Origin: Curvibacter microcysteis | Lineage (GTDB): Bacteria > Pseudomonadota > Gammaproteobacteria > Burkholderiales > Burkholderiaceae_C | Reading direction: 5' to 3' | NCBI RefSeq assembly: GCF_028649455.1 | Contig: NZ_JAQSIO010000004.1 | Location: 310,001-374,000, forward strand | DNA: 64,000 nucleotides | Part shown: positions 1 to 64,000 of the stretch, piece after piece | Numbering within the stretch: position 1 is the stretch's first letter | Layout: every line of letters begins with the position of its first letter | Made by a program: the position numbers and the translations under genes | Notes under the pieces: model-generated | Database searches by the model: none | The model's input: the letters and a program-made list of their open reading frames with translations, nothing else | Told to the model about the DNA's origin: nothing

Positions 1-150
1 TGCCACATCGCGGTCGAAACGCCGGTCAAGCTGACCGAGCACCAGCGCAAGCTGCTGCGCGAACTCGAAGAGTCGCTCAAAAAAGGCGGCGGTAAACATT
101 CGCCCAGCGGCGACAGCTGGACCGATCGCCTGAAGAATTTCTTCAGCTGA
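1..150 (+). CDS. dnaJ: Chaperone DnaJ, C-terminal fragment
   Basis: Only the last 49 codons are inside the window. The frame is open from base 1 and ends with TGA at 148-150. The translation begins CHIAVETPVKLTEHQRKLL and continues to a Lys/Gly/Ser-rich end, SWTDRLKNFFS. This is the usual C-terminal tail of DnaJ, which follows the second substrate-binding beta-domain. DnaJ is the Hsp40 co-chaperone that delivers unfolded clients to DnaK and stimulates its ATPase. A strong hairpin with a T-run follows 24 bases after the stop, so the dnaK-dnaJ transcript probably ends here. The identification rests on the tail alone. Confidence 0.8.
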   Translation, partial: CHIAVETPVKLTEHQRKLLRELEESLKKGGGKHSPSGDSWTDRLKNFFS

Positions 151-174
151 TCACCGCGCCGAGCCGCCACCCCC

Positions 175-198
175 AAGCCCGCCTTGCGCGGGCTTTTT
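175..198 (+). terminator. Intrinsic terminator after dnaJ
   Basis: A perfect 8-bp stem (AAGCCCGC at 175-182 with GCGGGCTT at 188-195) has a 5-nt loop and runs into a T tract. It lies just after the dnaJ stop and before the lysR gene. Confidence 0.85.
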
Positions 199-301
199 CA
201 CGCCTGCCGCCCGGCTTTTGCCGCCCGCTGCGGAGATGGCAAAGAAGGCAGCCATCGTCGATGGAGAATTCAGAAGGCCAAAAACCCAGAGAAAATAGAT
301 A

Positions 302-324
302 ATTCATCTTCAACCGAGATGAAT
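302..324. promoter_or_regulatory. Inverted repeat, candidate LysR operator
   Basis: ATTCATCT (302-309) and AGATGAAT (317-324) form a perfect 8-bp inverted repeat around a 7-base spacer. It lies in a locally AT-rich stretch and ends 11 bases before the lysR start. The dyad contains the T-N11-A form usual for LysR-type sites, so negative autoregulation is a plausible role. This is inference from position and symmetry. The preceding TAGATAAT-like bases at about 294-301 could supply a -10 element. Confidence 0.5.
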
Positions 325-335
325 CAAAGCCCCCC

Positions 336-1379
336 ATGAAAAGCTCAGAGCGCAACTTTGCCCGCCGGATCGACCTCACCTCGCTGCAACTCTTTGTCGC
401 CGTGTGCGAGCTGGGCAGCATCGGCAAGGCGGCCGAGCGCGAGTTCATTGCCGCCTCGGCGGTGAGCAAACGCCTGAGCGACCTGGAGGCCACGGTCGAC
501 ACCCAGCTGCTGTACCGCCACAGCCGGGGCGTGCGCCTGACGCCCGCCGGCGAGAGCCTGCTGCACCATGCCCGCACCGTGCTGTATGGCCTGGAAAAAA
601 TGCAGGGCGAGCTCAGCGAGTACGCCGATGGCGTGCGCGGCCATGTGCGCATCCACGCCAACATCTCGGCCATCGTGCAATTCTTGCCCGAAGACCTGGG
701 CGCCTTCACGCGCGAGCACGAGCAGATCAAGATCGACCTGGAAGAACACCTCAGCCCCGACGTGATGCAGGCCGTCAGCGAGGGTGCCGCCGACCTGGGG
801 ATCTGCCATGTGCGCGACAGCGCCAGCATCGGCACCCCCTTGCAGACCTTGCCCTACCGTGAAGACCGCCTGGTGCTGGTACTGCCGCACGAGCACCCGC
901 TGGCCGGCCAGACCGAAGCCAGTTTTGCCGATGTGCTGGACCACGACATCGTGGGCTTGCACGCCAACAGCAGCATCAGCCTGGCCATGCAGCAGGCCGC
1001 AGCGGCGGCCGGCCGGCCCCTCAAGCTGCGCATCCAAGTCACCGGCCTGGACGCCATGTACCGCATGATCGATAACGGCCTGGGCGTGGGCGTGCTGCCC
1101 GACCGCGCCTTCGCATTGATGCAGGGCGTGGGCCAGTTGCAAGCCGTGCGCCTGACGGACGAGTGGGCACACCGTGAACTGCGCATCGTGGCGCGCGACT
1201 TCCAAGCCCTGCCCATGACGGCCCGCCTGTTGGCCGAGCACCTGCGCGCCAGCCAGCCACCGCGCCAGCCCGAGCCCCTGCAGCGCGCCACGGCCATCAC
1301 CGACACCGCCGCGGCCAGTGCACCGCCCAACGTGGCCCCCAACAACGCCCCGGCCAGGGCGCAGGCCCTGCCCGCCTAA
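336..1379 (+). CDS. LysR-family transcriptional regulator
   Basis: This 347-residue protein has the standard LysR architecture. An N-terminal winged helix-turn-helix spans about residues 12-72 ([17 protein letters not shown] followed by the [11 protein letters not shown] recognition helix). A periplasmic-binding-protein-like effector domain follows from about 95 to 305. The last 40 residues are an Ala/Pro-rich tail of low complexity that is longer than usual. The gene ends 35 bases before leuC, on the same strand, and has a perfect inverted repeat just upstream. Position suggests that it controls itself and perhaps leuC-leuD-leuB, but no effector can be read from the sequence. There is no divergently transcribed target, which is the more common LysR arrangement. 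Confidence 0.9.
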
Positions 1380-1414
1380 AATTCAATTCCTCACGAAAGA
1401 CCAGAGAAAACACC

Positions 1415-2836
1415 ATGGGACGCACCCTTTACGACAAGATCTGGGACGAACACGTCGTTCACACCGAAGAAGACGGCACGTCCATCCTCTACATCGACCG
1501 CCACCTGGTGCACGAAGTCACCAGCCCGCAAGCCTTTGAAGGCCTGCGCGAGGCCGGCCGCAAGGTCTGGCGCGTGAGCTCCATCGTCGCCACCGCCGAC
1601 CACAACACCCCGACCACGGGCTGGGAGCTGGGCTACGACGGCATCACCGACCCCATCAGCAAAGAACAGATCACCACGCTGGACAGCAACATCAAGGAAT
1701 TCGGCGCGGCCGCCTTCTTCCCCTTCATGTCCAAGCGCCAAGGCATCGTGCACGTCATCGGCCCGGAAAACGGCGCCACCCTGCCCGGCATGACCGTGGT
1801 CTGCGGTGACTCGCACACCTCCACCCACGGCGCTTTCGGCGCACTGGCCCACGGCATCGGCACCAGCGAAGTCGAGCACGTCATGGCCACGCAAACCCTG
1901 CTGGCCAAAAAGGCCAAGAACCTGCTGATCAAGGTCGAAGGCACGGTCGCCAAGGGCGTCACGGCCAAGGACATCGTGCTGGCCATCATTGGCAAGATCG
2001 GTACCGCGGGCGGCACCGGCTACACCATCGAATTCGCCGGCTCGGCCATCCGCGCCCTGTCCATGGAAGGCCGCATGACGGTCTGCAACATGGCCATCGA
2101 AGGCGGCGCCCGCGCCGGCCTGGTGGCCGTGGATGACAAGACCATCGAGTACGTGAAGGGCCGCCCCCTGGCGCCGACCGGCGTCGAGCTGGAACAAGCC
2201 ATCGCTTATTGGAAGACCCTGCACTCGGACGCGGATGCCGTGTTCGATGCCGTGGTCGAACTGGACGCTGCAGAGATCGTGCCGCAAGTCACCTGGGGCA
2301 CCTCGCCCGAAATGGTGCTGGGCATTGACGCCCGTGTGCCAGATCCCGACAAGGAAAAGGACGCCAACAAGCGCGGCGCCATCGAACGCGCCCTGACCTA
2401 CATGAACCTCGAACCCGGCAAGGCCCTGAACGACATCTTCGTCGACAAGGTGTTCATTGGTTCCTGCACCAACAGCCGCATCGAAGACATGCGCGAGGCC
2501 GCAGCCGTGGTCAAGCGCCTGGGCCAGAAAGTGGCCAAGAACATCAAGGTGGCGATGGTCGTGCCGGGCTCGGGCCTGGTCAAGGAACAGGCCGAACGCG
2601 AAGGCCTGGACCAGATCTTCAAGGCCGCCGGCTTTGAATGGCGCGAACCCGGCTGCTCGATGTGCCTGGCCATGAACGCCGATCGCCTGGAACCCGGCGA
2701 ACGCTGCGCCTCCACCAGCAACCGCAACTTTGAAGGCCGCCAAGGCGCCGGGGGCCGCACCCACCTGGTCAGCCCGGCCATGGCCGCCGCTGCGGCGGTG
2801 CACGGCCACTTTGTCGACGTCCGTCAATTCGCCTGA
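1415..2836 (+). CDS. leuC: 3-isopropylmalate dehydratase large subunit
   Basis: LeuC is the 4Fe-4S subunit of isopropylmalate isomerase. With LeuD it converts 2-isopropylmalate to 3-isopropylmalate in leucine biosynthesis in the cytoplasm. The 473-residue protein has the aconitase-superfamily motif [17 protein letters not shown] at about 131-147. Its three cluster ligands are Cys351 (GSCTNSR), Cys414 and Cys417 (GCSMC). Length is normal for the family. The start is ATG with [15 protein letters not shown], the usual N-terminus. No leucine-rich leader peptide or attenuator is visible in the short 35-base gap from lysR, so control by classical attenuation is unlikely at this point. Confidence 0.97.
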
Positions 2837-2847
2837 AGGAGCCCGCC

Positions 2848-2976
2848 ATGAACCGCCTCACCACCGTCCTGACCCTCACCGCCCTGGTTGCCCTGATGGG
2901 TTGCAACACCGTCAAGGGCCTGGGCACCGACGTCCAAAAAGCCGGCACGGCGATTGAAAACGCGGCCAAGAAGTAA
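2848..2976 (+). CDS. Entericidin-like small lipoprotein
   Basis: A 42-residue open frame starts 11 bases after leuC and ends 12 bases before leuD. A GAAGGAGC ribosome-binding site lies just before its ATG. The protein has a short hydrophobic signal peptide, a lipobox LMGC with Cys19 as the predicted lipidated residue, and then a hydrophilic tail (NTVKGLGTDVQKAGTAIENA...). This matches the EcnA/EcnB entericidin family: tiny membrane lipoproteins, described in enterics as a toxin-antidote pair under stationary-phase control. Only one member is present here. Its insertion between the two subunit genes of one enzyme means it must be co-transcribed with them. The function in this setting is unknown. 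Confidence 0.85.
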   Translation: MNRLTTVLTLTALVALMGCNTVKGLGTDVQKAGTAIENAAKK

Positions 2977-2988
2977 GAGAAGAACACC

Positions 2989-3639
2989 ATGCAGAAATTC
3001 ACCGTGCACAAGGGCCTGGTGGCCCCGATGGACCGCGAGAACGTCGACACCGACGCCATCATTCCCAAGCAGTTCCTGAAGTCGATCCGCAAGACCGGCT
3101 TCGGCCCCAACCTGTTTGACGAATGGCGTTACCTGGACCACGGCGAGCCGGGTCAGGACCCGGCCAGCCGCAAACCCAACCCCGACTTCGTGCTCAACCA
3201 GCCGCGCTACCAAGGCGCCTCCATCCTGCTGGCGCGCAAGAACTTTGGCTGCGGCTCCTCGCGCGAACACGCCCCCTGGGCGCTGGACCAGTTTGGCTTC
3301 CGCTCGATCATTGCGCCCAGCTTTGCCGACATCTTCTTCAACAACAGCTTCAAGAACGGCCTGTTGCCCATCCAGCTGCCCGAGGCCACCGTGGCCCAGC
3401 TGTTCGACGAAGTGCTGGCCTTCCCGGGCTACCAGCTCACGGTGGACCTGGAGCGCCAGGTCATCGTGCGCCCGCAAGGCGAGGAAATCCCCTTCGAGGT
3501 CAACGCCTTCCGCAAGTACTGCCTGCTCAACGGTTTTGACGACATTGGCCTGACCCTGCGCCAGTCCGACAAGATCAAGGCCTTCGAAGCCGAACGCCTG
3601 GCCAAGAAGCCCTGGCTGGCCCAGACCATGGTCGGCTGA
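2989..3639 (+). CDS. leuD: 3-isopropylmalate dehydratase small subunit
   Basis: LeuD is the swivel-domain partner of LeuC and completes the isomerase active site. The 216-residue protein has the usual start ([22 protein letters not shown]) and the signature [13 protein letters not shown] at about 88-100. Length is at the upper end of the bacterial range (about 200-216). It follows the small lipoprotein gene by 12 bases, with AGAGAAG as a plausible ribosome-binding site. A 75-base gap separates it from leuB. Confidence 0.97.
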
Positions 3640-3714
3640 GCTGCCCTCCCCCTGTTCTGTTTTCGCTGTTTTGTTTATCGGCTGGCACCGCCAGCCCTTT
3701 GAAAGTGCTCTCTC

Positions 3715-4803
3715 ATGAAAATCGCCATCCTGCCCGGTGACGGCATCGGCACCGAAATCGTGGCCGAAGCGGTCAAGGTCCTGAACGTTCTGGACCTGAA
3801 GTTTGAAACCGAAACCGCCCTCGTCGGCGGCGCGGCCTACGAAGCCCATGGCCACCCGCTGCCCGAGTCGACCCTGAAGCTGGCCAAAGAATCTGACGCC
3901 ATCCTGTTCGGCGCCGTCGGCGACTGGAAATACGACAAACTCGACCGCCCGCTGCGCCCCGAGCAAGCCATCCTGGGCCTGCGCAAGAACCTGGGTCTGT
4001 TCGCCAATTTCCGTCCCGCCATTTGCTACGAGCAACTGGTGGGCGCCTCCAGCCTGAAGCCCGAGCTGATCGCTGGCCTGGACATCCTGATCATCCGCGA
4101 GCTGACTGGCGACATCTACTTCGGTCAACCGCGCGGCCGCCGCACCGCCGTTGATGGCCACTTCCCAGGCGCCGAAGAAGCCTTCGACACCATGCGCTAT
4201 TCGCGCCCCGAGGTGGAGCGCATCGCCCACGTGGCCTTCCAGGCCGCCCGCAAGCGCAGCAAGCGCGTGACCAGCGTGGACAAGGCCAACGTGCTCGAGA
4301 CCTTCCAATTCTGGAAGGACATCATGATCGAAGTGGGCCAGCAGTACCCCGACGTCGAACTCGACCACATGTACGTGGACAACGCGGCCATGCAACTGGT
4401 CAAGGCGCCCAAGAAGTTCGACGTGGTCGTGACCGGCAACATGTTCGGCGACATCCTGTCTGACGAGGCAGCGATGCTGACCGGCTCCATCGGCATGCTG
4501 CCTTCGGCCAGCCTGAATTCGAGCAACCAAGGCCTGTACGAACCGAGCCATGGCAGCGCCCCCGACATCGCCGGCAAGGGCATCGCCAATCCTTTGGCTA
4601 CAATACTGTCCGCTGCCATGATGCTCCGCTTCTCCCTCAACCAAGCCGAAGCCGCCGACCGAATCGAGTCTGCGGTGCAATCGGTGCTGGCTGCTGGCCT
4701 CAGAACCGTTGACATCTACTCGGAAGGCACCACCAAGGTCAGCACCCGCGAGATGGGTGATGCCGTGGTGGCTGCCATTACCAAGACGACCATTAAAGGC
4801 TAA
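3715..4803 (+). CDS. leuB: 3-isopropylmalate dehydrogenase
   Basis: LeuB oxidises and decarboxylates 3-isopropylmalate to 2-oxoisocaproate with NAD+, the third leucine-specific step. The 362-residue protein begins [16 protein letters not shown]. It contains the conserved Mg/substrate segment [19 protein letters not shown] near residue 240 and the NAD-binding [16 protein letters not shown] segment. Near its 3' end (about 4590-4610) the codons become unusual for this gene (ACA, ATA) and spell a TACAAT hexamer, noted separately. The neighbours are leuD upstream and asd 81 bases downstream. Confidence 0.97.
4599..4604 (+). promoter_or_regulatory. TACAAT -10-like hexamer inside leuB
   Basis: TACAAT lies in frame within leuB and uses the rare codons ACA and ATA. 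A transcription start near 4611 would give asd its own promoter with a leader of about 270 nt. No convincing -35 is visible, so this is a weak call. Confidence 0.25.
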
Positions 4804-4827
4804 GCAGTAGCCCGGTTCGTCACGCCC

Positions 4828-4850
4828 TCCCCGGCCCGACGAGCCGGGGA
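4828..4850 (+). terminator. Hairpin between leuB and asd
   Basis: A perfect 8-bp stem (TCCCCGGC with GCCGGGGA) and a 7-base loop lie 24 bases after the leuB stop. The following sequence is only moderately T-rich (ATTTCGTTTTT about 10 bases on), so partial termination or mRNA 3'-end protection is more likely than a complete stop before asd. Confidence 0.55.
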
Positions 4851-4884
4851 CAAGAAGATTTCGTTTTTCTGAAAGGGCAATGTG

Positions 4885-6021
4885 ATGAAGGTAGGTAATC
4901 TCGTAGGTTTGGTGGGTTGGCGCGGCATGGTCGGCTCGGTGCTGATCGACCGCATGACGGCGGAAGGCGACTTCGGCCTGATCGAACCCATTTTCTTTTC
5001 GACTTCCAACGCTGGCGGCCAAGCCCCGGCGCAAGCGAAGAACGAAACCGTCCTGCAGGACGCCTACAACATCGACGCGCTCAAGCGCTGCGACATCATC
5101 CTCACCGCCCAAGGCGGTGACTACACCACCGAAGTCTTCCCCAAGCTGCGCGCTGCGGGCTGGAACGGCCACTGGATCGATGCCGCCTCCACCCTGCGCA
5201 TGAAGGACGATGCGGTCATCATCCTGGACCCGGTCAACCTGCCGGTGATCAAGGACGCCTTGGCCAAGGGCGGCAACAACTGGGTCGGTGGCAACTGCAC
5301 CGTGAGCTGCATGCTGATGGGCGTGGGCGCGCTGTACAAGGCCGGTCTGGTCGAGTGGATGTCCACCCAGACCTACCAAGCCGCATCGGGTGGCGGCGCC
5401 CAGCACATGCGCGAACTGCTGACCCAGTTCGGCACCCTGAACGCCGAAGTCAAGCACCTGCTCGACGACCCCAAGAGCGCCATCCTGGAAATCGATCGCC
5501 AGATCATCGCCAAGCAACGCAGCTTGAGCGCCTCGGAAACCGCCAACTTTGGCGTCCCCCTGGGCGGCTCGCTGATCCCCTGGATCGACAAGGACCTGGG
5601 CAACGGCGTCAGCCGTGAAGAGTGGAAGGGCATGGCCGAGACCAACAAGATCCTGGGCATTGGCGAAGGCTTCAGCGCCCCGGCCATCCCGGTCGACGGT
5701 TTCTGCGTGCGCGTGGGCGCGATGCGCTGCCACAGCCAAGCCCTGACCTTCAAGCTCAAGAAGGATGTGCCCGTGGCCGACATCGAAGCCATGATCGCCG
5801 CCGACAACCCTTGGGCCAAGGTCGTTCCCAACACCCGCGAAGCCACCATCCAGGACCTGACCCCGGTGGCCGTGACCGGCACCCTGACCATCCCGGTCGG
5901 CCGCGTGCGCAAGCTCGCCATGGGCCCAGAGTACGTGGGTGCGTTCACCATCGGTGACCAGCTGCTGTGGGGCGCGGCCGAACCGCTGCGCCGCATGCTG
6001 CGCATCCTGCTCGACGCCTAA
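4885..6021 (+). CDS. asd: Aspartate-semialdehyde dehydrogenase
   Basis: Asd reduces aspartyl phosphate to aspartate semialdehyde with NADPH, feeding lysine, diaminopimelate, threonine and methionine synthesis. The start was taken as ATG 4885, giving the family N-terminus [22 protein letters not shown] immediately before it (4882) is possible. GAAAGGG at 4871-4877 is well spaced for either. The protein is 378 residues, with nucleophile Cys138 in GGNCTVSCM and the Rossmann motif [11 protein letters not shown] at 8-18. A long terminator hairpin follows. Placement directly downstream of leuB is common in Burkholderiales. Confidence 0.96.
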
Positions 6022-6051
6022 GAAGCGCTGTTACAAGACGGGCGCTTGGGG

Positions 6052-6092
6052 CGGCTGGACGTTGTGATTTGACAACGTCCAGCCGTTTCGTT
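6052..6092 (+). terminator. Strong intrinsic terminator after asd
   Basis: A perfect 14-bp stem (6052-6065 with 6072-6085) with a 6-base loop is followed by TTTCGTT. It ends the leu/asd transcription unit. The 226-base gap to fimV holds no other gene. The AT-richer part at about 6170-6215 is the likely fimV promoter area, but no clear -35/-10 pair could be fixed. Confidence 0.88.
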
Positions 6093-6247
6093 CTGGCTCG
6101 TGCATCGCCGCGAAGCAGCTAAGAGGCCACCTCAGCTTGTCTGAATAAGGCCTTGATGCTATGGTGCTTTTTCATTATTTGAGTCCGGGCCAAGTTACAC
6201 ATGTGGAATAGAGACCTGACGTTCGACCTGCACCCGGGCATCCAAGC

Positions 6248-8809
6248 ATGAAACCATCTGCATCAACGAACCGGTGGAAGAGCACCGCACTGGCCGCCCT
6301 GCTGGCCAGCACAGCAGGGCTGTGGGGTGCAGACGCTCACGCCCTGGCCCTGGGCCGGCTGACGGTCCAATCCGCCCTGGGCGAACCACTGCGGGCCGAA
6401 ATCGACCTGCCCGACATCACCCCCGCCGAGTTCGACAGCCTGCGCGCCACTCCCGCGTCGCCGGCCAGTTTCCGCACGGCGGGCTTTGAATACAACAGCG
6501 CCCTGTCAGGCCTGAACATCGATGTGGTGCGCCGCGCTGACGGCCGTGCCGTGCTGCAAATCAAGAGTGACCGCATCGTCAGCGACCCCTTTGTCGACCT
6601 GATTCTGGAGGCCAATTGGTCCTCGGGACGCATCGTCCGCGACTACACCTTGCTGTTCGACCCGCCCTCGGCGCGTCAGACACCGCCCCCCGTGAACCCG
6701 GCCCAAAGCGCTGCAGCGCCGTCCAGCCCCAGTGCAGCGGTGCGCTCCGCCCCCCCCGTGGTGTTGGCCCCGCCCCCTGCAGCGGCAGCCACGCCGGCAC
6801 CGGTGCGACCGGTGGTCAAGGCCCCCACGGTAGCCACGCCCACGCCCGCGCCAGCGCCGAGTGGCAACACGGTGGTGGTCAAACAAGGCGACACCGCAGG
6901 CCGCATTGCCGCCCAAGTGAAGCCCAATCAGGTCTCTTTGGACCAGATGCTGGTGGCGCTGATGCGCGCCAACCCCGATGCCTTCCTGCGCGGCAACGTG
7001 AACCGGCTCAAAGCGGGCGCCGTGCTGGACATCCCCGAAGCATCCGTCGCGGAAGCCGTGCCCGCCGCCGAGGCACGCCAGCTGATCCAGGCCCAAAGCC
7101 GAGACTTCAACGACTTCCGGCGCAAGCTGGCCACCCAAGCCCCCTCGGTCGAGGTGGCGCCGGCTGAGCGCAGCGCCAGCGGCAAGGTGCAAACCCAGGT
7201 TGACGAGAAGAAATCCAATGCAGCGGCCCCTGACAAACTGACCCTGTCCAAGGGCGCACTGGCCGACAAGAAGGACAGCGCTGCAGCCGAGCAGAAGATC
7301 GCCGAGGACAAGCAGGCCAAAGCCCAGTCCGAGCGACTGGCTGAGCTCAACAAGAACCTCAGCGATCTGAACAAGATCAGCAGCAGCGTCACCCCGACCA
7401 TCGCGGCGGCCAGCACGCCCAAGGCGACCGACACGCCCAGCACCGCCACGCCCCCCGCGGCCGCTGTCGAGGCCCCCAGCGCACCCGCCAGTGCGCCCGA
7501 AGCCACGCCCAGTGTGGTCGTGCCCGTGGCAGCACCCGTGGTGGAGCCCGCGCCGCCCAAGGCCCCACCCGCGCCCGCGACACCCACCACCGCAGAGCCC
7601 GAGGCCGAAACCAGCGTGCTCAGCTACCTGGGCGAAGACCCCCTCGTGCCCATGGCGGCCGGCGGCGGCATCCTGGCCTTGCTCGCGGGCCTGGGTCTGT
7701 ACCGCTGGCTCAAGCGCCGCCGTGCTGGCCATGTGGACAGCTCCTTCCTGGAAAGCCGCCTCCAGCCCGATTCATTCTTCGGTGCCAGCGGCGGCCAGCG
7801 CGTGGACACCCGTGACTCCACCACCGGCTCGTCCTCGATGGCCTACTCGCCCAGCCAGCTCGATGCCGGTGACGTGGACCCTGTGGCAGAAGCCGACGTC
7901 TACCTGGCTTACGGCCGCGACCTGCAGGCCGAGGAAATCCTCAAGGAAGCCCTCAAGACCAACCCGACCCGCGCGGCCATCCATGCCAAGCTGGCCGAAA
8001 TCTACGCCAAGCGCCGCGACCTGGTGGCCTTCAACGCCTTGGCGCTGGAAGCCTACAAAATCACCCAGGGCCAAGGGCCGGAATGGGACCGCATCCGTGA
8101 TCTGGGCCGTGAACTGGACCCCAGCAACACCCTGTTCTCCGATGGGGAACCCGCTCCCGTCGCGCTTGAAGAATCGCACTCGATCCCCTTCAGTTCGCCC
8201 ACCATGCCCTCCCCGGTCTCAGGCGACTTGGACCTGGACCTCGACCTGGACCTGCCGCTGGACGACGACCCGCCCAGCGCCTCGCCGCCGCCGCCCCCGA
8301 ATGACCCCTTTGGTGATTTGAGCCTGGACCTCGAACCGCCTGCACCAAGCTTCGCCGACAGCCTGAACCAGGCCACCCAGGCCGCGGCCCTGGAGGCTCA
8401 ACCTGCGCTGGAAAGCCCGGGCATCGACCTCACCGAAGAGCTGGACTTCCCCAGCAGCAATGCCACGGAACCGGCTCGCTTGGTGCCTGAACCCGAGGCC
8501 CCGGCCACCGATGCCGGCATGATCGAATTCGACCTGGATTCGCTGTCGCTGGAGCTGGAAAACTCCACCCCAGCCCAGGAGCCGCCCGCCGCGGCCGAAG
8601 CCACCCCCGAGGCCCCGACGCTCGATGACTTCGACGACGACCAGGACCTGCAGCCGGAAGATCCGCTGGCCACCAAGCTGGCGCTGGCTGAAGAATTCAA
8701 CGCCATTGGCGACGCCGATGGTGCCCGCGCCCTGGTCGAGGAAGTCATTGCCGAAGCCACGGGCAGCCTGAAGACCAAAGCCGAGCGTCTGCTCGAGCAA
8801 CTGGCTTGA
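6248..8809 (+). CDS. fimV: FimV/HubP family polar hub protein
   Basis: This 853-residue inner-membrane protein has the FimV layout. It has a signal peptide (residues 1 to about 34, ending in ALALG). A conserved N-terminal periplasmic domain follows (GRLTVQSALGEPLRAEIDLP). A LysM peptidoglycan-binding domain lies at about 207-262 (VVVKQGDTAGRIAAQV...). Then come a long Ala/Pro/Thr linker, a single membrane span at about 467-486 followed by RRR, and a cytoplasmic acidic region. The cytoplasmic part has TPR-like helices (EADVYLAYGRDLQAEEIL), an Asp/Leu tract (DLDLDLDLDLPLDDD near 660), and the conserved C-terminal FimV domain in the last 50 residues (LALAEEFNAIGDADGARALV). FimV proteins organise the cell pole and support type IV pilus function. 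Confidence 0.93.
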   Translation: MKPSASTNRWKSTALAALLASTAGLWGADAHALALGRLTVQSALGEPLRAEIDLPDITPAEFDSLRATPASPASFRTAGFEYNSALSGLNIDVVRRADGRAVLQIKSDRIVSDPFVDLILEANWSSGRIVRDYTLLFDPPSARQTPPPVNPAQSAAAPSSPSAAVRSAPPVVLAPPPAAAATPAPVRPVVKAPTVATPTPAPAPSGNTVVVKQGDTAGRIAAQVKPNQVSLDQMLVALMRANPDAFLRGNVNRLKAGAVLDIPEASVAEAVPAAEARQLIQAQSRDFNDFRRKLATQAPSVEVAPAERSASGKVQTQVDEKKSNAAAPDKLTLSKGALADKKDSAAAEQKIAEDKQAKAQSERLAELNKNLSDLNKISSSVTPTIAAASTPKATDTPSTATPPAAAVEAPSAPASAPEATPSVVVPVAAPVVEPAPPKAPPAPATPTTAEPEAETSVLSYLGEDPLVPMAAGGGILALLAGLGLYRWLKRRRAGHVDSSFLESRLQPDSFFGASGGQRVDTRDSTTGSSSMAYSPSQLDAGDVDPVAEADVYLAYGRDLQAEEILKEALKTNPTRAAIHAKLAEIYAKRRDLVAFNALALEAYKITQGQGPEWDRIRDLGRELDPSNTLFSDGEPAPVALEESHSIPFSSPTMPSPVSGDLDLDLDLDLPLDDDPPSASPPPPPNDPFGDLSLDLEPPAPSFADSLNQATQAAALEAQPALESPGIDLTEELDFPSSNATEPARLVPEPEAPATDAGMIEFDLDSLSLELENSTPAQEPPAAAEATPEAPTLDDFDDDQDLQPEDPLATKLALAEEFNAIGDADGARALVEEVIAEATGSLKTKAERLLEQLA

Positions 8810-9672
8810 AAGGGCCCTGGACCGAGCTCCGCCCCCCCGTGCGGATGGCCCTCGGCGTCAGTTACCGGGGCAGCGCTTACGCGGGCTGGCAAAGCCAGGC
8901 CACCGTGCCGACCGTGCAGGACGCGCTGGAAAAAGCGCTGTCCAAGTTCGTCGACCAGCCCATCAGCACCTTGTGCGCGGGCCGCACCGACACGGGCGTG
9001 CACGGCCTGATGCAGGTCGTGCACTTTGACACCTACGCGCAACGCCCCGATGCCTCCTGGGTGCGCGGCACCAATGCTTTTTTGCCGCGTGACATCGCCG
9101 TGCAATGGGCGCGTCAGGTGCCACAGGCCTTCCATTCGCGCGCCTGTGCATTGCGCCGGCGCTATGTGTATGTGCTGCTGCAGTCGCCGGTGCGTCCCAG
9201 TTTGGAGGCCCAGTCCGTGGGCTGGGTGTTTCGCAAGCTCAACCACCAGGCCATGCAAGAAGCCGCAGCCCTGTTGATTGGCGAGCATGACTTCAGCTCC
9301 TTCCGGGCCTCGGCTTGCCAAGCGCTGACACCCGTCAAGACGCTGTACCAAATTCAAATTCACCGCCGGCCTGCGCGGCCCAAGTACGACGCGCAAGACG
9401 ACACCGCCCACCAATTCGAGGCCTGCTACTGGCGTTTTGAATTCGAGGGCAATGCCTTCTTGCACCACATGATCCGCAACATCATGGGCTGCCTCTTGCA
9501 AGTGGGCCAGGGCCTCAAGCCGCCCCATTGGATGGCCGACGTGCTGGCCGCACGTTCGCGCGACGCGGCCGCGCCCACTTTTGCCCCCGATGGCCTGTAC
9601 TTCTCCGGCCCGGTCTATGGCCCAGAATGGGGCCTGCCTGAACGCACCCCCGCTTTTGACTGGCTGCCATGA
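8806..9672 (+). CDS. truA: tRNA pseudouridine(38-40) synthase
   Basis: TruA isomerises uridines 38, 39 and 40 of the tRNA anticodon arm. Recognition is by GVSYRGSAYAGWQSQ, the catalytic-Asp motif CAGRTDTGVHG, and HHMIRNIMG near the C-terminus. The start is uncertain. TTG 8806 overlaps the fimV stop and gives 288 residues. GTG 8839 or ATG 8845 (VRMALGVSYRG) matches the usual family N-terminus better but has no obvious ribosome-binding site. The final TGA overlaps the trpF ATG (ATGA). The location between fimV and trpF is a conserved Comamonadaceae arrangement and suggests co-transcription with trp genes. Confidence 0.94.
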   Translation: MKGPWTELRPPVRMALGVSYRGSAYAGWQSQATVPTVQDALEKALSKFVDQPISTLCAGRTDTGVHGLMQVVHFDTYAQRPDASWVRGTNAFLPRDIAVQWARQVPQAFHSRACALRRRYVYVLLQSPVRPSLEAQSVGWVFRKLNHQAMQEAAALLIGEHDFSSFRASACQALTPVKTLYQIQIHRRPARPKYDAQDDTAHQFEACYWRFEFEGNAFLHHMIRNIMGCLLQVGQGLKPPHWMADVLAARSRDAAAPTFAPDGLYFSGPVYGPEWGLPERTPAFDWLP

Positions 9673-10397
9673 CCACGCTCCCCGCCCCTACCCTGCCCCG
9701 CACCCGCATCAAAATCTGCGGCCTGACCCGTGAAGAAGACCTGGACGCCGTCGTCGCCAGCGGTGCCGACGCGGTGGGCTTTGTGCTCTATCCCCCCAGC
9801 CCGCGCTACGTCAGCCCCGCACGCGCGGCTGAATTGGCCCGCCGCCTGCCGGCCTTTGTCAGCCCGGTGCTGCTGTTCGTGAACAGCCCCGCCGCCGAGG
9901 TTGAGGCCGCCTGCGCGCAGGTGCCGGGTGCGGTGATCCAATTCCACGGTGACGAAAGCCCAGCCCAATGCGCGCAAACTGCCGCTTTGGGTCAACGCCC
10001 TTGGCTGCGGGCCGCCCGAATTCCCCTCGGTTCGGATGCCCCGGCCTTTGACCTCGTAAAATACGCAGCTGATTACAAGGAAGCCCGCGCCATCCTGCTA
10101 GACGCCCATGTGGACGGCTACGGAGGCGGCGGCAAAACATTCAATTGGTCACTCCTGCCTCCAAGCGTCAACTCTCACCTCGTTTTGTCTGGTGGACTCA
10201 CGCCTGCAAACGTGACCGATGGCATTTTGCAAGTGCGGCCCCGGGGCTGGTCCCTGGCCGTTGACGTGAGCTCGGGGGTCGAGGTGTCCAAGGGCATCAA
10301 GTCTCCCGAAAAGATCTTCCAGTTCGTCGCCGCCGTGCGTGCCGCGGACGAACAGCTTGCTAAGGCTTCTTCCCATGTTCAGTTACCAACAACCTGA
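9669..10397 (+). CDS. trpF: Phosphoribosylanthranilate isomerase
   Basis: TrpF catalyses the Amadori rearrangement of N-(5'-phosphoribosyl)anthranilate in tryptophan synthesis. The 242-residue (beta/alpha)8 protein has the general base Cys17 in [12 protein letters not shown], the general acid Asp in [13 protein letters not shown], and a phosphate-binding [10 protein letters not shown] followed by VDVSSGVE. The start overlaps the truA stop by 4 bases. The 3' end overlaps the trpB start by 23 bases, so expression is probably translationally coupled. Codon use at about 10050-10210 is less GC-rich than the rest of the gene, without a visible consequence. Confidence 0.96.
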
Positions 10398-11658
10398 CCC
10401 CAGCGGTCACTTCGGCATTTACGGCGGCAGTTTTGCCAGCGAAACCCTGACCCATGCGCTGGTCGAGTTGCGCGAGGCGTATGCCAAATACCAGCACGAC
10501 CCGGCCTTCCAAGAAGAATTCCGCTATGAGCTGGCCCACTTCGTGGGTCGCCCCTCACCGGTCTACCACGCGGCCCGCATGAGCCGTGAAATGGGCGGCG
10601 CGCAGATCTTCTTGAAGCGCGAGGACCTCAACCACACCGGTGCCCACAAGGTCAACAACACCATCGGCCAGGCCATGTTGGCCAAACGCATGGGCAAGCC
10701 CCGTGTGATCGCCGAAACCGGCGCTGGCCAGCACGGCGTGGCCACGGCCACGATCTGCGCACGCTATGGCCTGGAATGCGTGGTGTACATGGGCAGCGAA
10801 GACGTCAAGCGCCAAAGCCCCAACGTCTACCGCATGCACCTGTTGGGCGCCAAGGTGGTGCCGGTGGATTCGGGCAGCAAGACGCTCAAAGACGCGCTCA
10901 ACGAAGCCATGCGCGACTGGGTCACCAACGTCGAAAACACCTTCTACATCATCGGCACCGTGGCGGGCCCACACCCGTATCCGATGATGGTGCGCGACTT
11001 CCAGAGCGTGATCGGCGAAGAGTGCCTGACCCAAATGCCCTCGCTGTTCAAAGAACTGCACATGGCGGCGGAGCAGCCCGACGCGGTGATCGCCTGTGTG
11101 GGCGGTGGCAGCAATGCCATGGGCATCTTCCACCCCTACATCCCGCACGAGAAGACCCGCCTGATCGGCGTCGAAGCTGCGGGCGAAGGCCTGGACAGCG
11201 GCAAGCACTCGGCTTCGCTGCAGAAAGGCAGCCCGGGTGTGCTGCACGGCAACCGCACCTACATCCTGCAAAACGAGCACGGCCAGATCACCGAGACGCA
11301 CAGCGTCAGCGCCGGCCTGGACTACCCCGGTGTGGGCCCCGAGCACGCCTACCTGAAGGACATTGGCCGCGCCGAGTACGTGGGCGTGACCGACAGCGAA
11401 GCCCTGCAGGCCTTCCACTACCTGTGCCGCACCGAAGGCATCATCCCTGCGCTCGAATCGAGCCATGCTGTGGCCTACGCCATGAAGCTGGCCAAGACCA
11501 TGCGGGCGGATCAGTCGATCCTGGTCAACCTCTCGGGCCGTGGCGACAAGGACATCGGCACCGTGGCCGACCTGAGCCAAGCTGAATTCTTCTGCCGCCC
11601 CAGCTGCCGCGGCCAATCCGTCAAAGGCGCCGAACACGCCATGCAGGTGATCCGATGA
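10375..11658 (+). CDS. trpB: Tryptophan synthase beta chain
   Basis: TrpB condenses indole with serine in a PLP-dependent reaction. The protein begins [20 protein letters not shown] from ATG 10375. An in-frame GTG at 10339 would add 12 residues unlike the family. The PLP lysine is Lys92 in [13 protein letters not shown], and the phosphate-binding loop is GGGSNAMG. The 427-residue protein is about 30 longer than the enteric enzyme because of a C-terminal extension ([19 protein letters not shown]), which is normal in this bacterial group. It overlaps trpA by ATGA, as expected for subunits of one complex. Confidence 0.97.
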
Positions 11659-12473
11659 GCCGCATTCAATCCACCCTGGCTGCCCTGCAAGCACGCGGCC
11701 ACAAGGCCTTGATTCCTTACGTCACGGCCGGCTTTCCGCAGGCCGACATCACGCCCGACCTGATGCACACCATGGTGGCCTCGGGCGCGGACATCATCGA
11801 GCTGGGGGTCCCGTTTTCGGACCCCATGGCCGATGGTCCGGTGATCCAGCGTGCGGGCGAAAAAGCCCTGACCTACGGCATTAGCACCTCGCATGTGCTG
11901 GCCATGGTCAAGACCTTCCGCGAACGCGACAACAACACCCCCGTGGTGCTGATGGGCTACGCCAACCCGGTCGAATGCTATGACCTGAAGCATGGCGCCA
12001 ACGCCTTCATCCGCGATGCCGCGGCGGCGGGCGTGGACGGTGTGCTGATCGTCGACTACCCGCCTGAGGAATGCCGTGATTTCGCGGCCCGCCTCAAGGA
12101 CGCAGGCCTGGACCTGATCTTCCTGCTGGCCCCCACCAGCACGGACGAGCGCATTGCCCAAGTGGCCGAAGTGGCCACCGGCTACGTTTACTACGTTTCG
12201 CTCAAGGGCGTGACGGGTGCAGGCCACCTGGACACCGACGCAGTCGAGGCCGCGCTGCCCCGCATCCGCCGGCATGTCAAAATCCCGGTGGGCGTGGGCT
12301 TCGGCATCCGCGATGCCCAAACCGCTGTGGCCGTGTCCCGCGTCGCTGACGCGGTGGTCATTGGCAGCAAGATCATCCAGCTGATCGAAGATCTCCCGCG
12401 CGAACAAGCGCTGGCCGCCTGCGGCGCTTTCCTGAGCGAGATCCGATCGGCATTGAACCAAAGCCAGGCCTGA
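11655..12473 (+). CDS. trpA: Tryptophan synthase alpha chain
   Basis: TrpA cleaves indole-3-glycerol phosphate and channels indole to TrpB. The 272-residue protein retains the catalytic pair Glu49 ([13 protein letters not shown]) and Asp60 ([10 protein letters not shown]), at the same numbers as in the Salmonella enzyme. The phosphate-binding GVGFGIRD loop is near 212. It overlaps trpB by 4 bases and is followed 26 bases on by accD, an arrangement conserved in many betaproteobacteria. Confidence 0.97.
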
Positions 12474-12499
12474 CCCGGCCTGGCACCAAGGAGAAAAGC

Positions 12500-13372
12500 A
12501 TGAGCTGGCTCGAAAAACTGCTTCCGGCAAAGATCCAACACACCGACCCCAGCGAGCGCCGCAGCGTGCCCGAAGGCCTGTGGATCAAATGCCCCAGCTG
12601 TGAGAACGTTCTCTACAAAACCGATCTGGAGCACAACCAGAACGTCTGCCCCACCTGCGGCCACCACCACCGCATCGGGGCCCGAGCCCGCTTGAATGCC
12701 TTCCTGGACGCCGAAGGCCGCTACGAAATCGGCCAGGAAGTCATCCCGGTCGACGCCCTGAAGTTCAAGGACAGCCGCAAGTACCCCGAGCGCCTCAAAG
12801 AAGCGCTTGAGAACACCGGCGAGACCGATGCCCTGGTCGTCATGGGCGGTGCTGTGCACAGCATCAACCTGGTGGCCGCCTGCTTTGAGTTCGATTTCAT
12901 GGGGGGGTCGATGGGCTCCGTGGTCGGCGAGCGCTTTGTGCGCGGCGTCGAAAACGCCATTGAGCAAAAAGTGCCTTTTGTCTGCTTCACCGCCACCGGC
13001 GGCGCGCGCATGCAAGAAGGCCTGCTGTCCCTGATGCAGATGGCCAAGACCAATGCGGCCCTGACCCGCCTGGCCAAGAAGGGCCTGCCCTACATCAGCG
13101 TGCTGACCGATCCGACCATGGGCGGCGTCAGCGCGGGCTTTGCCTTCGTGGGTGACATCGTGATCGCTGAACCCAAGGCCTTGATTGGCTTTGCGGGCCC
13201 GCGCGTGATCGAATCCACCGTGCGCGTGACGCTGCCGGAGGGTTTCCAACGCGCCGAGTTCCTGCAAACCAAGGGGGCCGTCGACTTCATTTGCGACCGC
13301 CGTGAGCTGCGCAAGACCGTGGCCAGCGCCCTGGCCATGCTGCAGCGCCAGCCCGCTGACGCCGTGCTCTGA
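12500..13372 (+). CDS. accD: Acetyl-CoA carboxylase carboxyltransferase subunit beta
   Basis: AccD is half of the carboxyltransferase that makes malonyl-CoA, the first committed step of fatty-acid synthesis. The 290-residue protein has the N-terminal zinc ribbon with Cys31, Cys34, Cys50 and Cys53 (CPSC...CPTC). The crotonase-like carboxyltransferase domain includes [12 protein letters not shown] and [18 protein letters not shown] ribosome-binding site precedes the ATG. A terminator follows 19 bases after the stop, so the truA-trpFBA-accD unit probably ends here. Confidence 0.97.
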
Positions 13373-13391
13373 AGCAACAGAGCCCCACAAC

Positions 13392-13418
13392 AAAGGCCTT
13401 TCGGGGCCTTTTCTTTTG
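13392..13418 (+). terminator. Intrinsic terminator after accD
   Basis: AAAGGCC (13392-13398) pairs with GGCCTTT (13405-13411) around a 6-base loop and is followed by a T-rich tract (TTCTTTT). Confidence 0.85.
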
Positions 13419-13461
13419 GGCGTCACGGCCCCAGCAGTGACCTCCCCACGGGGCCCCCACC

Positions 13462-14820
13462 ATGACACCCACTCAGCCCAACGCATGCGCGGACGCCGCG
13501 CCGCTCGCCCCCACTTTTTGGCAAGCACTGCGGTACTGGCTCAAGCTGGGCTGCGTCAGCTTTGGCGGGCCGGCCGGACAGATCGCGCTGATGCATGAGG
13601 AACTGGTGGAGCGGCGGCGCTGGATCTCAGAGAAGCGCTTCCTGCATGCCCTCAACTACTGCATGTTGCTGCCCGGCCCCGAGGCGCAGCAACTGGCCAC
13701 CTACATGGGCTGGCTGCTGCACAAGCGTTGGGGCGGGCTGGTCGCGGGCGGCCTGTTCGTGCTGCCCTCCTTGCTGCTGCTGATCGTGTTGTCGGCGCTG
13801 TACATGCGCTTTGGTGACCTGCCTGCGGTCAGTGGGCTGCTGTACGGCATCAAGCCTGCGGTGATCGCCATCGTGCTGGCAGCCGCCTGGCGCATCGGCA
13901 GCCGCACCCTGAAGAACCGCCTGCTGCAAGGCATGGCAGTGCTGGCCTTTGTGGCGATTTTTGCACTGCAAGTGCCCTTCCCGGCCATCGTGCTGGTGGC
14001 CGCCGCGCTCGGTTGGCTGGGGGGCCGCTACGCACCGGGCGCCTTTGCCGTGGGCGGCGGACATGGCAGCGCCGCCAAGGCGCCGCCACGACGCGCACTG
14101 ATCGATGACGACACGCCCACACCGCCCCACGCACGCTTCGGTTGGGCCGGCTTTGGCCGGGTGTTGCTGGCGGGGCTGGCCTTGTGGAGCCTGGGCCTGG
14201 GCGCCTTGGTCGCGCTGCTGGGCTGGGAGGCCACGCTGACCCAAATGGGCTGGTTTTTCACCAAGGCGGCCTGGCTGACTTTTGGTGGCGCTTACGCGGT
14301 GCTGCCCTATGTGTTCCAGGGGGCGGTGGAGCACTACCAATGGCTGTCGCCGGCCCAAATGATGGACGGCCTGGCCCTCGGTGAAAGCACCCCAGGACCG
14401 CTGATCATCGTGGTGTCCTACGTCGGCTTTGTCGGGGCCTGGAACCAGGCGCTGTATGGCCCCGAGGCTTTGCTGCTGGCCGGGGTGGCCGGGGCTTGCG
14501 TGGTGACCTTTTTCACCTTCCTGCCCTCTTTCATCTTCATCTTCCTGGGCGGACCGTTCATTGAATCCACCCACGGCAAGCTGGGCTTCACCGCACCCCT
14601 GACCGGCATCACGGCGGCGGTGGTGGGGGTGATCCTGAACCTGGCCTTGTTCTTTGCCTGGCATGCCCTCTGGCCTCAGGGCTGGGCGGGACCCTTCGAG
14701 TGGCCTGCCGCCTTGATCGCGGTGCTGGCACTGGTGGCCCTGGTGCGACTCAAAAGCCATGTGATGGCCGTGGTGGCCGGCGCAGCACTGGCCGGCTTGG
14801 CCGTCTGGGCGCTGCGCTGA
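13462..14820 (+). CDS. chrA: Chromate transporter, CHR family
   Basis: This 452-residue polytopic inner-membrane protein has two homologous CHR halves, the long-chain ChrA form. The first half carries VSFGGPAGQIALMHEELV and NYCMLLPGPEAQQLATYMGW. The second carries the equivalents LTFGGAYAVLPYVFQGAV and LGESTPGPLIIVVSYVGF. ChrA proteins export chromate, driven by the proton-motive force, and can give chromate resistance; some act on sulfate-like anions. There is no adjacent chrB or other resistance gene, so it stands alone between accD and a YggT gene. The substrate is inferred from family only. Confidence 0.9.
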   Translation: MTPTQPNACADAAPLAPTFWQALRYWLKLGCVSFGGPAGQIALMHEELVERRRWISEKRFLHALNYCMLLPGPEAQQLATYMGWLLHKRWGGLVAGGLFVLPSLLLLIVLSALYMRFGDLPAVSGLLYGIKPAVIAIVLAAAWRIGSRTLKNRLLQGMAVLAFVAIFALQVPFPAIVLVAAALGWLGGRYAPGAFAVGGGHGSAAKAPPRRALIDDDTPTPPHARFGWAGFGRVLLAGLALWSLGLGALVALLGWEATLTQMGWFFTKAAWLTFGGAYAVLPYVFQGAVEHYQWLSPAQMMDGLALGESTPGPLIIVVSYVGFVGAWNQALYGPEALLLAGVAGACVVTFFTFLPSFIFIFLGGPFIESTHGKLGFTAPLTGITAAVVGVILNLALFFAWHALWPQGWAGPFEWPAALIAVLALVALVRLKSHVMAVVAGAALAGLAVWALR

Positions 14821-14835
14821 AGCGCCCCAGGGGTG

Positions 14836-15405
14836 TCAGAACCCCGGGCCTTGAAACCCCATCAACACCGCGCTCTGCACATTGGCCAAGACCATCAAAC
14901 CAATATTGAGCGCCACCAGCAAGGCCAGCGGCGCCAGGTCCACCCCACCCACCAGCGGAATCAAGCGCCGGAACGGCCGCAGCAAGGGGTCGCACAGACG
15001 CGCCAGCAGGTCGTACACCGGGCTGTGCGTCTGCACCCAGGACATGATGGAAAAAACAATCACCAGCCCGGTCAGCCCCGTCAGCGTCAGGCGCAGCAGG
15101 CCAAACAAGGCCAAGACCAGCACGCTCACGGGGCTGGTGTGCATGCCCAACAGCAGCCACAGCAGCAGGTACTGCAGCAGCTCGACCAAAAAGGCCCCCA
15201 GCACGCTGGACAGGTCCCAACGCCCCACGGCAGGCACCACCCGGCGCAGCGGCATCACCAGCCAGTCCGACAAGGCAAACACCAGTCGGCCAATGGGGTT
15301 GCCAAAGGGCACACGCTGGCGTTGCATGTAGCAGCGCAGCAAACAGGCGCCGCCCACCAGGCCGGCCAGGACGTCGAGCAAAAACGAGGCAATTTGGTAA
15401 AGCAT
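14836..15405 (-). CDS. YggT family integral membrane protein
   Basis: The 189-residue protein starts at ATG 15405 (MLYQIASFLLDVLAGLVGG). It holds two YggT repeats, each a pair of hydrophobic segments joined by an amphipathic stretch (SDWLVMPLRRVVP and CDPLLRPFRRLIP). Longer upstream frames exist but have hydrophilic, atypical sequence and were not used. YggT proteins are small inner-membrane proteins of poorly known role, linked in some bacteria to osmotic tolerance or cell division. The gene converges with chrA and diverges from lysS. Confidence 0.85.
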   Translation of the reverse strand: MLYQIASFLLDVLAGLVGGACLLRCYMQRQRVPFGNPIGRLVFALSDWLVMPLRRVVPAVGRWDLSSVLGAFLVELLQYLLLWLLLGMHTSPVSVLVLALFGLLRLTLTGLTGLVIVFSIMSWVQTHSPVYDLLARLCDPLLRPFRRLIPLVGGVDLAPLALLVALNIGLMVLANVQSAVLMGFQGPGF

Positions 15406-15629
15406 GATCCGGGCACCCTCCATCGCGGCGAGCAGTGCCACGTCGGCGCCATTATCGGGCGGATGGCCCTGGCCACAGCCCAGCCCTGAGGCCTCTTCTG
15501 CGGACTTTCTGCGCCTCATCAGCACCGGGACGCCCCAGGGGCGCGGCAAAAAACTAAAATAGGCGGTTTGGCCACGCTGTGGCCCCACTTCCCGGACCTT
15601 TCCAGAGCCGGTCACCGACCCTTTTGCCC

Positions 15630-17171
15630 ATGTCTGACAACCAACACGCCACGCCAGCCCACGCAGCCTCCGCCCAGGACGACAACCAGTTGATCGCCGA
15701 ACGCCGCGAAAAGCTCAAAGCGCTGCGCGAAGCCCAGGCACGCGGCGAAGGCGTGGCCTTCCCGAACGACTTCAAGCCCGGCCACCACGCCGATGCCCTG
15801 CACGCCGCCTACGGCCACTCCGAGGCCGAAGGCCTGGAAGCCCAACCCGTCACCGTCAGCGTGGCCGGCCGCATGATGCTCAAGCGCGTCATGGGCAAGG
15901 CCAGCTTTGCCACCGTGCAAGACAGCACTGGCCGCATCCAGCTCTACGTGACGCGCGACGCCATGGGCGACGAGGCCTATGCCGCTTTCAAGCACTGGGA
16001 CCTGGGTGACATCGTGGGCGCTGTGGGCACGCTGTTCAAGACCAAGACGGGCGAGTTGTCGATCAAGATCACGCAGCTGCGCCTGCTGACCAAGAGCCTG
16101 CGCCCGCTGCCGGACAAGTTCCACGGCATGAGCGACCAGGAACAAAAGTACCGCCAACGCTACGTCGACCTGATCACCGACGAACACGCCCGCAAGCGTT
16201 TTGCAGCGCGCAGCAAGGCGGTCAGCGGCATCCGTGAATTCATGGTGCAGCACGGCTTCCTGGAAGTCGAAACCCCCATGTTGCACCCCATCCCGGGCGG
16301 CGCCAATGCCAAGCCGTTTGTGACCCACCACAACGCGCTGGACCAAGAGATGTACCTGCGCATCGCGCCGGAGCTCTACCTCAAGCGCCTGGTGGTCGGT
16401 GGCTTCGAGCGCGTGTTCGAAATCAACCGCAATTTCCGCAACGAAGGCATCTCGGTGCGCCACAACCCCGAGTTCACGATGATGGAGTTCTATGCGGCCT
16501 ACTGGAACTACCAGGACCTCATGGGCTTCACCGAAGCCCTCATCCGCGACGCTGCCCAAAAGGCCGTGGGCACGCTGCAGCTGACCTACCAAGGCAAGCC
16601 GGTGGACCTGGCCCAGCCCTTCGAGCACCTGACCATCCGCGAAGCCATCATCAAGCACACGGCGGACGCTCAAGTGGACGACGCGGCCTGGCTGATCCAG
16701 AACCTCAAGAAGCTGGGCATGAACGAGGAGAAGAACAAGCTCTCCACGCGCAGCCTGGCCAGCCTGCAGGTGCTGTTCTTTGAAGAAACCGTGGAAGAAA
16801 AGCTGTGGCAGCCCACCTTCATCATGGAGCACCCGACCGAAATCTCCCCGCTGGCCCGCGCCAACGACGCCCGCCCCGAAGTGACAGAGCGCTTTGAGCT
16901 CTACATCACCGGCCGCGAATTCGGCAACGGCTTCTCCGAGCTGAACGACGCCGAAGAGCAAGCTGCGCGCTTCCACGCCCAGGTGGCCGCCAAGGACAGC
17001 GGCGACGACGAAGCCATGTTCTACGACCACGACTTCGTTCGCGCCCTGGAATACGGCCTGCCGCCCACCGGTGGCTGCGGCATCGGCATCGACCGTTTCA
17101 TGATGCTGCTGACCGACAGCCCCAGCATCCGCGACGTGATCTTGTTCCCGGCCTTGCGCCGCGAGGGCTGA
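15630..17171 (+). CDS. lysS: Lysyl-tRNA synthetase, class II
   Basis: LysS charges tRNA-Lys with lysine. The start was set at ATG 15630 ([29 protein letters not shown]); an upstream in-frame start gives atypical sequence. The 513-residue protein has the N-terminal OB-fold anticodon-binding domain ([23 protein letters not shown]), motif 2 ([20 protein letters not shown]), and motif 3 ([20 protein letters not shown]) near the C-terminus. Length matches bacterial LysS (about 500-515). Confidence 0.97.
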
Positions 17172-17183
17172 GCCCCCAGCCCC

Positions 17184-17221
17184 CACACGAGCATGTCCGG
17201 TAAAAAAGACAGGCTCGTGTG
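17184..17221. repeat. Long hairpin between lysS and the PleD-like gene
   Basis: CACACGAGC (17184-17192) pairs perfectly with GCTCGTGTG (17213-17221). Within the loop TGTC (17194-17197) pairs with GACA (17208-17211), leaving an A-rich apex. The structure could terminate lysS, but no T tract follows on the plus strand. Confidence 0.5.
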
Positions 17222-17316
17222 AAAAGCACGGGGTTCACCTCGGAATTTGACGTGACAAGCCGGGAATTCAGCCTAGCATTGCGTTCTTTGAACGATTGCT
17301 TGAAGCGAGATCGACC

Positions 17317-18312
17317 ATGCCCCTCTCCTACGGAAGCCCGTTCACCGTGCTGGTCGTGGATGACCAAGAAGCCATTCGCTCGGCCTTGACCCTGGAGTTG
17401 CGCCAAGTCGGTGTGCAAACCGTGTGGCAAGCCGGTTCGGCCGAAGAAGCGTTGGCGGTGTTTGCCAGCAAGCGCCCGGACCTGGTGCTGTTGGATATCC
17501 GCATGCCGGGCCACGATGGCTACTGGACGGCGCAAAAGATCCGCGATCTGGAACCGGGCAACTGGACGCCCATCATTTTTCTGTCCGGCATGGACCGCGA
17601 CGAAGACCTTTGGCGCGGCATCGAAGCCGGCGGTGATGACTACCTGGTCAAACCCGTGACGCCGACCGTGCTGGCCGCCAAGCTGCGCGCCATGCAGCGC
17701 CTGCTGGGCATGCAGCGCCGCCTGGTGGCAGTGACCGAAGAGCTGAACCTGGCCAACCAAAAGCTCAACGAGCTGGTCGAGCGCGATCCCTTGACTGGCC
17801 TGGTGAACCGGCGCGGCCTAGACCGCTTGCTCTACACCGAGATCCGCCAGGCCAAACGCGACCACAAGCCACTGACCCTGATGCTGTGCGACATTGATCA
17901 CTTCAAGCGCTACAACGACAGCCTGGGCCACGTGGAAGGCGATGTGTGCCTGCAAAAAATCTCGTCGATGCTGAACCATATCTGCAAGCGCCCCTCCGAC
18001 GTGGCCGCCCGCTACGGCGGCGAGGAGTTTGCGCTGATCCTGCCCGACACGCCCAAATCCGGCGCGATGACGTTCGCGCGCGCCCTGACCCAAATGCTGC
18101 GCAGCCTCGATCTGGCGCACCCGGATTCACCCACCGCCCCCTTGGTGACACTGTCTGGCGGCATCACCACCTGCCTGCCCGATGAGGGCACCAGCCCGGA
18201 GACCATGATCATGCGGGCCGACGAGGCGCTCTACGCCGCCAAGGCCCAGGGCCGCAACCGCTTTTTCAGCTTCGAGTTCCAGCTCGACAGCATCGAGCAA
18301 CTGCAAGGCTGA
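17317..18312 (+). CDS. PleD-like response regulator with GGDEF diguanylate cyclase domain
   Basis: The 331-residue cytoplasmic protein has a receiver domain (residues about 9-128) with the acidic pocket DD15-16, phospho-acceptor Asp60 (LVLLDIRMPG) and Lys112 (DDYLVKPVTP). A short helical linker leads into a GGDEF domain (about 155-325). The active-site motif is RYGGEEF (234-238). An intact inhibitory I-site, Arg225-x-x-Asp228, sits five residues before it. Phosphorylation should drive dimerisation and synthesis of cyclic di-GMP, with product feedback at the I-site. No sensor kinase is adjacent, so it is an orphan regulator. The start is ATG 17317; a TTG at 17296 is less likely. Confidence 0.92.
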   Translation: MPLSYGSPFTVLVVDDQEAIRSALTLELRQVGVQTVWQAGSAEEALAVFASKRPDLVLLDIRMPGHDGYWTAQKIRDLEPGNWTPIIFLSGMDRDEDLWRGIEAGGDDYLVKPVTPTVLAAKLRAMQRLLGMQRRLVAVTEELNLANQKLNELVERDPLTGLVNRRGLDRLLYTEIRQAKRDHKPLTLMLCDIDHFKRYNDSLGHVEGDVCLQKISSMLNHICKRPSDVAARYGGEEFALILPDTPKSGAMTFARALTQMLRSLDLAHPDSPTAPLVTLSGGITTCLPDEGTSPETMIMRADEALYAAKAQGRNRFFSFEFQLDSIEQLQG

Positions 18313-18350
18313 GGCCCAGCGGCCGGGCTGGCAGAGGCGCCCTGTGCGTT

Positions 18351-19166
18351 TCAGTCGGTGAAGCGGGCACGGACCTGGCCCAGCACACCGAAATCGGCCA
18401 GCACTTCGTCGCCAGCCACAATCTCCAGCGGCGGCATGCACGTGCCGGTGGTGACGAATTGCCCCGCCGCCAGGGGCACCCCCAGGCTGGACAGCTCTTG
18501 CACCAACCAAGTCAGGGCACGCCGAGGGTCGCCCAGCACATTGGCCCCCAGGCCCGCGCGTTCATAACGGCGTGACGCGCCCACCACCTGTGCCTGCACC
18601 GCGTGCTGAGACAGGTCCAGGGCGCGCCAATCGGCGCTCACCTGCGGGCCCAGGACAAACTCATGGGCGCAGGCGTTGTCGGCAATGAGCTTCGCTTCAC
18701 CCGCGTGCACAAAGTCAGCCCAGCGCGAGTTGGGCACTTCCAGGCCCAGGAACAAGGCGTCCACTGCGGCCATCACCTCGTCTTGGGCATAGGCCGTCGC
18801 CCGCGGGGGCAAGTCCCCCCCCAGGCGGAAGACAAACTCAGGCTCGGCCACGGCCATGCGGTTCGCCTGCATCGACAGGCTGGCGCCGTCCGGGTGAACC
18901 CGCTCGGCGAGCAAGCGTCCCGCCATAGGGCCGCTGACACCAATGTGGCGCTGGCCGGCCTCGCTGGTCGCAGCGATCTTCCAGCCTGCAACAGACTTCG
19001 GGCTGGCCTGCCGCGCCAAAGCAGCCTGCACGGCATAGCCCTGCACGCGGTCGACCGGAGCACCCGAAGCCTGAAGCTCAGCAGGCCAGGCCATCAGCGG
19101 CTGACCGCTGTGCCAATGGGCCAGCAAAACCTGGGCGGCTTGTTCGCTGCGGACAGAACTGGGCAT
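18351..19166 (-). CDS. 2-keto-4-pentenoate hydratase-like protein
   Basis: The 271-residue protein belongs to the fumarylacetoacetate hydrolase / 2-hydroxypentadienoate hydratase (MhpD) superfamily. Evidence is KIAATSEAGQRHIGVSGPMAGRL, the metal-ligand segment AEPEFVFRLGGDLPPR, a Glu-containing LFLGLEVPNSRW, and IADNACAHEFVLGP. Members add water to 2-hydroxy-2,4-dienoates in aromatic meta-cleavage pathways, using a divalent metal. The start ATG 19166 has a good GGAGGTG ribosome-binding site. There is no other meta-cleavage gene nearby, so the actual substrate is unknown. It is convergent with the PleD-like gene and upstream of nothing obvious. Confidence 0.82.
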   Translation of the reverse strand: MPSSVRSEQAAQVLLAHWHSGQPLMAWPAELQASGAPVDRVQGYAVQAALARQASPKSVAGWKIAATSEAGQRHIGVSGPMAGRLLAERVHPDGASLSMQANRMAVAEPEFVFRLGGDLPPRATAYAQDEVMAAVDALFLGLEVPNSRWADFVHAGEAKLIADNACAHEFVLGPQVSADWRALDLSQHAVQAQVVGASRRYERAGLGANVLGDPRRALTWLVQELSSLGVPLAAGQFVTTGTCMPPLEIVAGDEVLADFGVLGQVRARFTD

Positions 19167-19229
19167 GGGGCACCTCCAAAAATCAAGGACCTTTGACGGG
19201 AGCGCCGGCGCAGCCCCCAAAAACAAGGC

Positions 19230-20312
19230 TCAGGGCAGCAAGGCCAGGGCCTGCTGGTAAGCGGGCTGCAACATCAGCTCGTCCCAGGTTTGCGGCAGGG
19301 TTTGCGGCAGCAGCGCCAGGCGACGCGATTCACTGTCCAGGCTGGGCTGCCATTGACCGGCGGCGCGCGTGGCCTCCAGGCCCGCCAGGAGCTCGTCAAC
19401 GGCCTCGCCTTGGCCCAGGCTCTGGTTGCACAGCAGCACCAGGTCACAGCCGGCATTCAAGGCCGCCACACCCGCCTCGGTGTAGCTGACCGCACGGCCG
19501 TCCAGGCGGCGCGCGCCTTCCATGCTGAGGTCATCGCTGAAGATGGCGCCGTCAAAGCGCAGTTGGCGGCGCAGGATGTCTTGCAGCCAGCGGCTGGAAA
19601 AGCCGGCCGGGCGCGCATCCACCTTGGGGTAGATGACGTGGGCCGGCATGACGCTGGTCAGCGTGCTGGACAACCAGGGGTAAGGCGCGGCGTCATCGGC
19701 CAGGATGGCCTTGAGACTGCGCTTGTCGACCGGGATCTCGGTGTGCGAATCGGCCTTCACAAAACCGTGGCCCGGGAAGTGTTTGCCGCAGTTGGCCATG
19801 CCGGCTTGCAGCAGGCCTTGCATCAGGCTCTTGGCCAGCAAGGTGACGATGCGCGGGTCGCGGTGGAAGGCACGGTCGCCAATCACGCCGCTCTCGCCCC
19901 AGTCCAGGTCCAGCACCGGGGTGAAGCTGAAATCCACGCCACAGGCGCGCAGCTCGCTGCCCAGGACATAACCGGCCGCCGTGGCCGCGTTGGTGGCCGC
20001 CATGGCCCCTGCGCCGGAGCCGCCCTTTCCGTCGTGCATCCACAGCTCGCCAAAGGCGCGCATGGGCGGCAGGTGGGTGAAACCATCGGTGCGAAAGCGC
20101 TGCACGCGGCCGCCTTCGTGGTCGACGCAGATCAGCAAATCGTCGCGCACCGACTTGATGGCGCTGGCCAGGGACAACAGTTGGGCCCGGTTCTGCCAGT
20201 TGCGCGCGAACAGGATCACCCCGCCGGTGAGCGGGTGGGCCAGGCGGCGGCGGTCGGCGGCGCTCAGTTCGGTGCCGGCCACATCGAGGATCAGGGGGGC
20301 GTGTTCAGTCAT
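19230..20312 (-). CDS. nagZ: Beta-N-acetylhexosaminidase (family GH3)
   Basis: NagZ removes N-acetylglucosamine from anhydromuropeptides during cytoplasmic peptidoglycan recycling. In bacteria with AmpR/AmpC it produces the inducing muropeptide. The 360-residue protein starts at ATG 20312 (MTEHAPLILDVAGTELSAADRRRL). It has the GH3 NagZ features CVDHEGGRVQRF, the flexible-loop motif KHFPGHGFVKADSHTEIP with the catalytic His, and the nucleophile Asp segment GAIFSDDLSMEGA. It is part of the minus-strand series recO-pdxJ-acpS-nagZ, whose order is conserved in Burkholderiales. Confidence 0.95.
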   Translation of the reverse strand: MTEHAPLILDVAGTELSAADRRRLAHPLTGGVILFARNWQNRAQLLSLASAIKSVRDDLLICVDHEGGRVQRFRTDGFTHLPPMRAFGELWMHDGKGGSGAGAMAATNAATAAGYVLGSELRACGVDFSFTPVLDLDWGESGVIGDRAFHRDPRIVTLLAKSLMQGLLQAGMANCGKHFPGHGFVKADSHTEIPVDKRSLKAILADDAAPYPWLSSTLTSVMPAHVIYPKVDARPAGFSSRWLQDILRRQLRFDGAIFSDDLSMEGARRLDGRAVSYTEAGVAALNAGCDLVLLCNQSLGQGEAVDELLAGLEATRAAGQWQPSLDSESRRLALLPQTLPQTWDELMLQPAYQQALALLP

Positions 20313-20353
20313 GGTCTGAAGAAAATTCGAGGTCAATGAAGAAGGTGCTGCAC

Positions 20354-20773
20354 TCAGGACGCACTGGGCGACGACGCAGCGGGGTCATGCTCGACCACCA
20401 CAAAGCTGGCGGCGTAGTCGGTCTCGTCGGTCACGGTGACATGGGCGCGCAGGCCCCGCGCTTCGAACCAGGTTTTCAGTTCGCCGTGCAGCACGATCAC
20501 AGGCTGGCCGCTGGGCAGCTTGGCGATCTCACACGAGCGCCAGGTCATGGGCATGCGCATGCCCATGCCAATGGCCTTGCTGAAGGCTTCCTTGGCCGAA
20601 AACCGCGTGGCCAGGTAGCGCACGCCCCGCGCGGGCCAGCGCTCGGTGCGTTCACGCCAGGCCTGCAACTCGGCCACCGACAGCACGCGCTCGGCAAAGC
20701 GGTCGCCGTGCTGGGCCAGACTGGCCTCGATGCGGCGCACATCGCAAATGTCGGTTCCGATGCCGAAAATCAT
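20354..20773 (-). CDS. acpS: Holo-[acyl-carrier-protein] synthase
   Basis: AcpS transfers 4'-phosphopantetheine from CoA to the serine of acyl carrier protein, which is encoded in this window as acpP. The 139-residue protein starts at ATG 20773 ([19 protein letters not shown]). It carries the Mg-binding [11 protein letters not shown] and the second signature [15 protein letters not shown]. The codons of MGMRMPM form a 22-bp perfect palindrome, listed separately. It follows pdxJ by 17 bases. Confidence 0.96.
20546..20567. repeat. 22-bp perfect palindrome within acpS
   Basis: CATGGGCATGC (20546-20556) is followed directly by its exact reverse complement (20557-20567). It encodes alternating Met residues in AcpS and contains several CATG and GCATGC steps. 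Confidence 0.9.
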
Positions 20774-20790
20774 GGTTTGCCGGGCTCGAC

Positions 20791-21564
20791 TCAGGCGGGC
20801 TGGGCCGCGCGGATGCAACGCAGATAGTCCGGCACCGTGGCGCTGTAGCCCAGCTCCAGCGCGTCGGCGATCAGAGCGTGGCCAATCGACACCTCTTGCA
20901 CCCCAGGGACGCCGCGCAAGAAGGTGGTGAGGTTGTCGCGCGACAGGTCATGCCCAGCATTGATGCCCAAGCCCACCGCCAGCGCTGCTTTCGCGGTGGC
21001 CGCAAACTGGGCCAGCACGGCGGCTTCGTCGGGCGTGCCATGGGCGCGGGCCCAGGACTCGGTGTAGAGCTCCACGCGGTCGGCCCCCAGGGCGCGAGCC
21101 GCGGCCATGGCCTCGGGCACGGGGTCCATGAACAGGCTGACGCGCACGCCCAAGGCACGGGTCTCGGCGATCAGGGGGCGCAGTCGCTCGGCGTCCTGCG
21201 GAAAGGTCCACCCGTGGTCGCTGGTGAACTGGCCTTCGGTGTCGGGCACAAACGTGGCCTGGTGGGGGCGCAGGGTGCGAACAAAGTCCATCAGGTTGTG
21301 GAAGGGGTTGCCTTCGATGTTGAACTCGGCCTGCGGCCATTGCTTCAGCAACTCGGACAGCTCGTGCACATCACCGGCACGCACATGGCGCTCGTCTGGA
21401 CGCGGGTGCACGGTGATGCCCGCTGCCCCGGCCTGCAGGCACTGGGTGGCCGCCCGACTGAGGCTGGGAATGCCCAGGTGGCGGGTGTTGCGCACCAGGG
21501 CCACCTTGTTGAGGTTGACCGACAGCGCGGTGAGCGGTGAGGTGGCGGAGGTCGCTTGGTTCAT
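20791..21564 (-). CDS. pdxJ: Pyridoxine 5'-phosphate synthase
   Basis: PdxJ condenses 1-deoxyxylulose 5-phosphate with 3-amino-2-oxopropyl phosphate to pyridoxine 5'-phosphate, the last ring-forming step of vitamin B6 synthesis. The 257-residue TIM-barrel protein has [15 protein letters not shown], the [17 protein letters not shown] segment with the active-site His, EFNIEGNP, and [16 protein letters not shown] 21564 overlaps the recO stop (ATGA), which indicates coupling. Length is normal for the family. Confidence 0.96.
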
Positions 21565-22316
21565 AGATTTTGCAGATCGATCATGAGTTGCCGCGTGCGC
21601 AGCGAACCGCAATGGTAGTGGAGCAAGGCGCGCAATTGCGGCTTGAGCTCAGCCGAGCGCTCGGCCGTGGCGACCAAGGTGGCGGCAAGCGGTGGTTCTT
21701 GCTCCAAAGCGGACTGCAAACTTTGCCACCAGATGCCAGGCAAGGCACCCCGGTCCTGGGCCCGGGCCTCGCGCAAACCACCTTCGGCGACCAGCACATA
21801 GTGCGCCTCGTCACGCAGAGGGGCCAAGGTGGCGGTCTGGGTGTTGAGCTCGGGCAGCAGGCCCACGTCGCGCAACAGCACCAGTTCGAAGGCCCGCAGC
21901 ACGGGTTGCAAGGCCTCGCCATGCTCGGAGGCCAGCACACGCACCACGGCGGCGTAGGCATCGAACAAGCCAGGGTGGGGATCGTCGCGCGCCAGCAGGC
22001 GCATCAGCAGCTCGTTGAGGTAGTAGCCCGACAGCAGGGCGTCGCCCACAGGCATGATGTGCCCGCCCACCCAGTCAGCCCCCTTGAGGGTGTGGATTTC
22101 GGCGTTCTCGTCGGGCGACAGGCTGTAGTTCAGGCGCAGAGGCTGCAGCGGCAACAACACCGGTCGGAAGTTGGAGCTCGGGCGCTTGGCCCCTTTGGCC
22201 ACCAGCGCCTGACGACCGTGGCGGCGTGTGAACACCTCCAGAATCAGACTGGATTCACTCCAGTCGTAGCGGTGCAGGACAAAGGCCGGTTCATCGGCAA
22301 TGCGCTTGGTGGCCAT
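21561..22316 (-). CDS. recO: DNA repair protein RecO
   Basis: RecO anneals single strands and, with RecR, loads RecA onto SSB-coated gaps (RecF pathway). The 251-residue protein has the N-terminal OB fold ([27 protein letters not shown], then LVAKGAKRP) and the helical C-terminal domain ([24 protein letters not shown]). No zinc-binding Cys cluster is visible, as is usual in proteobacterial RecO. It follows era by 52 bases and overlaps pdxJ by 4. Confidence 0.94.
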
Positions 22317-22368
22317 GGTTCAGGCCACCTGCCAGGGTGACTGGCAGGCAGAACCCCGCTGGGGGGCT

Positions 22369-23355
22369 TCACTCGTAGCCAAAGCTCCGCACCCGGGCTT
22401 CATCATCGGCCCAGCCGGAACGCACCTTGACCCACAGTTCCAGGAAGACCTTGGCGTCCATGAGCTTTTCCAGCTCTTGGCGCGCCTCGGTGCCGATGCG
22501 CTTGAGGCGCTCGCCCTTGTCACCGATCACCATGGCCTTGTGGCCATCGCGTTCGACCACGATGGTGGCGGAGATGCGCACCATGCGGCCGTGGTTCTTG
22601 CTCTTTTCCTCGTCGAACTTGTCGATCACCACGGTCGAGGTGTAGGGCAACTCGTCGCCGGTGAAACGGAACAACTTTTCGCGCACGGTTTCAGAGGCCA
22701 GGAACTTCTCGCTGCGGTCGGTCAGTTCGTCTTCCGCGTAGAACCAGGCTTGTTCGGGCAGGTACTTTTCGCAGATGCCGAACAGGCGCTCGATGTCGCC
22801 CTTGTTCTTGGCCGACATGGGCACGAACTCGTTGAAGGGGTGACGCTCCTGCATGCTCTTGAGCCACGGGGCCAGCTCGGCACGGCGGTTCACGGTGTCG
22901 AGCTTGTTGGCCACCAACAAGGCGGGAATGCCCGGCTTGAGCAGGGACAGCACCTTGGCATCGGCCAGGGTGAAGTTGCCGGCCTCGACCACAAACAACA
23001 CCAGGTCCACGTCGCCGATGGCACCCATGACCGTCTTGTTCAGCGACTTGTTGAGGGCCGTGCTGTGCCGGGTCTGGAAGCCGGGCGTATCAACAAACAC
23101 ATACTGGGTTTGGTGCAGTGTGCGGATGCCGGTGATGCGGTGGCGCGTGGTCTGGGCCTTGCGCGAGGTGATGCTGATCTTTTGGCCGACCAAGGCATTG
23201 AGCAAGGTGGATTTGCCCACGTTGGGCTTGCCCACGATGGCGATGACGCCACAGCGCTGGCCATCCACGGCAGGCGCGACGGCCGGCTTGGCGGCGGCCA
23301 ACATGGCCTCCAGATCGAGGTCGTTACCCGCTACAGGCTTGCTTGCGTCGTTCAT
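22369..23355 (-). CDS. era: GTPase Era
   Basis: Era is an essential GTPase that binds the 3' end of 16S rRNA and helps 30S maturation. The 328-residue protein carries G1 [10 protein letters not shown]3 DTPGF, G4 NKLD and G5 SAK. Its C-terminal KH domain includes [17 protein letters not shown] polar N-terminal extension of about 30 residues precedes G1, longer than in the enteric protein and common in Burkholderiales. The start overlaps the rnc stop by 4 bases; the rnc-era pair is a conserved operon. Confidence 0.97.
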
Positions 23356-24035
23356 TTTTGTGTCGCTTTCAGGGTGAGCAGCATGGCTGCAGCAGCGGCC
23401 TGTTCACCGGCGCGCCGGGAACCCCCAATGCCTCGCTCAGTCAGGCCCAATTCGGGGATTTCGCACTCAACGTCGAAGGTTTGGCGGTGCGCCGCGCCTG
23501 TGGTGGCCACCACGCGGTAAGTCGGCACTTTCATTTTGCGGCCCTGCAACCACTCCTGCAAGCCGGTTTTGGGGTCTTTGCCCATGGCCTGCATTTGCGG
23601 GTTGATCTCCACGCCCTGGAACAGGCGGTGGACCAAAGCCTCGGCCGGGCCGTAACCGGCATCGACAAAGACGGCGCCCAGCAAAGCTTCCAGCGCATCG
23701 GCCAGGATGGAGGGGCGTTGTTGCCCGCCCGAGCGGGTTTCCCCCTCACCCAAACGCAAAACGTTGGGCAGGTCCAGCCCCAAGGCCAACTGGTGCAAGG
23801 TGTCTTGCTTGACCAAGTTGGCCCGGGTGCGCGAGAGGTCGCCCTCAGCCAGCGCGCCCAGGCGCTGGTACAGCAAGCCGGCGACCGCCAGGTTGAGCAC
23901 CGAGTCGCCGAGGAATTCGAGGCGTTCGTTGTGATCGGCCGAAAAGCTGCGGTGCGTGACAGCCCGCTGCAAAAGTTTCGGATCGGAAAAGACGTGTTGC
24001 AGCCGTTGCTGCAAACTTTGAAGTCGAGGGTCCAC
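23352..24035 (-). CDS. rnc: Ribonuclease III
   Basis: RNase III cleaves double-stranded RNA, including the rRNA precursor and many mRNAs. The 227-residue protein has the signature [17 protein letters not shown] with the metal-binding Glu and Asp, the second acidic site [16 protein letters not shown], and a C-terminal double-stranded-RNA-binding domain ([17 protein letters not shown]... [15 protein letters not shown]). It directly abuts the DUF4845 gene (start at the base before that gene's stop) and overlaps era by 4 bases. Confidence 0.97.
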
Positions 24036-24398
24036 CTAGTTGGTCTGTGCGCTGTATTTCATGACCAGGTACGCTGGTCCAACGAGGTGGATTTCACGGG
24101 TGTAGGCAAAACCCACCACCACTTTGTCACCCACCTTGCGAATGTCCAGGTCCTTGCCAGAGATCGAGCTGATGTCGTCAATGGCTGCAGCCCGGTCAAA
24201 AATTTGCTGGACTTCCAGCACGGTCGAACCCACCTTGGCGCGCTCGATGGCCTTTTTGGCCGCCACGTACTCGATGCCCGTGGGCACGACCTGGGCCGTG
24301 ACCACCATGGTCGACACGATCAGGGCCGCCACCAGCACCAGGCTGATGAAGGACAGGCCGCGTTGCTGCGAGCGCGGGGCCCGGTTCGACTGTTTCAT
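24036..24398 (-). CDS. DUF4845 domain membrane protein
   Basis: A 120-residue protein starts at ATG 24398 (MKQSNRAPRSQQRGLSFISL). One N-terminal membrane span at about 18-38 (LSFISLVLVAALIVSTMVV) is followed by a periplasmic domain with the DUF4845 pattern (IEYVAAKKAIERAKVG... ISGKDLDIRKVGDKVVVGFAYTREIHLVGPAYLVMKY). The function is unknown. The RGLS-F-I-L start and single span resemble a pilin-like leader. The fixed place between lepB and rnc in betaproteobacteria suggests a role linked to protein export or envelope assembly, but that is inference. Confidence 0.85.
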   Translation of the reverse strand: MKQSNRAPRSQQRGLSFISLVLVAALIVSTMVVTAQVVPTGIEYVAAKKAIERAKVGSTVLEVQQIFDRAAAIDDISSISGKDLDIRKVGDKVVVGFAYTREIHLVGPAYLVMKYSAQTN

Positions 24399-24433
24399 GG
24401 ATGCACTCTTCCTGCCCTTTGGCACTTGATCAA

Positions 24434-25417
24434 TCAATTGAAGGATCCGATGCGTTTGAGGTTGCCGAAGTTCATCCAGACAAAGAAGGCCTTGCCCACG
24501 ATGTTGCTGTCGGGCACAAAGCCCCAATAGCGCGAATCGAGGGAATTATCACGGTTATCCCCCATCATGAAATAGTGACCTTCCGGTACTTTGCAACGAA
24601 CTCCTTCAATGGAGTAGTGGCAGTTGTCCTTGAACGGGAAGTTGTCCACGCCAGGCACAAAAGCCGGGCGATCCGGGTCGTTGAGCAGGCGATGGGGGTG
24701 GGTGCCCAGTTGCTCTTCAAACTGCTTGAAGTAGCGCACGGCGTCTTCATCAAAGAAGTCCGGAAGGGCCTTGGTCTCGATGGCCTGGCCATTGATGGTC
24801 AGGCGCTTGTTGAGGTAGGCCACCTCGTCACCCGGCACACCGACCACGCGCTTGATGTAGTCCAGCGAGGGCTTGGGCGGGTAGCGAAACACCATCACGT
24901 CACCACGCTGCGGTGCATTGCCTTCGGTGATCTTCTTGTTGATCACGGGCAGGCGGATGCCGTAGGTGAACTTGTTGACCAAGATGAGGTCGCCCACCAG
25001 CAGGGTCGGGATCATGGAGCCGGAGGGAATTTTGAAGGGCTCGAACAAAAACGAGCGCAACACAAACACGGCTGCGATGACCGGGAACAGGCCGGCGGTC
25101 CAGTCCAACCACCAGGGCTGCATCAAGAGTTTGACCTTGGCGTCTTCCACGTCGCCATCCACCTGCTGAATGCCCATGCGGGTCAGCTCTTCGCGGCGCT
25201 GCACTTGCGCGGCCTCAATGGCTTGCGCGGCCTGCCGGCGACGCGGCAAGAAGTACAGGCGCTCGGCCAACCAATAAGCCCCCGTCACCGAAGTGGCCAA
25301 GAACAGGAGGAGCGCGAAGTTGCCCTCGATGCCGCCAATGTTGAGGTACCAAGCCCCCACATAAGCGGCGAAACCGGCCAGGATCAGGGCGGTGATGGTG
25401 GACATGATGCTCATCAT
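24434..25417 (-). CDS. lepB: Signal peptidase I
   Basis: LepB cleaves signal peptides from exported proteins at the outer face of the inner membrane. The 327-residue protein has N-terminal hydrophobic segments (about 6-26 and 34-58) and another anchoring span before the catalytic domain. The nucleophile Ser lies in the box PSGSMIPTL and the general-base Lys in [11 protein letters not shown]. The C-terminal box [14 protein letters not shown] is present. ATG 25417 overlaps the lepA stop (ATGA), the classic lepA-lepB operon. Confidence 0.96.
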
Positions 25418-27222
25418 TCCTCCACCTGCAAAATGGCCAGAAAGGCTTCTTGCGGCACTTCGACCGAGCCGATTTGCTTCATGCGCTTCTTACCTGCCTT
25501 CTGCTTCTCGAGGAGCTTGCGCTTGCGGGTGATGTCACCGCCGTAGCACTTGGCCAGCACGTTCTTGCGCAAGGCCTTGATGGTTTCACGGGCAATGATG
25601 TTGGCGCCGATGGCGGCCTGGATGGCCACATCGAACATCTGGCGGCTGATGATTTCGCGCATCTTGGCGGCCACGGCACGGCCCCGGTACTGAGCTTGGG
25701 TGCGGTGAACGATGATGGACAAGGCATCGACCTTCTCGCCATTGAGCAAGATGTCGACCTTCACCACGTCAGAGGCGCGGTACTCCTTGAACTCATAGTC
25801 CATGGAGGCATAGCCCCGGCTGACCGACTTGAGCTTGTCGAAGAAGTCCAGCACGATTTCGCCCAACGGCATTTCATAGGTCAGCATGACCTGGCGACCG
25901 TGGTAGGCCATGTTCATCTGAACGCCGCGCTTTTGGTTGGCCAGCGTCATCACCGCGCCCACGTAATCTTGCGGCATGTAGAGGTGCACGGTCACGATGG
26001 GCTCGCGGATCTCCTGCATGCGGCCCTGGTCGGGCATCTTGGCGGGGTTCTCGACCATGATGACTTCGCCATCGCCCTTGACCACTTCGTAGACCACGCT
26101 GGGTGCGGTGGTGATCAGGTCTTGGTCGAATTCGCGTTCCAGGCGCTCTTGCACGATTTCCATGTGCAGCAAACCCAGGAAGCCACAACGGAAACCAAAG
26201 CCCAGGGCCTGCGAGACTTCGGGCTCGAAGTGCAGCGAAGAGTCGTTGAGCTTGAGTTTTTCCAGGCTGTCGCGCAGCGAGTCGTACTGGTTGGCTTCGG
26301 TCGGGTACAGACCGGCAAACACCTGGGGCTGGATTTCCTTGAAACCTGGCAAGGCCGAACTGGCAGGGCCCAGGTTGTTGGGCAGCTTTTTCTCAAGCGT
26401 GATGGTGTCGCCGACCTTGGCGGCCTGCAACTCCTTGATGCCCGCAATGATGTAACCCACCTCACCGGCCTCGAGCGAGTCGCGCGGCACGTTGGTCGGC
26501 GTGAACACACCGAGGTTGTCGGCGTTGTAGACCGTGCCGGTGGCCATCATCTTGAAGCGCTCGCCCTTGCCCAGGCGGCCGTCGACCACGCGCACCAGCA
26601 TCACCACACCCACGTAGGTGTCGAACCAGCTGTCCACGATCATGGCGCGCAGCGGCGCGTTCGGGTTGCCCTTGGGAGCGGGGATGCGGGCCACCACGGC
26701 TTCCAGGATGTCCTCAATGCCCATGCCGCTCTTGGCCGAGCAAGGAATGGCATCGGTCGCATCGATGCCGATCACGTCTTCAATTTCGGCCTTGGCATTG
26801 TCTGGATCGGCCTGCGGCAAATCCATCTTGTTGAGCACCGGCACCACCTCAACACCCAGGTCGAGCGCGGTGTAGCAGTTGGCCACGGTCTGGGCTTCCA
26901 CGCCTTGCGAGGCGTCGACCACCAACAGCGCGCCTTCGCAAGCAGAGAGGGAGCGGCTGACCTCATAGGAGAAGTCGACGTGGCCGGGCGTGTCGATCAA
27001 ATTGAGGTTGTAAACCTGGCCGTCCTTGGCCTTGTAGTGCAGCGCAGCGGTCTGCGCCTTGATGGTTATCCCACGCTCTTTTTCGATGTCCATCGAGTCG
27101 AGCACCTGGGCCTCCATCTCGCGCTCTTCCAGGCCGCCGCAGCGCTGGATCAAGCGGTCTGCCAGCGTTGACTTGCCGTGGTCGATGTGGGCAATGATCG
27201 AGAAATTTCTGATGTGATTCAT
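25414..27222 (-). CDS. lepA: Elongation factor 4 (back-translocating GTPase)
   Basis: LepA/EF4 is a ribosome-bound translational GTPase implicated in back-translocation and 30S biogenesis under stress. The 602-residue protein starts at ATG 27222 ([24 protein letters not shown]). It has G1 [10 protein letters not shown]3 DTPGH, G4 NKMD, an EF-G-like domain II, and the LepA-specific C-terminal domain ([19 protein letters not shown]). It is preceded by the 520-base non-coding region. The terminator at 27269-27299 lies upstream of its start, so its promoter must lie inside the last 45 bases or transcripts must read through. Confidence 0.97.
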
Positions 27223-27265
27223 CAACGGGAACGCTTAAGTAATTGAATTATCTGGGGGAGACCCA

Positions 27266-27299
27266 ATAAAAAAGGGCGCGTCTGGTAGCGACGCGCCCT
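27266..27299 (-). terminator. Strong intrinsic terminator, minus strand, upstream of lepA
   Basis: AGGGCGCGTC (27273-27282) pairs perfectly with GACGCGCCCT (27290-27299) around a 7-base loop. The six A residues on the plus strand at 27268-27273 give a U tract on the minus-strand RNA. The nearest upstream minus-strand gene, mucD, ends 444 bases before it, so it may end an independent small transcript. Confidence 0.88.
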
Positions 27300-27345
27300 G
27301 AACCAACAATCTATGGCAACTGCGATAGTTGGAGCTTCATTGTAG
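27268..27345 (-). ncRNA. Candidate small RNA (possible longer form from about 27556)
   Basis: The minus strand has a TACAAT hexamer (plus-strand positions 27339-27344), then about 60 bases, then the strong terminator at 27266-27299. This gives a transcript of about 65-75 nt. Its 5' part can fold (CCAAC...GTTGG around 27303-27332). A second possible promoter lies farther upstream: TAGAAT at 27563-27568 with TTGGGG at 27586-27591, 17-bp spacing. It would give a form of about 290 nt. No protein-coding potential or known RNA family was recognised. The -35 of the nearer promoter is poor, so this is a hypothesis. Confidence 0.35.
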
Positions 27346-27391
27346 GCAAAAAGCCTGGGACGTACAGCCCGAGAAGGGCCAGAGCCACGGC

Positions 27392-27407
27392 GTTGCAGCG
27401 CTGCAAC
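27392..27407. repeat. 16-bp perfect palindrome
   Basis: GTTGCAGC followed directly by GCTGCAAC. It sits 7 bases before the DnaA-box-like array and could be a site for a dimeric regulator. Confidence 0.8.
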
Positions 27408-27414
27408 AGGCAGT

Positions 27415-27493
27415 TTATACACATCTTATCAACAGGTTCGGTTGATGAGTTTCTGGACAACTTGTGGGTGATCTGTGGATCACCTGTGCCCAG
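27415..27493. promoter_or_regulatory. Array of DnaA-box-like motifs with 11-bp phasing
   Basis: On the plus strand are TTATACACA (27415-27423, fits TTATNCACA exactly) and TTATCAACA (27426-27434, one mismatch), 11 bp apart. On the minus strand, plus-strand words start at 27452 (TCTGGACAA), 27463 (TGTGGGTGA), 27474 (TGTGGATCA, one mismatch to TGTGGATAA) and 27485 (TGTGCCCAG), again every 11 bp. GGTGATC and GATCACC around TGTG also make a 7-bp inverted repeat (27467-27484). An AT-rich stretch follows at about 27570-27690. The layout resembles DnaA-binding clusters. Whether DnaA binds is untested. Confidence 0.45.
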
Positions 27494-27707
27494 CTGGTCG
27501 GTATCCCGCATCGTGGTTTTTGGTCTTCTCGATATGCCAAAGCGCATCGGTCAACAAGCTGCATTCTACCCAAACAAGGAATTAACCCCAAAATTTGTGA
27601 GCGAGCGCAAACTTACAAAAAAAAGGTATCCGGCTTGAAAAAAATTTGCAAAATGCCAAACAAACCTGACTGAACAGACCATCAATTCCGACTGTCGCCA
27701 GGGGGCA

Positions 27708-27733
27708 CAGCGGGAGGCGCCCCCCCCCCGCTG
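27708..27733 (-). terminator. Weak hairpin after mucD containing a C10 run
   Basis: CAGCGGG (27708-27714) pairs with CCCGCTG (27727-27733) just downstream of the mucD stop on the minus strand. There is no U tract. The loop includes part of a run of ten C (27720-27729). Confidence 0.35.
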
Positions 27734-27742
27734 CGGCTCAGA

Positions 27743-29224
27743 TCATCGACTGGGTCGGATGGCGGCAAACTGAGTCCACTCACCGCGGCGGAACAGCACG
27801 CTGATGGTTTTGCTGCGATCCGCCCTGGCCAGCGCCGCCTCGAACTCCTTCACACTGCCAACCTCTGAATTGGCAATGCCCAGGATGACGTCGCCTTCAC
27901 GCAGGCCGGCTCTCGCGGCCGCATCGCTGACCGCATCGACACGAACCCCGCCCTTGAGCTTGAGCTCCTTCTTCTGTGCCGCGGTCAATTCGCTGACCAC
28001 CAAACCCAGAGATTGACCAGCAGAAGAACCCTTTGGTTTTTCCTCGCGCTCAGCGCCTTTGCGCGCACTGGCTTCAGGCTCGATCTCGGCGATGGTGATG
28101 GCCAGATCCTTGTTGGCACCGCGGCGGAACACCGTCACCGTGCTGCGAGAGCCCGGTTTGGTGTTGCCCACCAGTCGGGGCAGGTCTGCGCTCTTTTCAA
28201 TGGTCTTGCCATCAAAGCGCACGATGATGTCTCCTGGCTCGACACCCGCCTTGTCCGCAGGTGAACCGGTTTCAACCCCGCGCACCAAAGCGCCCTGGGC
28301 TTTGGGCAAGCCCAGGGACTCAGCCACCTCTTTGCTGACTTGATCGATCTGCACGCCAATGCGACCGCGCGAGACACGCCCAGTGGCACGCAGCTGCTCG
28401 CTGACACGCACGGCCTCGTCGATGGGAATGGCAAACGAGATGCCCATGAAGCCCCCCGAGCGCGAGTAGATCTGGCTGTTGATGCCCACCACCTCACCAC
28501 GCATATTGATCAGCGGTCCACCCGAATTGCCAGGGTTGATCGCCACATCGGTCTGGATGAAGGGCAGGTAGTCCCCTGTGTCTCGCTGCTTGGCACTCAC
28601 AATGCCAGCCGTCACGGTGTTCTCGAGGCCGAAGGGCGAGCCAATCGCCATGACCCATTCGCCGACCTTCAGACGGCCGGTATCGCCCAACTTCACCGCA
28701 GGCAGGCCAGTGGCCTCGATCTTGACCACGGCCACGTCGGTGCGCTTGTCGGCGCCGACAATGCGCGCCTTGAATTCACGCTTGTCGGTCAGGGTGACCA
28801 CCACTTCATCAGCGTCCTCCACCACATGGGCATTGGTCATGATGAAGCCATCAGAAGTCAGCACAAAACCCGAGCCCACGCCTCGCGGCTGGGCTTCTTC
28901 ATCCTGCTGGGGTTTTTGTTGCCGCGGCCCCTGGCGCGGCACATTGGGAACGGGCAGACCAAAGCGCCGGAAAAACTCCAACATCTCCTCATCAACACCC
29001 CCACCATTGGCGGCACGGCTAGAGGCTTTCTCGAGGGTTCGGATATTGACCACCGAGGGGCCCACCTGCTCGACCAGATCGGTGAAGTCAGGCAGGGCGC
29101 GCACGGTGGCGGCAGACTGCGCCTGGGCCGCTTGCACCGGAAGCAAAGAAACAGCCGAGGTGCCAGCCATGGCGGCGGCCAGTGCCACAAGGCGCAGGCG
29201 CTTCCAATAGATGTTGTGCATCAT
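27743..29224 (-). CDS. mucD: Periplasmic serine protease, DegP/HtrA (MucD) family
   Basis: This HtrA-type protease/chaperone clears misfolded envelope proteins and restrains sigma-E activation. The 493-residue protein has a signal peptide (1 to about 36, cleaving near VQAAQAQS). The trypsin-like domain has triad His133 (TNAHVV), Asp163 (RTDVAVV) and Ser234 (GNSGGP). Two PDZ domains follow, at about 275-370 and 395-490. It is the last gene of the minus-strand order rpoE-rseA-rseB-mucD, separated from rseB by 87 bases, so a further promoter is possible. The usual sigma-E pathway partners are all present here. Confidence 0.95.
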   Translation of the reverse strand: MMHNIYWKRLRLVALAAAMAGTSAVSLLPVQAAQAQSAATVRALPDFTDLVEQVGPSVVNIRTLEKASSRAANGGGVDEEMLEFFRRFGLPVPNVPRQGPRQQKPQQDEEAQPRGVGSGFVLTSDGFIMTNAHVVEDADEVVVTLTDKREFKARIVGADKRTDVAVVKIEATGLPAVKLGDTGRLKVGEWVMAIGSPFGLENTVTAGIVSAKQRDTGDYLPFIQTDVAINPGNSGGPLINMRGEVVGINSQIYSRSGGFMGISFAIPIDEAVRVSEQLRATGRVSRGRIGVQIDQVSKEVAESLGLPKAQGALVRGVETGSPADKAGVEPGDIIVRFDGKTIEKSADLPRLVGNTKPGSRSTVTVFRRGANKDLAITIAEIEPEASARKGAEREEKPKGSSAGQSLGLVVSELTAAQKKELKLKGGVRVDAVSDAAARAGLREGDVILGIANSEVGSVKEFEAALARADRSKTISVLFRRGEWTQFAAIRPSR

Positions 29225-29311
29225 GGACCTTTCAAGGATCGAATTGTCAAAAGCAAGGAAACAAGAACCAGCGCGGCCCGAGCTTGGGCCGCGTCGGGTA
29301 AAGATAGGGAC

Positions 29312-30454
29312 TTACTTGCGCCGCTCAAGGTTTTGAGCGAACAACTTGAGGGTGGCCAAAGGAACCTCCCCCACCAGGGTCAGCCACCAGTCGCCCGACC
29401 AGCGACGGGCCAGGGTCTGGGTGGCGCCCATGGACACCAGCACCTCGTCTTGCGGGTGGGGCTGCCGGCCATAAGGTTCGACAAACAAGGACACCGTGGC
29501 CAGGCCATCGGAGAAAGTCCATTGCAAAGTAGGTGCCAGCGCCGCACCGGGCCCTGCCACAGGCGCCGCACCGTTGCTGCGCTGGTAGCAACTCACCGAC
29601 TGAAAGCCTGCCACGGGACTCTTCAGACCCCAGCCTTCTTGCTGGGGCGTGGTCTTGACCAATTCAGCGTGCTCGACGCGGTAGCCGCTGGTGTTGTTCA
29701 TCATCTGAGCCAGCTTGTCCATCTTGACATTGGCATCCAAGTCAAGTTCGGAGAACGCAGCCTGCTCCAGCACCTTGCCGTCGACATCCAGGGTTTGGAT
29801 TTTGATGGCCAAGCCAGACTTCTTCTCGCTCCAGATGCGGTAACCGTAGCGCAAGCCATCCTTGGGTTGGATCTGCACCACGTCGGCGTCAAAGCCTGCG
29901 ACCCGGTCCAGACCTGTCGATTGGGCTTGGTAGAGCGCCGCCAAGGCAGGGTCACCCGCTCGTTTCAAATTGGGAAACAGCCCCAGCGATTCGCGCTTTT
30001 CCGAGCGCGCAACGCGGGCGTCGGGCAAAAAGGTGATGACCTGGTCATTGCGCCGCAGGGTGGAGCGCGGCGGCCCCGTGAGGGCATCAACCCGCTCCAT
30101 CTGCAAGTCACCATCACAGACATGCCAAATGCGCGAGCTGTACATGCCGCCCGCAGCAGACATCACGACAAAGGTGCCGACATAGGCACGGCGACTGGAG
30201 GCGTTGTGCAAACGGAGAAGCCACTGGTTCAAATCTCGCTCGGCACCAGCGTTGGTGGCCGCCGCAGGCGTGGCGCCCGCCATGGAAAAAGCAGGGCCTG
30301 CAGCAGCAGCAGCAGGAGCCGTGCTGCCCGCGATGGCAAAAGGTGCCGTCTGCACCGGCCCGGCACTCCAGGCCGCCAAAGGCCAGGCGAGCGTGGCCAC
30401 ACCCAACCGTCCCGCGTCACACCAAGCTCTCGCTTTCATCACCTGCCTGAGCAT
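29312..30454 (-). CDS. rseB: Sigma-E factor regulatory protein RseB (MucB)
   Basis: RseB binds the periplasmic part of the anti-sigma factor RseA and protects it from cleavage. It is thought to sense mislocalised lipids or lipoproteins. The 380-residue exported protein has an N-terminal signal, an Ala/Pro-rich spacer, and the MucB/RseB domains (LHNASSRRAYVGTFVVMSAAGGMYSSRIWHV at about 80-110, and the C-terminal WTFSDGLATVSLFVEPYG). The start was taken at ATG 30454, which shares one base with the rseA stop; ATG 30439 is an alternative. Gene order strongly supports the assignment. Confidence 0.9.
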   Translation of the reverse strand: MLRQVMKARAWCDAGRLGVATLAWPLAAWSAGPVQTAPFAIAGSTAPAAAAAGPAFSMAGATPAAATNAGAERDLNQWLLRLHNASSRRAYVGTFVVMSAAGGMYSSRIWHVCDGDLQMERVDALTGPPRSTLRRNDQVITFLPDARVARSEKRESLGLFPNLKRAGDPALAALYQAQSTGLDRVAGFDADVVQIQPKDGLRYGYRIWSEKKSGLAIKIQTLDVDGKVLEQAAFSELDLDANVKMDKLAQMMNNTSGYRVEHAELVKTTPQQEGWGLKSPVAGFQSVSCYQRSNGAAPVAGPGAALAPTLQWTFSDGLATVSLFVEPYGRQPHPQDEVLVSMGATQTLARRWSGDWWLTLVGEVPLATLKLFAQNLERRK

Positions 30455-31086
30455 CACCGACCGTCTCCCTCAAAGGTGGCGTTGCGCAAAAAGCCTGCCG
30501 GCATCTGCAGCGCCGAACTTCCGCCCGCCTGCTTGTGCGCAGCCAGGAGCTCGTCAAGCCGGGGGTCACGCAACATCACGGCACGCTCACCACTGGACAA
30601 GGCCACGGTTTGCATCGCACCCGTGCGGCTGTCTTGGGCCAGTTGGGGAGAGGAAAGCATCGGCGACTGGCTCGCCAACAAGGCCCAGCCCACAGCGGCC
30701 ACCGCGGTCACCGTGGCCAGACCCGCGACCAAACGCCAACGGAAGACCGGCTGATTGGCTGCTTCCAGGCGCTGAGGTTGAGGGGGCAATGGTTCCGCCA
30801 TGGGCAAGACAGGGGCTTCGGGCGGCGCAATGACCTCATCCTGCAGGCGCGTACGCAGTCGGCTTAAAAAATCAGGCGCCAAGTCGGCGGCCGGATCAGC
30901 CGCCTCATCCCACTCGCCGCGCAACACGTCTCGGCTCAGGTGGTAGGCCTCCCAAGACAGCAAGGCGTCTTCATCGCCATCGATCCGAGCCATGGCACGG
31001 GTCAACTCGACGGCATCCAACCTGCCGTCAGCCAGATCGGAGATCAGTTCGCGGTTTTCAATCTGTCTGTCCATTTGCAATCCCAT
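30454..31086 (-). CDS. rseA: Anti-sigma-E factor RseA (MucA)
   Basis: RseA is a single-span inner-membrane protein that holds sigma-E at the membrane until regulated proteolysis frees it. The 210-residue sequence has the N-terminal anti-sigma domain (RELISDLADGRLDAVELTRAM and WEAYHLSRDVLRG), a span at about 117-138 (RWRLVAGLATVTAVAAVGWALLA), and a periplasmic tail ending VMLRDPRLDELLAAHKQ, where RseB would bind. It starts 6 bases after the rpoE stop. ATG 31074 (MDRQIENREL) is an alternative start. Confidence 0.9.
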   Translation of the reverse strand: MGLQMDRQIENRELISDLADGRLDAVELTRAMARIDGDEDALLSWEAYHLSRDVLRGEWDEAADPAADLAPDFLSRLRTRLQDEVIAPPEAPVLPMAEPLPPQPQRLEAANQPVFRWRLVAGLATVTAVAAVGWALLASQSPMLSSPQLAQDSRTGAMQTVALSSGERAVMLRDPRLDELLAAHKQAGGSSALQMPAGFLRNATFEGDGR

Positions 31087-31092
31087 GATTCA

Positions 31093-31728
31093 TCACCAAC
31101 GTTTGCCGCTTTGATTGGTCAGCAGGGGCTTGACCTTGGCCGATATGGCTTCGCGAGCCCGAAAAATTCGGGAACGCACCGTACCGATGGGGCAATTCAT
31201 GACCTCGGCGATGTCTTCGTAACTCAGCCCCTCGATCTCTCGCAAGGTCACTGCATGCCTCAAATCCTCAGGCAAGGCCTCCATGGCTGCGTTCACCGCC
31301 GCCCCGATTTCCTTGGCTGCCAGCACCGTCTCCGGCGTCTCATCGGAACTTAGTTCGTTTTCCACGCGGGAAGTTTCATCATCTTCATCCCGGCCACGCA
31401 AAGCGCTTTCGTTCATCACCGGATTGCGGCGCAAATCAACCAGGGCTTTTTTGGCGGTGTTGACCGCAATGCGGTACAGCCAGGTGTAGAACTGAGCGTC
31501 GCCACGGAACTGGTGCAGGGCGCGGTAGGCCCGGATGAAGGTTTCTTGCACCACATCGTCAACCAGATCACTGTCGCGCACCATGCGCGCCACCAAACGG
31601 GCCACACGGCGCTGGTACTTGATGACCAGCAACTCAAAAGCGCGCTGGTCTCCCGCCACGGCGCGCTGCACCAGCAACAGGTCGCTGCCCTCAGGGGCCG
31701 TGCTGGTTTCAGAAAGGGAGGTGGTCAT
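31093..31728 (-). CDS. rpoE: RNA polymerase sigma factor RpoE (ECF)
   Basis: Sigma-E directs the envelope-stress regulon. The 211-residue ECF sigma factor has region 2 (FELLVIKYQRRVARLVARM and the -10-recognising DDVVQETFIRAYRALHQF) and region 4 with a helix-turn-helix (LREIEGLSYEDIAEVMNCP, IGTVRSRIFRAREAI). The following rseA-rseB-mucD genes encode its control circuit. A self-activating sigma-E promoter (GGAACTT-N16-TCTGA type) was looked for directly upstream and was not found. Confidence 0.96.
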   Translation of the reverse strand: MTTSLSETSTAPEGSDLLLVQRAVAGDQRAFELLVIKYQRRVARLVARMVRDSDLVDDVVQETFIRAYRALHQFRGDAQFYTWLYRIAVNTAKKALVDLRRNPVMNESALRGRDEDDETSRVENELSSDETPETVLAAKEIGAAVNAAMEALPEDLRHAVTLREIEGLSYEDIAEVMNCPIGTVRSRIFRAREAISAKVKPLLTNQSGKRW

Positions 31729-31752
31729 GACGTCAAAAAGAATACCCAGGGC

Positions 31753-32217
31753 TCAGGAGAGCGGCGGGCGATCAAGCGGCCCGAGGGCAGCGCGCGAATA
31801 TACCGCACAGCGCAGTCCATGCCAGCGCTCAGGCGCCCAAGCGCGTTGCACCCACAACCACACCCCAGCCGACCGGCCGCTGGCTGCAGGCCAGCGCAAG
31901 AGCAAGGCCCACTGAAGGTCCAGCACCACCGTCAGCGCGGCTGCGCTGTCCTCGGACCCGTCAGCTTGGCGGTTCAGCTGCCAGAGCCCACCGTCCCAGA
32001 CCAAGTCCCCCACCGGCAGGCGCCGGGCTTGCACCCAGGCCAGACCCGCCGCGAGCAAGCTGAATACCGCGCCCAGAACAGGTCCCCAGACCGCCCCACC
32101 TGACCGCTGCCACCACAGCAGCTGGACACCCCAAGCCAGCAGCAGCCACAACAGCAACAAACGCTGCGGCCATGGTGATGGCTTCAAACAAAAAGAAACG
32201 GCAGGGGGAGCATGCAT
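31753..32217 (-). CDS. Small membrane protein, YgfX-like, unknown function
   Basis: A 154-residue protein starts at ATG 32217 (MHAPPAVSFCLKPSPWPQRLL). Two adjacent hydrophobic helices (about 18-34 and 42-60) are followed by a cytoplasmic part (DLVWDGGLWQLNRQADGSEDS... LQWALLLRWPAASGRSAGVWLWVQRAWAPERWHGLRCAVY). The pattern of two short spans followed by a beta-rich domain with W-x-L and a terminal RWHGLRCAVYSRA resembles YgfX/CptA-type proteins. It lies between fabF and rpoE, in the position where a gene of this type occurs in related genomes. The assignment is tentative and no function is claimed. Confidence 0.6.
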   Translation of the reverse strand: MHAPPAVSFCLKPSPWPQRLLLLWLLLAWGVQLLWWQRSGGAVWGPVLGAVFSLLAAGLAWVQARRLPVGDLVWDGGLWQLNRQADGSEDSAAALTVVLDLQWALLLRWPAASGRSAGVWLWVQRAWAPERWHGLRCAVYSRAALGPLDRPPLS

Positions 32218-32283
32218 CAACACGCTCCGCCTGCCGCAATGCGAGAGACCCGTGGATTCATCGGGCACTCCCTCGAATGGACA

Positions 32284-33531
32284 TCAAACCAGGCGCTTGA
32301 ACACCAGGGTTCCGTTGGTGCCGCCAAAGCCGAAGTTGTTCTTCACCGCCACGTCGATCTTCAGATCCCGAGCCTCATTGGCGCAGTAGTCCAAATCACA
32401 ATCCGGGTCTTGGTTGAAGATGTTGATGGTCGGCGGGCTCTTCTGGTGGTAGACCGCCAGGGCCGTGAACACGCTCTCGATGCCACCCGCACCACCCAGC
32501 AAGTGGCCGGTCATGGACTTGGTGGAATTGACCACCGTCTTGTAGGCGTGATCGCCCAACGCCGCCTTGATGGCGTTGGACTCGTTCGCATCCCCCAGCG
32601 GCGTGGAGGTTCCGTGAGCGTTGAGGTAGTTGACTTGGTCAGCGTTGACGCCCGCATTGCGCAGCGCCATCTCCATGGAGCGGCGGGGACCGTCCACGTT
32701 GGGTGCCGTCATGTGGTACGCGTCGGCCGACAGACCAAAGCCGCTCACCTCCGCGTAAATGCGAGCACCACGGGCCTTGGCATGCTCGTACTCTTCGAGC
32801 ACCACCACGCCAGAGCCTTCGCCCAGCACAAAGCCGTCACGGTCTTTGTCCCAAGGACGGGAAGCGGTTTTGGGGTCGTCATTGCGCGTGGACAGTGCAC
32901 GGGCTGCGGCAAAGCCACCAATGCCCAGCGGAGACACGGTGGACTCCGAGCCCCCCGCCACCATCACATCGCAATCGCCGTACTCAATCATGCGGGCCGA
33001 CAAGCCAATGGCGTGCAGGCCGGTGGTGCATGCGGTGACCACGGCGATGTTGGGGCCCTTGAATCCATACTTGATGGACACATGGCCAGAAATCATGTTA
33101 ATGATCGACGCCGGCACGAAGAAAGGCGAAATGCGGCGCGGGCCGCGGTTCGTCAGTTCAGCGTGGGTTTGTTCGATCATGGGCAAGCCACCGATGCCCG
33201 CACCGATGTTGCAACCGATGCGAACCGCCTGCTCATCGCTCAGGGCGTCGCCTGTGGGCAAGCCGGAATCAGCCACTGCTTGGATGGCTGCTGCCATGCC
33301 CAGATGAATGAAACGGTCCATGTGACGCGCTTCTTTTTCGGGCATGTACTGGGTGACATCAAAGCCTTTGACCTCACCGGCGAACTTGCAGGCATAGGCG
33401 CTTGCATCGAAGGCGGTGATGAGATCAATGCCAGACTGGCCAGCCAGCAGGTTGTTCCAGGACTCGGCAACCGTATTGCCTACCGGGCTGACACAGCCCA
33501 GCCCAGTGACGACGACGCGACGACGGGACAT
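32284..33531 (-). CDS. fabF: Beta-ketoacyl-ACP synthase II
   Basis: FabF elongates acyl-ACP by decarboxylative condensation with malonyl-ACP and controls temperature-dependent unsaturated chain length. The 415-residue thiolase-fold protein has the nucleophile Cys in [14 protein letters not shown] and the two catalytic His in [11 protein letters not shown] and [27 protein letters not shown] is at the C-terminus. It follows acpP by 117 bases. All family motifs are intact. Confidence 0.97.
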
Positions 33532-33648
33532 ATGAAAATCTCAGTTTGGCCGGACGTCAAACGCCGGCGATCCGTGACAGGTCAGGACCAGCCCGAAGGA
33601 CCGCTCCTGCCCGCACATGAAAAGGTTTCAGACCTGTCCGGAAGGACT

Positions 33649-33993
<345 letters not shown>

Positions 33994-34737
33994 TTACATG
34001 TACATGCCGCCATTGACATGCAACTCCTGGCCAGTCACATACGCAGCCTGCGGCGAGGCCAGGTAAGCGACGGCATGAGCGATGTCAGCAGGGCGGCCCA
34101 GATGCCCTAAGGGGATCTGGGACAGCAGTGCTTTTTGCTGCTCTTCAGGCAGCGAAGCCGTCATGTCGGTGTCGATGAAACCAGGGGCCACGCAGTTGAC
34201 CGTGATGCCACGGCTGCCCAGCTCACGGGCCAGTGCACGGGTCATGCCCGCCACACCCGCCTTGGCGGCCGCATAGTTGGCCTGACCCGGATTGCCGGAA
34301 GCGCCCACAACACTGGTGATGCTGATGATGCGGCCATAACGCTGCTTCATCATCTGACGCATGACACCACGGCTCATGCGAAAGACCGACTTCAGATTGG
34401 TGTCCAGCACCGCATCCCAGTCAGCATCTTTCAAGCGCATGGCCAACATGTCACGGGTGATGCCCGCGTTGTTGACCAGGATCTGCAGGCCGCCGTGCTC
34501 CTTGACGATGCGATCGATCAGGGCCTCGACGGCCTCGCCATCATTCACATCCAGCCGAGCACCTTGACCACCGTGGGCTGCCAGGGTTTCGCCAATGCGG
34601 GCTGCGCCGTCATCGGTGGTGGCCGTGCCAATCACCTTCAAGCCACGCTGGGCCAACTCCAGGGCAATGGCGGCACCAATACCGCGCGAAGCCCCCGTCA
34701 CCAGGGCCACTTGGCCCACAAAATTCACTTCACTCAT
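33994..34737 (-). CDS. fabG: 3-oxoacyl-ACP reductase
   Basis: FabG reduces 3-oxoacyl-ACP with NADPH. The 247-residue short-chain dehydrogenase has the nucleotide-binding GASRGIGAAIA, the conserved NNAGITRD, the active-site Ser-Tyr-x3-Lys (SITSVVGASGNPGQANYAAAK), and C-terminal GGMYM. ATG 34737 overlaps the fabD stop (ATGA). Confidence 0.97.
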   Translation of the reverse strand: MSEVNFVGQVALVTGASRGIGAAIALELAQRGLKVIGTATTDDGAARIGETLAAHGGQGARLDVNDGEAVEALIDRIVKEHGGLQILVNNAGITRDMLAMRLKDADWDAVLDTNLKSVFRMSRGVMRQMMKQRYGRIISITSVVGASGNPGQANYAAAKAGVAGMTRALARELGSRGITVNCVAPGFIDTDMTASLPEEQQKALLSQIPLGHLGRPADIAHAVAYLASPQAAYVTGQELHVNGGMYM

Positions 34738-35684
34738 GCCAACAATCCTTTGGTTTCTGCCAAGGTGACTGGGTCCAGCACCACAGCCCCCACCAATTCA
34801 GCGTCAATGCGCTTGGTCATCCCGGCCAGCACCTTACCAGGACCACATTCCACCAGGGTGTTGACGCCACGGGCCTTGATGGCCTGCACGCATTCGACCC
34901 AACGAACCGGCTGGAAGGCCTGGCGGTAGAGCGCGTCCCGGATGCGATCGAGGTCGGTTTCGACCAGCACATCCACGTTGTTCAACACCGGAATTTGAGG
35001 CGCCGCCAAAGTCAACCCAGCCAACTTCTCGCGCAGCTTGTCCGCTGCTGGCTTCATCAGGCTGGAATGGAAAGGTGCCGACACCGGCAAAGGCAGCGCG
35101 CGCTTGGCGCCCTGGGCCTTGAGGTGTTCACATGCCTTCTCGACGCCCGCCTTGGTGCCTGCGATCACGGTTTGCATGGGGTCGTTGAAGTTGACAGCCT
35201 CAGCCACCTCCACCGAACCGGCGCCAAAAGACTGGGTGACCTCCAGGCAGCCAGCGCGCACCTTGGCTGCATCCATGCCCAGGATGGCGGCCATGGCCCC
35301 CACCCCCACGGGTACAGCTTCCTGCATGGCCGCAGCACGGAATCGCACCAGCGGCGCAGCCTGAGCCAGCGTCAACACACCCGAAGCCACCAGCGCAGAG
35401 TACTCACCCAGCGAATGACCTGCCACCACCGAAGGCTGCAGCCCGGTCTCAGCCATCCAGGCGCGGTAGGCCGCCACGGCTGCCACAAGCATCACGGGCT
35501 GGGTGTTGGTGGTCAGGGCCAAGGCTTCCTTGGGACCCGCATGGATCAGGGCACCAACATCTTCCCCCAAGGCGTCCGACGCTTCTTGCAGGGTTTGCTG
35601 CACCACAGGGTGATCACCCCAGGCGTCGAGCATGCCGACCGATTGGGAACCCTGCCCCGGAAAAACGAATGCAAATGAAGTCAT
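34734..35684 (-). CDS. fabD: Malonyl-CoA:ACP transacylase
   Basis: FabD moves malonyl from CoA to ACP. The 316-residue protein starts at ATG 35684 (MTSFAFVFPGQGSQSVGML). The nucleophile Ser is in GHSLGEYSALVASG and the catalytic His in LPVSAPFHSSLM. A 102-base gap separates it from fabH. No other feature was seen in that gap. Confidence 0.97.
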   Translation of the reverse strand: MTSFAFVFPGQGSQSVGMLDAWGDHPVVQQTLQEASDALGEDVGALIHAGPKEALALTTNTQPVMLVAAVAAYRAWMAETGLQPSVVAGHSLGEYSALVASGVLTLAQAAPLVRFRAAAMQEAVPVGVGAMAAILGMDAAKVRAGCLEVTQSFGAGSVEVAEAVNFNDPMQTVIAGTKAGVEKACEHLKAQGAKRALPLPVSAPFHSSLMKPAADKLREKLAGLTLAAPQIPVLNNVDVLVETDLDRIRDALYRQAFQPVRWVECVQAIKARGVNTLVECGPGKVLAGMTKRIDAELVGAVVLDPVTLAETKGLLA

Positions 35685-35786
35685 GGTGTTGCAAGAATTC
35701 AATCTAGATACGAAGCCCAGCAGCGACGCATGCCGAGCCAAACCCACCCGAGGAGCCAAGCCAAAACAGGCCAGCCGCCCAGCACG

Positions 35787-36764
35787 TCAGTACTGCACCA
35801 GCACCGCACCCCAGGTGAAGCCACCGCCGACGCCCTCGAGCATCAAAGTCTGGCCACGATGCACGCGACCCGAACGAACAGCCGCATCCAAGGCCAAAGG
35901 AATTGAGGCGGCAGACGTGTTGCCATGCTGATCAACGGTGACGACCACCTTGTCCATGGACAACTTGAGCTTGCGCGCCGTGCTTTGCATGATGCGGATG
36001 TTGGCCTGGTGCGGAATCAACCAGTCAATGTCCGCCTCGGTCTTGCCCGCCTTGGCCAAGGTGGCGCGAGCCGCCTCCTCCAGGACACCGACCGCAAGCT
36101 TGAACACCGCCTGGCCATCCATCTTGAGCAAGGGATCGCCCAAGATGTGCCCACCCGACACATGACCGGGCACACACAGAATCCCCACGTGCTTGCCGTC
36201 GGCATGCAAATCAGTGGCCAAGATGCCCGGCTGATCCGACGCCTCCAACACCACCGCCCCCGCACCATCGCCAAACAGCACACAGGTGGTGCGGTCCTTG
36301 AAGTCGAGCAAGCGCGAGAAGACCTCCGAGCCCACGACAAGTGCGCGCGTCGCAGCACCGCTTTGGATCATGGCGTCAGCCACGGTCAGCGCGTACACAA
36401 AACCACTGCAAACCGCCTGCACATCAAAAGCAGCAGCTCCGGCGTTGCCGAGCTTGTGCTGCAAGATGCAAGCCGTCGAAGGAAACACCATGTCCGGCGT
36501 GGACGTGGCCACGATGATCAGGTCGATCTGCGAGGCCTCCAGGCCTGCGGCCTCCAGAGCGCGCTGCGCTGCTTGCAAGGCCAGATCGCTGCTGCCCACA
36601 TCGGGGGCCGCAAAGTGCCGGGCTCGGATGCCCGTGCGCTCCACAATCCATTCGTCTGAGGTTTCAACGCCTTGGGTGGCCAGCTCGGCGGCCAAGTCAG
36701 CGTTGGTGAGTCTGCGCGGGGGCAGATAGCTGCCGGTGCCGGCAATGCGCGAATAACGTCTCAT
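35787..36764 (-). CDS. fabH: Beta-ketoacyl-ACP synthase III
   Basis: FabH starts fatty-acid synthesis by condensing acetyl-CoA with malonyl-ACP. The 325-residue protein has Cys119 ([13 protein letters not shown]), the His in [10 protein letters not shown] and the Asn in [12 protein letters not shown], forming the KAS III triad. The C-terminal [13 protein letters not shown] is typical. ATG 36764 overlaps the plsX stop by 4 bases. Confidence 0.97.
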
Positions 36765-37816
36765 GGTGCTGGGGTGCCCGCCGCGCTCGCGCCCAGTTCA
36801 CCCGTGGCCGCCACCAACAGCGGGGCAGCACGGGCAATGCGGACCTTCACACGGTCGAGCAGGTTGTTCCGAGCCGCATCATACGCCCGGTTCAAAGCCT
36901 GCTCGAAAGCGAACTCGTCGGCTGAACCGTGGCTCTTGAACACCAGTCCACGCAGGCCCAGCAAGGCCGCGCCGTTGTAGCGGCGGTAGTCCATTCTCTT
37001 TTTCAAAGAAGATAGGACTGGATAGGCGCAGATGGCAGCAATTTTGGTGAAGATGCTTCGCGAGAATTCTTCACGCAAAAAACCCACGATCATGAAGGCC
37101 AGTCCTTCGGTCGCCTTCAGGGCCACGTTGCCCACAAAGCCATCACAGACCACGATCTCGGTCGTACCCTTGAAAATGTCATTGCCTTCGACGTTGCCGT
37201 AGAAGTTCAGATCACCCGATTGACCCGCGGAGCGCAGCAACTCACCCGCGCGCTTGATCACATCATTGCCCTTGATGACTTCTTCACCAATGTTGAGCAA
37301 CCCGACCGACGGCGTGTTGTCGTTCTTCAGCACCGACACCAGGGCCGACCCCATGACCGCAAACTGCAGCAGGTGTTCTGCCGTGCAATCCACATTGGCC
37401 CCGAGATCGAGCACCGTGGTGGCTTGCCCCTTGCCGTTGGGCATCAGCGCGGCAATGGCCGGGCGATCGATGCCATCCAGGGTCTTGAGCAGGTAGCGAG
37501 CGATGGCCATCAAGGCGCCGGTGTTGCCCGCAGACACGGCCGCATCGGCACGACCATCCTTGACCTGCTGGATGGCCACCCGCATCGAGGAGTCTTTTTT
37601 CTTGCGCAGCGCCACCTCAACGGTGTCGTCCATGCCCACCACTTCGGAGGCAGGCAGGATGTCTGCACGCTCATGGGACCAGTCCGCCATGGACTCGGGT
37701 TTTCCCACCAACAACAGGCGGGCGTCCGCATGCTGATCCAGAAAATGCCGGCAAGCAGCCAGCGTGACACGGGGACCGTGGTCGCCCCCCATGCAATCAA
37801 CAGCCAGAGTGATCAT
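36761..37816 (-). CDS. plsX: Phosphate acyltransferase PlsX
   Basis: PlsX converts acyl-ACP to acyl phosphate, the donor for PlsY in phospholipid synthesis. The 351-residue protein begins [14 protein letters not shown] and has [21 protein letters not shown] and [17 protein letters not shown]. The order plsX-fabH-fabD-fabG-acpP-fabF is the classic lipid-synthesis cluster. Confidence 0.96.
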
Positions 37817-37864
37817 TCAGAGCTCAATCAACCGCGTGCGCGGTCTCAAAATGGGGCGCCAACA

Positions 37865-37904
37865 AAAGAAAAGCCCGCGCTACTGAAAGGTAGCATCGGG
37901 CTTT
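37865..37904 (-). terminator. Terminator after rpmF, minus strand
   Basis: AAAGCCCG (37870-37877) pairs with CGGGCTTT (37897-37904), and inside it GCTAC (37879-37883) pairs with GTAGC (37890-37894). The A-rich plus-strand flank at 37863-37871 gives U residues on the minus-strand RNA. It may limit readthrough from rpmF into plsX. Confidence 0.75.
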
Positions 37905-37922
37905 GATGGCTCCGGAAGCAGA

Positions 37923-38105
37923 TCAGGCTTCGGACTTGTTCTTCAGAACCTGACGACCACGGTAGAAGCCGTTCGGGCTGATGTGGTGACGCAGGTGAGT
38001 TTCACCGGTGGTGGCTTCCACTGCAATGCCCGGCACGTTCAGGGCATTGTGCGAGCGGTGCATACCGCGCTTGGAAGGGGACTTTTTGTTTTGCTGGACA
38101 GCCAT
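37923..38105 (-). CDS. rpmF: 50S ribosomal protein L32
   Basis: The 60-residue basic protein has the L32 sequence [20 protein letters not shown] followed by the conserved [17 protein letters not shown]. The zinc-binding Cys residues of some L32 proteins are absent, so this is the Cys-free form. It sits between the YceD-type gene and plsX, the usual location in proteobacteria. Confidence 0.98.
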
Positions 38106-38257
38106 GTCAGGCTCCTGAACTTAAGGGTTGTTACATGCGCTTGCGCCGGGGAACCCCCAATGCAAGCAACTCAGTGAGTGCGAAATCGATGAATATCAAC
38201 TCAATCAGCGCGGCAACCAGATCAAAAAGACGCCTAGGAATTCGCGCGAAGCCTTTG

Positions 38258-38263
38258 ATTATA
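38258..38263 (-). promoter_or_regulatory. TATAAT -10 element upstream of rpmF
   Basis: The minus strand reads TATAAT here, 152 bases before the rpmF start and just after the YceD-type gene. No good -35 sits at 16-18 bases, so the promoter would need an activator or a weak -35. The 173-base gap contains nothing else recognisable. Confidence 0.4.
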
Positions 38264-38278
38264 TCCCAAGACGAGGCT

Positions 38279-38830
38279 TTAGCCCAGCCCCCCTTTTTTG
38301 AGCTTGGCCAAGGCCGCAAAAGGATTGGGCTTTTCGGCCTCGGCCGCCTGGTAGTCCTCATCCTCCACGGCCATCGGAACCTCTTCCGGGCATTCCTCAT
38401 GGCGCGGCACCACGGGCAACTCCATCAGCAGCTCGTCTTCGATCAACTCCAGCAGGTTGAACTCGCGGCTCAGGGCCAGCACATCCTCTTCCGACTCATC
38501 GTCCTCCGCCTCAGCGACGGACTCATCCTTGACGAAACGGAAGGAGCGATCCACCCACAAGCCGGTGTCCACCGGGCCCAAACAACGCTGACACACCTGG
38601 GTCAGCGTGGTCTCAGCCTGCAAATGCAGCCAAACCTGGTCATCGCCGCCCGTGACAGGTCGAGCCTCACCCAGCGCCGTCCAACGCACTTCGTGGCTCA
38701 GCGGACTGCCAGGCGCCGACTCTTCAACCAAGCGGGCAAATTGGCTGATCGGGGCCTGACCGGCCAACTCATCACCGGCCTGGGCCAAAGCCTTCAGGTC
38801 CAAGCGTTCCAGGGAATACTCTTTCTTCAT
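38279..38830 (-). CDS. YceD family (DUF177) protein
   Basis: A 183-residue protein starts at ATG 38830 (MKKEYSLERLDLKALAQAG). It has the DUF177 pattern: a conserved CQRCLGPVD pair of cysteines, an acidic middle (EAEDDESEEDVLAL), LLELIEDELLMELPVVPRHEEC, and the C-terminal NPFAALAKLKKG. Homologues encoded next to rpmF are linked to 23S rRNA accumulation in plants and bacteria, but the molecular role is not settled. The gene diverges from maf by 26 bases. Confidence 0.9.
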   Translation of the reverse strand: MKKEYSLERLDLKALAQAGDELAGQAPISQFARLVEESAPGSPLSHEVRWTALGEARPVTGGDDQVWLHLQAETTLTQVCQRCLGPVDTGLWVDRSFRFVKDESVAEAEDDESEEDVLALSREFNLLELIEDELLMELPVVPRHEECPEEVPMAVEDEDYQAAEAEKPNPFAALAKLKKGGLG

Positions 38831-38856
38831 GCGCGCAGTGTAAGAGAATCCCCCGC

Positions 38857-39480
38857 ATGAACCCAAGCGCGCCCTCCCCCACCCCCCACGCCGTCACGCC
38901 ACAGCGCCTGCTGGTGCTGGGCTCCACCTCCCGCTACCGCCGCGAGTTGCTGCAACGCCTGGGGCTGCCCTTCGAGGTGGCCGCCCCCGACGTCGATGAG
39001 ACCCCACAAGCCGATGAGGCCCCAGCAGCACTGGCCCTGCGCCTGGCGCTGGCCAAAGCCCAGGCTGTGGCACAGCAGTTTCCGCAGGCGGTGGTGATCG
39101 GCTCGGATCAAGTGGCTGACTTGGATGGCGAACCCCTGGGCAAGCCCGGCAACCACGAACGCGCTGTGGCCCAGTTGCGCCGCATGCGTGGCCAAACCGT
39201 GGTATTCCAAACCGCCGTGGCGGTGGTCTGCCAGGCCACAGGCTTTGAACGCGCAGAATTGGCCCAGGTGAAAGTGCGCTTTCGCGACTTGAGCGACAGC
39301 GAAATCGAAAACTACCTGCGCGCCGAGCAGCCTTATGACTGCGCTGGCAGCGCCAAAAGCGAAGGCCTGGGCATTGCCCTGCTGAGCTCCATCGAAAACG
39401 ACGACCCCACCGCCTTGGTGGGTCTGCCCTTGATCCGCACCTGCAACCTGATCCAGGCCGCAGGCATTCGACTGCTGTGA
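38857..39480 (+). CDS. Maf/YceF nucleotide pyrophosphatase
   Basis: The 207-residue protein is a Maf-family housecleaning enzyme that hydrolyses non-canonical nucleoside triphosphates. Motifs are LGSTSRYRRELLQRLGLPFE (the STSxYR form seen in YceF-type, 7-methyl-GTP-preferring members), PDVDETP, the active-site VVIGSDQVADLDGEPLGKPG, and DCAGSAKSEGLG. Substrate preference is inferred from motif form. The stop shares one base with the next start. Confidence 0.9.
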   Translation: MNPSAPSPTPHAVTPQRLLVLGSTSRYRRELLQRLGLPFEVAAPDVDETPQADEAPAALALRLALAKAQAVAQQFPQAVVIGSDQVADLDGEPLGKPGNHERAVAQLRRMRGQTVVFQTAVAVVCQATGFERAELAQVKVRFRDLSDSEIENYLRAEQPYDCAGSAKSEGLGIALLSSIENDDPTALVGLPLIRTCNLIQAAGIRLL

Positions 39481-40292
39481 TGAACACCTCTGCAAACACC
39501 CCGAAGGGCCGCCTGTTCCTGGTACCCGCACCGCTGGACTTTGGCTGTACTCAGCAAGCCCCGGTGACCGACGTCATCCCCACACACACCCTGAAAACCG
39601 CCGCCGGTCTGCAACATTGGGTTTGCGAGAACGCGAAAAGCGCACGCGCTTACCTCAAGCGGATTGGCGAGCACCACCCCCTGGTCGCGCCCTTGCAAGA
39701 GCAGTCGCTGCAAGAACTGCCGCGCCATGTGCACAAAAAAGGCGACCACGAAGCCGGTCAGTTTGACGCCCGCCCCTTGCTCGCCCCCGCGCTGGCCGGG
39801 CACGACATGGGACTGATCAGCGAAGCGGGCATGCCCGCCGTGGCAGACCCAGGCTCCTCGGTGGTGCGCGCGGCGCACGACTTGGGTCTGGAAGTGATCG
39901 CTTTGACCGGACCCGTGTCGCTGCTGCTGGCCTTGGCCGCCAGCGGTTTGAATGGACAGAATTTTGCTTTTGTGGGCTACTTGCCCCAAGACGCCGGTGA
40001 ACGCAGCCAGCGCCTGAAAGAGCTGGAGTCTTTTGCCCTGCGCACCGGTCAGACCCAGATCTTCATCGAGACGCCCTACCGCAACCCGGCGCTGTGGCAA
40101 GCCCTGGTCCAGACGTTGCAACCCAACACACGGCTGGCGATCAGCATCGGCCTGACCCTGGAGTCAGGTCGCAACCGCAGCGATTTGGTCAAGAACTGGC
40201 GCCAGCAAGCCCACCAGGGCAAAACCACGGGCAAGGACAAAAATGCCTTCCCGCCCGCCGACACCCCGGCGGTGTTCAGCATCGGCCGCTGA
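39480..40292 (+). CDS. SAM-dependent methyltransferase, tetrapyrrole methylase family
   Basis: The 270-residue protein resembles RsmI/YraL-type methyltransferases of the tetrapyrrole-methylase fold. It has GRLFLVPAPLDFG at the N-terminus, GLISEAGMPAVADPGSSVVRAAHD (the SAM-binding segment), VIALTGPVSLLLALAASGLNGQNFAFVGYLP and FIETPYRN. The true rsmI has the GTLYIVATPIGN start, which is absent here, so this is the shorter paralogous group common in betaproteobacteria. Substrate is unknown, probably RNA. It starts at ATG 39480 in a TGATG overlap with maf. Confidence 0.85.
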   Translation: MNTSANTPKGRLFLVPAPLDFGCTQQAPVTDVIPTHTLKTAAGLQHWVCENAKSARAYLKRIGEHHPLVAPLQEQSLQELPRHVHKKGDHEAGQFDARPLLAPALAGHDMGLISEAGMPAVADPGSSVVRAAHDLGLEVIALTGPVSLLLALAASGLNGQNFAFVGYLPQDAGERSQRLKELESFALRTGQTQIFIETPYRNPALWQALVQTLQPNTRLAISIGLTLESGRNRSDLVKNWRQQAHQGKTTGKDKNAFPPADTPAVFSIGR

Positions 40293-40339
40293 GGCTTCAA
40301 CCGCTGCGGTCGCCACCATGGCGGCCCCGCACCTGCGCC

Positions 40340-41428
40340 TCAACGCAAGGCCGGCACCGACTTGAGGGCGCGCACCGCGCCCTCGCCAAACGCAGCGCCG
40401 AAGCGCTTGGCCAAGCGCTCCGCCACGTTGTCCCGGCGGGTGTAGTCCACCAACTCTTCGGCCTTGACGACTTCACGCGCGACAAAGTCAAGGTTGCCCA
40501 ATTGGTCGGCCAGCCCCATGGCCACGGCTTGCTCGCCCGTCCAGAACAGGCCGCTGAAAGTGTCAGGACTTTCTTTCAGACGCTCACCCCGACCCGCTTT
40601 CACCACCGCAATGAACTGCTTGTGGATCTGGTCCAGCATGGCCTGGGCGAAGGCGCGCTGCTTCTCAGTTTGGGGGCTGAAGGGGTCCAAAAAGCCCTTG
40701 TTCTCACCAGCCGTCAACAAGCGGCGTTCCACGCCCACCTTGTCCATCAAACCCGTGAAACCGAAGCCGTCCATCAAAACGCCAATGCTGCCAACGATGC
40801 TGGCCTTGTCGACAAAAATCTGGTCGGCTGCCGCCGCGATGTAATACGCCGCCGAGGCGCAGGACTCTTCCACCACCGCGTAGACGGGCTTTTTGTGCTT
40901 GTCTTTCAAGCGCCGGATCTCGTCGTTGATGATGCCGGCCTGCACCGGGCTGCCACCAGGGGAGTTGATCAACAACACCACGGCCTGGGCCCCTTCGTCC
41001 TCGAAGGCGCTGCGCATGGCGGCCACGACAAACTCAGCGCTGGCGTCCGCCCCCGCAGCGATTTCACCCTTGATCTCGACCACTGCCGTGTGGGGCGAAC
41101 TTTTGTCAGTCACCGGCGCGGTGCGGCTGAAAGCCAGCCAGCCCCCCACGACCAAGGCCAACAACCAAGCCAGACGAATGAAATTGCGCCAACGACGCGC
41201 CGCCTGCTGCTCACGCAAGGCCGCGAAAGCCAGCTTTTCCAACGTGGCGCGCTCCCAACCAGGGGTCAGGCCGGCGGCCGCAGCAGTCGCCGCAGCAGTC
41301 GCCGCAGGAATCGGAGCAGCGGGCCTCACAGGAGGAACGGACGGCTCTGGCCCAGCGAGCGGCGCCTGGGCGGGAGCCGCAGACTGGTCGGGGGCATCGG
41401 AAGGGTCTGGCTTGAAGGAGTCCGTCAT
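40340..41428 (-). CDS. Signal peptide peptidase SppA-like protease (S49)
   Basis: The 362-residue protein starts at ATG 41428 (MTDSFKPDPSDAPDQSAAPAQ). It has a Pro/Ala-rich cytoplasmic N-terminus, one membrane span at about 82-100 (RLAWLLALVVGGWLAFS), and a periplasmic S49 domain. The domain has VLLINSPGGSPVQAGIINDE, the nucleophile Ser segment ESCASAAYYIAAAADQIF, VGSIGVLMDGFGFTGLMDKVG and the catalytic-Lys segment ENKGFLDPFSP. The short, single-domain form suggests a homo-oligomer. The family degrades cleaved signal peptides in the membrane. It is followed in reverse by the Rieske gene. Confidence 0.9.
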   Translation of the reverse strand: MTDSFKPDPSDAPDQSAAPAQAPLAGPEPSVPPVRPAAPIPAATAAATAAAAGLTPGWERATLEKLAFAALREQQAARRWRNFIRLAWLLALVVGGWLAFSRTAPVTDKSSPHTAVVEIKGEIAAGADASAEFVVAAMRSAFEDEGAQAVVLLINSPGGSPVQAGIINDEIRRLKDKHKKPVYAVVEESCASAAYYIAAAADQIFVDKASIVGSIGVLMDGFGFTGLMDKVGVERRLLTAGENKGFLDPFSPQTEKQRAFAQAMLDQIHKQFIAVVKAGRGERLKESPDTFSGLFWTGEQAVAMGLADQLGNLDFVAREVVKAEELVDYTRRDNVAERLAKRFGAAFGEGAVRALKSVPALR

Positions 41429-41429
41429 C

Positions 41430-41795
41430 TCAAAATTCAACTGGGTGCAGGTTGTAGGCAGTATGCCAGTGGACCACGCCATCCCACTCTGACAACTCGA
41501 TGCGAATCAGACCACCCCGGCAGGGGCCACCCTGACAAGCCCCGGTATCGGGCGCATAGGCCGCACCATGGGTGGCGCACAAGAGCCAGCGACCGGTGTC
41601 ATCAAAAAAGCGGTTCGGCTGGTAATCCATCTCCATGGCCACATGGGTGCAGCGGTTCAGGTAGGCATGGACGCGATCTTCATAGCGAATGGCAAAGGCA
41701 CGGCAGGTCTGACCAGCGTAGACCACATCGAAGGGCACCGCCTGACCGCCGGCCACCAAATCGTTGCTGTTGCACAACGGAATCAAGTCATTCAT
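41430..41795 (-). CDS. Small Rieske [2Fe-2S] protein
   Basis: The 121-residue cytoplasmic protein starts at ATG 41795 (MNDLIPLCNSNDLVAGGQAV). It carries the full Rieske cluster set: Cys49-x-His51 (RCTH) and Cys73-x2-His76 (CATH), with a GACQGGPCRGG turn containing two further cysteines (87, 92). It looks like a free-standing ferredoxin of the type that feeds oxygenases, but no oxygenase gene is adjacent. The stop lies one base past the sppA start region (2-base gap), and the HAD gene abuts upstream. The redox partner is unknown. Confidence 0.88.
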   Translation of the reverse strand: MNDLIPLCNSNDLVAGGQAVPFDVVYAGQTCRAFAIRYEDRVHAYLNRCTHVAMEMDYQPNRFFDDTGRWLLCATHGAAYAPDTGACQGGPCRGGLIRIELSEWDGVVHWHTAYNLHPVEF

Positions 41796-41825
41796 CACCC
41801 ACCCTCCTCCAACCAGGCCCATCAC

Positions 41826-42500
41826 TCAGGCGTTCTGCAGCAACCACTGCTGCAAATCAGCCACCGAATGGGCGATGTGCAGGGGCTTGAGCACATGGAA
41901 CGCGTCCGGCTCGTGCGCGCCATAGCTCACCCCCACGCTGGCGCAACCCGCGTTGAGCGCCATCTGCAGGTCATGGGTGGTGTCGCCGATCATCAAGGTG
42001 CGCTCGGGCGCCACATCGAACTCAGCCATCAACTCGTGCAGCATGCACGGATCGGGCTTGCCAGCGGTCTCATCGGCCGTGCGGGAGCCGTCAAACACCC
42101 CGCGCAAAGCCACCGTGTGCAAAGCCTCGTCCAAGCCACGCCGGCTCTTGCCTGTGGCCACCGTGATCAGGTGCCCCTGCTCACGCAGCTGCTTGAGCAA
42201 AGGCAGCACGCCCTCGAACAAGGCGATGTCGTCCTGGTGCTTCACATAGTGAAAACGGTAGCGCTGCCCCAGTTCCGGGTATTTTTCGGGTGGCACATCG
42301 GGGGCGGCATGGGCCAGGGCCTGCATCAAGGCCATGCCAATGACATAGGCAGCCGCTTCATCAGAGGGCTTTTGCCCACCCACATCGACCACGGCCGCCT
42401 GGATGCAGCGCACGATGATCTGGGTCGAATCAAACAAAGTGCCATCCCAATCAAAAGCGATCAGGTCAAATTGGCGGGCTCGGGTGGCGTTGGAGGTCAT
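41826..42500 (-). CDS. HAD-family hydrolase, phosphoglycolate-phosphatase-like
   Basis: The 224-residue protein has HAD motif I AFDWDGTLFDST (nucleophile Asp17, acid/base Asp19), a helical cap domain, motif II VATGKSRRGLD, motif III Lys in GKPDPCMLHEL and motif IV MIGDTTHDLQMALNAG. It matches the Gph/YjjG-like group encoded beside rluC in many betaproteobacteria. Substrate is unproven. Its start overlaps the rluC stop (ATGA). Confidence 0.88.
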   Translation of the reverse strand: MTSNATRARQFDLIAFDWDGTLFDSTQIIVRCIQAAVVDVGGQKPSDEAAAYVIGMALMQALAHAAPDVPPEKYPELGQRYRFHYVKHQDDIALFEGVLPLLKQLREQGHLITVATGKSRRGLDEALHTVALRGVFDGSRTADETAGKPDPCMLHELMAEFDVAPERTLMIGDTTHDLQMALNAGCASVGVSYGAHEPDAFHVLKPLHIAHSVADLQQWLLQNA

Positions 42501-43525
42501 GGTGCGGGCGCCGCTGTGGGCTGAATCTGGTCAATGAACTGCTGCAACTCGGTCGGCAAAGCCTCTTCCAGGCTGATGCGTTCGCCGCTGGCGGGGTGAT
42601 TGAACTGCAAGCGCCAAGCGTGCAAGAACATGCGCTTGAGCCCTTGCTTTTGCAAGCGGCGGTTGAGTTCAAAGTCCCCATATTTGTCGTCACCGGCGAT
42701 CGAATGGCCGCTGGAGGCCAAGTGGACGCGGATCTGGTGCGTGCGACCGGTCTTGATCGTCACCTCCAGCAGCGAAAACACGGGCAAGCCCGCCAACTGC
42801 ACGGGCGCCGAGCGCGACTGGACCTTGACCAAGGTCACGGCACGCATGGCGTCTGGGTGGTCTTTCTCCACCACGCGCACGCGCCGCTCGCCGTCCGGCA
42901 ACAGGTATTTCTGCAGCGCTGAATCGATGACTTTCTTGTTGTTCGGCCAATTCCCTCCGGCCAATGCCAGGTAGGTCTTGCCGGTCTCTCGCTCGCGGAA
43001 CTGGTCTTGCAAATGCACCAAAGCGGAGCGCTTTTTGGCCAACAACAAAATGCCGGAGGTCTCCCGGTCCAGTCGGTGGACCAGTTCCAGGAACTTGGCC
43101 TGGGGCCGCGCCTGACGCAGCTGCTCGATGACCCCAAAGCTCACCCCGCTGCCGCCATGCACGGCCACGCCAGCGGGCTTGGCAATGGCCAGCACATGGT
43201 CGTCTTCAAACAGAATCGGGAATTCACGCGCGGGGGCTGGGGCAGCCTCCTTCTCCGCGGCACGTTCGGACTGCCGGACGGGCGGCAAACGGACCAGATC
43301 GCCGGTTTGCACCCGGGTATCGGCCGAGGCCCGGCCCTTGTTCACCCGCACCTCACCGCTGCGGATGATGCGGTAAACATGGGTCTTGGGCACGCCTTTG
43401 AGCTGCCGGATCAGGAAGTTGTCCAAGCGCTGCCCGGCCGACTCTTCGTCCACCTCGACCACGCTGGCCGCGACCGCGGCAGGCTGGACTCGGGGGGGCA
43501 CTTTGCCCTCTATAATGTGTTTCAC
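42497..43525 (-). CDS. rluC: 23S rRNA pseudouridine(955/2504/2580) synthase
   Basis: RluC modifies three uridines in 23S rRNA. The 342-residue protein has an N-terminal S4 domain (AGQRLDNFLIRQLKGVPKTH, VYRIIRSGEVRVN) and an RluA-type catalytic domain with the Asp motif VHRLDRETSGILLLA, GRTHQIRVH, and HAWRLQFNHP. The start is GTG 43525 (translated as MKHIIEGKVPP). The first codons overlap a TATAAT box on the other strand. Divergence from rne supports RluC over other RluA paralogues. Confidence 0.95.
   Translation of the reverse strand: MKHIIEGKVPPRVQPAAVAASVVEVDEESAGQRLDNFLIRQLKGVPKTHVYRIIRSGEVRVNKGRASADTRVQTGDLVRLPPVRQSERAAEKEAAPAPAREFPILFEDDHVLAIAKPAGVAVHGGSGVSFGVIEQLRQARPQAKFLELVHRLDRETSGILLLAKKRSALVHLQDQFRERETGKTYLALAGGNWPNNKKVIDSALQKYLLPDGERRVRVVEKDHPDAMRAVTLVKVQSRSAPVQLAGLPVFSLLEVTIKTGRTHQIRVHLASSGHSIAGDDKYGDFELNRRLQKQGLKRMFLHAWRLQFNHPASGERISLEEALPTELQQFIDQIQPTAAPAP
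43511..43516 (+). promoter_or_regulatory. TATAAT -10 element for rne
   Basis: A consensus -10 hexamer on the plus strand lies within the first codons of rluC, 556 bases before the rne start. The -35 side is GC-rich and unclear. Confidence 0.55.
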
Positions 43526-44071
43526 TAGCGCTTTGCTGTAACTGGTTGATTCGTCTGGAGTTTAGTCCAGTCCCACCACCGCAGCGCTGGCAAGGTCGAT
43601 GCCGACTGGCTTGTGGCAGGTAGATCACGTACCAGAGTGCGTGATGACGGTGCTCCAAACCCAGATGGGCCGGCACTTTGAAACACCGATACGGAATACC
43701 CATGCCCAAGGGCCTGCTGACCAATCTCAGCCGGGCCTTGAGCGGATCAAAGCGAGACATATTGTGCTGATGGCGCTGATTCATACCTGCTTGCAGTGGC
43801 TAGAGCCACGGTCGCATGGCATGGAATCACCCATGGTGCCCGCCTACCGGACACCTGACGCCGCACCCTTTGCGGCCACACGGCAACCCCTCTCCCTCGC
43901 CCCCATCCACGCGCCCCCGCCCGACACCTGAGCCCAAGGCTCACTGGTGTTGCGGCTACTTTGGCAATTCCCTTCGTTTCAAAGCGTCTGTTCCGGCATC
44001 GTTGGCTCATTTCGGGCCTGTTGAAGATTTGACGATTGCATGGACCTGAGGGTCCAGGAAGGACACGCATC
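43526..44071 (+). other. Long 5' leader of rne
   Basis: A 546-base stretch without a credible gene separates rluC from rne. If transcription starts near 43523, the rne mRNA has an untranslated leader of about 550 nt. It contains hairpins, for example CTGGA (43555-43559) with TCCAG (43566-43570), and ATCACGT (43624-43630) with GCGTGAT (43639-43645). Long structured leaders of rne allow RNase E to control its own mRNA in enterics. The same role is inferred here from layout. Confidence 0.55.
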
Positions 44072-47000
44072 ATGAAACGGATGCTGATCAATGCCACCCA
44101 GGCAGAAGAACGCCGTTTGGCCATCGTGGACGGGCAAAAACTGCTCGACTACGAAATCGAAATCGAAGGGCGCGAACAGCGCAAGGGCAACATCTACAAG
44201 GCCGTCGTGACCCGCGTCGAGCCCAGCCTCGAAGCCTGTTTTGTGGACTACGGCGAAGACCGTCACGGCTTCCTGCCTTTCAAGGAAATCTCGCGCCAGT
44301 ACTTTGCGCCCGGCGTGTCGCCGAGCCAGGCCCGCATCAACGATGTGATCCGTGAAGGCCAGGAACTGCTGGTCCAGGTCGAAAAAGAAGAACGTGGCAA
44401 CAAGGGCGCGGCCCTGACCACCTTCGTCAGCTTGGCCGGCCGTTATGTGGTGCTGATGCCCAACAACCCCCGCGGTGGTGGCGTGTCGCGCCGCATCGAG
44501 GGCGAAGACCGGGCCGAACTCAAAGAAGCGATGGACCAGTTGGAATACCCCAACGGCATGTCCATCATCGCGCGCACCGCCGGCATCGGCCGCTCGGCGC
44601 CCGAACTGCAGTGGGACCTGAACTACCTGCTCAAGCTCTGGCACGCCATCGACGGCGCAGCCAAGGGCGGCAAGGGTGCCTACCTGATCTACCAAGAGTC
44701 GAGCCTGGTGATCCGCGCCATCCGCGACTACTTCAACCACGACATCGGCGACATCCTGATCGACACCGACGACATCTATGAACAAGCGCAGCAGTTCATG
44801 GCCCACGTCATGCCCGAACATGCCGCCCGCGTGAAGCGCTACCGCGACGATGCGCCGCTGTTCAGCCGCTTCCAGATCGAACACCAAATTGAATCGGCCT
44901 ACGCCCGCACCGTGACCCTGCCCTCGGGCGGCGCCATCGTGATCGACCACACCGAAGCACTGGTCAGCGTGGACGTCAACTCGGCCCGCGCCATCAAGGG
45001 CGGCGACATCGAAGAAACCGCCACCCGCACCAACCTGGAAGCGGCTGACGAAGTGGCCCGCCAGATGCGCCTGCGCGACCTGGGCGGCCTGATCGTGATC
45101 GACTTCATCGACATGGAAGAGTCGAAGAACCGCCGCGAAGTGGAAAACCGCCTGCGCGATGCGCTGCGCCAAGACCGCGCTCGCGTGCAGTTCGGCACCA
45201 TCAGCAAGTTCGGTCTGATGGAAATGAGCCGCCAGCGCCTGAAGCCAGCGCTGTCGGAAGGCTCGTCCATTCCCTGCCCGCGCTGCGGCGGTGCCGGCCA
45301 CATCCGCGACACCGAAAGCTCGGCGCTGCAAATCCTGCGCATCATCCAAGAAGAGTCCATGAAGGACAACACCGCCGCCGTGCACGTGCAAGTGCCGGTT
45401 GAAGTGGCCTCCTTCCTGCTCAACGAAAAGCGCACCGAGATCGCCAAGATCGAAGTCAAGCAGCGCCTGAGCGTGCTGCTGGTGCCCAACAAGGCACTGG
45501 AAACCCCGCACTACAAGCTGGAACGCTTGAAGCACGACGACCCGCGCCTGGACCACATCGAAGCCAGCTACAAGATGGCCGAAGTGGTGGAAGACGCCAC
45601 CACCGTGACGCGCCGCTCGCAAGAGCCCACCAACAAGCAAACCCCGGTGATCAAGGGTGTGCTGCCTGACGCCCCGGCACCGCAAGCCGTGCCCAAGCCT
45701 GAAGGCGCTGCCGCCCCCGCAGGCCGTGGCCGTGCGGCCGCTGGCGACAAGCCCGCCGCCGCTGCCGCGCCGGTGGCCGCTGCGGCCCCCGCAGCCCCGG
45801 CTGACACGGGCTTCTTTGGCTGGCTCAAGGGCCTGTTCGGCGTGAAGGCCGCTGAGCCCGCCCCGGTCGCCCCGGTGGTGAGCGAAGTCAAGAAGGAAGA
45901 CAAGCGCGAAGGCCGCAACGGCGAACGCGGCGAGCGTGGCGAAGGCCGCAACGGCCGCCGTGGCGAAGGCCGCAATGGCAATGGCGAACGTGGCGAGCGC
46001 GGTGAAGGCCGTGGTGGCCGCCGCAACGAACGCGGTGGCGATCGCCCGGAACGCGGCGAACGCCCAGAGCGCGGCGAAGCCCGCGCGCCGCGCGAAGCCG
46101 GCGACACCCGCCCCCCGCGCAGCGATCGTCCGGAAGGCGAAGCCCGCCGTGACGGCCGTGGTGAACGCGGCGAACGTGGTGAACGCCCAGAAGGCGGTCG
46201 CCGTGAACGTGGCCCGCGCCAAGAGCGTCCGGACAACGGCGCGCCTGTCGACAACCGCAACCAAGCCTTTGATGCGGCCAATGCCAACGCCGAAGCCCCG
46301 CAAGCCCTGGTGAACCTGGACGAAGCCGGCAACCCCGTGGCCGAAACCCGCCCTGAACGCGGCCCGCGCCGTGAACGTGGCGAGCGTGGTGAAGGCGGTC
46401 GCCGTGAACGTGGCCCGCGCCAAGACCGTGGCCCCCGTCCGACCGAAGGTTCGGCCGACACCCACGAAGCCCCTGTGGCTGCGCTGGACGGTGGCCAAGC
46501 CCAGGCCCCCACCGACGCCGCTCAGGCACCGCTGTCGGATGCCCAAGACGGTCAAGCGCCGCAACAGCGCCCGCAAGGTGCTGAAGGCGATGAACAGCGC
46601 CGTGAGCGCCGTTCGCGTGACCGCTATGGCCGTGACCGCCGCGAACGCAACAACGGTGATCGCGCCCCGCGTGACGCTGGCGCCGCCGACCCCGTGGAGG
46701 CCCTGAACGCCGACGCCCCCGCCGCCGTGGCCGACGCCCCGGTGGAAATCGTGGTGCCGGCCCCTGCCGCCGCCCCGCTGAGCCCCGTGGCCGAAGCCCC
46801 TGTGGCCGCCGCTGCGCAAGCCCCTGTGCCAGCGCCTGTGCCTGCCCCTGCCGCCGCCCCCGTGGCAGCCAGCGGCCTGCCCAAGGTCACGGCGTTTGAG
46901 CTGCCCATCGCGGACCTGCAGCAGATCGCCGAATCTTCGGGCCTGCAATGGGTCAACTCGGATGCCGAGAAGATCGCTGCCGTGCAAGCCGCGATTGCGG

Positions 47001-47131
47001 CCGAACCCAAGCCAGTGCATGTGCCCCGCGAACGTCCGCCCGTGGTGATGATCGAAGAAGGCCCGCTGGTGCTGGTGGAAACCCGCCGCGACCTCAGCGA
47101 ACTGAAGCTGCCCTTCGAGCAAAACGCCTGA
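44072..47131 (+). CDS. rne: Ribonuclease E
   Basis: RNase E is the main endonuclease of mRNA decay and rRNA/tRNA processing. The start is ATG 44072 ([25 protein letters not shown]). The 1019-residue protein has the S1 domain in its first 125 residues, a 5'-sensor/RNase H region, and the DNase I-like catalytic core with the metal-binding Asp residues in [13 protein letters not shown] and [11 protein letters not shown]. The Zn-link CPRCGGAGH lies near 405. The C-terminal half is low-complexity: Ala-rich, then a long Arg/Gly/Glu tract (about 610-800) with repeats, then Pro/Ala, ending in a conserved short motif ([20 protein letters not shown]). That tract is the probable RNA-binding and degradosome scaffold. 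Confidence 0.97.
45899..46440 (+). repeat. Arg/Gly/Glu-coding degenerate repeats in rne
   Basis: Short repeats built on GGCGAACGCGGCGAGCG-type units encode [12 protein letters not shown] blocks. Within them a perfect 35-bp direct repeat (46190-46224 and 46391-46425) lies 201 bp apart, in frame, and encodes the same [10 protein letters not shown] peptide. Confidence 0.85.
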
Positions 47132-47177
47132 TCGGCCCGCGCCCGGCCCCGCCACGGTGGGGCCTGTACCGCACCTG

Positions 47178-47208
47178 AAAATCGCCTCTTCGGAGGCGAT
47201 TTTTTTTC
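47178..47208 (+). terminator. Strong intrinsic terminator after rne
   Basis: AAAATCGCCTC (47178-47188) and GAGGCGATTTT (47193-47203) form an 11-bp perfect stem with a TTCG tetraloop and a T8 run. Confidence 0.95.
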
Positions 47209-47295
47209 GCCCATCGTTTTGCCGCTGCGAGCCATGAGGTCTTGCGCTTGGGGGCACAATCAGTCGCTGTCCTGCGCCCCATCTTGAGATCGCCC

Positions 47296-48072
47296 ATGCT
47301 GTTTCTGCTCTCCCCTGCCAAATCCCTGGACTACGAGTCGCCCTTGCCGACCGGCGTGACGGCCTCCAAGCCCCTGTTCACCGCCCAATCCCAGCAACTC
47401 ATCGACGTGCTGCGCCAGCAGTCGCCCCAGGACATCGCCAGCCTCATGAGCCTGAGCGACAAGTTGGCCAGCTTGAACGTGGCGCGCTACGAGGCCTGGT
47501 CACCGCGCAGCACCGTGCACAATGCGCGCCCGGCCGTGCTGGCGTTCAACGGCGATGTCTACGAAGGCCTGCAGGCCGCCAGCCTGTCGCCTGAAGATCT
47601 GCAATGGGCCCAACAACACCTGGGCATCCTCAGCGGCCTGTATGGCGTGCTGCGCCCGCTGGACGCGCTGCAGCCCTACCGACTGGAAATGGGCACCCGA
47701 CTGGCCACGCCGGCTGGCAAAGACCTTTACCAGTTCTGGGGCGCCCAGATCGCCGACCACCTGAACCAACGCCTGCAAGCCGATGCCACCCCGGTGGTGG
47801 TCAACCTGGCCTCGCAGGAGTACTTCAAATCGGTGCAGCGCCAAGTGCTCAAGGCGCGCGTGATCGAGTGTGTGTTTGAAGACTGGAAAGGGGGCGTGTA
47901 CAAAATCATCAGCTTCCACGCCAAGCGGGCCCGGGGTCTGATGGCGCGCTACGCCATCACCGAGCGCGTGCGACTGCCGCAACAGCTCGAAGGCTTTGCG
48001 CTGGAAGGCTATGGCTTCGTGCCAGCCGCCAGCGAGCCGGACCGCCTGGTGTTCCGTCGCCGCCAGGAGTGA
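47296..48072 (+). CDS. yaaA: Peroxide stress protein YaaA (DUF328)
   Basis: YaaA lowers the pool of free iron during hydrogen peroxide stress in E. coli and binds DNA. The 258-residue protein starts at ATG 47296 ([18 protein letters not shown]). It has the family segments [51 protein letters not shown] and [16 protein letters not shown]. Length matches the family. It stands alone after the rne terminator. Confidence 0.95.
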
Positions 48073-48154
48073 GCCCCACATGTCCCAGCCCTTGTTGCTC
48101 GGCCCAGGCCATGTCTGGGCTTAGGATGGAGCCCTCCGCCCCTTCAGCCCCGCT

Positions 48155-49039
48155 ATGACGAACGCCGCCAACCCCTCGTCGAACTCGCAAGCCATCACCC
48201 CCGCGCTGACCCGCTGGATCCTGGAGCAAAGCGAAGCCGGCCATGACCCCGCCAGCGTGCTGCAAGCCATGCAAGCCGCCGGCTGGACCGAGGCCGTCGC
48301 ACTGCAGGCGCTGGAGCAAACCCTGAAACAGCAACTCGACGTGGCGCAGGCGCGCGCGGCCACGCCCCGCCTCCCGCCCAGCCAACCCCTGCCCGCCCCC
48401 CTGTTGCAGGGATCACCGCTTTACGTGGACGCGGGCGACCGCCAGGTGGCCGTGCTGATGCACCTGCAAAACCCCTCGGTGGTGCTGTTTGGCGATTTCC
48501 TCAGCGCCGAAGAGTGCGAAGGCCTGATCGCCGCAGCCGAACCGCGCCTGGCACGCTCCCTCACAGTCATGACCCAGACCGGTGGCGAGGAAGTCAGCGT
48601 GGACCGCACCAGCGACGGCATGTTCTTCAGCCGGGGCGAGTCCGCCCTGATCCAGCGCATCGAGGAACGCATTGCCCGGCTGCTGAATTGGCCCCTGCTG
48701 CACGGCGAAGGCCTGCAGGTGCTGCACTACCGGCCCGGCGCCGAGTACAAGCCGCACTACGACTACTTTGACCCGCACGAGCCCGGCACGCCCACCATCC
48801 TCAAACGCGGCGGCCAGCGCGTGGCGACCTTGGTCATGTACCTCAACGAACCGGCCCAAGGCGGAGGCACCACCTTCCCCGACCTGCAGCTGGAAGTGAC
48901 GCCCAAGCGCGGCAACGCCGTCTTCTTCAGCTACGCCCAGGCCCACCCCTCCAGCCGCACCCTGCATGGCGGCGCCCCTGTGCTCGCGGGTGAGAAGTGG
49001 GTGGCCACCAAATGGCTGCGCGAAGGCGAATTCCACTGA
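48155..49039 (+). CDS. 2OG-Fe(II) oxygenase, prolyl-4-hydroxylase-like
   Basis: The 294-residue protein has an N-terminal helical part (1 to about 70) and a C-terminal double-stranded beta-helix. Fe(II) ligands are His201 and Asp203 (KPHYDYF) and His271 (RTLHGG). The 2-oxoglutarate-binding Lys281 lies in GEKWVATKW. The spacing and YLN-GGGTTFPDL context match prolyl 4-hydroxylase alpha-subunit-like proteins, which in bacteria hydroxylate elongation factor or other prolines. The substrate here is not evident. It is followed 59 bases on by queF, with a T7 run in between. Confidence 0.9.
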   Translation: MTNAANPSSNSQAITPALTRWILEQSEAGHDPASVLQAMQAAGWTEAVALQALEQTLKQQLDVAQARAATPRLPPSQPLPAPLLQGSPLYVDAGDRQVAVLMHLQNPSVVLFGDFLSAEECEGLIAAAEPRLARSLTVMTQTGGEEVSVDRTSDGMFFSRGESALIQRIEERIARLLNWPLLHGEGLQVLHYRPGAEYKPHYDYFDPHEPGTPTILKRGGQRVATLVMYLNEPAQGGGTTFPDLQLEVTPKRGNAVFFSYAQAHPSSRTLHGGAPVLAGEKWVATKWLREGEFH

Positions 49040-49098
49040 GGCCCCAAGCAGCCGCCGCGCGCCGGCGCCGGCCCCTTTTTTTGTGAAGTCCAGACCCC

Positions 49099-49944
49099 AT
49101 GAACACCCCCGAACAATCCCAGTTGGGCAAAGCCTCGGCCTATGTCGACCAGTACGACGCCAGCCTGCTGTTCCCCATTCCGCGCCAGGGCAAGCGTGCC
49201 GAAATCGGCGTGACCGGCACCCCACCCTTTTTTGGCGCAGACCTGTGGACGGCGTTTGAGCTGTCCTGGCTCAACCCGCGCGGCAAGCCGCAGGTGGCTT
49301 TGGCCCACATCACCGTGCCCTGCGAGAGCCCCAACATCATCGAGAGCAAGTCCTTCAAGCTGTACCTCAACAGCTTCAACAACACCCGCTTTGCCGACGC
49401 CAGCGAGGTGCAGGCGCGCCTGCGCAAGGACCTCAGCGAAGCCGCCTGGCGCGGTGCGGCCCAGCCCGCCAGCGTGGGCGTGAAACTGCTGTCGCCCGAG
49501 CTGTTTGACCGCGAACCCGTGCACGAACTCGACGGCCTCAACCTCGACCGCCTGGACATTGAGTGCCACCACTACACGCCCGCGCCCGAACTGCTCAGCG
49601 CAGCCACAAGCGAGGCCCCAGTCACCGAAACCCTGACCAGCCACCTGCTCAAGAGCAATTGCCTGGTCACCGGCCAGCCCGACTGGGGCAGTGTGCAAAT
49701 CCAGTACAGCGGGCCGCAAATCGACCAGGCAGGCCTGCTCGCCTACCTGGTGAGTTTTCGTAACCACAACGAATTCCACGAGCAGTGCGTGGAGCGCATC
49801 TTCATGGACGTCTGGACGCGCTGCCAACCCATCAAGCTGTCGGTCTATGCGCGCTACACGCGGCGCGGCGGTCTGGACATCAACCCCTTTCGCACCAGCC
49901 ACCCACAGGCCCTGCCGGCCAATGTGCGCACGGCCCGGCAGTGA
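49099..49944 (+). CDS. queF: 7-cyano-7-deazaguanine (preQ0) reductase
   Basis: QueF reduces the nitrile of preQ0 to preQ1 with two NADPH, a step in queuosine synthesis for tRNA. The 281-residue protein is the long two-domain YqcD-type form. It has substrate-binding [17 protein letters not shown], the catalytic Cys188 ([13 protein letters not shown]) that forms a thioimide, and Asp195. These match Cys190 and Asp197 of the E. coli enzyme. No preQ1 riboswitch was recognised upstream. It converges with the chemoreceptor gene. Confidence 0.96.
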
Positions 49945-49962
49945 GCGCGCAGGCGCGGCGCC

Positions 49963-51522
49963 TCAGGACAAGACAAACACGCTGACCGAGCGCTCCAGAG
50001 ACCGGGCGCTGCTGCTCAGCGACTGAGCCGCCGCGGCCGACTGCTCCACCAAGGCCGCGTTTTGCTGGGTGGCCGTGTCGAGCTGCACCACCGCCTCGTT
50101 GATTTGCGACAGGCCCGTGGACTGTTCGCGGGCGGCCGAGCTGATCTGCGTGACCAGGGCGCTGACCCGCGCCACCGAAGCCACCACTTCCTCGATGGTC
50201 TGGCCCACGCCCTGCACTTGGCGTGCCCCGTCGTGCACCTGCTGTGAAGAGCCCACGATCAGGGTTCGAATCTCCTTGGACGCATTGGCACTGCGCTGCG
50301 CCAGGGCCCGCACCTCCGAGGCCACCACCGCAAAACCTCGGCCCTGTTCACCCGCGCGGGCGGCCTCTACCGCGGCGTTGAGCGCCAGGATATTGGTCTG
50401 GAAGGCAATGCCTTCAATGACCCCGATGATCTCGCTCACCTTGTCCGAGGAGCTCTCCATGGCCCCGATGGCCTGCGCGGCCTGCCGCATGGCCTGGCCC
50501 CCTTGCTGGGCCACCGCCGTGCTGCGCTCGCTCTCGCCCGAGACCTGGGCCGAGGTGTCTGCGGTCTGACGCACGGTGCTGGAAATCTGCTCCATCGAGG
50601 CCGCGGTCTGCTCCAGCGCGCTGGCCTGGGCCTCGGTGCGGGCCGACAAGTCATTGGCGCCCTGGGCGATCTCGCTGGCCGATTGGGTGAAGCCTTCAAT
50701 CTCGTTGCGCACATCGCCCACCACCGCCCGCAGGTTGACCTGGATCTGCACCAGACGCTTGATCAGGGAGGCCATGGGCTCGGGGTGGTCGGTCCGGACC
50801 GTGGTGCTGAGGTTGCAGCCCGACAGGTCACCGGCAAAACGCACCGCCTCGTCCAGGCTGCCGGTGATGCGCCAGCGGAACCAGGCGGCCACGCCCAGGC
50901 TGCCCAGCAGCAGCACCGCGCCGCGAGCCCAAGGCGCCCACGCACCGGACGCCCCCAACAAGTCAGGCAGCAAGGTGGCCAGGCCCAACACCAGCAACAT
51001 CAAGCCGAGGCGACTGGGCAAATCCAGACGCCCCAAGCGCGCCAGCGCACCGCGCCAGCCGGTGGCACGCAATTCACCGCCATGCAGCACCACCGAAGCC
51101 CGGCCCTGCTCGGCCTCGGCCCGCATGCGGGCGTACAAGGCCTCGGCCTGTTGCACCGCCGCGCGGTCGGGCTTGATGCGCACCGACATGTAGCCCGTGG
51201 GTTTGCCGTGGCTCATGATGGGGGTGACATTGGCCTGCACCCAGTAATGGCTGCCGTCCTTGCGGCGGTTCTTGACCAGACCCGTCCAGGGCCGGCCGCG
51301 CCCGATCGTGGCCCACATGTCCTTGTAGGCGGCCGCGGGCATGTCGGGGTGGCGAATCAAGTTGTGCGGCTGGCCAATCAGCTCCTCGTAGGCATAGCCG
51401 CTGACATGCACAAAGGCCGGGTTGCAATGGGTGATCACGCCGCGCGTGTCGGTGGTCGACACCAGCAGTTCGTCCTCTGAAAAAAGGAACTCCTGCTGGG
51501 TCACCGGCAAATTGACTCTCAT
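49963..51522 (-). CDS. Aer-like methyl-accepting chemotaxis protein with PAS domain
   Basis: The 519-residue chemoreceptor starts at ATG 51522 ([20 protein letters not shown]), with GAGG as ribosome-binding site; ATG 51537 is possible. Its cytoplasmic PAS domain (about 20-120; [30 protein letters not shown]) is the type that binds FAD in Aer and senses redox state. Two membrane segments at about 162-178 and 190-206 are joined by a minimal loop, then a HAMP-like linker. A long signalling domain carries the conserved tip [36 protein letters not shown]. No C-terminal CheR-binding pentapeptide is present. A role in energy taxis is inferred. A consensus FNR-type site lies upstream. Confidence 0.92.
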
Positions 51523-51826
51523 CTTGAACCTCGCCATCAGAATTGACAGGTGTGCCCGCAATGAATCGGTGCCCAGTGCTCATCCCCCATCCCATGGCTG
51601 GAGGCCCGAGTTCACCAATCCTCCCCTGAGTTCACGCTCCTCCTGCCAAGGGGTTTCCCTGACGATGAGCCCTGAACTCGCACCGTCTGTGCCCTTGCCG
51701 GTCGGGCACGACGGATTTGTTAACTGTCTAAAAATGTAACACCGGGCGCTCCGTTCATGCAGCGATTTGATACAGGGCTTGACCTGCGTCAAATCGACTT
51801 TTCAGCGGCGCTCGGTGACCCACCGA
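51523..51826. other. 304-base upstream region of the Aer-like gene
   Basis: No gene is seen. The region carries the FNR/ANR-type palindrome at 51779-51792, an AT-richer patch at 51715-51740, and three copies of GAGTTC or its complement between 51608 and 51690. It is the control region of the chemoreceptor gene on the minus strand and also the 3' flank of the isomerase gene. Confidence 0.6.
51779..51792. promoter_or_regulatory. FNR/ANR-type binding site
   Basis: TTGACCTGCGTCAA is a perfect TTGAC-N4-GTCAA palindrome, close to the FNR/CRP-family consensus TTGAT-N4-ATCAA. It is 257 bases upstream of the Aer-like start on the minus strand. If it acts at -41.5, transcription would start near 51744, giving a leader of about 220 nt. 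Regulation by oxygen is inferred. Confidence 0.6.
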
Positions 51827-52660
51827 TCAGGGCAAATCACGGAAGGACGTCAAGGGCGACAAGGGCGTGAACTCCCCGCTGCGCTTTTGCTTTTGCGACA
51901 GAACCGCCTCGCCCACATGGGCATTGCTCCAGATGGCGCCCTGCAGCCAACCCATCTGACGCAGCGAATCGTCCACCGAATGATCGCGGGCGTAATGGAT
52001 GGCCTGCTTGCTGCCCCAGATGGCCACGGGCGGCTTGGCAGCGATCTCGCGGGCGCATTGCAGTGCTGCCTCCAGCGTGGCCTCTGCGCTGTCAAACACC
52101 TCGTTGACCAGGCCACAAGACAGGGCCCGTGCCGCGCCCAAACGGCGGCCGGTGTAGGCCAGTTCCTTGACCAGGCCCAGCGGGATCAGCTTGGGCAAAC
52201 GTTGCAAGGTGCCCACGTCGGCCACCATGCCGATGTTGATCTCCTGGATGCAGAAGAAAGCCTCGGCGCTGGCGTAGCGGATGCAACAGGCCGTCACCAA
52301 ATCCACCGCGCCCCCCACGCAGCCGCCCTGGATGGCCGCGATCACCGGGATGCGCAGCGACTCCAGGCGGCTGAAGGTGGCCTGCATGTCGGTCAGCAGG
52401 TCAAAGATGGCCGCACGGCCCTCGGGGCTTTGGTCGTCCATGGTGATGGCCCCGCCAAAGGTCTCCAGCGCCATGCCCGCACTGAAGTGCTTGCCCGAGC
52501 TGGAGATCACCAGCGCACGGGCGCGGCCCTCACGGTGCAAGGTGCTGAGCACCTCGTCCAACTCACGCCAAAACACCGGGTTCATGGTGTTCATGGCCTC
52601 GGGGCGGTTCAGCACCAAATGGGCGATGTGCTCGGACTGGCTGAGGGTGAAGCAGTTCAT
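51827..52660 (-). CDS. Delta3,5-Delta2,4-dienoyl-CoA isomerase-like crotonase
   Basis: The 277-residue crotonase-fold protein has the oxyanion-hole loops HFSAGMAL and GGCVGGAVD. Three acidic residues, Asp120, Glu140 and Asp148, have spacings of 20 and 8. This equals Asp176, Glu196 and Asp204 of rat dienoyl-CoA isomerase (ECH1). The flanking sequences DVGTLQRLPK and WGSKQAIHYARDHSVDDSL also match ECH1 closely. Such enzymes move two double bonds together so that odd-position unsaturated acyl-CoAs can enter beta-oxidation. Simple annotation as enoyl-CoA hydratase would be less precise. Gene context gives no further beta-oxidation gene. Confidence 0.82.
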   Translation of the reverse strand: MNCFTLSQSEHIAHLVLNRPEAMNTMNPVFWRELDEVLSTLHREGRARALVISSSGKHFSAGMALETFGGAITMDDQSPEGRAAIFDLLTDMQATFSRLESLRIPVIAAIQGGCVGGAVDLVTACCIRYASAEAFFCIQEINIGMVADVGTLQRLPKLIPLGLVKELAYTGRRLGAARALSCGLVNEVFDSAEATLEAALQCAREIAAKPPVAIWGSKQAIHYARDHSVDDSLRQMGWLQGAIWSNAHVGEAVLSQKQKRSGEFTPLSPLTSFRDLP

Positions 52661-52762
52661 GGGGTCTCCTGATCGGGCCGGCGGGCGGCCTCTGGGTTGG
52701 GGTCGCTGTGCAATTTAGCGCCCCTGGCCCCACCCATCAGGCAAACAGGCGACAAGCGCCCA

Positions 52763-52788
52763 CAGGGGCTCCACCCGTGCGGCCCCTG
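52763..52788 (-). terminator. Hairpin after the cupredoxin gene
   Basis: CAGGGGC (52763-52769) pairs with GCCCCTG (52782-52788) between the cupredoxin stop and the isomerase start. No U tract follows on the minus strand, so function is doubtful. The remaining 159-base gap shows nothing else. Confidence 0.35.
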
Positions 52789-52819
52789 GGGCGGGGGTCT
52801 TAGCCCTCTGGTCAGCCCA

Positions 52820-53491
52820 TCAGCGACGCCGGCGCGGCACCACGCTGAGCTGGTAGTCCAGCGTTTGCGGGCTCGCGCCCAGGGTCACCGTGCGCGGCGC
52901 GATGGTCTGCACCTCATCGGCCTGCCACAGGCGCACCGTGGCCACCCCGGTGGGCAAGCCCTGCAAGCTCACCGTGCCATCGGCCCCCGTCTTGGCCACC
53001 CAAGGCGACTCCGCCACATAGACATGGCCGCGCATGGAACTGTGCAAATGACAGCCCAGCAGGTACACCCCGGGCTGGTCAAAACTGCGCTCCTGGCTGC
53101 TGGCCGGCTGACCTTCGACCAGGCCACTGAGGCGGAACTCCATGCCACCCGCCTCGTTGAGCCGGCTCAGGCTGGCAGGCAGCACCCGCACATGGTGGTC
53201 CCAGCGGTCTTGGTTGGTGAAACGCAGCCGCATGCCGGCCACCACCACGCTGACGCGGGGGATGAACTGCATCTTCTCTTGGGTGACCAAGGCAGAGGCG
53301 GCCCAGCTGGGCCGCTGCTCCGTGCTGGGCGGCAGCAACACCTCCAGCACGGCATCCGCCACGGGCTGCCCCTCGCGGTCCAGCACCCGGGCCTGCAAGG
53401 TGCTGGCCTGGGCCGCCAGGCTGCCCAACAGGCTCAACGCCAAGGCCCCCAAGCCCCTGCGGGCCCAGCGTGTGTGAGGGCGGCTGCTCAT
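52820..53491 (-). CDS. Exported cupredoxin-like protein
   Basis: The 223-residue protein starts at ATG 53491 (MSSRPHTRWARRGLGALALS), with an Arg-rich signal peptide (1 to about 30). A beta-sandwich follows (TLQARVLDREGQPVADAVLEVLLP), with FTNQDRWDHHVRVL, and then a type-1 copper loop Cys147-x2-His150-x2-Met153 (GCHLHSSM). With His99 or His100 this gives the full Cys-His-His-Met blue-copper set. A C-terminal carboxypeptidase-regulatory-like segment (GADGTVSLQGLPTGVATVRLW) follows. It overlaps the globin gene by 4 bases (ATGA), so the two are coupled. A periplasmic electron-transfer role is inferred. Homologues are often labelled methylamine utilization protein without support from context. Confidence 0.82.
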   Translation of the reverse strand: MSSRPHTRWARRGLGALALSLLGSLAAQASTLQARVLDREGQPVADAVLEVLLPPSTEQRPSWAASALVTQEKMQFIPRVSVVVAGMRLRFTNQDRWDHHVRVLPASLSRLNEAGGMEFRLSGLVEGQPASSQERSFDQPGVYLLGCHLHSSMRGHVYVAESPWVAKTGADGTVSLQGLPTGVATVRLWQADEVQTIAPRTVTLGASPQTLDYQLSVVPRRRR

Positions 53492-53955
53492 CGGGCGATG
53501 ATCTCGCGGTGCATGGGCGCCAGACGTGCCAGCAATTGGTTCTGCACCCGAAAGGCAATGCCTTGCGCGTCCATAGCCGCCTGCAGGTCTTCCACCAGGG
53601 CGTTGAAGTGGGACCGGCGGATGTTCATCTCCTCGTGCGCGGTCTTCATGTCCACGCCTTTGTAGACGCAGGGTCCGCCAGCGACCTCGCAAATTTGCTC
53701 GGTCAACTGCTCTTTCAGGTGGGGCAGGTTGGCCTCGCGGAAGGACTCGCTCAGGCGCGTGTCGGCAGCCAGGCGGTTCACAAAGTCATCCATCAAGCGG
53801 CCAATGCCCGCTTTCTTGCCCAGGCTCAGGTACAGCGGGGACTCTGCCGGGGCGGCCACGCTCACGCCCGCATCGGCCAGCGGGGGGCTGGGCTGGGCCC
53901 AGACACTGAGGCTGCTCAGACCGAGCAGGCTAAAGGGAACAATCCATGATTTCAT
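53488..53955 (-). CDS. Secreted group 1 truncated hemoglobin
   Basis: The 155-residue protein starts at ATG 53955 with a signal peptide (MKSWIVPFSLLGLSSLSVWAQ), unusual for a bacterial globin. The globin part (about 42-155) aligns by eye with TrHbN: KKAGIGRLMDDF at helices A-B, Phe72 at CD1, GGPCVYKG, and proximal His116 in RRSHFNALVEDL. At the position of the near-invariant B10 Tyr there is Val59, and at E11 (Gln in TrHbN) there is Leu84. The distal haem pocket should thus be apolar. It would act in the periplasm. It lies between the DUF3034 gene (69 bases upstream) and the cupredoxin gene (4-base overlap). Confidence 0.85.
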   Translation of the reverse strand: MKSWIVPFSLLGLSSLSVWAQPSPPLADAGVSVAAPAESPLYLSLGKKAGIGRLMDDFVNRLAADTRLSESFREANLPHLKEQLTEQICEVAGGPCVYKGVDMKTAHEEMNIRRSHFNALVEDLQAAMDAQGIAFRVQNQLLARLAPMHREIIAR

Positions 53956-54024
53956 GCTGAAGACTCCAATCAAGCACAGGCGACCCACGCCGGGGTCACA
54001 CGGAAAAACGCAGGCCGGGCCCAC

Positions 54025-54957
54025 TCAAAAAGACCAGGTGCTGGCCACAAACAGCCCACTTTGGCGCCGGTTCTGGGTCACCCCGGGCACCACCCGCCCC
54101 AGGTCCACATAAGCGGCCGTCAAGGTCCACTGCCGGGTCGGCGACCACACCACAAAGAGATCGCGCCATGCGTCCTGGCGCAGCGCGTTGCCCAGGCCGG
54201 CCGCCCGGCCCACAGCCTCCAGGTTGTTGGGGTTCCAGCGAATCTCGGCGCCGACCGCCAGGTCTTTGCGCAGCAGATAAGCCAGCGACAGCTCGGGCTG
54301 CAGCGAACGCGCCTGGCGCCCGGGCGCCGCCGCCCCAAAGCCCAGCAGGCCGCCCTGGTTGGCGTTGGTGTAACGCAGGGTGGCATTGAGCAGCAGGCCC
54401 CGCTCCAACAGCAGCTTGCTGGCAGCCACGTAGACATCGACACCCTGGGTCTTGGCCCCGACAAAATCAAGCACTGGGCGCAGGCTGCCGGCATCCGTGT
54501 GCTTGAACTGCGCCCCCACAGCCACTTGGGGCATCAGGCTGTCGCTGTCCAGCACCGCCTCGCCGGCCACGCGCCATTTCACGCCCAGCACGTCCATGCG
54601 GATGTGCTGGCCTGGGCTGACGGCAAAGCCCAGCCCGTTCAAGGCCACGGCGGGCGAGGCATCAAAGTCTTGCCGCGCCAGCGACAGCTCCAGCCGGTCA
54701 TTCCAGGACCAGGCGGCCGCCACCGTGTCCAAGCCGTAGTCCTGGGTGCGCAAGCGGCTGGCACTCAGGCTCAGGCCCTGCTCCCCTTCGGTGGCCTGGG
54801 TGCCGATCAGGGCCCAGGGCGACACACCACCACCGCCCGCGCCATCCACGCTGCTGATGCCGCCGGTCAGGCGCAGCTTGCCCGTGTCAGACCAGGCGCT
54901 GAAGGAGGGGGCAGCCAGCACACAGGACAGTGCCAGCAGTCGGAAAGAAGTAAGCAT
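54025..54957 (-). CDS. DUF3034 outer-membrane beta-barrel protein
   Basis: The 310-residue exported protein starts at ATG 54957 (MLTSFRLLALSCVLAAPSFS), with a clear signal peptide. The mature part consists of repeated amphipathic strands of about 10-12 residues (RLRTQDYGLDTVAAAWSWND, LEWLSLARQDF-type pairs, WTLTAAYVDLGRV) and ends in FVASTWSF with a terminal Phe. This is the signature of an outer-membrane barrel. The overall pattern fits DUF3034. It is the first gene of the minus-strand cassette with the globin and cupredoxin genes. Whether it is a pore for a ligand is unknown. Confidence 0.8.
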   Translation of the reverse strand: MLTSFRLLALSCVLAAPSFSAWSDTGKLRLTGGISSVDGAGGGGVSPWALIGTQATEGEQGLSLSASRLRTQDYGLDTVAAAWSWNDRLELSLARQDFDASPAVALNGLGFAVSPGQHIRMDVLGVKWRVAGEAVLDSDSLMPQVAVGAQFKHTDAGSLRPVLDFVGAKTQGVDVYVAASKLLLERGLLLNATLRYTNANQGGLLGFGAAAPGRQARSLQPELSLAYLLRKDLAVGAEIRWNPNNLEAVGRAAGLGNALRQDAWRDLFVVWSPTRQWTLTAAYVDLGRVVPGVTQNRRQSGLFVASTWSF

Positions 54958-55111
54958 CAACAAGCATCTCCAGGTAGGGGCAGGGACGGGCACCGAGCGG
55001 GCCTTGTGAGCTTGTACGCGGGCGCCACTCAACTGGATTCAAAAACCGTTTATCCCAGCGGGCTGTGGGGGCTTTGTCTGGGGCCCCGCCCCCCAGCCCG
55101 GAGCCGCGGGC

Positions 55112-56419
55112 TCAGAAGAGCTGGTCCATGGCAGGCGCGGTTGGCGCCGCTGCGCTGGGGGCGGCTGGAGGCTGGGGCAGACCATCCTCGCCCAGTCGTT
55201 GCAAGCCCCCGACGCGCACCCCCAGCAAGCGAAAGCGCCGCGTCAAATCCACCCGCTTCAGGCACAGGCCAGCGGTGCGGCGGATCAGCGCCGCGTCGGC
55301 CGTGGCCTCACCGAGGGTCTGATCCCGGGTGACGATGCGGAAGTCGTCGTAGCGCAGCTTCACGCCAATGGTGCGGCCCACATAGCCTTTGCGCTGCAGG
55401 TCGGCCGCCACCCGCTCGCACAGCTGGGTGAAGACCTGGCTCAGCTCGGCGCGGTCATGGCGCGCGTGCAGGTCGCGCTCAAAAGTGGTTTCGCGGCTCA
55501 TGGAGACGGGCTCGCTCTCGGTCACCACCGGCCGCGCGTCGCGCCCCCAGGCCGCCTCGTGCAGCCAGGCGCCGTAGGCCTTGCCAAAGTGGGCCAGCAA
55601 CCAGTCACGCGGCCGCTGGGCCAGATCGCCCAGGGTGTGGATGCCGTGGGCGACCAGCTTTTGCTCCGCCTTGGGGCCAATGCCGTTGACCTTGCGGCAC
55701 GACAGAGGCCAGATGCGATCGCGCAGTTCGTGCTCGTGCAGCACCGAGATCCCATTGGGCTTGTTGAACTCGCTGGCCATCTTGGCCAGCAGCTTGTTGG
55801 GCGCCACGCCCACCGAGCAGGTCAGGCCGGTGGCCTCGAAGATGCTTTTCTGGATCAGGCGCGCCAGCACGCGCCCGCCCTCGCGCTGGCCCCCAGGCAC
55901 GTCGGTGAAGTCGATGTAGACCTCGTCCACGCCCCGGTCTTCCATCAGCGGCGCGATGTCGGTGATGATGCTTTTGAACCAGCGTGAGAACTTGCGGTAC
56001 TCGTCAAAGTCCACCGGCAACAAAATGGCCTGCGGGCACAGGCGCGCCGCCTTCATCAAACCCATGGCCGAGCCCACGCCAAACTGGCGCGCGGCGTAGG
56101 TGGCGGTGGTGATGACGCCGCGCCCGGTGTAGCCCGCCAGGCGCGGAAACGCTTCCAGCGGCAGCTCGGGGCCAGCGGCCAGCACCGAGTCCACGCCCCG
56201 GCGCCCACCGCCGATGACCACCGGCAAGCCCTTGAGTTGGGGGTAGCGCAGCAACTCGACCGAGGCATAAAAAGCATCCATGTCGAGGTGGGCGATGCGC
56301 CGCGGCCGGGTCGGCGCGGCCTCGGGGGCCGCCGCAGCCGGCGGGGCGCCTGGGGCTGGCGAAAGCGTCGCCAAAGCCGTCGAAGTTGCAAGAGGATCGT
56401 CGCTCACGCGGCCAAGCAT
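55112..56419 (-). CDS. dinB: DNA polymerase IV (Y family)
   Basis: DinB copies past DNA lesions such as N2-guanine adducts. The 435-residue protein has the catalytic LDMDAFYASVELLRYPQ and VDEVYIDFTD, GVAPNKLLAKMAS in the thumb, and the little-finger domain. A Gly-rich insertion lies between the first motif and the fingers (GRRGVDSVLAAGPELPLEAFPR), common in this group. The very C-terminus, MDQLF, is a beta-clamp-binding form. The N-terminus is uncertain: ATG 56419 was chosen, GTG 56407 or further upstream starts are possible, and none has a good ribosome-binding site. Confidence 0.93.
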   Translation of the reverse strand: MLGRVSDDPLATSTALATLSPAPGAPPAAAAPEAAPTRPRRIAHLDMDAFYASVELLRYPQLKGLPVVIGGGRRGVDSVLAAGPELPLEAFPRLAGYTGRGVITTATYAARQFGVGSAMGLMKAARLCPQAILLPVDFDEYRKFSRWFKSIITDIAPLMEDRGVDEVYIDFTDVPGGQREGGRVLARLIQKSIFEATGLTCSVGVAPNKLLAKMASEFNKPNGISVLHEHELRDRIWPLSCRKVNGIGPKAEQKLVAHGIHTLGDLAQRPRDWLLAHFGKAYGAWLHEAAWGRDARPVVTESEPVSMSRETTFERDLHARHDRAELSQVFTQLCERVAADLQRKGYVGRTIGVKLRYDDFRIVTRDQTLGEATADAALIRRTAGLCLKRVDLTRRFRLLGVRVGGLQRLGEDGLPQPPAAPSAAAPTAPAMDQLF

Positions 56420-56477
56420 ACCGCGCGCGCCGGGGCGCCAGGCGGCGCCCACCGGCCCGGCCTGTCAGCCCCCAGGC

Positions 56478-57635
56478 TCAGTAGGTGCCGGGCAGCAGGA
56501 TGCCCTTGTCCACCGTGTTGATGTTGGTGTGACCACAAAACGCCATGGTGATGTCCAGCTCTTTGTGGATGATCTGCAGCGCGCGGGTGACCCCCTCTTC
56601 GCCGAAGGCGCCCAGGGCGTACAAAAAGCTGCGCCCGATCAGCGTGCCGCGCGCGCCCAGGGCCCGCGCCTTGAGCACGTCCTGGCCGCTGCGGATGCCG
56701 CCGTCCATCCAGACCTCGATGTCCTTGCCCACCGCCTCGGCAATCGCTGGCAGCGCCTTGATGCTGGAGGGCGCACCGTCGAGCTGGCGACCGCCGTGGT
56801 TGGACACGATCAGCGCGTCGGCGCCGCTGTTGGCGGCCAGGCGGGCGTCTTCCTCGTCCATGATGCCCTTGAGGATCAGCTTGCCGCCCCAGCGCTTCTT
56901 GATCCACTCCACATCGCCCCAGTTGAGGCCCGGGTCGAATTGCTCGGCCGTCCACGAAGACAGCGAGGACAAGTCCCCCACGCCCTTGGCGTGGCCCACG
57001 ATGTTGCCGAAGGTGCGGCGCGGTGTGCCCAGCATGCCCAGGCACCAGCGCGGCTTGGTCGCCAGGTTGATGAGGTTTTTCAGCGTGGGCTTGGGCGGGG
57101 CCGACAAACCGTTCTTGATGTCCTTGTGGCGCTGACCCAGGATCTGCAGGTCCAGCGTGAGCTGCAAGGCGGAGCAATTGGCGGCCTTGGCGCGATCGAT
57201 CAAGCGTTCGATGAAGTCGCGGTCTTTCATCACGTAGAGCTGGAACCAGAACGGGTGGCGCTGGGTGTGCTCGGCGATGTCCTCGAGCGAGCAGATGCTC
57301 ATGGTCGACAGCGTGAACGGAATGCCAAAGGCCTTGGCCGCCTTGGCGCCGAGGATCTCACCGTCGGCGTGCTGCATGCCGGTCAGACCCGTGGGCGCAA
57401 TCGCCACCGGCATGGCCACGTCCTGGCCGACCATCGTGGTGCGAGTGCTGCGCCCTTCCATGTTGACGGCCACGCGCTGGCGCAGCTTGATGCCCTGGAA
57501 GTCCGTCTCGTTGGAGCGGTAAGTGCCCTCCGTCCACGCGCCCGAATCGGCGTAGTCGTAGAACATGCGGGGCACGCGGCGCTCGGCAATGCGGCGCAGG
57601 TCTTCAATGCAGGTGATCTTGGATAAATCGGCCAC
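56478..57635 (-). CDS. FMN-dependent alpha-hydroxy-acid dehydrogenase (LldD/glycolate oxidase family)
   Basis: The 385-residue protein starts at GTG 57635 (encoding VADLSKITCIEDLRRIAERR), with a clear AGGAG ribosome-binding site 7 bases ahead. It has the family N-terminus MFYDYADSGAWTEGTYR, the FMN-contact segments VAIAPTGLTGMQHADGE and FWFQLYV, and the active-site signature SNHGGRQLDGAPSSI with the catalytic His. It would oxidise L-lactate, glycolate, mandelate or a similar acid. Substrate cannot be decided. It lies between dinB and paaZ without obvious partners. Confidence 0.88.
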   Translation of the reverse strand: MADLSKITCIEDLRRIAERRVPRMFYDYADSGAWTEGTYRSNETDFQGIKLRQRVAVNMEGRSTRTTMVGQDVAMPVAIAPTGLTGMQHADGEILGAKAAKAFGIPFTLSTMSICSLEDIAEHTQRHPFWFQLYVMKDRDFIERLIDRAKAANCSALQLTLDLQILGQRHKDIKNGLSAPPKPTLKNLINLATKPRWCLGMLGTPRRTFGNIVGHAKGVGDLSSLSSWTAEQFDPGLNWGDVEWIKKRWGGKLILKGIMDEEDARLAANSGADALIVSNHGGRQLDGAPSSIKALPAIAEAVGKDIEVWMDGGIRSGQDVLKARALGARGTLIGRSFLYALGAFGEEGVTRALQIIHKELDITMAFCGHTNINTVDKGILLPGTY

Positions 57636-57808
57636 GGGGCAACTCCTTAGGAGCGCAAATGGTAGCCACGGCGGCGCCCGCGTCACGTGAAGATTTTTGA
57701 CGGGCCCGACAAATTCTCTCAATACACCGCCCCCGGGCAGCGGGCCCCTCGACCAAGCGCGGACCCTCGGTGAAGGCCGGGGGCCGATCAAGCCTCCGCA
57801 GCCACCGC

Positions 57809-59851
57809 TCAGCCGCGCTTGGCCACCAAGGTCAGGATGTCGTAGCTGGCGACCAGTTCGCCGTGCTGGTTGCTGACCTCCACGTCCCAGGCCACCACGC
57901 CCTGGCCCACGCCCTTGGCGTCCTTCTTTTGCCGGTCGATCTTGCGCTTGGCCGTCAGGCGGGCCTGGATGGTGTCGCCAATGGCCACCGGCTTGACGAA
58001 GCGCAGCGTGTCCAGCCCATAGTTGGCCAGCACCGGGCCGGGCGCGGGCGAGACAAACAAGCCGGCGGCCGCCGACAGCACGAAGTAGCCGTGCGCGATG
58101 CGCTGGCCAAACGGGCTTTCCTTGGCCGCGATGTCGTCGAAGTGCATGTAGAAGTAGTCGCCCGACAGGCCGCCAAAGGCGCCGATGTCGGCCTCGGTCA
58201 CGGTGCGGCGGTGGGTCAACAGGGACTCGCCGATGCGCAGGTCTTCAAAGTGACGGCGGAAGGGGTGGACCTCGGTCTCGATCACCTTGGCGCCCCGCAC
58301 ATGCTCGCCCGTGATGGCGGCCAGCATGGTGGGCGAGCCTTGCAGCGCAGCGCGTTGCAGGTAGTGCTTGACGGCGCGGATGCCGCCCAGCTCCTCGCCG
58401 CCGCCCGCGCGGCCCGGGCCGCCGTGCTTGAGCATGGGCAGGGGCGAGCCGTGGCCGGTGCTTTCGGTGGCGGCCTCGCGGTCCAGCACCAACAGGCGGC
58501 CATGGTGGGCCGCGACCACGGGGATCACCCGCGCGGCGGTGGCCGGGTCCTTGGTGACCAGGGAACCCACCAGGCTGCCCTTGCCGCGGGCGGCCAGCTG
58601 CAGCGCTTCGTCCAGGCCGTCGTAAGGCATCAGGGTGCTGACCGGACCAAAGGCCTCGATGTCATGCACCGCGTCGTGGCTCAGGGGTTGGCGGCTCAGC
58701 AACAGCGTGGGCTGGAAGAAGGCACCTTGCTCGCTGCCCTCGCCCAGCGGCGCAAAGTCAGCCGTGCCGCCGCCATGGACCAGCTCGGCCCCCTGGCGCA
58801 GCAAGGCCACGCGCTCGGCCACGTCGGCCTGCTGGGCCTGGGACGCCAGGGCGCCCATGCGCACCGCCTCCAGCGCCGGGTCACCGACCACGGTCTTGGC
58901 CAGACGGGCCGACAGGCGCTCGGCCACGGCGTCCAGGTGCTGGCGCGGCACGATGGCACGGCGGATGGCGGTGCACTTCTGACCCGCCTTGACGGTCATC
59001 TCGCGCGCCACCTCCTTGATGAAGAGCTCGAACTCCTCGTCGTCCGGCGTCACGTCGGGCGCCAGGATGGAACAGTTCAGCGAGTCGGCCTCGGCATTGA
59101 AGGGGATGCTGTGACGCACCAGGTTGGCGTTGACACGCAGGCGCGCGGCGGTGTCGGCCGAGCCGGTGAAGGTCACCACATCGGGGCCTTCCAGGCGGTC
59201 CAGCAGGTCACCGGTGCCGCCAATGACGAGCTGCAGCGCGCCGGCCGGCAGGATGCCCGACTGGTCGATCAGGCGCACCAGGGCTTCGGTCAGGTAGCTG
59301 GTGGCGGTGGCGGGCTTGCCAATGCAGGGCATGCCCGCGAGGAAGGTGGGGGCGAACTTCTCCAGCAGGCCCCAGACCGGGAAGTTGAAGGCATTGATGT
59401 GCACCGCCAGACCGCCGCGCGGCACCAGGATGTGGGTGCCCGCAAATGCGCCCTTCTTGCCCAGCGACTGGGCCGGACCTTCGTGGATCAGGTTGCCGCT
59501 GGGCAGCTCGCCACTGCCCATGGCGGCGTAGGCGAACAAGGTGCCGCTGCCGCCTTCGATGTCGACCCAGCTGTCGGCGCGGGTGGCGCCGGTGTGGGCG
59601 GAGATCGCGTAGAGCGACTCCTTGTGCTCATTGAGGTACTTGGCCAGGGCCTTCAGGCGCGCGGCGCGCTCCTGGAAGTCCAGCGCCATCAGGCCGGGCA
59701 CGCCGGTGCGGCGCGCGAAATGCACGGCCTCGCCGAAGTCGATCGCCTCGGCATGGGTGTGGGCCACGGTGGCGCCGTTGACCGCGCTGTGCAGCGCGCT
59801 GGCGGCTTGCTGACCGATCCAGCGCCCGCCGATGAAACTTTGAAGCGTCAT
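57809..59851 (-). CDS. paaZ: Bifunctional oxepin-CoA hydrolase / aldehyde dehydrogenase PaaZ
   Basis: PaaZ opens the oxepin ring of the phenylacetyl-CoA pathway and oxidises the resulting semialdehyde. The 680-residue protein has an N-terminal aldehyde dehydrogenase domain with Glu254 (FNAEAD) and nucleophile Cys293 (KAGQKCTAIR), matching Glu256 and Cys295 of the E. coli enzyme. From about 535 there is a MaoC-like (R)-hydratase domain with GLSGDYFYMHFDD carrying the catalytic Asp and His. No other paa gene is in view, so the rest of the pathway lies elsewhere. An ABC importer is encoded upstream on the same strand, 61 bases away. Confidence 0.94.
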   Translation of the reverse strand: MTLQSFIGGRWIGQQAASALHSAVNGATVAHTHAEAIDFGEAVHFARRTGVPGLMALDFQERAARLKALAKYLNEHKESLYAISAHTGATRADSWVDIEGGSGTLFAYAAMGSGELPSGNLIHEGPAQSLGKKGAFAGTHILVPRGGLAVHINAFNFPVWGLLEKFAPTFLAGMPCIGKPATATSYLTEALVRLIDQSGILPAGALQLVIGGTGDLLDRLEGPDVVTFTGSADTAARLRVNANLVRHSIPFNAEADSLNCSILAPDVTPDDEEFELFIKEVAREMTVKAGQKCTAIRRAIVPRQHLDAVAERLSARLAKTVVGDPALEAVRMGALASQAQQADVAERVALLRQGAELVHGGGTADFAPLGEGSEQGAFFQPTLLLSRQPLSHDAVHDIEAFGPVSTLMPYDGLDEALQLAARGKGSLVGSLVTKDPATAARVIPVVAAHHGRLLVLDREAATESTGHGSPLPMLKHGGPGRAGGGEELGGIRAVKHYLQRAALQGSPTMLAAITGEHVRGAKVIETEVHPFRRHFEDLRIGESLLTHRRTVTEADIGAFGGLSGDYFYMHFDDIAAKESPFGQRIAHGYFVLSAAAGLFVSPAPGPVLANYGLDTLRFVKPVAIGDTIQARLTAKRKIDRQKKDAKGVGQGVVAWDVEVSNQHGELVASYDILTLVAKRG

Positions 59852-59879
59852 GAAAAACTCCCAAAAATGAACGGGGGGA

Positions 59880-59901
59880 CGCGGGCCTCCAACAGGCCGC
59901 G
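59880..59901 (-). terminator. Hairpin between livF and paaZ
   Basis: CGCGG-G-CCT (59880-59888) pairs with AGGCCGCG (59894-59901) with one bulged base and a 5-base loop, directly after the livF stop on the minus strand. No strong U tract follows; partial termination is possible. Confidence 0.4.
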
Positions 59902-59912
59902 CGCCCGGGGCC

Positions 59913-60655
59913 TCAGTGCTTGGCGCCCAGGCCCAGGTAGGTGTCGATGATTCGGCGGTCGTGCAGCAGGTCGGCGGCGGCGCCGCTCAAGGCCACGGCG
60001 CCCATCTCCAGCACATAGGCGCGGTCGGCCACCTGCAGCGCCGCGCGCGCGTTCTGCTCGACCAGCAGCACCGACACGCCCAGGTCACGCAGCGAGGACA
60101 CCACCTGCAGCACCTCGCGCACGATCAGCGGCGCCAGGCCCAGCGAGGGCTCGTCCAACATCAGCAGGCGCGGGCGCGCCATGAGGGCGCGGCCAATGGC
60201 CAGCATCTGGCGCTCGCCGCCGGACAGCGTGGCGGCCAGCTGGGCGCGGCGCTCCTGGAGGCGCGGGAAGATGTCGAACACCTCGTCCATGCGCTGCTTC
60301 TGGTCCTTGAGGCCCTTGCGCCAGCGCGAGAAGCCGCCCAGCAAGAGGTTGTCTTCGACCGACATCTCCCCGAACAGCTCGCGCTTCTCGGGCACCAGGG
60401 CGACGCCGCGCGCCACCATGGCCTCGACCGTGGGCCGCTCGATGCGCTCGCCCGCCAGGGTCAGCACGCCTTGCGAGGGCAGCAAGCCCATGGCCGCGCT
60501 CAGCAGCGTGGTCTTGCCCGCGCCGTTGGGGCCGATGACGGTGACGATCTCGCCCTCGCCCACCGTCAGGTGGACCTGGTGCACGGCTTCGACCTCGCCA
60601 TAGAAGACGCTGAACTGCTGCAAGTCGAGCAGCGTGGGTTTGACTTCGGCGTGGC

Positions 60656-60659
<4 letters not shown>
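59913..60659 (-). CDS. livF: Branched-chain-type ABC transporter ATP-binding protein
   Basis: LivF is one of two ATPases that power uptake by the HAAT family (branched-chain amino acids, amides, aromatic acids). The 248-residue protein has Walker A GPNGAGKTTLLSAAMG, the ABC signature LSGGERQMLAIGRAL, and Walker B LLMLDEPSLGLAP, with the usual LivF-type C-terminus (YLGLG). ATG 60659 overlaps the livM-livG stop by 4 bases. In this operon the other ATPase is fused to the permease. Confidence 0.93.
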
Positions 60660-62490
<1,831 letters not shown>

Positions 62491-62494
<4 letters not shown>

Positions 62495-63519
62495 TCTTCG
62501 TCCTCCACGTGACGGCTGTTGAGCGAGCGCCACCACAGCACCGGGATGATCAGCGTGAACACCAACACCTCCTTGAACGCACTGGCCCAGAAAGAAGAAA
62601 ACGCCTCCAGCTGCCCCACCAGCACGGCACCGGCCAAGGCCAGCGGGTAGCTGCCCAGGCCGCCCACGATGGCCGCGACAAAGCCCTTGAGGCCAATCAG
62701 AAAACCGGTGTCGTAATACACCGTGGTCAAGGGCGCGATCAGCAGGCCCGAGACCGCACCGATCAGCGCTGCCAAGGCAAAGCTCAGGTCGCCCGACAGC
62801 TCGGTCGGGATGCCCATCAGGCGGGCACCGACGCGGTTCATGGCCGTGGCGCGCAAGGCCTTGCCGACGATGGAGCGCTCGAAGAACACGAACATGGCCA
62901 CCACCAGCACCGCCGCCATGGCGATCACCACCAGGGACTGGCCACTGACCGGGATGCCGGCCACCTCAAAGCGCGCCTCCGAAAACGCCGGGGTGCGAAA
63001 GCCCTCGGCGCCAAAGAACAGCAGGCCCAGGCCCACCAGCACGCCGTGCAGTGCGACCGAGACGATCAACAGGATCAGCACCGTGGCATGGGCCAACGGG
63101 CGGTACACCAGTCGGTACAGCAGCGGCCCCAGGGGCACGATCAGGGCCAGCACGGCGGCCGCTTGCAGCAGCAAGGCCTCCGGCTTGGCCAGCCAGACCA
63201 GGGCAGCGGCCAGGGCCGGCATGGCCAGGGCCCAGACGGCGGTGGAAGCCCAGTCCACGCTCTGGCCGCGCTGGTGACGCCAGGCCTCCACCACCAGGGT
63301 GATGACGGCCAGGGTGATCAGCAACCACAGGGTGGCGGGCACCTTGCCGGCCTGCATCATGGCCATCGACAAGGCACCAAAGGCGACGAACTCGCCCTGC
63401 GGGATGAAGATCACCCGCGTGACCGAGAACACCAGCACCAGGGCCAGGGCAATCAGTCCATACACAGCGCCATTGACGACGCCGTCCTGCCCCAGGATGA
63501 GGGCAATCTGCAAATCCAT
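62491..63519 (-). CDS. livH: Branched-chain-type ABC transporter permease
   Basis: The 342-residue LivH-type inner-membrane permease begins MDLQIALILGQDGVVNGAVY. It has many hydrophobic segments and the conserved FKEVLVFTLIIP near the end. It has a longer middle than LivH of E. coli (308 residues), with extra hydrophobic segments around 60-115. Its stop overlaps the livM-livG start (ATGA). Confidence 0.9.
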
Positions 63520-63572
63520 GATGATGAAGTCCGGTTCAGGGTCGGCGCATGGCCGGCCCGTGGTTTGACCGT

Positions 63573-63592
63573 CCCGCGCCCCAGGGCGCGGG
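63573..63592. repeat. GC-rich palindrome between binding protein and livH
   Basis: CCCGCGCCC (63573-63581) and GGGCGCGGG (63584-63592) are exact complements with a 2-base centre. Confidence 0.7.
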
Positions 63593-63641
63593 TCTGTTCA
63601 CTGCGAACGACGCAAGAGAAAGCGAGAAGGAAAGACACGTT

Positions 63642-63673
63642 GGCGGCGCCCGGCCTCGGCCCGGGGCGCCGCC
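63642..63673 (-). terminator. Hairpin between binding-protein gene and livH
   Basis: GGCGGCGCCC (63642-63651) pairs exactly with GGGCGCCGCC (63664-63673) just after the binding-protein stop on the minus strand. Such hairpins often let binding-protein mRNA accumulate above permease mRNA. No U tract is present. Confidence 0.5.
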
Positions 63674-63681
63674 CAGCCCGA

Positions 63682-64000
63682 TCAGGGCTGGTACTTCCAG
63701 GTGCCGCCTTCGACCTTGACCATCACGCGGCCGCGTTGGTCCAGGCCCAGGTGGTCGGTCGGCGACAGGTTGAAGATGCCGTGCGCGCCTGGCAGCTCCT
63801 TGACGGTTTCCAGCGCGTCACGCAGCGCATTGCGGAAGGCCGGCGTGCCCGGCTGAGCCTTCTTGAGCGCCACCGGCACGGCGGCCGTCATCAAGAGGCC
63901 GGCGTCCCAGGCATGGGCGCCGAAGGTGGACACATTGCCCTTGCCAAAGGCGGCTTCATAAGCCGTCACATAGGCCATGGCCGACTTCTTGACCGGGTGA
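63682..64000 (-). CDS. ABC transporter substrate-binding protein, C-terminal part
   Basis: Only the last 106 codons are in the window; the gene continues past base 64000. The visible end (SAMAYVTAYEAAFGKGNVST, AWDAGLLMTAAVPVAL, RNALRDALETVKELPGAHGIFNLSPTDHLGLD, GTWKYQP) matches the C-terminal lobe of type I periplasmic binding proteins of the LivJ/LivK kind, where the FNLSPxDH..G motif is typical. As the first gene of the importer operon it would define the ligand. The ligand-binding N-terminal lobe is not visible, so amino acids and aromatic acids remain equally possible. Confidence 0.88.
   Translation of the reverse strand, partial: HPVKKSAMAYVTAYEAAFGKGNVSTFGAHAWDAGLLMTAAVPVALKKAQPGTPAFRNALRDALETVKELPGAHGIFNLSPTDHLGLDQRGRVMVKVEGGTWKYQP

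Follow-up and report, generated by a model that had tools for sequence, protein, structure and literature searches.

We found that an array of five to six DnaA-box-like sequences, lying between a mucD-like protease gene and lepA in Curvibacter microcysteis, is probably a DnaA-bound regulatory module on a putative promoter (P2), where it would control a small RNA or a terminated lepA leader and perhaps also block a second putative promoter (P1). We place the probability of this reading at about 0.58. The best fit is DnaA control of transcription in front of lepA, given the rigid spacing between the array and the two promoter-like elements. A previous sequence-only reading of this DNA had offered four functions, namely titration, reactivation, a secondary origin, and control of the lepA transcript; the last is the best fit of the four, with the difference that the target of this control would be a small-RNA or leader unit with its terminator before lepA. 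Throughout the text, the window means the whole stretch of 64,000 nucleotides that was analysed.

In E. coli, according to the ChIP-seq results in PMC11317965, DnaA preferentially occupies box pairs with 2-3 bp between them and acts as a regulator of transcription, and changed box spacing disrupts binding. DnaA serves as an activator as well as a repressor of promoters and can act as a block to polymerase during elongation, and the same paper calls the mechanism of transcription control by DnaA, activation above all, poorly understood. Among the open-access papers listed, none showed DnaA boxes before lepA or a DnaA-controlled small RNA in Comamonadaceae. A module of fixed geometry across much of this family would offer a clean place for studying transcription control by DnaA. 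Should it produce a small RNA, the control of replication would extend to messengers at the post-transcriptional level.

The gap between mucD and lepA is about 520 bp long, and both genes are on the minus strand. The name mucD was taken over from the sequence-only reading; Pfam gives Trypsin_2 and PDZ. By mucD, the closest named relative among the best 80 of 560 matches is Curvibacter sp. HBC61 (91% identity), which places the genome in the Comamonadaceae. In the following, B denotes the pair of boxes on the plus strand (27415 and 27426), and A denotes the set on the minus strand (27452-27485). The features of the locus are as follows.

25414..27222, minus strand: lepA (EF4), the downstream gene (Pfam LepA_C).
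27269..27332, minus strand: predicted RNA of about 64 nt, with the hairpin CCAAC...GUUGG, the loop GCAGUUGCC, and then the terminator; its start is inferred from the -10.
27273..27299, minus strand: intrinsic terminator, AGGGCGCGTC...GACGCGCCCT and a T tract, upstream of lepA.
27339..27344, minus strand: P2 -10 (TACAAT), putative promoter of the small RNA or lepA leader, based on conservation.
27362..27367, minus strand: weak -35-like hexamer of P2 (CTGTAC), 17 bp from the -10, found in 33 of 76 loci.
27392..27407, no strand: perfect palindrome GTTGCAGCGCTGCAAC between the array and P2; TGTTGC...GCAAC is conserved.
27415..27423, plus strand: box B2 of the B array, TTATACACA, an exact match to the DnaA-box consensus TTATNCACA.
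27426..27434, plus strand: box B1 of the B array, TTATCAACA, one mismatch to TTATNCACA.
27452..27460, minus strand: box 3 of the A array, TTGTCCAGA, two mismatches.
27463..27471, minus strand: box 2 of the A array, TCACCCACA, two mismatches.
27474..27482, minus strand: box 1 of the A array, TGATCCACA, one mismatch.
27485..27493, minus strand: box 0 of the A array, CTGGGCACA, weak, three mismatches; mainly its CAC part recurs in relatives.
27503..27516, minus strand: CCACGATGCGGGAT element, from an alignment of 19 loci, partly lost in Polaromonas.
27532..27537, minus strand: GCATAT element, 55 bp upstream of box 1; [G/T]CATAT occurs in 35 of 66 loci, in 33 of them at 55 bp.
27563..27568, minus strand: P1 -10-like TAGAAT, 86 bp upstream of box 1, based on conservation.
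27743..29224, minus strand: mucD-like trypsin/PDZ protease gene, the upstream gene (Pfam Trypsin_2, PDZ).

Direct reading bore out what had been claimed of the letters themselves. The two plus-strand boxes, one exact and one a near match, are 11 bp apart, and the four minus-strand boxes follow one another at 11-bp steps, so that 9-bp boxes alternate with 2-bp linkers throughout each set; the boxes at 27452 and 27485 are weak when taken singly. The perfect palindrome beside the cluster is present, and the tract at 27570-27690, described as AT-rich, has 61% A+T against 35% in the whole window. In the genome of the species, the palindrome pattern TGTTGCN6GCAACR occurs in two places, the mucD-lepA gap and the region upstream of a porin gene.

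Two further observations were made on the mucD side of the gap. At 27594-27612, upstream of P1, there is an imperfect inverted repeat, of which variants recur in relatives and which looks like the operator of a regulator. About a dozen C residues in a row lie just past mucD, at about 27719-27731, possibly a slippage tract.

To judge the boxes against chance, we defined a double box as a tandem pair with a 2- or 3-bp linker and at most four mismatches in total. The window contains four double boxes, every one inside the array, which thus has what is found at DnaA-regulated promoters, namely at least two tandem DnaA boxes with linkers of 2-3 bp. In one hundred Markov copies of the window, double boxes numbered 1.25 on average and 5 at most; none of the copies contained a pair with at most one mismatch, as is present in the array. 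Among 2,000 simulations of the 520-bp gap, none reached four double boxes, and the maximum was two. Since a 400-kb sample of the same genome contained 18 pairs at the same threshold (about 2.9 per 64 kb), the number of double boxes is ordinary for this genome. The best pair in the array has a single mismatch, and there was no such pair in the 400-kb sample. The array stands out by clustering and by the quality of its best pair, not by count. At most three mismatches were found in five double boxes of the sample: three in the gap between hemE and priA, one upstream of dnaA, and one elsewhere. In the 4.82-Mb assembly, the array was the only exact match of TGTNNATAANNTGTNNATAA; at up to two mismatches there were three matches, against two for the backward control, and the next-best match (one mismatch) lies between grpE and dnaK.

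The alignment of the same gap from related genomes, which had been proposed as a check, showed that the positions and the spacing of the boxes are conserved. By mucD similarity, we collected 80 named loci, which are the best of 560. In five of them, lepA was absent from the stretch; the remaining 75 loci and the window gave 76 gaps. A was scored as present at up to 8 mismatches of 29, and B at up to 6 of 20. Both half-arrays are kept in 66 of the 76 gaps, A alone is missing in six (with a doubtful B in one of them), and both are absent in four, where a P2-like -10 is still found before lepA. These four natural losses are ready comparisons. The records among the 76 include Curvibacter, Rhodoferax, Polaromonas, Acidovorax, Ramlibacter, Hydrogenophaga, Caenimonas, and Hylemonella.

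In the 66 loci, eight of the nine positions of box B2 carry 1.4-2.0 bits, and position 5, the N of TTATNCACA, carries 0.19 bits; as a sequence pattern, this conservation around a free N position is a fingerprint of DnaA. Box B1 is variable at positions 5 and 6 (0.9 and 1.15 bits), and so is the B linker (0.9 bit per position). An exact TTATNCACA is found in B1 or B2 in 59 of the 66 loci. The A boxes are kept as strongly as B, but with letters off the DnaA consensus: G at position 2 of box 1 (59/66 loci), C at positions 2 and 4 of box 2 (64 and 65 of 66), and G at position 3 of box 3 (66/66). The patterns [T/C]GATCCACA for box 1, TC[A/G/T]CCCACA for box 2, and TTGT[C/T]CA for box 3 were found in 43, 61, and 52 of the 66 loci, respectively, and variation is seen at positions 1 and 3 in box 1 and at position 3 in box 2. 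In the A linkers, three of the four positions are fairly conserved (1.36-1.62 bits) and one is free (0.51 bit), which is more than plain DnaA spacing would seem to need. Because the conserved letters depart from the consensus, the A boxes are either weak DnaA sites or sites of another protein. The proposal of a DnaA-binding array is supported by the conserved positions and spacing.

The distances from the array to its surroundings are also kept. Of the 71 loci counted, 62 have 67 bp between B and the GCC-TACAAT of P2, and the distance from the array to the P2 -10 is mostly 67+3 bp. The length is kept although about 40 of the 67 positions of this spacer are below 1 bit. A and B are separated by 19, 18, or 17 bp in 43, 21, and 2 loci, respectively. 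On the other side, the distance between A and the TA[G/A]AAT of P1 is 86 bp in 52 of 66 loci, 85 bp in nine, and 87 bp in two, and the hexamer was not found in the other three. In the P2 -10, five of six positions are identical in all 76 loci and the sixth in 74, and no conserved -35 of P1 was seen among the compared loci. P1 and P2 rest on conservation because a consensus promoter scan of 27000-27900 listed no sigma-70 site. The boxes lie, at conserved spacing, beside a putative promoter.

Downstream of P2, CCAAC-UAUCGCAGUUGCCAUAGAUU-GUUGG is followed by a GC-rich intrinsic terminator and then by lepA. Since an RNA from P2 would stop at this terminator, the output of P2 would be a small RNA or a terminated lepA leader. 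We aligned 44 of the 61 RNA stretches listed, with 2 of the 76 loci left out for want of a terminator match as well as 2 diverged RNAs, and the loop letters are invariant or at least 90% conserved in the 44 sequences. Folding of a 70-nt stretch compared with shuffles gave a z value of -5.5, much of which is accounted for by the terminator. Covariation is slight (2 of 16 pairs) because the RNA sequence hardly varies. In its sequence, the unit combines a putative promoter, a conserved hairpin, and an intrinsic terminator, as a trans-acting small RNA would. No Rfam family was found at the gathering score, and there were only three sub-threshold matches; the best of these, AsrC over the start of lepA, is in our reading the lepA coding sequence on the other strand. 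A small protein was also considered and rejected: only 22 of 66 loci keep the 66-codon frame over the array and the RNA free of stops between box 1 and P2.

Outside the named loci, a BLAST search with the gap matched 29 of 35 Comamonadaceae relatives, which partly overlap with the genomes behind the named loci, and none of 24 genomes of other families. This figure overstates the array, since the matches often span the RNA and the terminator alone. In the 29 matched genomes, B was commoner than A: B was found at 60-72 bp from P2 in 27, and A together with B in 19. The six family genomes without a match have B-like tandem boxes in two cases and none in four. Within 600 nt before lepA, the 24 genomes of other families contain neither an A array nor a double box with at most three mismatches; the best B scores are five mismatches, in two genomes, and these are not pairs. 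Order-wide, the exact pattern of B with P2 was found in 6 of 399 genomes (backward control, 1 of 399), all of them Comamonadaceae, of which 12 were sampled; one of the six is without the palindrome.

The array was not found within 600 nt before lepA in these 24 Burkholderiales genomes, but some of them have a terminator-like hairpin before that gene. A strict scan of the last 150 nt before lepA found such a hairpin in 8 of the 24 (1% in letter shuffles), and six of the eight lie behind a -10-like word. The terminator before lepA thus looks older than the array, because the hairpins also occur in other families, where the array was not found. This suggests an old terminated lepA leader in several families of Burkholderiales.

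From the arrangement described above, a mechanism can be proposed. The module upstream of P2 has three to four weak A boxes in one direction and two stronger B boxes in the opposite direction; it covers about -161 to -83 relative to the putative P2 start and lies downstream of P1. DnaA would load on the strong B boxes and then spread to the weak A boxes, perhaps as ATP-DnaA only, and the assembly of DnaA, probably in its cooperative ATP form, on the 11-bp tandem boxes would turn the firing of P2 up or down. P2 would then give the hairpin RNA of about 64 nt that stops at the intrinsic terminator. Counted from the putative P1 start, the A boxes are about 63-100 bp downstream, so that bound DnaA could also act as a roadblock for P1.

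Direct repeats of 11 bp are typical of OmpR/PhoB sites as well. Another transcription factor of such repeats, for example of the OmpR/PhoB type, may own the array, the likeness to DnaA boxes being incidental, and the conserved letters in the A boxes and linkers beyond the DnaA consensus are consistent with this. We consider it unlikely, however, in view of the exact TTATNCACA in most loci, the free N in B2, and the sites in both orientations; moreover, the same double-box search picks the region upstream of dnaA and the hemE-priA gap. Chance, or conserved coding sequence, is barely credible as a source of the cluster. Although the single boxes are degenerate and a 66-codon frame crosses the module in the window, the gap simulations (0 of 2,000), the conservation in 66 of 76 loci, and the closure of the frame in most loci argue against it.

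Two further explanations concern replication. The array may be a non-coding DnaA control site for titration, hydrolysis, or reactivation, such as the DnaA-box clusters datA and DARS of E. coli (PMC4585315), in which case its place before lepA would be incidental. A cluster of five to six boxes that face both ways, lie far from dnaA and are conserved in the family would suit such a site, and in three of six relatives lepA is 27-28% of the chromosome away from dnaA, but in the other three the distance is about 22, 41, and 46% (as a share of the chromosome or a long contig, with dnaA standing in for oriC). The activity of datA needs its IHF site, according to PMC4585315. In the 66 loci, no position-conserved IHF site between or beside the boxes, as in datA and DARS2, was found: matches with at most one mismatch to the consensus reach at most 13 of 66 loci in any 5-bp bin, and the commonest (9-13 loci) fall around B itself. 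A fixed spacing to P2 over variable sequence is also not expected of a pure titration site, and we regard this explanation as improbable. A secondary or cryptic origin, for which boxes at 11-bp steps with an AT-rich tract about 80-200 bp away might speak, is highly improbable; this proposal of the sequence-only reading is disfavoured because dnaA and parS lie elsewhere and the skew switch in relative G011 is far from the locus. In the genome of the species itself, dnaA and parS-like sites are on another contig. In G011, the skew changes sign at about 3.30-3.40 Mb, at dnaA (3.325 Mb), and lepA is at 2.03 Mb, 1.3 Mb off. In the GC-skew check that had been suggested, no lasting switch was seen at the locus, and the skew was noisy with no clear switch in relative G012 (near dnaA) and in contig C1 of the species. 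In eight of nine family genomes, parS-like sites were about 76-174 kb from dnaA and not near lepA; in G025, they were about 1 Mb from dnaA. The results on skew, parS, distance, and IHF are against an origin and, more weakly, against a datA/DARS-like site.

Under the preferred reading of DnaA-controlled transcription from P2, the predicted RNA may also have a target. Its loop has 13 bases complementary to AUGGCAACUGCGA, the first 13 coding bases of the gene directly behind nrdB in the same genome (region 42077-45087 of contig C1). The product has 237 amino acids, is rich in Ala, Lys, and Pro, and was labelled H1-like by eye, with no Pfam match. The duplex energy at this start was -27.7, and one of 367 sampled gene starts was better. 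An 11-base core matched the genome six times (backward control, 10 times); one match is the gene of the RNA, and of the five others only one falls on a start codon. In the relatives, nrdB was not found in 1.36 Mb of G012 or in 0.64 Mb of G011. Among 31 stretches with a MATAKKP start from viral contigs, none was by eye the chromosomal H1-like gene, and GCAACTGC was present in two; of the 1,112 records from a plasmid search with NrdB, the 20 listed included no Comamonadaceae. The H1-like start codon is only a lead. We tentatively suggest, as a possibility, a family-wide circuit in which DnaA, cooperatively loaded on the two opposed arrays, would control the RNA of about 64 nt, which would relay DnaA status to other messengers, possibly including this start codon.

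The I and C sites of E. coli oriC are low-affinity tandem sites. They share opposed half-arrays, 2-bp linkers, and non-consensus letters with the array (spacing from passages of PMC11317965); unlike E. coli oriC, the array locus has no sign of origin activity and no skew switch. The extra-origin DnaA sites that served as the comparison are those of E. coli (PMC11317965, PMC4585315). As in the double-box promoters regulated by DnaA, such as purH and nrdD among others in the passages of PMC11317965, tandem boxes with 2-3 bp linkers lie beside putative promoters here. In contrast to those promoters, there are five to six boxes in two opposed half-arrays at a fixed distance to a terminated small-RNA or leader unit, in front of a different gene in a different family. 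With datA, DARS1, and DARS2, as described in parts of PMC4585315, the array has in common that it is a group-conserved, non-coding cluster of DnaA boxes away from oriC; it differs from them in lacking a position-conserved IHF site, in its variable distance to dnaA, and in its rigid link to a promoter-like element.

Two other sites with DnaA boxes were noticed in the same genome. In the gap between hemE (Pfam URO-D) and a priA-like gene (identified by eye), at 691483-692443 of contig C1, three repeats follow one another at intervals of 352-354 bp; AAGTTATCCACAG and an AT-rich word like GTTGATTTATATAGA are found in each, and TTATGCACA lies between. Parts of the repeats had matches, some of them weak, in 13 of 15 family genomes searched, and in five relatives they lie about 0.4-0.7 Mb from dnaA. 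An origin at this place, considered for its repeated TTATCCACA boxes, was rejected, as no skew switch appeared at the gap when G011 and G012 were sampled more finely; the repeats could be a DnaA titration site. In the gap between grpE and dnaK (306898-306917 of contig C4), a DnaA box TTATCCACA follows closely after CTTGAAA, which resembles a heat-shock -35, and is itself followed 2 bp on by TCATCAACA; the box TTATCCACA is conserved in 18 of 25 family genomes and in none of three outsiders.
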